Made by a program: the position numbers and the translations under genes. A stretch of DNA of 11,173 bases, from contig JAGREZ010000436.1 in assembly GCA_020446285.1 (NCBI GenBank), forward strand, positions 1 to 11,173, written 5' to 3'. The DNA is from Geminicoccaceae bacterium (GTDB taxonomy: Bacteria; Pseudomonadota; Alphaproteobacteria; Geminicoccales; Geminicoccaceae). This document shows positions 1 to 11,173 of the stretch, piece by piece (position 1 is the first letter of the stretch; each line of letters starts with the position of its first letter). Under the pieces are notes generated by a model, which worked only from the letters and a program-made list of their open reading frames with translations, was not told where the DNA came from and made no database searches.

Positions 1-2
1 TC

Positions 3-374
3 CTGTTCATCTGTCTTGTCTCGGTGTTGTGCCCAAGGCGCCACCGGCCGTCATCGAAGACGCCGCATGCTTTCGAAGCAGGGTCCGCCCGTGGCTCGTC
101 GACTGAGGATGCGTCCGCAGCAGACCCGGACGTCCGGCATGATCCGTGGTGCGGTTTCCCGCGCCGCCGGCCTGTTCCGCGCAAACCGGTAAACGGGACG
201 GTTTCCGTTGCCGAAGACGCGGAAACGGTCGTGCCGGAATGCAGTTCCGCAGCCACCGGCCACGGGACCGAGAGACAGAATTCCTACAAAGACCTTGCGA
301 ACGATCTCGCCGCCGCCCTGCCGGCGGTGCTGATCGGGGACATGATTTCGCCCGCTGTTCAAAAAGCCGCGTGA
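3..374 (+). CDS. possible 3' part of a small hypothetical gene
   Basis: This frame is open from the left window edge to a TGA at 372-374, so the gene may begin outside the window. GTG at 24 and TTG at 27 are internal start candidates without a clear ribosome binding site. The first 60 codons are Arg/Pro-rich and look unconvincing. The last 60 residues look more protein-like and end in an Ala/Leu-rich segment (DLANDLAAALPAVLIGDMIS) with mostly G/C third positions. The other two forward frames are closed by stops before position 200. I recognise no family. It may be a real small gene, the decayed end of one, or a chance open frame in GC-rich DNA. Confidence 0.3.
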   Translation: MFICLVSVLCPRRHRPSSKTPHAFEAGSARGSSTEDASAADPDVRHDPWCGFPRRRPVPRKPVNGTVSVAEDAETVVPECSSAATGHGTERQNSYKDLANDLAAALPAVLIGDMISPAVQKAA

Positions 375-427
375 GCGGGCGGGGCGTCCTGCGGACAGAA
401 TCTACACACTTCGGGAATATCGCCAAA

Positions 428-513
428 GTTGGTCAAACTTGGGTATAAGTCCAACCCCTAAAAGTATGCCATTGACACATGAGTCATTGGCTTATACCAT
501 GTAGACATGACTC
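428..513 (+). promoter_or_regulatory. promoter and operator region of the toxin-antitoxin pair
   Basis: A perfect -35 box TTGACA lies at 472-477, and a -10-like TACCAT at 495-500 follows after 17 bases. The +1 would then fall at about 507, the A of the toxin ATG, so the transcript may be leaderless. Two inverted repeats overlap the promoter: GGTATAAG (442-449) with CTTATACC (491-498), and GAGTCAT (481-487) with ATGACTC (507-513). The second arm of the first pair covers most of the -10 box. This is the arrangement expected for autorepression by an XRE-type antitoxin. The boxes and repeats are seen; the operator role is inferred. Confidence 0.55.
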
Positions 514-851
514 CTCCCCTGATCACAATTGTCGAAACCAATGCCTGGTTGATCGCTTGTAGAGGCGTTGCAAGTGATCGGGAACGGGAAGAAATGGTGA
601 ACTTCATCGCAAGTTCACCCTTGTCGGGTGTGTCGATTGGTGGCGGTGTCCGCAAGGTTCGGATTGCCAGATCGGGGCAGGGGAAGAGTGGGGGCTATCG
701 CGTCGTGTTTCTCTTTGCTGATGAAGACGTTCCGGTGTTTCTGCTGACGCTCTTTGCCAAGAATGAAAAGAGCAACCTGACACAAGAAGAGCAGCGGACA
801 ATCATCGCTGCGGCGAAAGCCATGATCACGGACTACAGGAGACGAAAATGA
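507..851 (+). CDS. HigB2/RelE-type toxin
   Basis: The product is a 114-residue protein of the RelE/HigB2 toxin type. Members of this superfamily are mostly ribosome-dependent mRNA endonucleases that arrest translation when their antitoxin is lost. The family signature is visible: GGGVRKVRIARSGQGKSGG at about 45-63, a YRVVFLF strand at 64-70, then PVFLLTLFAKNEKSNLT at about 76-92 and a C-terminal helix. Length is normal and the frame is intact. The ATG at 507 has no ribosome binding site, and the promoter places the transcript start on it. The stop overlaps the antitoxin start by four bases (ATGA), so the two are translationally coupled with the toxin first, the usual HigBA order. Base composition is less GC-rich than the neighbours, which fits horizontal acquisition. 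Family assignment is confident; activity is inferred. Confidence 0.9.
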   Translation: MTPPLITIVETNAWLIACRGVASDREREEMVNFIASSPLSGVSIGGGVRKVRIARSGQGKSGGYRVVFLFADEDVPVFLLTLFAKNEKSNLTQEEQRTIIAAAKAMITDYRRRK

Positions 852-1147
852 GCAAGGCGTTCGACAAGATCATGGCCGGTCTGGATGATGCACGCGTCTA
901 TCTGAATGGCGATGAGTCGCAGAGTGTCACCCATCAAATTCAGGTCGAGGCGATTGATGTCAGTGCGATTCGGGAGACGACAGGCCTGTCCCAGGCACAG
1001 TTTGCAAGGAGTATCGGCGTGGCGAAAGGCACGCTCCTGAACTGGGAACACGGACGTCGCTCACCGCAAGGGCCGGCGAAGGTATTGCTGGCTCTCGTCG
1101 CCAAACGCCCATCCATCGTACAGGAGCTTCTGGCAGAGAACTCCTGA
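848..1147 (+). CDS. XRE-family antitoxin (HigA2-like)
   Basis: The product is a 99-residue partner of the upstream toxin. The helix-turn-helix covers about residues 38-75, with the Cro/C1-type core TGLSQAQFARSIGVAKGTLL followed by NWEHGRRSPQGPA. The N-terminal 35 residues probably contact the toxin. In this family the protein neutralises the toxin by binding it and represses its own operon through the DNA-binding domain. The ATG at 848 has a good ribosome binding site, AGGAG at 837-841, six bases upstream inside the toxin gene. It also overlaps the toxin stop codon. The likely operator is the inverted-repeat region before the toxin. The gene ends about 70 bases before the convergent barrel-protein gene. 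Confidence 0.9.
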   Translation: MSKAFDKIMAGLDDARVYLNGDESQSVTHQIQVEAIDVSAIRETTGLSQAQFARSIGVAKGTLLNWEHGRRSPQGPAKVLLALVAKRPSIVQELLAENS

Positions 1148-1216
1148 AGGTGTCCGGCCAGCCATCATGGGTACACATGACCCGGCTTTCATGGACTGAC
1201 GGAATTTTCCGGCTCC

Positions 1217-2737
1217 TCAATCGAGGGTGAAGCGGATCGGAACTGCCAGTCTTGCGGTAACGTCCGGCGCATCGTCGCCGAGGCCGACGCCGATGGTGAA
1301 ATCGACCAGCGTGCGGCGGGCCACTACGGCAGCGGCGCCGAGCGAGAGGATTCCGAACGTCCGGCTGGAGCCCGGAATGCCGTTCCCGTCGAATTCGGCC
1401 TTCTTTTCGAAACGGTGGGTATAGCCGATCTTGAGCGAGGTATGCGGGCTCGCCGCCAGAACCGCACCGACTGACACGCCGAGACGGTCGCCTTGCTGGA
1501 CATTGTTGTCCTCGAGACTGGTCTCGACCGAAACACCGCCGGTAAAGGCGAGGGGATCCTGCCGCTTGAGGAAACTCAGTGACGCGCCGAATTCGTTCCG
1601 GCCGCCGCCAAGACCGACGCTGTTGTCCTCGCGCTCGCCGGAAGCCGTGTCCCAGAAGAGCCGGCCGACGAAATCGGGGAGCCTGTCCTCGCCGCGATAG
1701 AGCGTCTTCGCCACGCCGATGCGCAGATCGCCCATGCCCGAGCCCTGTTCGTCATTCTCGGCCGCACCGGCATTGCCGACTTCGGTGACGATGCGCTCGT
1801 CGGTCCAGTGCCAGGGCAGTTCGAGCTCGATCTGGCTGTCGAAGGGCAGACCGGCACGGATCGCGGTCACAGCACTGACACTCTGGCGGCGCTGCCTGTT
1901 CGCGCCGACAAAGAGCGAGACATCATCGATATCGGTGATAAAAACGGGTGTGGCGTCGTCATTGAGCGCATAGGCGAGGGAAGGTTCGACCTCGATCGCG
2001 CCCGATGGAAGAAGAAGCGTTCCGATACCCGCAAGGGTGCGTTCGAGCGCCCGGTCGATGATCAGATCCTCGCGAACGCTGCCGCCGTCCTCCCGATCAC
2101 CGGTCGGCACCGGCAGACCGGGCCCGGCGCCGGGCGTCATGCCTTCGAGCGCCTCGATGCGGGCGAGCAGGCTCCGGATCATGAGATCCCGGCGATACCC
2201 TTCATCCTGCCCGTCATCAGGGCGCTCTTCTCCGGCTGTTCCGGCAGCGGCGGTGCGTTCGACCTGCGCACTCCCGTCATTCGCAGATTCGGGCGCAGAT
2301 TCGGGTACAGATTCGGGTACAGATTCGGACTCCGGCGGATCGAGGGGAAGCGCCACCCGCGCCGATGGCAGGATATCGATGCCGAGCTTGTCGGCATCGA
2401 GGCGAAGCCGGCGGAACCGCGCTCCGGGTGCAAGTTCCAGCTCCACGGTGCGTTCGTCGATGATGCGCAGGCCGCGCAACAGCTCTCCCGTTCCCCTTGC
2501 CCCGCCTTCGGCAAGGAATGTCTGCTCGTTCGCGAAGCGGATCCGGAGACGGTCATTCTCCGCCACCAGTTCGGCCGAAAGCGGTGCATCCGCCTCGAAC
2601 ACGATCCGCTCGAAACCGTCATGGATGCCCCGCCGGAATTCCGTCCCGGCAGCATCGACGGGATGAGCAGCGATACAGGCGAACAGGAACGGCAGGGCTG
2701 TCCGCCCGACCCGGCGGCGATGGAGCGTAGGTTTCAT
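1217..2737 (-). CDS. FapF-like outer-membrane barrel protein
   Basis: The product is 506 residues. A signal peptide covers about 1-29 (arginine-rich start, hydrophobic core, cut near VDA-A). Residues 32-125 form a beta-rich segment resembling AMIN domains (GFERIVFEAD, DRLRIRF). An acidic Pro-Glu-Ser linker lies at 134-151 and a short predicted coiled coil at about 181-199 (RSLLARIEALE). From about 228 to 506 comes a barrel of the phenol-degradation/MetA-like transporter type, with the entry motif ALERTLAGIGTLLLPSGAIE, a GMGDLRIGV strand and many alternating amphipathic strands. FapF of Pseudomonas likewise joins a periplasmic trimeric coiled coil to a C-terminal barrel and exports amyloid subunits. 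The chain ends in FTLD, not a terminal aromatic. The gene starts 19 bases after the peptidase stop. An export-pore role is inferred from architecture and gene order. Confidence 0.75.
   Translation of the reverse strand: MKPTLHRRRVGRTALPFLFACIAAHPVDAAGTEFRRGIHDGFERIVFEADAPLSAELVAENDRLRIRFANEQTFLAEGGARGTGELLRGLRIIDERTVELELAPGARFRRLRLDADKLGIDILPSARVALPLDPPESESVPESVPESAPESANDGSAQVERTAAAGTAGEERPDDGQDEGYRRDLMIRSLLARIEALEGMTPGAGPGLPVPTGDREDGGSVREDLIIDRALERTLAGIGTLLLPSGAIEVEPSLAYALNDDATPVFITDIDDVSLFVGANRQRRQSVSAVTAIRAGLPFDSQIELELPWHWTDERIVTEVGNAGAAENDEQGSGMGDLRIGVAKTLYRGEDRLPDFVGRLFWDTASGEREDNSVGLGGGRNEFGASLSFLKRQDPLAFTGGVSVETSLEDNNVQQGDRLGVSVGAVLAASPHTSLKIGYTHRFEKKAEFDGNGIPGSSRTFGILSLGAAAVVARRTLVDFTIGVGLGDDAPDVTARLAVPIRFTLD
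2285..2332. repeat. four tandem 12-bp units inside the barrel gene
   Basis: Four consecutive 12-base units of the form agattcgggtac start at 2285, 2297, 2309 and 2321. The two middle units are identical and the outer two differ at a few bases. On the minus strand they encode the tetrapeptide repeat VPES/APES in the linker between the AMIN-like domain and the coiled coil. Because 12 is divisible by three, slippage would change linker length without breaking the frame. Confidence 0.85.
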
Positions 2738-2756
2738 GAGACGTTTCCCGTTTTTT

Positions 2757-3488
2757 TCAGCCGGACATCATGAAGTCGGCGGGTCTGGCCCGAAGCCTGT
2801 CGGGCGGATCGAGGCCATCGCGGCGATCGACGGTGAAACCCACGCGACCGATCTCGTCATTGACCGGAATCCACAATCGCTCGAAGGTCGTCCGGCGCAT
2901 CGTGCGCACACCGAATGCCGGATCCGAGAGCAACACCTGGCCTTGCCAGACGCCGCGATAGACGACGAAATGGCTCTGCCCGTTTTCGAAGATGGGCAGG
3001 ATGAGCGGCGTCATTCCGGCAAGATCGGCGAATGCGAGGCTGCCGAAGCCGCCGGCCCGATAGCCGCGGGCGTTGGTGAAGCGGGCGAGATCGGCGAGCG
3101 AGAAGCCCTGACGGGCCTTCACCAGCTCCGGCGTCTCCAGATAGATGTCGCGGTCGATCAGCCCGCGCGTGATCTCGAGCTCGCTCACCGGATCGCCATG
3201 GTGATAATTCAGAAGCGTTGCCAGTGCGGCAGCACCGCAGCTGAGATCCCAGGCCTGCATCACCACACCGTCCCGGCGCATCTCGCGAAGGGAACGGACC
3301 GGCCCGTCAGGCATTCGATCCGCTGTCCACGTCCCGGCGCGCTGCCCGGACGGTCCCGCCGCACAGGCCTGCACGAGGCAGGCCGAGAGCATGAGAACCG
3401 TCCGGGCCCAGGCCTTGGACCGGGGCCGCCACCCGCCCTCACTCGAGGAGAGCGGGAGGCGCCGGGGCGGATGGCGGCGTCCGGTCAT
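2757..3488 (-). CDS. C39-type cysteine peptidase lipoprotein (FapD-like)
   Basis: The product is 243 residues. After a basic stretch of about 28 residues comes a short hydrophobic segment with the lipobox LSAC (34-37, lipidated Cys37; VQAC at 39-42 is an alternative), so a membrane-anchored periplasmic protein is expected. The mature part is a C39-like papain-fold peptidase. Its motif QAWDLSCGAAALATLL supplies oxyanion Gln78 and nucleophile Cys84. HFVVYRGV supplies His173 and LLSDPAFG supplies Asp189, so all catalytic residues are present. C39 domains of bacteriocin exporters cut double-glycine leaders; FapD is the stand-alone homologue in fap operons. The gene starts 20 bases after the preceding small gene and ends 19 bases before the barrel gene, so one transcript is likely. 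The start is preceded only by a weak CAGG. The catalytic fold is confident; the substrate is inferred from the neighbours. Confidence 0.85.
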   Translation of the reverse strand: MTGRRHPPRRLPLSSSEGGWRPRSKAWARTVLMLSACLVQACAAGPSGQRAGTWTADRMPDGPVRSLREMRRDGVVMQAWDLSCGAAALATLLNYHHGDPVSELEITRGLIDRDIYLETPELVKARQGFSLADLARFTNARGYRAGGFGSLAFADLAGMTPLILPIFENGQSHFVVYRGVWQGQVLLSDPAFGVRTMRRTTFERLWIPVNDEIGRVGFTVDRRDGLDPPDRLRARPADFMMSG

Positions 3489-3508
3489 GGCCTGTACGCT
3501 CCGCCGGA

Positions 3509-3865
3509 TCAGAAGCTGGAGGCGGATTCGACGATGCCGACGGACTGCGACAGGGCGCCGGCAATGGTGTTGGCGCCGAAGGTGGCGCTGGTGAGGGTAT
3601 TCGGTCCGAGCGCGGTGGCCGCGCCTTCCGACGTCGCCACATTGCCGTGGAGATAGACCTTCGACTTGATGTAGCTGTCGACCCAGTTGTGGATCGAATC
3701 GGACAGGTTCACATTCTTGCCGAAGTCGAGCGGCACACCCGGCATATGGTAGCCGGTGCCGGCGGTGATACCGTCCATCGCGGCATCGTCGAGTGAAAGC
3801 GGCTCGGCCGAAGCGGCACCTGCGAGAAGGCCGATGGCCGCGGCGGTGAACAGGGTCTTGCGCAT
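3509..3865 (-). CDS. small exported protein with MDGITAG leader motif (B)
   Basis: The product is 118 residues with a clear Sec signal peptide, MRKTLFTAAAIGLLAGAASA, cut after residue 20. The mature protein opens with EPLSLDDAAMDGITAG (21-36), nearly the same as in the other small gene of this operon. The rest is Ser/Ala/Gly/Asn-rich with no Cys and no obvious internal repeats, and ends in a phenylalanine. I chose ATG 3865 because AAGGAG at 3878-3873 sits seven bases upstream; the ATG at 3871 would leave only one base. The gene lies directly before the C39 peptidase. It is probably a substrate of that peptidase and of the barrel protein, and could be a fibre or surface subunit. No known family is recognised beyond the leader motif, and the amyloid role is an inference. 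Confidence 0.8.
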   Translation of the reverse strand: MRKTLFTAAAIGLLAGAASAEPLSLDDAAMDGITAGTGYHMPGVPLDFGKNVNLSDSIHNWVDSYIKSKVYLHGNVATSEGAATALGPNTLTSATFGANTIAGALSQSVGIVESASSF

Positions 3866-3892
3866 TTTCATACTCCTTGATGCGTCATTCCC

Positions 3893-3989
3893 GGGCAGGA
3901 CCATCCCTGCCCTTCTTCCAAGCGGGCGGACAGCACCGCCCGATCTGCCAGGAGGCCGGCAGTTCCGGACGACCCGCCACGCGCGGCGG
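3893..3989 (-). promoter_or_regulatory. cluster of stem-loops in the leader of small gene B
   Basis: The 162-base spacer between the two small genes can fold into consecutive hairpins. GGGCAGG (3893-3899) pairs with CCTGCCC (3906-3912) across a six-base loop. CGGGCGG (3923-3929) pairs with CCGCCCG (3936-3942), also across six bases. CTGCC (3945-3949) pairs with GGCAG (3958-3962), and CCGCC (3974-3978) with GGCGG (3985-3989). None is followed by a U-run on the minus strand, so simple intrinsic termination is not supported. RNA processing, mRNA stabilisation or unequal expression of the two small genes would fit. The first two stems are convincing; the last two are short. Confidence 0.45.
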
Positions 3990-4027
3990 CGGACCGTGCA
4001 ACTCGAATGGATTGGATGGCACCCGGA

Positions 4028-4477
4028 CTAGGGCGCCGATGCCAGGGCCGAGAGGCTCTCGAGGAGCTCCGGCGAGATCCGGTAGAGACCCACGGCAGTG
4101 CTCACCACATCGCTTCTGGCAGCACCGAGTGCCGAAGCGATACTGTCGGCCTGGGCATCACCCACGGCGATCGAGGTGGCATTGGCGGAAGCACCCGGAG
4201 CGCAAAGGAGACACAAGGCGATCGCATTCGCCACCGGCATGCTTATGCGGGTCGTGACCTGGTGCGTGCGCAGGATGGTCGGCGTGATGGAAAACTCCCG
4301 CGGCATGGTCAGGGGAACGCCGTTGGCACCGGCCGTGATCCCGTCCATGATTTCGGCAGAAAGCTCGAAGGGCTCGGCTTCGGCCTTGCCCGCGACGGGC
4401 GGCATCGCCATCGCCGCAAACAGGCATACGCCTGCCCCGAGCCATTTCCTGATCTTGACGTGACGTTGCATCCTCAC
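4028..4477 (-). CDS. small exported protein with MDGITAG leader motif and CxxC (A)
   Basis: The product is 149 residues and is the first gene of the four-gene minus-strand group. A Sec signal peptide (basic MRMQRHVKIRK, hydrophobic core from about 12, cut after KAEA near residue 34) is followed at once by EPFELSAEIMDGITAG (35-50), the leader shared with small gene B. The remainder is Ala/Ser-rich and contains a CLLC (CxxC) motif at 89-92. Fap fibre subunits of Pseudomonas also carry a CxxC, though near the C-terminus. The start GTG 4477 has GGGGAG at 4490-4485 seven bases upstream; ATG 4471 is possible but sits 13 bases from it. The likely fate is export and trimming by the C39-type peptidase. 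No family is recognised beyond the leader, and the function as subunit, nucleator or chaperone is unknown. Confidence 0.75.
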   Translation of the reverse strand: MRMQRHVKIRKWLGAGVCLFAAMAMPPVAGKAEAEPFELSAEIMDGITAGANGVPLTMPREFSITPTILRTHQVTTRISMPVANAIALCLLCAPGASANATSIAVGDAQADSIASALGAARSDVVSTAVGLYRISPELLESLSALASAP

Positions 4478-4636
4478 TGGATTGCTCCCCCGGATCGCTG
4501 GCGCTCTCCATCGCGCCGTGTTCGAAGGGGAGCATGCCTTGCACAGCCCTGTTCCGGCCATTCGGCAATGCTGTGTAAACCCGGGAGTAGACCTGCAATC
4601 GACCGGCCATCAGCCGCGACAGTCCTTTGACCGGCT

Positions 4637-4681
4637 TCCTTTGTGGGTATCACCGTGTACGCCGACGATACCCAGAAAGGA
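4637..4681 (-). terminator. 15-bp stem inverted repeat after the OppA-like gene
   Basis: TCCTTTGTGGGTATC (4637-4651) pairs with GATACCCAGAAAGGA (4667-4681), 14 of 15 positions, around a 15-base loop. It starts 19 bases past the stop of the OppA-like gene and lies upstream of the small-protein operon. This suits a terminator insulating the two transcripts. There is no U-run after the stem on either strand, so it could instead be a protein-binding site or a 3'-end stabilising stem. The arm sequence TCCTTTG also occurs as a direct repeat at 4623-4629. Confidence 0.5.
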
Positions 4682-4699
4682 GACGGCGGGCAGTCCGGG

Positions 4700-6313
4700 T
4701 CAGTTGCCTTCCGCTCTCCAGCGAAGCTGCCGGCTCATGATACTGTTGAGGAAGTCATTGCCCTCGGTCGCCTCGACCCGCCCGGACATGAGGGCGAAGA
4801 GCGATGTATGGAAGAGGGGTACGATGGTATTCTGTTCGAGGAGCCCGAGTTCGGCTTGCTGAAACAGCCGGTTGCGCTCGGCCGGATCCGTTTCCGCACT
4901 CGCGTGCCGCGCATACGGCACATAGAGAGCCGGATCCGGATAGCCGCAGTGAACGGGCTTGAGCACCTCGCAAGACTGGATGAAGTCACGCGGCGAGAGA
5001 TAGCCGAGGATCCACCGGCGCCGCGTCACCTCGTAGGTTCCCTGCTCCTGGAAACTGTTGAGATCATGCATCGAGGCCATGGGCTCGGCGAAATCGAGAT
5101 CGACGAAGATCTGCGACCAGTCGCGTGCCACGCTCAGCGCGACCTGAACATGTGTCTCGTCATCGTCGTTGGAGAGAACCAGATGCAGGCGCCTTTGCTG
5201 CGAATACCCGGCCTCGTTCATCAACCGTTTCGCCTCGGCGAGTGCCTGGGAATAGGGGGGCGGACTGAAGCCCGGTACATAGCCGCCATACCCCGGACGG
5301 ATGACGCCATAAGCGGGTGCTGCATTGCCGTCGAGAACCTCGTCGACGAGGCGTTCCCGGTCCACTGCCAGTCGCAGCGCGTGACGGACGCGAGGGTCGG
5401 TGAGGCCGGGTGCCCGGCTGTTGAGGGCGTAGAAACTGAATTCCGGATCCCGGGGTTCGACATGATAGCCGGTGTTCTGCATGAGCCAGTGAATCTGCCG
5501 CAGCGACACGCTCATCACCACATCCGCCTTGCCGTCGAACAGGCTTCGCGACGCCTCCGCCCATGTCGAGAACAGATGCGTCACCTTGCCGATGGCGGGC
5601 GGCCCGTCCTTGTAGAAGGGATTGGCGACCAGATTGAGTTCGTTGCCCTTGCTGGATTCGATCCGATACGGCCCGTTCGACGGTCGCCGCTCCCAGTCCA
5701 CCCAATGCGCTCGCGTCCGTGGCGCCGCATGTTCGGGCAACGGCGAAAAATAGCCGAACTTCAGTTCCTCGAGTGCAAGGGCATAGGGTTCGACCAGTTC
5801 GATACGCAGGCGGTAATCGTCGAGAGCGCGGACACCGAGAGGTTCATCGGAATCCAGCGCCCAGCCCCTGATGGTCTGGGCGAATGCGTGAAAGGTGTGC
5901 GGTGCGAATTCCGGATCGCGCTGCCGCGACCAGGCGAAGACGAAATCCCGTGCGGTGACCGCTTCGCCATCCGACCAGCGCCCGCCCTCGTCGAGCTGGA
6001 ACTCGTAGACACTGCCGCCCTCGAGAATCTCCCAGGATCGCGCTGCACCCGGCACGATCGAGCCGTCGGCATCGAGCAGGACGAGCTGGTCGAACATGTC
6101 GCGAAAGACCGAGCCGATCTCGGAGGTCAGCGTGTTCACCGGATCGAGATCGATATCTCTGGCGAACCGGGTCACATCGCCGACGACGAGATGGCGCACG
6201 AGCCTTCCTTCCTCCGCTCCGGCCGCTGCACCGCTCGGACAGAGGCTGGCGAGAAGCATGGCGGAGCATGGTGCGCAAGGCAGTAAAAGACGAAGGAAAC
6301 GCCGTTGCGCCAT
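4700..6313 (-). CDS. OppA-like ABC transporter solute-binding protein
   Basis: The product is 537 residues, the usual length for family 5 (SBP_bac_5) periplasmic binding proteins, which deliver oligopeptides or similar ligands to an ABC permease. A long hydrophobic signal peptide (LRLLLPCAPCSAMLLASLC) ends near AAAGA. Family landmarks follow in order: a MFDQLVLLDADGSIVPGAA block, SWEI with WSDGEAVTARDFVFAW, YFSPLPEHAAP, NGPYRI, the ALRLAVDRERLVDEVL helix and the C-terminal NTIVPLFHTSLFALMSGRV. These match the OppA branch best. I took ATG 6313 because the frame upstream to 6478 is AT-richer and not signal-like; no strong ribosome binding site precedes either start. No permease or ATPase gene is nearby, so it is an orphan here. 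Its ligand cannot be read from sequence, and it need not belong to the small-protein operon. Confidence 0.88.
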   Translation of the reverse strand: MAQRRFLRLLLPCAPCSAMLLASLCPSGAAAGAEEGRLVRHLVVGDVTRFARDIDLDPVNTLTSEIGSVFRDMFDQLVLLDADGSIVPGAARSWEILEGGSVYEFQLDEGGRWSDGEAVTARDFVFAWSRQRDPEFAPHTFHAFAQTIRGWALDSDEPLGVRALDDYRLRIELVEPYALALEELKFGYFSPLPEHAAPRTRAHWVDWERRPSNGPYRIESSKGNELNLVANPFYKDGPPAIGKVTHLFSTWAEASRSLFDGKADVVMSVSLRQIHWLMQNTGYHVEPRDPEFSFYALNSRAPGLTDPRVRHALRLAVDRERLVDEVLDGNAAPAYGVIRPGYGGYVPGFSPPPYSQALAEAKRLMNEAGYSQQRRLHLVLSNDDDETHVQVALSVARDWSQIFVDLDFAEPMASMHDLNSFQEQGTYEVTRRRWILGYLSPRDFIQSCEVLKPVHCGYPDPALYVPYARHASAETDPAERNRLFQQAELGLLEQNTIVPLFHTSLFALMSGRVEATEGNDFLNSIMSRQLRWRAEGN

Positions 6314-6655
6314 GACGAGCCGGTTCCAGCCGCGATCCGCAATGGCCCGGACGACATCAGGCAGGCGGGTGCCGGTGCAGCACTCAAGAATACGAATTAA
6401 TTCCTTGACACACTGCGTGTTCGCGTTGCAAATGACAAGATGTCGTTTGCTCAATGAAAAAAACAGATACGTTTCCATGACGCGTTTCGGTTTCGGGCCG
6501 ACTTTCTTTGAAAGTTCTTTCGGTTCTCAACGTGAGATTATTCAAAATCTGAGAAAAACTCAACTTGCATGAAAAGACACTTCCGTCGGTGGTGTTTTTT
6601 TGCTGAAATCGAAAACAGAAAAACCTCTCCAACCTCAATGTCCGGAACAGGAAAC
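6314..6655. other. A/T-richer divergent spacer between OppA-like and DUF883 genes
   Basis: This 342-base spacer separates two divergent genes and should hold both promoters. It contains a TTGACA at 6405-6410 on the plus strand without a good -10 at the right distance. A ten-base palindrome GAATTAATTC lies at 6394-6403, inside a wider imperfect repeat flanked by TCAAG (6384-6388) and CTTGA (6404-6408). Interlocking repeats ACTTTC-TTT-GAAAGT (6501-6515) and TCTCA-ACG-TGAGA (6525-6537) are also present. None can be assigned to a named regulator. I found no convincing gene or RNA in it. Confidence 0.4.
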
Positions 6656-6952
6656 ATGGCGACCAAGGAAGAACTCGAACAGGAACTGGCCAAAGCCCGC
6701 AGCGACATGAAGCTGATGGCGTCGATGGTCAGCGATCGTGCCGGCAGCATCGCCGGAACCGCTTCGGAACTGGCATCGGAGCATCTGGGCGATCTTTCCG
6801 ACGATGCACGGCGCATGATCGACGAGGCGATGGACGAGGGCCGGCGGATGCGCGGTGCCGTCGAGGAGCAGATACGATCCAACCCGATCGCGGCCGCTGC
6901 CATCGCCTTTGCCGCGGGGCTCTTTCTGGCGAAACTGCTGGGCAGGAAATGA
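6656..6952 (+). CDS. DUF883/ElaB-YqjD-like membrane-anchored protein
   Basis: The product is 98 residues. A long charged amphipathic helical region (about 1-75, starting MATKEELEQELAKARSDMK) is followed by a single C-terminal transmembrane segment (NPIAAAAIAFAAGLFLAKLL, about 76-95) and a basic end GRK. This is the layout of the ElaB/YqjD/DUF883 family, tail-anchored inner-membrane proteins; E. coli YqjD and ElaB associate with ribosomes in stationary phase. ATG 6656 is preferred because AGGA and GGAA lie just upstream; ATG 6638 in the same frame lacks a ribosome binding site. The stop overlaps the next start by four bases. DUF883-type and holin-like genes often sit side by side in proteobacteria. 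The precise role here is unknown. Confidence 0.8.
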   Translation: MATKEELEQELAKARSDMKLMASMVSDRAGSIAGTASELASEHLGDLSDDARRMIDEAMDEGRRMRGAVEEQIRSNPIAAAAIAFAAGLFLAKLLGRK

Positions 6953-7347
6953 AGGGGCTGGGCCTCGCTGCGAGAGCCCTCGCGCGCCATGCAGGGAGGC
7001 AGGCAAGGGAGAAGGCGAAACACGCTGTCCTGCTGGCTTCCCTGTTCGCGCTCGCCGGTCTGTTCGTCATGGGCGGCATCCTGTTTCTCGTGCTCGCGCT
7101 CTTTTTCGCACTCGCCGAACCGTTCGGGGAAGGTGCCGCCGCTCTCATCACCGCTCTCGTCCTGCTGCTGATCGCTGCCGCCTTCGCCCTTGGCGCCATG
7201 GCCATGAAACGGCGCGACGCGAAACAGCCGGCGGTTCCCCTGTCGGCAATGGGGTCGTCGGCAGCCGGATCGAAGGGAACCGCAAAAGCCGGCCCCGCCA
7301 TCGTCGCCGCCGCCTTCCTCGCCGGCCTCCTTGCCGGCAGGGATTGA
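6949..7347 (+). CDS. holin-like (phage holin superfamily III/DUF1469-type) membrane protein
   Basis: The product is 132 residues. A basic amphipathic start is followed by two strong transmembrane segments at about 27-52 (LLASLFALAGLFVMGGILFL) and 60-85 (ALITALVLLLIAAAFALGAM). A cytosolic basic linker comes next, then a short hydrophobic C-terminal stretch (AIVAAAFLAGLLAG). The two-helix hairpin fits the putative holin-X/DUF1469 group. Despite the name these are usually chromosomal envelope or stress proteins, and no phage genes are nearby. The four-base ATGA overlap with the DUF883-like gene shows coupled expression. Topology is clear from sequence; the family is assigned by overall pattern, and function is unknown. 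Confidence 0.7.
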   Translation: MKGLGLAARALARHAGRQAREKAKHAVLLASLFALAGLFVMGGILFLVLALFFALAEPFGEGAAALITALVLLLIAAAFALGAMAMKRRDAKQPAVPLSAMGSSAAGSKGTAKAGPAIVAAAFLAGLLAGRD

Positions 7348-7366
7348 AGACAGGAAATCCGCCGCC

Positions 7367-7405
7367 AGAGCGGATCCCGATCACATGCGATCGGTCTGCC
7401 GCTCT
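7367..7405 (+). terminator. two-part stem-loop after the holin-like gene
   Basis: AGAGCGG (7367-7373) pairs with CCGCTCT (7399-7405), and inside it CCGATC (7377-7382) pairs with GATCGG (7389-7394) around a six-base loop. The structure begins 20 bases after the holin-like stop and is followed by the T-containing stretch atctcgttgtttc, not a clean T-run. It is a plausible terminator for the two-gene transcript. Confidence 0.5.
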
Positions 7406-7433
7406 ATCTCGTTGTTTCGCCGCGTTTCCTGAT

Positions 7434-7457
7434 CGTTCAGGTGGTTCCACCTGAACG
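7434..7457. terminator. perfect 11-bp inverted repeat between convergent genes
   Basis: CGTTCAGGTGG (7434-7444) and CCACCTGAACG (7447-7457) are perfect inverted arms separated by TT. The element lies between the ends of two convergent genes (stops at 7347 and 7503), so it could terminate from both sides. It lacks a flanking T-run and has an unusually tight loop, so a regulator-binding palindrome is an alternative. Confidence 0.45.
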
Positions 7458-7502
7458 GGAAATGCTAACGACCGGCAGCATCCGTTTCAGGACGTTCCCG
7501 CA

Positions 7503-8429
7503 TCATGCGGTCTCTTGCATCCGCTGCATCAGACTCATGGCGGTCATCAGGTCGAGATGGGCGCCGCCGCCATTCTTGAAGACGGTGATTTCGTCCAGCG
7601 ATGATCGTCCGCTGATCCGTCCGGTCGCCAGATCGAAGAGGTCACCACGGATCGCCTGTTCGTCGATGGCACCGCTTTCCATCGGCTGGACGAGGTCGCC
7701 GGCTATTCCCACCGTCGACCATGGCGCGTCGACGAAGACCGATCCCCGTTGCACGGTCTCGTCGTCACATTCGCGCATCCGGGGAGTGAAGCCGCCGACG
7801 AGATCGACATGCGCCCCTTTCCTCAGCAACGCGCCGCGAATGAGCGGGGAGAGGCTGCCAGTGGCGCTGGAGATGATGTCCGCCTCCGCGAGTGCCGGGT
7901 CCAGATCCTCCACGGCCTCGCCGCCGCAGAGCGTGGCGAGGCGTTCGGCGCGCTCGCCTGTCCGGTTCCAGACGAGCACCCGTTCGATGTCCGGACGCAC
8001 GCATCGATGCGCCTCGATGAGCCAGGGTGCCAGATCACCGGCGCCGATCATGAGCAGCGTGTGCGCATCCGGCCTTGCGAGATACCGGGCCCCGAGGGCG
8101 GAGTCCGCCGCCGTCTTGCGGAAGGTGAGGGCCTCGCCGTCGATCACCGCGAGCGGCCGCCCGTCACAGCCATCGAAGAGGACATAGACGCCCTGAACCG
8201 TCGGACGACCGCGCGCCCCGTTTCCGGGAAAGCTCGTCACCAGCTTGGCGCCGAGCGCCCGCCCGTCCTGCCATGCGGGGAGCAGAAGACAGCCATTGTC
8301 GCCCTTTTCCAGCAGGATGCGACCGATCTCCGCAGGCTGTTCGCGGTGCGCCGCGTCCAGATCGTCGATCAATGTCGCAAACGGAAGTGTCCGATGGACA
8401 GTATCGGCATCGACGAGGACGGGTTTCAC
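7503..8429 (-). CDS. ornithine cyclodeaminase/mu-crystallin family protein
   Basis: The product is 308 residues, normal for this family. Members are NAD(P)-dependent enzymes: ornithine cyclodeaminase, or reductases of cyclic imino acids such as pyrroline-2-carboxylate, alanine or lysine dehydrogenase-like forms. Visible features are the substrate-side GAKLVTSFPGN with Lys62, LTFRKTAADSALGARYLA with Arg104, the Rossmann glycines IGAGDLA (about 128-134) and the following strand VLVWNRTGER. SSATGSLSPLI and VDLVGGFTPRMRE come next, and FKNGGGAHLDL stands where the family usually has a FKSVG-like block. GGGGAG lies six bases before the ATG. It is transcribed away from the flavin oxidoreductase gene across only 65 bases. 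A reductive role on a cyclic imino acid is as likely as true ornithine cyclodeaminase activity. Confidence 0.88.
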   Translation of the reverse strand: MKPVLVDADTVHRTLPFATLIDDLDAAHREQPAEIGRILLEKGDNGCLLLPAWQDGRALGAKLVTSFPGNGARGRPTVQGVYVLFDGCDGRPLAVIDGEALTFRKTAADSALGARYLARPDAHTLLMIGAGDLAPWLIEAHRCVRPDIERVLVWNRTGERAERLATLCGGEAVEDLDPALAEADIISSATGSLSPLIRGALLRKGAHVDLVGGFTPRMRECDDETVQRGSVFVDAPWSTVGIAGDLVQPMESGAIDEQAIRGDLFDLATGRISGRSSLDEITVFKNGGGAHLDLMTAMSLMQRMQETA

Positions 8430-8494
8430 GGGCAGTCTCCCCTTGGGATGGGCATGCAGCCCGATGAAACGTTCAGGGGCAGGAGGATCTTGGA
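8430..8494. promoter_or_regulatory. 65-bp divergent control region
   Basis: This spacer must carry the signals for both divergent genes. It includes a ribosome binding site AGGAGG at 8481-8486, eight bases before ATG 8495, and GGGGAG on the other strand before ATG 8429. The space is too short for two independent promoters, so overlapping promoters and joint control are likely. I see no clear -35/-10 pair or palindrome. Confidence 0.5.
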
Positions 8495-10486
8495 ATGAAG
8501 GAAGGAAGGCAGGTGCTGAAACATCTCTTCCAGCCGCTCACCATCCGTCACCGGACCCTCAGGCATCGCCTCAATTTCGGCGCCCATACCGCCAATATGG
8601 CGGAAGGCGGTCTGCCGGGCGAGCGTCATCTGGGCTACTATCGCGAGCGGGCGATGGGCGGTGCGGCGATGATCGTGGTCGAGCCCGTTCCCGTACACCC
8701 TTCCGCCGTCCTCACGCGCGGCAACTTCCTTGCCGGCAACGATGCGGTCATTCCCGGTTTCAGACGCATCACCGAGGCCTGCCATGCGTTCGGTACGGTG
8801 ATGATCCAGCAGCTCTACAGCGTCGGCCAGCATGGCGACATGGATATCAGCTTCCACCCGGCCTGGTCGCCATCGGGGCTGCCATCCTACCATGACAGCG
8901 ATGGCAGCCATGCGATGAGCATCGCCGAGATCGAGGAGATGATCGAGGCATTCGGCCAGGCGGCGAGGCGGGCGCACGAGAGCGGCTTCGACGGGGTGGA
9001 GCTCTTTGCGGCCTATCACGCGCTCATCGACCAGTTCTGGACGCCATGGTCGAACCGCCGCGAGGATGAATGGGGCGGCAGCCTCGACAATCGCACACGC
9101 TTTTCCACACGCATCATCGAGCGCATCCGGCAGCTCTGCGGCGAGGATTTCATCATCGGCATGGCGGTGAGCGCCGATCCCGATGTCGCGGTGGCGCTTT
9201 CTGTCGAGAACCTTCAGGAAATCGTCGCATGGCATGATGCGCGCGGGCTGATCGACTATGTGACCTGCGGCACCGGCAGCTATTTCGATTTCCACAAACT
9301 CATTCCGACCGTCCTCTACGAGGACAAGCTCGGCGCGCCCTTCGCCGAAGCGCTGAAGCAGGTCGCAAGGCATGTCCGCGTGCAGGCCGAGAGTCACATC
9401 CGCACGCCCGAGAACGCCGATACAGTGATCGGTGCGGGGCAGGCCGACATGGTCTCGATCGTGCGCGGGCAGATTGCCGATCCGCACATGGTGACAAAGG
9501 CAGCCGAAGGACGCCTCGAGGACATCCGCCCCTGCCTTTCCTGCAACCAGAAATGCTGGGGCCGGCGCTATCGCGATCTCTATATCAGCTGCGTCATCAA
9601 TCCATCCGCCGGACACGAGTTCCTCTGGGGCGGCGATCGCTTCGAGCCGGCGTCCGCACCGAAGCGCGTTCTGGTCGTCGGCGGCGGGCCGGCGGGTCTC
9701 GAATGCGCACGGGTGGCAGCCGAACGCGGACATCGGGTGATACTCGCCGAGGCCGGCGCGAAACTCGGCGGCCAGTTCCGGCTGGCCGGGGCGCAGCCAC
9801 GCCGCGCGCAGATCCAGGACTATATCGACTGGCAGGAGCGCCAGCTCGCACGATTGCAGGTCGAGATCCGCCTCAACACATTCGTCGAGGAAGACGAGCT
9901 CGACAGTTTCGACGTCGAGGTTCTCGTCGTCGCCACCGGCTCGCTGCCGCGTGAAACCGGTTTCCAGCGCGCGTTGCCGGCAATGGAGGTGCTGCCCGGC
10001 GCCGACAGGACGAACGTGCATTCCATCCAGGAGGTCATGTCCCGCGAGGCGCGCTGCGGCAGACGGGTGGTCATCGTCGACGAGATGGGGCACTGGCACG
10101 GACCGGGGACAGCGTGGCATCTGGCCGAGGCCGGGCACGAGGTGGTGCTGGTCGCGTCCCATTCCTCGATCGCCGCCCGCATCGCCGGAACATCCGTCGA
10201 CTGGCCGCTGCGGCGCAAGCTCAAGGCGCTGGGTGTGCGCCACTTCGTCGAACATGCGGTGAAGGCCTGGAACGGTGACGCAGCCATTCTCGTCGACCTG
10301 CGCGACGGCGAGGAGATCCGCATCGAAGGGGATACGCTCGTTCTTGCAACCGCGACCGGGAGCGTTGCCGACCTTGCCGGCCATGCCATCGCCAGCATCG
10401 AAACCCACATCATCGGCGACGCGGTGGCCCCGCGCCTCGCCGACATGGCGATCCACGAGGGCCGGGTTCTGGGGCTGAAGCTCTGA
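8495..10486 (+). CDS. flavin/[4Fe-4S] oxidoreductase, dienoyl-CoA reductase/TMADH family
   Basis: The product is 663 residues in the three-part layout of 2,4-dienoyl-CoA reductase, trimethylamine dehydrogenase and N-methylproline demethylase. An OYE-type FMN barrel spans about 1-340 (LFQPLTIRHR, then HALIDQFWTPWSNRREDEWGG with the NRR...DEWGGS signature near 187-196). The iron-sulfur cluster motif C-x2-C-x3-C-x11-C is complete at Cys347, 350, 354 and 366. An FAD/NAD(P)-binding half follows with VVGGGPAGLECA (about 394-405) and a second nucleotide site around 525-540 (IVDEMGHWHGPGTAWHLAEA). That last motif and QFW-TP lean toward amine demethylases rather than dienoyl-CoA reductase, but this is from memory of family patterns. 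The start has AGGAGG eight bases upstream. Oxidative demethylation of an N-methylated amino acid is the preferred inference. Confidence 0.87.
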   Translation: MKEGRQVLKHLFQPLTIRHRTLRHRLNFGAHTANMAEGGLPGERHLGYYRERAMGGAAMIVVEPVPVHPSAVLTRGNFLAGNDAVIPGFRRITEACHAFGTVMIQQLYSVGQHGDMDISFHPAWSPSGLPSYHDSDGSHAMSIAEIEEMIEAFGQAARRAHESGFDGVELFAAYHALIDQFWTPWSNRREDEWGGSLDNRTRFSTRIIERIRQLCGEDFIIGMAVSADPDVAVALSVENLQEIVAWHDARGLIDYVTCGTGSYFDFHKLIPTVLYEDKLGAPFAEALKQVARHVRVQAESHIRTPENADTVIGAGQADMVSIVRGQIADPHMVTKAAEGRLEDIRPCLSCNQKCWGRRYRDLYISCVINPSAGHEFLWGGDRFEPASAPKRVLVVGGGPAGLECARVAAERGHRVILAEAGAKLGGQFRLAGAQPRRAQIQDYIDWQERQLARLQVEIRLNTFVEEDELDSFDVEVLVVATGSLPRETGFQRALPAMEVLPGADRTNVHSIQEVMSREARCGRRVVIVDEMGHWHGPGTAWHLAEAGHEVVLVASHSSIAARIAGTSVDWPLRRKLKALGVRHFVEHAVKAWNGDAAILVDLRDGEEIRIEGDTLVLATATGSVADLAGHAIASIETHIIGDAVAPRLADMAIHEGRVLGLKL

Positions 10487-10586
10487 TGGCCCGCGCGCAT
10501 CGGGCATCCCGTCTTTCGAGGATGTTCGCCAAAGCCGGTCTGATATGATTGAATGCTCGCAATCCGGGAATTTTCACGGGGAGAGA
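10487..10586 (+). promoter_or_regulatory. spacer with possible promoter for the RpiR-like gene
   Basis: A good -10-like hexamer TATGAT lies at 10544-10549, about 40 bases before the RpiR-like start. No strong -35 box is found at 16-18 bases upstream, so an activator-dependent or weak promoter is possible. No terminator is obvious after the oxidoreductase, and read-through from it is also possible. Confidence 0.35.
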
Positions 10587-11173
10587 ATGCAGGAATCCGG
10601 AATGAACGATGGTGGCGGGACGGCGAACAGCGACCTGCTCGGCCACATTCACGATGTCATGCCCTCGCTGTCGCGCACCCAGACCAAGGTCGCCTCGGCG
10701 ATCCTGACCTATCCGCGACTGTTCGTCGAGAAATCGATCGAGGAACTGGTGCCGTGGATCGGAGTATCGGCACCGACGATCATCCGTTTCTGCCGTACGG
10801 TGGGTTGCGACGGATTGCGCGATCTCAAACTCAAGGTGATGGGTACCATGAGTGTGGGAGCGCGCTATTTCGAAAGCCCCGCACCGCCCACGACTTTCGA
10901 GGACATGCGCGAACAGGTGGCGATGCGCGCGCAATTCGGTATCACCAATGCGATGCGCATACCGCCACAGGTCATCGAGCAGGCAATCGACCGGCTGTTG
11001 CAGGCGCGTGTGATCTACGCCTTCGGCAGCGGCGGAGTATCCAACTGGCTGTGCGAGGAAATCCGCAACCGGCTGTTCCGCATCGGACTGACCATCATTC
11101 CCTGCTCCGATGGTGTCATGCAATCGATGTTCGCGGCGACGGTACGGCGCGATGACATCGTCCTTTGCTGTTC
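10587..11173 (+). CDS. RpiR/MurR-family transcriptional regulator (3' end cut off)
   Basis: The frame is open to the window edge, giving 195 residues of a protein that should be about 280-300. The N-terminal RpiR helix-turn-helix domain is visible at about 15-90: MPSLSRTQTKVASAILTYP, then SIEELVPWIGVSAPTIIRFC and the RDLKLKV helix. The start of a SIS domain follows at about 145 (ARVIYAFGSGGVSNWLCEEI). In this family the SIS domain usually senses a phosphosugar, but RpiR-type proteins also control amino-acid and amine catabolism. ATG 10587 follows GGGGAG at three bases; ATG 10602, five codons later, follows AGGA at seven bases and is equally possible. Its position beside the oxidoreductase suggests it controls that cluster, which is inference. 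Confidence 0.88.
   Translation, partial: MQESGMNDGGGTANSDLLGHIHDVMPSLSRTQTKVASAILTYPRLFVEKSIEELVPWIGVSAPTIIRFCRTVGCDGLRDLKLKVMGTMSVGARYFESPAPPTTFEDMREQVAMRAQFGITNAMRIPPQVIEQAIDRLLQARVIYAFGSGGVSNWLCEEIRNRLFRIGLTIIPCSDGVMQSMFAATVRRDDIVLCC

What the first reader, a model, noticed from the sequence alone, without database searches (positions are those of the whole stretch)
1217..4477. Reduced Fap-like secretion/amyloid locus: two small exported proteins, C39-type lipoprotein peptidase, coiled-coil barrel
Seen: four minus-strand genes, the last three closely spaced, with two signal-peptide-bearing small proteins, a complete C39-type peptidase with a lipobox, and an outer-membrane barrel with an N-terminal coiled coil. 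Known: Pseudomonas fap operons have the order small subunits, FapD (C39 peptidase), FapE, FapF (coiled coil plus barrel). Inference: this is a distant or minimal version, lacking FapE and the repeat-bearing fibre subunits, that exports two short unrelated substrates. It may be an undescribed family of surface fibre or matrix systems.
Basis: partly seen in the sequence, partly recalled or inferred. Interest (0 to 1): 0.78.

Follow-up and report, generated by a model that had tools for sequence, protein, structure and literature searches.

The report
Fap-like exporter with second leader peptide
Four neighbouring genes in a bacterium appear to form a protein exporter related to the Pseudomonas amyloid exporter, in which small cargo proteins carry a second address tag that a dedicated protease probably cuts off between the two membranes; this gives a concrete, testable answer to what that kind of protease cuts.

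Summary

Straight after the signal peptide, both small proteins carry L-x4-M-D-x-I-T-A-G: the canonical double-glycine leader register (-12, -7, -4, -2/-1). Across 80 related loci, 115 Sec-type ORFs within 3 kb of the peptidase carry a strict form, against a mean of 0.34 for scrambled motifs. Conservation stops at the predicted cut (leader identity 55%, cargo 9%). Leader type follows peptidase clade. FapE, encoded beside FapD, carries the same register (LKDQELAQLRGK), though Rouse 2017 reported no canonical C39 sequence in Fap proteins.

Best reading: Sec export, periplasmic removal of a second leader, release through a FapF-type pore. Cleavage, export and fibre formation are inferred. New variant of a known kind.

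The parts
4028..4471 (-). S2, exported small protein (147 aa): Sec signal peptide, leader, 99-residue cargo with a CLLC motif
   Evidence: 3 homologues listed among 5.8 billion proteins, one of them 99% identical, one with a locus tag next to that of an S1 homologue
4328..4363 (-). S2 leader box LSAEIMDGITAG (-12 to -1); predicted cut after residue 48
   Evidence: register tests; consensus from PMC6959990 passages
3509..3865 (-). S1, exported small protein (118 aa): Sec signal peptide, leader, 82-residue cargo
   Evidence: 4 homologues listed, one of them 97% identical
3758..3793 (-). S1 leader box LDDAAMDGITAG (-12 to -1); predicted cut after residue 36
   Evidence: L at -12 and ITAG invariant in 5 of 5 sequences, window included, but -7 is Ala in P0123
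2757..3488 (-). periplasmic C39 peptidase, FilB/FapD-like; Cys84, His173, Asp189
1217..2737 (-). outer-membrane FapF-type barrel protein, 506 aa
2369..2647 (-). beta domain of the barrel protein (residues 31-123), read as AMIN-like
   Evidence: model; AMIN-like PF24837 in 22 and AMIN PF11741 in 4 of 65 aligned sequences at E up to 0.1, not called in the window protein
2141..2215 (-). helix before the plug (residues 175-199), place of the FapF coiled coil
   Evidence: moderate confidence
1226..2074 (-). plug helices and 12-stranded barrel (residues 222-504)
   Evidence: residues 227-503 align with FapF 88-406

Best explanation
This is a two-step export system. (1) S1 and S2 cross the inner membrane by Sec and lose the signal peptide, probably at A|EP. 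(2) In the periplasm the exposed N-terminus, EP-x-x-L-x4-M-D-x-I-T-A-G, docks on the C39 peptidase as a double-glycine leader does (hydrophobic -12/-7 knot, -4 specificity position), and the peptidase cuts after the final Gly. (3) The freed cargo leaves through the plugged FapF-type 12-strand pore encoded next door, whose AMIN-like domain may hold it to the cell wall. (4) Outside, the Ala/Ser/Gly/Thr-rich cargo probably assembles into surface material. Sequence, structure models and comparative genomics support the parts and the leader-peptidase pairing; the cleavage, the export and step 4 are inferred.
Against: No cleavage shown. One S1 homologue (P0123, 61% identical) has Ala at -7. Position -1 is Lys/Arg in FapE that passes NCBIfam's cut-off and Gln in FilA-like proteins, and -2/-1 is AG here, not GG. 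In Pseudomonas UK4, peptides were seen throughout FapA-D (PMC5557850), although FapA has a similar box, and in the Fap loci that I read FapB/FapC show none, so the leader is not a general export ticket in Fap. At the PCAT1 Ile59 position (my count on the alignment) most relatives have Lys and the window Ala. Window residues at -8 (Ala, Ile) are off the Gln/Glu consensus. Loci were retrieved by peptidase likeness, so rows are related; 10 of 48 window-like loci lack the strict motif within 4 kb. Sampling was uneven: one site per negative genome, up to several per positive one, and most first sites of positive genomes were unrelated too. The window's own place inside the TAG clade is weakly supported and on a long branch.
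Confidence: 0.7

Rival explanations
1. The leader only docks: the C39 protein binds the TAG segment as a chaperone and hands cargo to the pore without cutting it, or its real substrate is the barrel linker.
For: Non-cleaving C39-like domains exist in type 1 systems, and FapF cleavage has been proposed (PMC5557850 passages). The GG/AG rule is relaxed to GK/GR/GQ in some clades.
Against: Catalytic Cys and His invariant in 40 of 40 aligned sequences, window included; FapD C38A abolishes FapC secretion; the sharp conservation edge at -1/+1 is what a cut would leave.
Confidence: 0.15
2. The cargos are bacteriocin-like or signalling peptides rather than structural ones; the locus is a weapon or signal exporter.
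For: Double-glycine leaders are typical of bacteriocins; 1-6 strict-motif proteins per locus with diverse cargo, 28 clusters at E<1e-3 among 112.
Against: Ala/Ser/Gly/Thr-rich, mostly Cys-free cargo (85 of 112), median 76 residues over 126 proteins; none of the seven window proteins scanned with Pfam is an ABC exporter; the pore is of the amyloid-exporter type. I did not search for immunity genes.
Confidence: 0.15
3. The barrel is a hydrophobic-compound uptake channel (Phenol_MetA_deg/COG4313) and the other genes are only neighbours.
Against: FapF ranks first with the plug region included; barrel-region hits in 15 of 15 C39-bearing family genomes and none of the 16 others of the family; a barrel hit somewhere in 77 of 80 wider loci.
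Confidence: 0.04

Closest known systems
Fap (functional amyloid of Pseudomonas, FapABCDEF)
   Same: periplasmic C39 peptidase next to a plugged 12-strand FapF pore; Sec-exported substrates; FapE has the same -12/-7/-4 register after its signal peptide
   Different: no FapA/B/C/E family hit in S1/S2; AG instead of GK/GR; extra AMIN-like domain on the barrel protein; peptidase in another clade
Fil (FilABCDEF, 'putative pilus system' of Acinetobacter)
   Same: best NCBIfam hits of the window are FilB 2.4e-26 and FilC 9.9e-6; FilA-like proteins have a leader-like box ending in TGQ
   Different: far under NCBIfam cut-offs (FilB 92.7 of 475 bits); S1/S2 hit no FilA family and none of the nine window proteins scanned hit a FilE or FilF family
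Peptidase-containing ABC exporters of double-glycine leader peptides (PCAT1, ComA, LahT)
   Same: C39 fold and leader register L-12, L-7, hydrophobic -4, small -2/-1
   Different: here the inner-membrane step looks like Sec, the peptidase is a separate exported protein, and no ABC transporter is fused to it

Membership tests
Fap system | FapF-type pore: 12-strand barrel with helical plug | tested here: met
Fap system | FapF equivalog by sequence | tested here: not met
   17.5 bits against a cut-off of 700
Fap system | N-terminal trimeric coiled coil on the pore | tested here: inconclusive
   one 25-residue helix at 175-199 behind a beta domain; trimer not testable
Fap system | FapD equivalog | tested here: not met
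   69.3 bits against a cut-off of 330
Fap system | FapA, FapB/FapC with amyloid repeats, FapE | tested here: not met
   S1 and S2 match no NCBIfam family; hhalign of the S1 family against four FapC-type proteins, probability 20%
Fap system | extracellular amyloid fibre | not testable with these tools
   needs dye binding and microscopy
Fil system | FilB and FilC over curated cut-offs | tested here: not met
   FilB 92.7 of 475 bits, FilC 25.1 of 630
C39 double-glycine leader peptidases | C39 domain with Cys, His, Asp | tested here: met
C39 double-glycine leader peptidases | substrate leader with hydrophobic -12, -7, -4 and small -2/-1 | tested here: met
   both window proteins; exhaustive register test on relatives; one S1 homologue deviates at -7
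C39 double-glycine leader peptidases | cleavage after -1 | not testable with these tools
   needs N-terminal sequencing
Curli | curlin repeats in cargo | tested here: inconclusive
   no curlin hit in S1/S2 or in 10 relatives' cargo proteins against Pfam; 10 of the 112 were tried

The most novel reading that the evidence does not exclude
FapD/FilB-type peptidases as a whole are periplasmic double-glycine leader proteases. Sec delivers precursors with a second leader; the peptidase clade and leader type (RG[GKR], TGQ or TAG) co-evolve; and the TAG branch has become a general outer-membrane export route for many unrelated small cargos, some encoded away from the exporter. The Fap amyloid system would be one special case of this route.
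Probability: 0.55. Interest if true: 0.82.

Novelty: new variant of a known kind. Interest (0 to 1): 0.66.

Why it matters
FapD is needed for Fap secretion, but its target was left open in 2017 (FapE was favoured) and in a 2025 review FapD is still only 'thought to' process FapE and FapF. A shared leader register gives an exact predicted cut site for FapE and for dozens of unnamed small proteins, and a sequence tag with which to find the cargo of such exporters in raw genomes. It would also show a leader-peptide logic best known from cytoplasmic ABC exporters working in the periplasm after Sec.

Tried and rejected
A single-sequence scan of genome contigs found no relatives; the alignment did. 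Profile comparison of S1 with FapC-type proteins gave 20% probability, so no homology is claimed. No curlin or other convincing Pfam hit in ten relatives' cargo proteins. No convincing promoter or terminator for the operon (1 promoter-like site, on the other strand, 0.4 expected; 2 terminator-like sites, 2.1 expected) and no Rfam match in the window. A DNA pattern for the leader alone is a weak genome-wide detector: most of the sites read lie in unrelated proteins (pattern hits). My loose GG/GR/GK rule produces some false labels (for example L121, L123, L133, L221 and L226; the L219 hit lies off the true box). The rule allows the box up to 150 residues into the protein and leaves -4 free, and that exact rule has no scrambled control; controls of the related, tighter rule are (61 ORFs against a permuted mean of 8.3, max 48 of 400). 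With GG fixed, 9 of 400 random placements equalled the observed count; in the exhaustive list of 45 placements (-12,-7) stands alone at 61, then 37, 34 and 12, so those 9 must be repeats of the original placement. The beta domain of the barrel protein was barely tested in the fold search, whose rows span residues 234-505, so its fold match is open. Papers: PMC5557850, PMC6173800, PMC6959990, PMC5135000, PMC7764130 and PMC12822426 were seen as passages; all others only as search listings. That I found no print of the leader reading rests (open-licence library only, several listings capped, supplements of PMC5557850 not seen).

Full report
WHAT IS THERE. The window is a whole contig of a draft genome (4.2 Mb in 619 contigs, 87% complete). 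On the minus strand lie S2 (4028-4471), S1 (3509-3865), a C39 peptidase (2757-3488) and a barrel protein (1217-2737), with gaps of 162, 20 and 19 nt. The 162-nt gap holds a perfect 7-bp inverted repeat (3923-3942).

THE LEADER. After the signal peptide, S1 reads EPLS-LDDAAMDGITAG and S2 EPFE-LSAEIMDGITAG. The PCAT consensus is L(-12)xxxE(-8)L(-7)xxxxG(-2)G(-1), with -12/-7 forming a hydrophobic knot and -4 likely giving specificity (PMC6959990 passages). Both proteins fit at -12, -7, -4, -2 (as Ala) and -1, not at -8. Of the S1 homologues one (P0123) has Ala at -7.

THE TEST. Among 714 Sec-like ORFs, the a priori motif occurs in 152 ORFs (60 loci) within 3 kb, against a permuted mean of 35.8 (max 73 of 300). 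The strict form occurs in 115 ORFs (41 loci) near and 11 (7 loci) far, in 425 and 548 kb of DNA, against a permuted mean of 0.34 (max 6). Of 48 loci that I set apart as window-like by peptidase match, 38 have it within 4 kb; five of the ten misses have under 900 bp of DNA upstream of the peptidase. Of 120 placements of three hydrophobic residues before [AG]G, (-12,-7,-4) scores 111 of 229 ORFs, the next 12, the median 3. In 110 non-redundant leaders from 42 loci, conservation runs from E/P at -16/-15 through Q/E at -8 (86%, not part of the search rule) to G at -1, then falls to background at +1. Mean identity between loci is 55% in the leader and 9% in the first 12 cargo residues (window included), and 20% in the end of the signal peptide (window left out). 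The rule itself fixes part of the leader, so the edge and the unselected columns (-15, -8) carry more weight than the percentage.

CO-EVOLUTION. A tree of 120 C39 domains (two of 122 loci left out for short domains) puts all 49 TAG-labelled loci in one 61-row clade (99/86), none in the 54-row Fap clade; four TGQ loci form their own clade; TAG needs 10 changes against 38.2 in shuffles (0 of 500 as low). The root is a midpoint, the window sits on a long branch with weak support inside its clade (smallest starred set 55 rows), and shuffles ignore kinship. In the Fap clade, 49 of 54 loci have a hydrophobic-x4-hydrophobic-x3-R-G-[GKR] box in the gene just upstream (23 of 50 with an ORF there) or downstream (40 of 49); one of these hits (L219) is off the box VPEHELAEMRGR that I would pick by eye. 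FapE of L212 and L217 passes NCBIfam's cut-off (348 and 345.5 bits, cut-off 250), as does FapD of L212 (401 bits, cut-off 330); their boxes are LKDQELAQLRGK and LKDSEMAELRGR.

GENOME LEVEL. The peptidase is in 15 of 31 sampled genomes of the family, own included, and in 0 of 29 outside it. Barrel-region hits fall in the same 15, plus one genome outside the family (G057); four other hits cover only the N-terminal domain or linker. Six credible Sec-leader proteins lie on contigs without a peptidase hit, in G012, G020 (three), G029 and G030; contigs are short, so 'remote' is not proven. In 15 of the 16 peptidase-negative family genomes one motif site each was read: none is credible, though the script flagged one that looks like a P-loop kinase. 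In the own genome, of four pattern sites only the two in the window are of this kind. S1 and S2 have 4 and 3 listed homologues in 5.8 billion proteins, one of each near-identical. Homologues of S1, S2 and the barrel share longest-contig lengths of 69,689 and 49,002 bases, and the S1 and S2 homologues on the first bear the neighbouring tags R3C97_09550 and R3C97_09555.

HOW IT MOST LIKELY WORKS. Sec export, periplasmic leader binding and cutting by the C39 enzyme, and release through the FapF-type pore. Composition of 112 cargos (A 15, S 11, G 11, T 10%; 85 Cys-free) suits a structural surface material, but nothing here shows it. In UK4, FapA-D showed no processing and FapE lost its N-terminus, with no peptide in about the first 70 residues; my predicted cut in the L212 FapE is after residue 40, so the two agree only in part.

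AGAINST WHAT IS KNOWN. Rouse 2017 stated that Fap proteins lack canonical C39 sequences and that the target of FapD is unclear, while pointing to GG and GA motifs in FapE. A 2018 review noted co-located fapD and fapF homologues in five additional phyla. A 2025 review says FapD is thought to process FapE and FapF. So processing of FapE by FapD is an existing proposal; the common register across Fap, Fil and TAG clades, and the TAG cargo arrays, I did not find in the searches listed under Tried and rejected.

Noticed in passing
window 507-1147 (+): RelE-family toxin gene and overlapping HTH (NadS/MqsA-like) antitoxin next to the barrel gene: an ordinary toxin-antitoxin pair.
   Followed up: partly
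window 4700-6478 (-): Family 5 extracellular solute-binding protein (OppA-like) with some 110-140 residues before the matched region, upstream of S2 on the same strand; the start codon may be called too early.
   Followed up: no
window 3923-3942: Perfect 7-bp inverted repeat with a 6-nt loop between S2 and S1, no T-run; may tune expression of S1 and the exporter against S2.
   Followed up: no
window 4031-4471 (S2): S2 and two homologues (P0126, P0127) keep a CxLC motif, and several other TAG cargos have CC pairs; FapC is said to have a CxxC (PMC5135000 passage).
   Followed up: no
L220 (G193): Tandem duplication of a Fap/Fil-type cassette: C39 neighbours with the same N-termini and equal C39 scores, about 2.9 kb apart.
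   Followed up: no
L104: C39-barrel-TAG locus on a contig filed as Candidatus Bathyarchaeota; an outer-membrane pore in an archaeon suggests a misbinned contig.
   Followed up: no
L212, L219, L224, L228: FapA-like proteins have a leader-like box far inside the mature protein (e.g. LSDSDFAGVTSG, LGDADFARVSGG), although UK4 FapA was reported unprocessed.
   Followed up: partly
L035, L124: A second C39 paralogue type in one genome of the window's family (G020) has cargos ending in AGG/TGG (LDEAALGDVAGG), between the TAG and GG leader forms.
   Followed up: no
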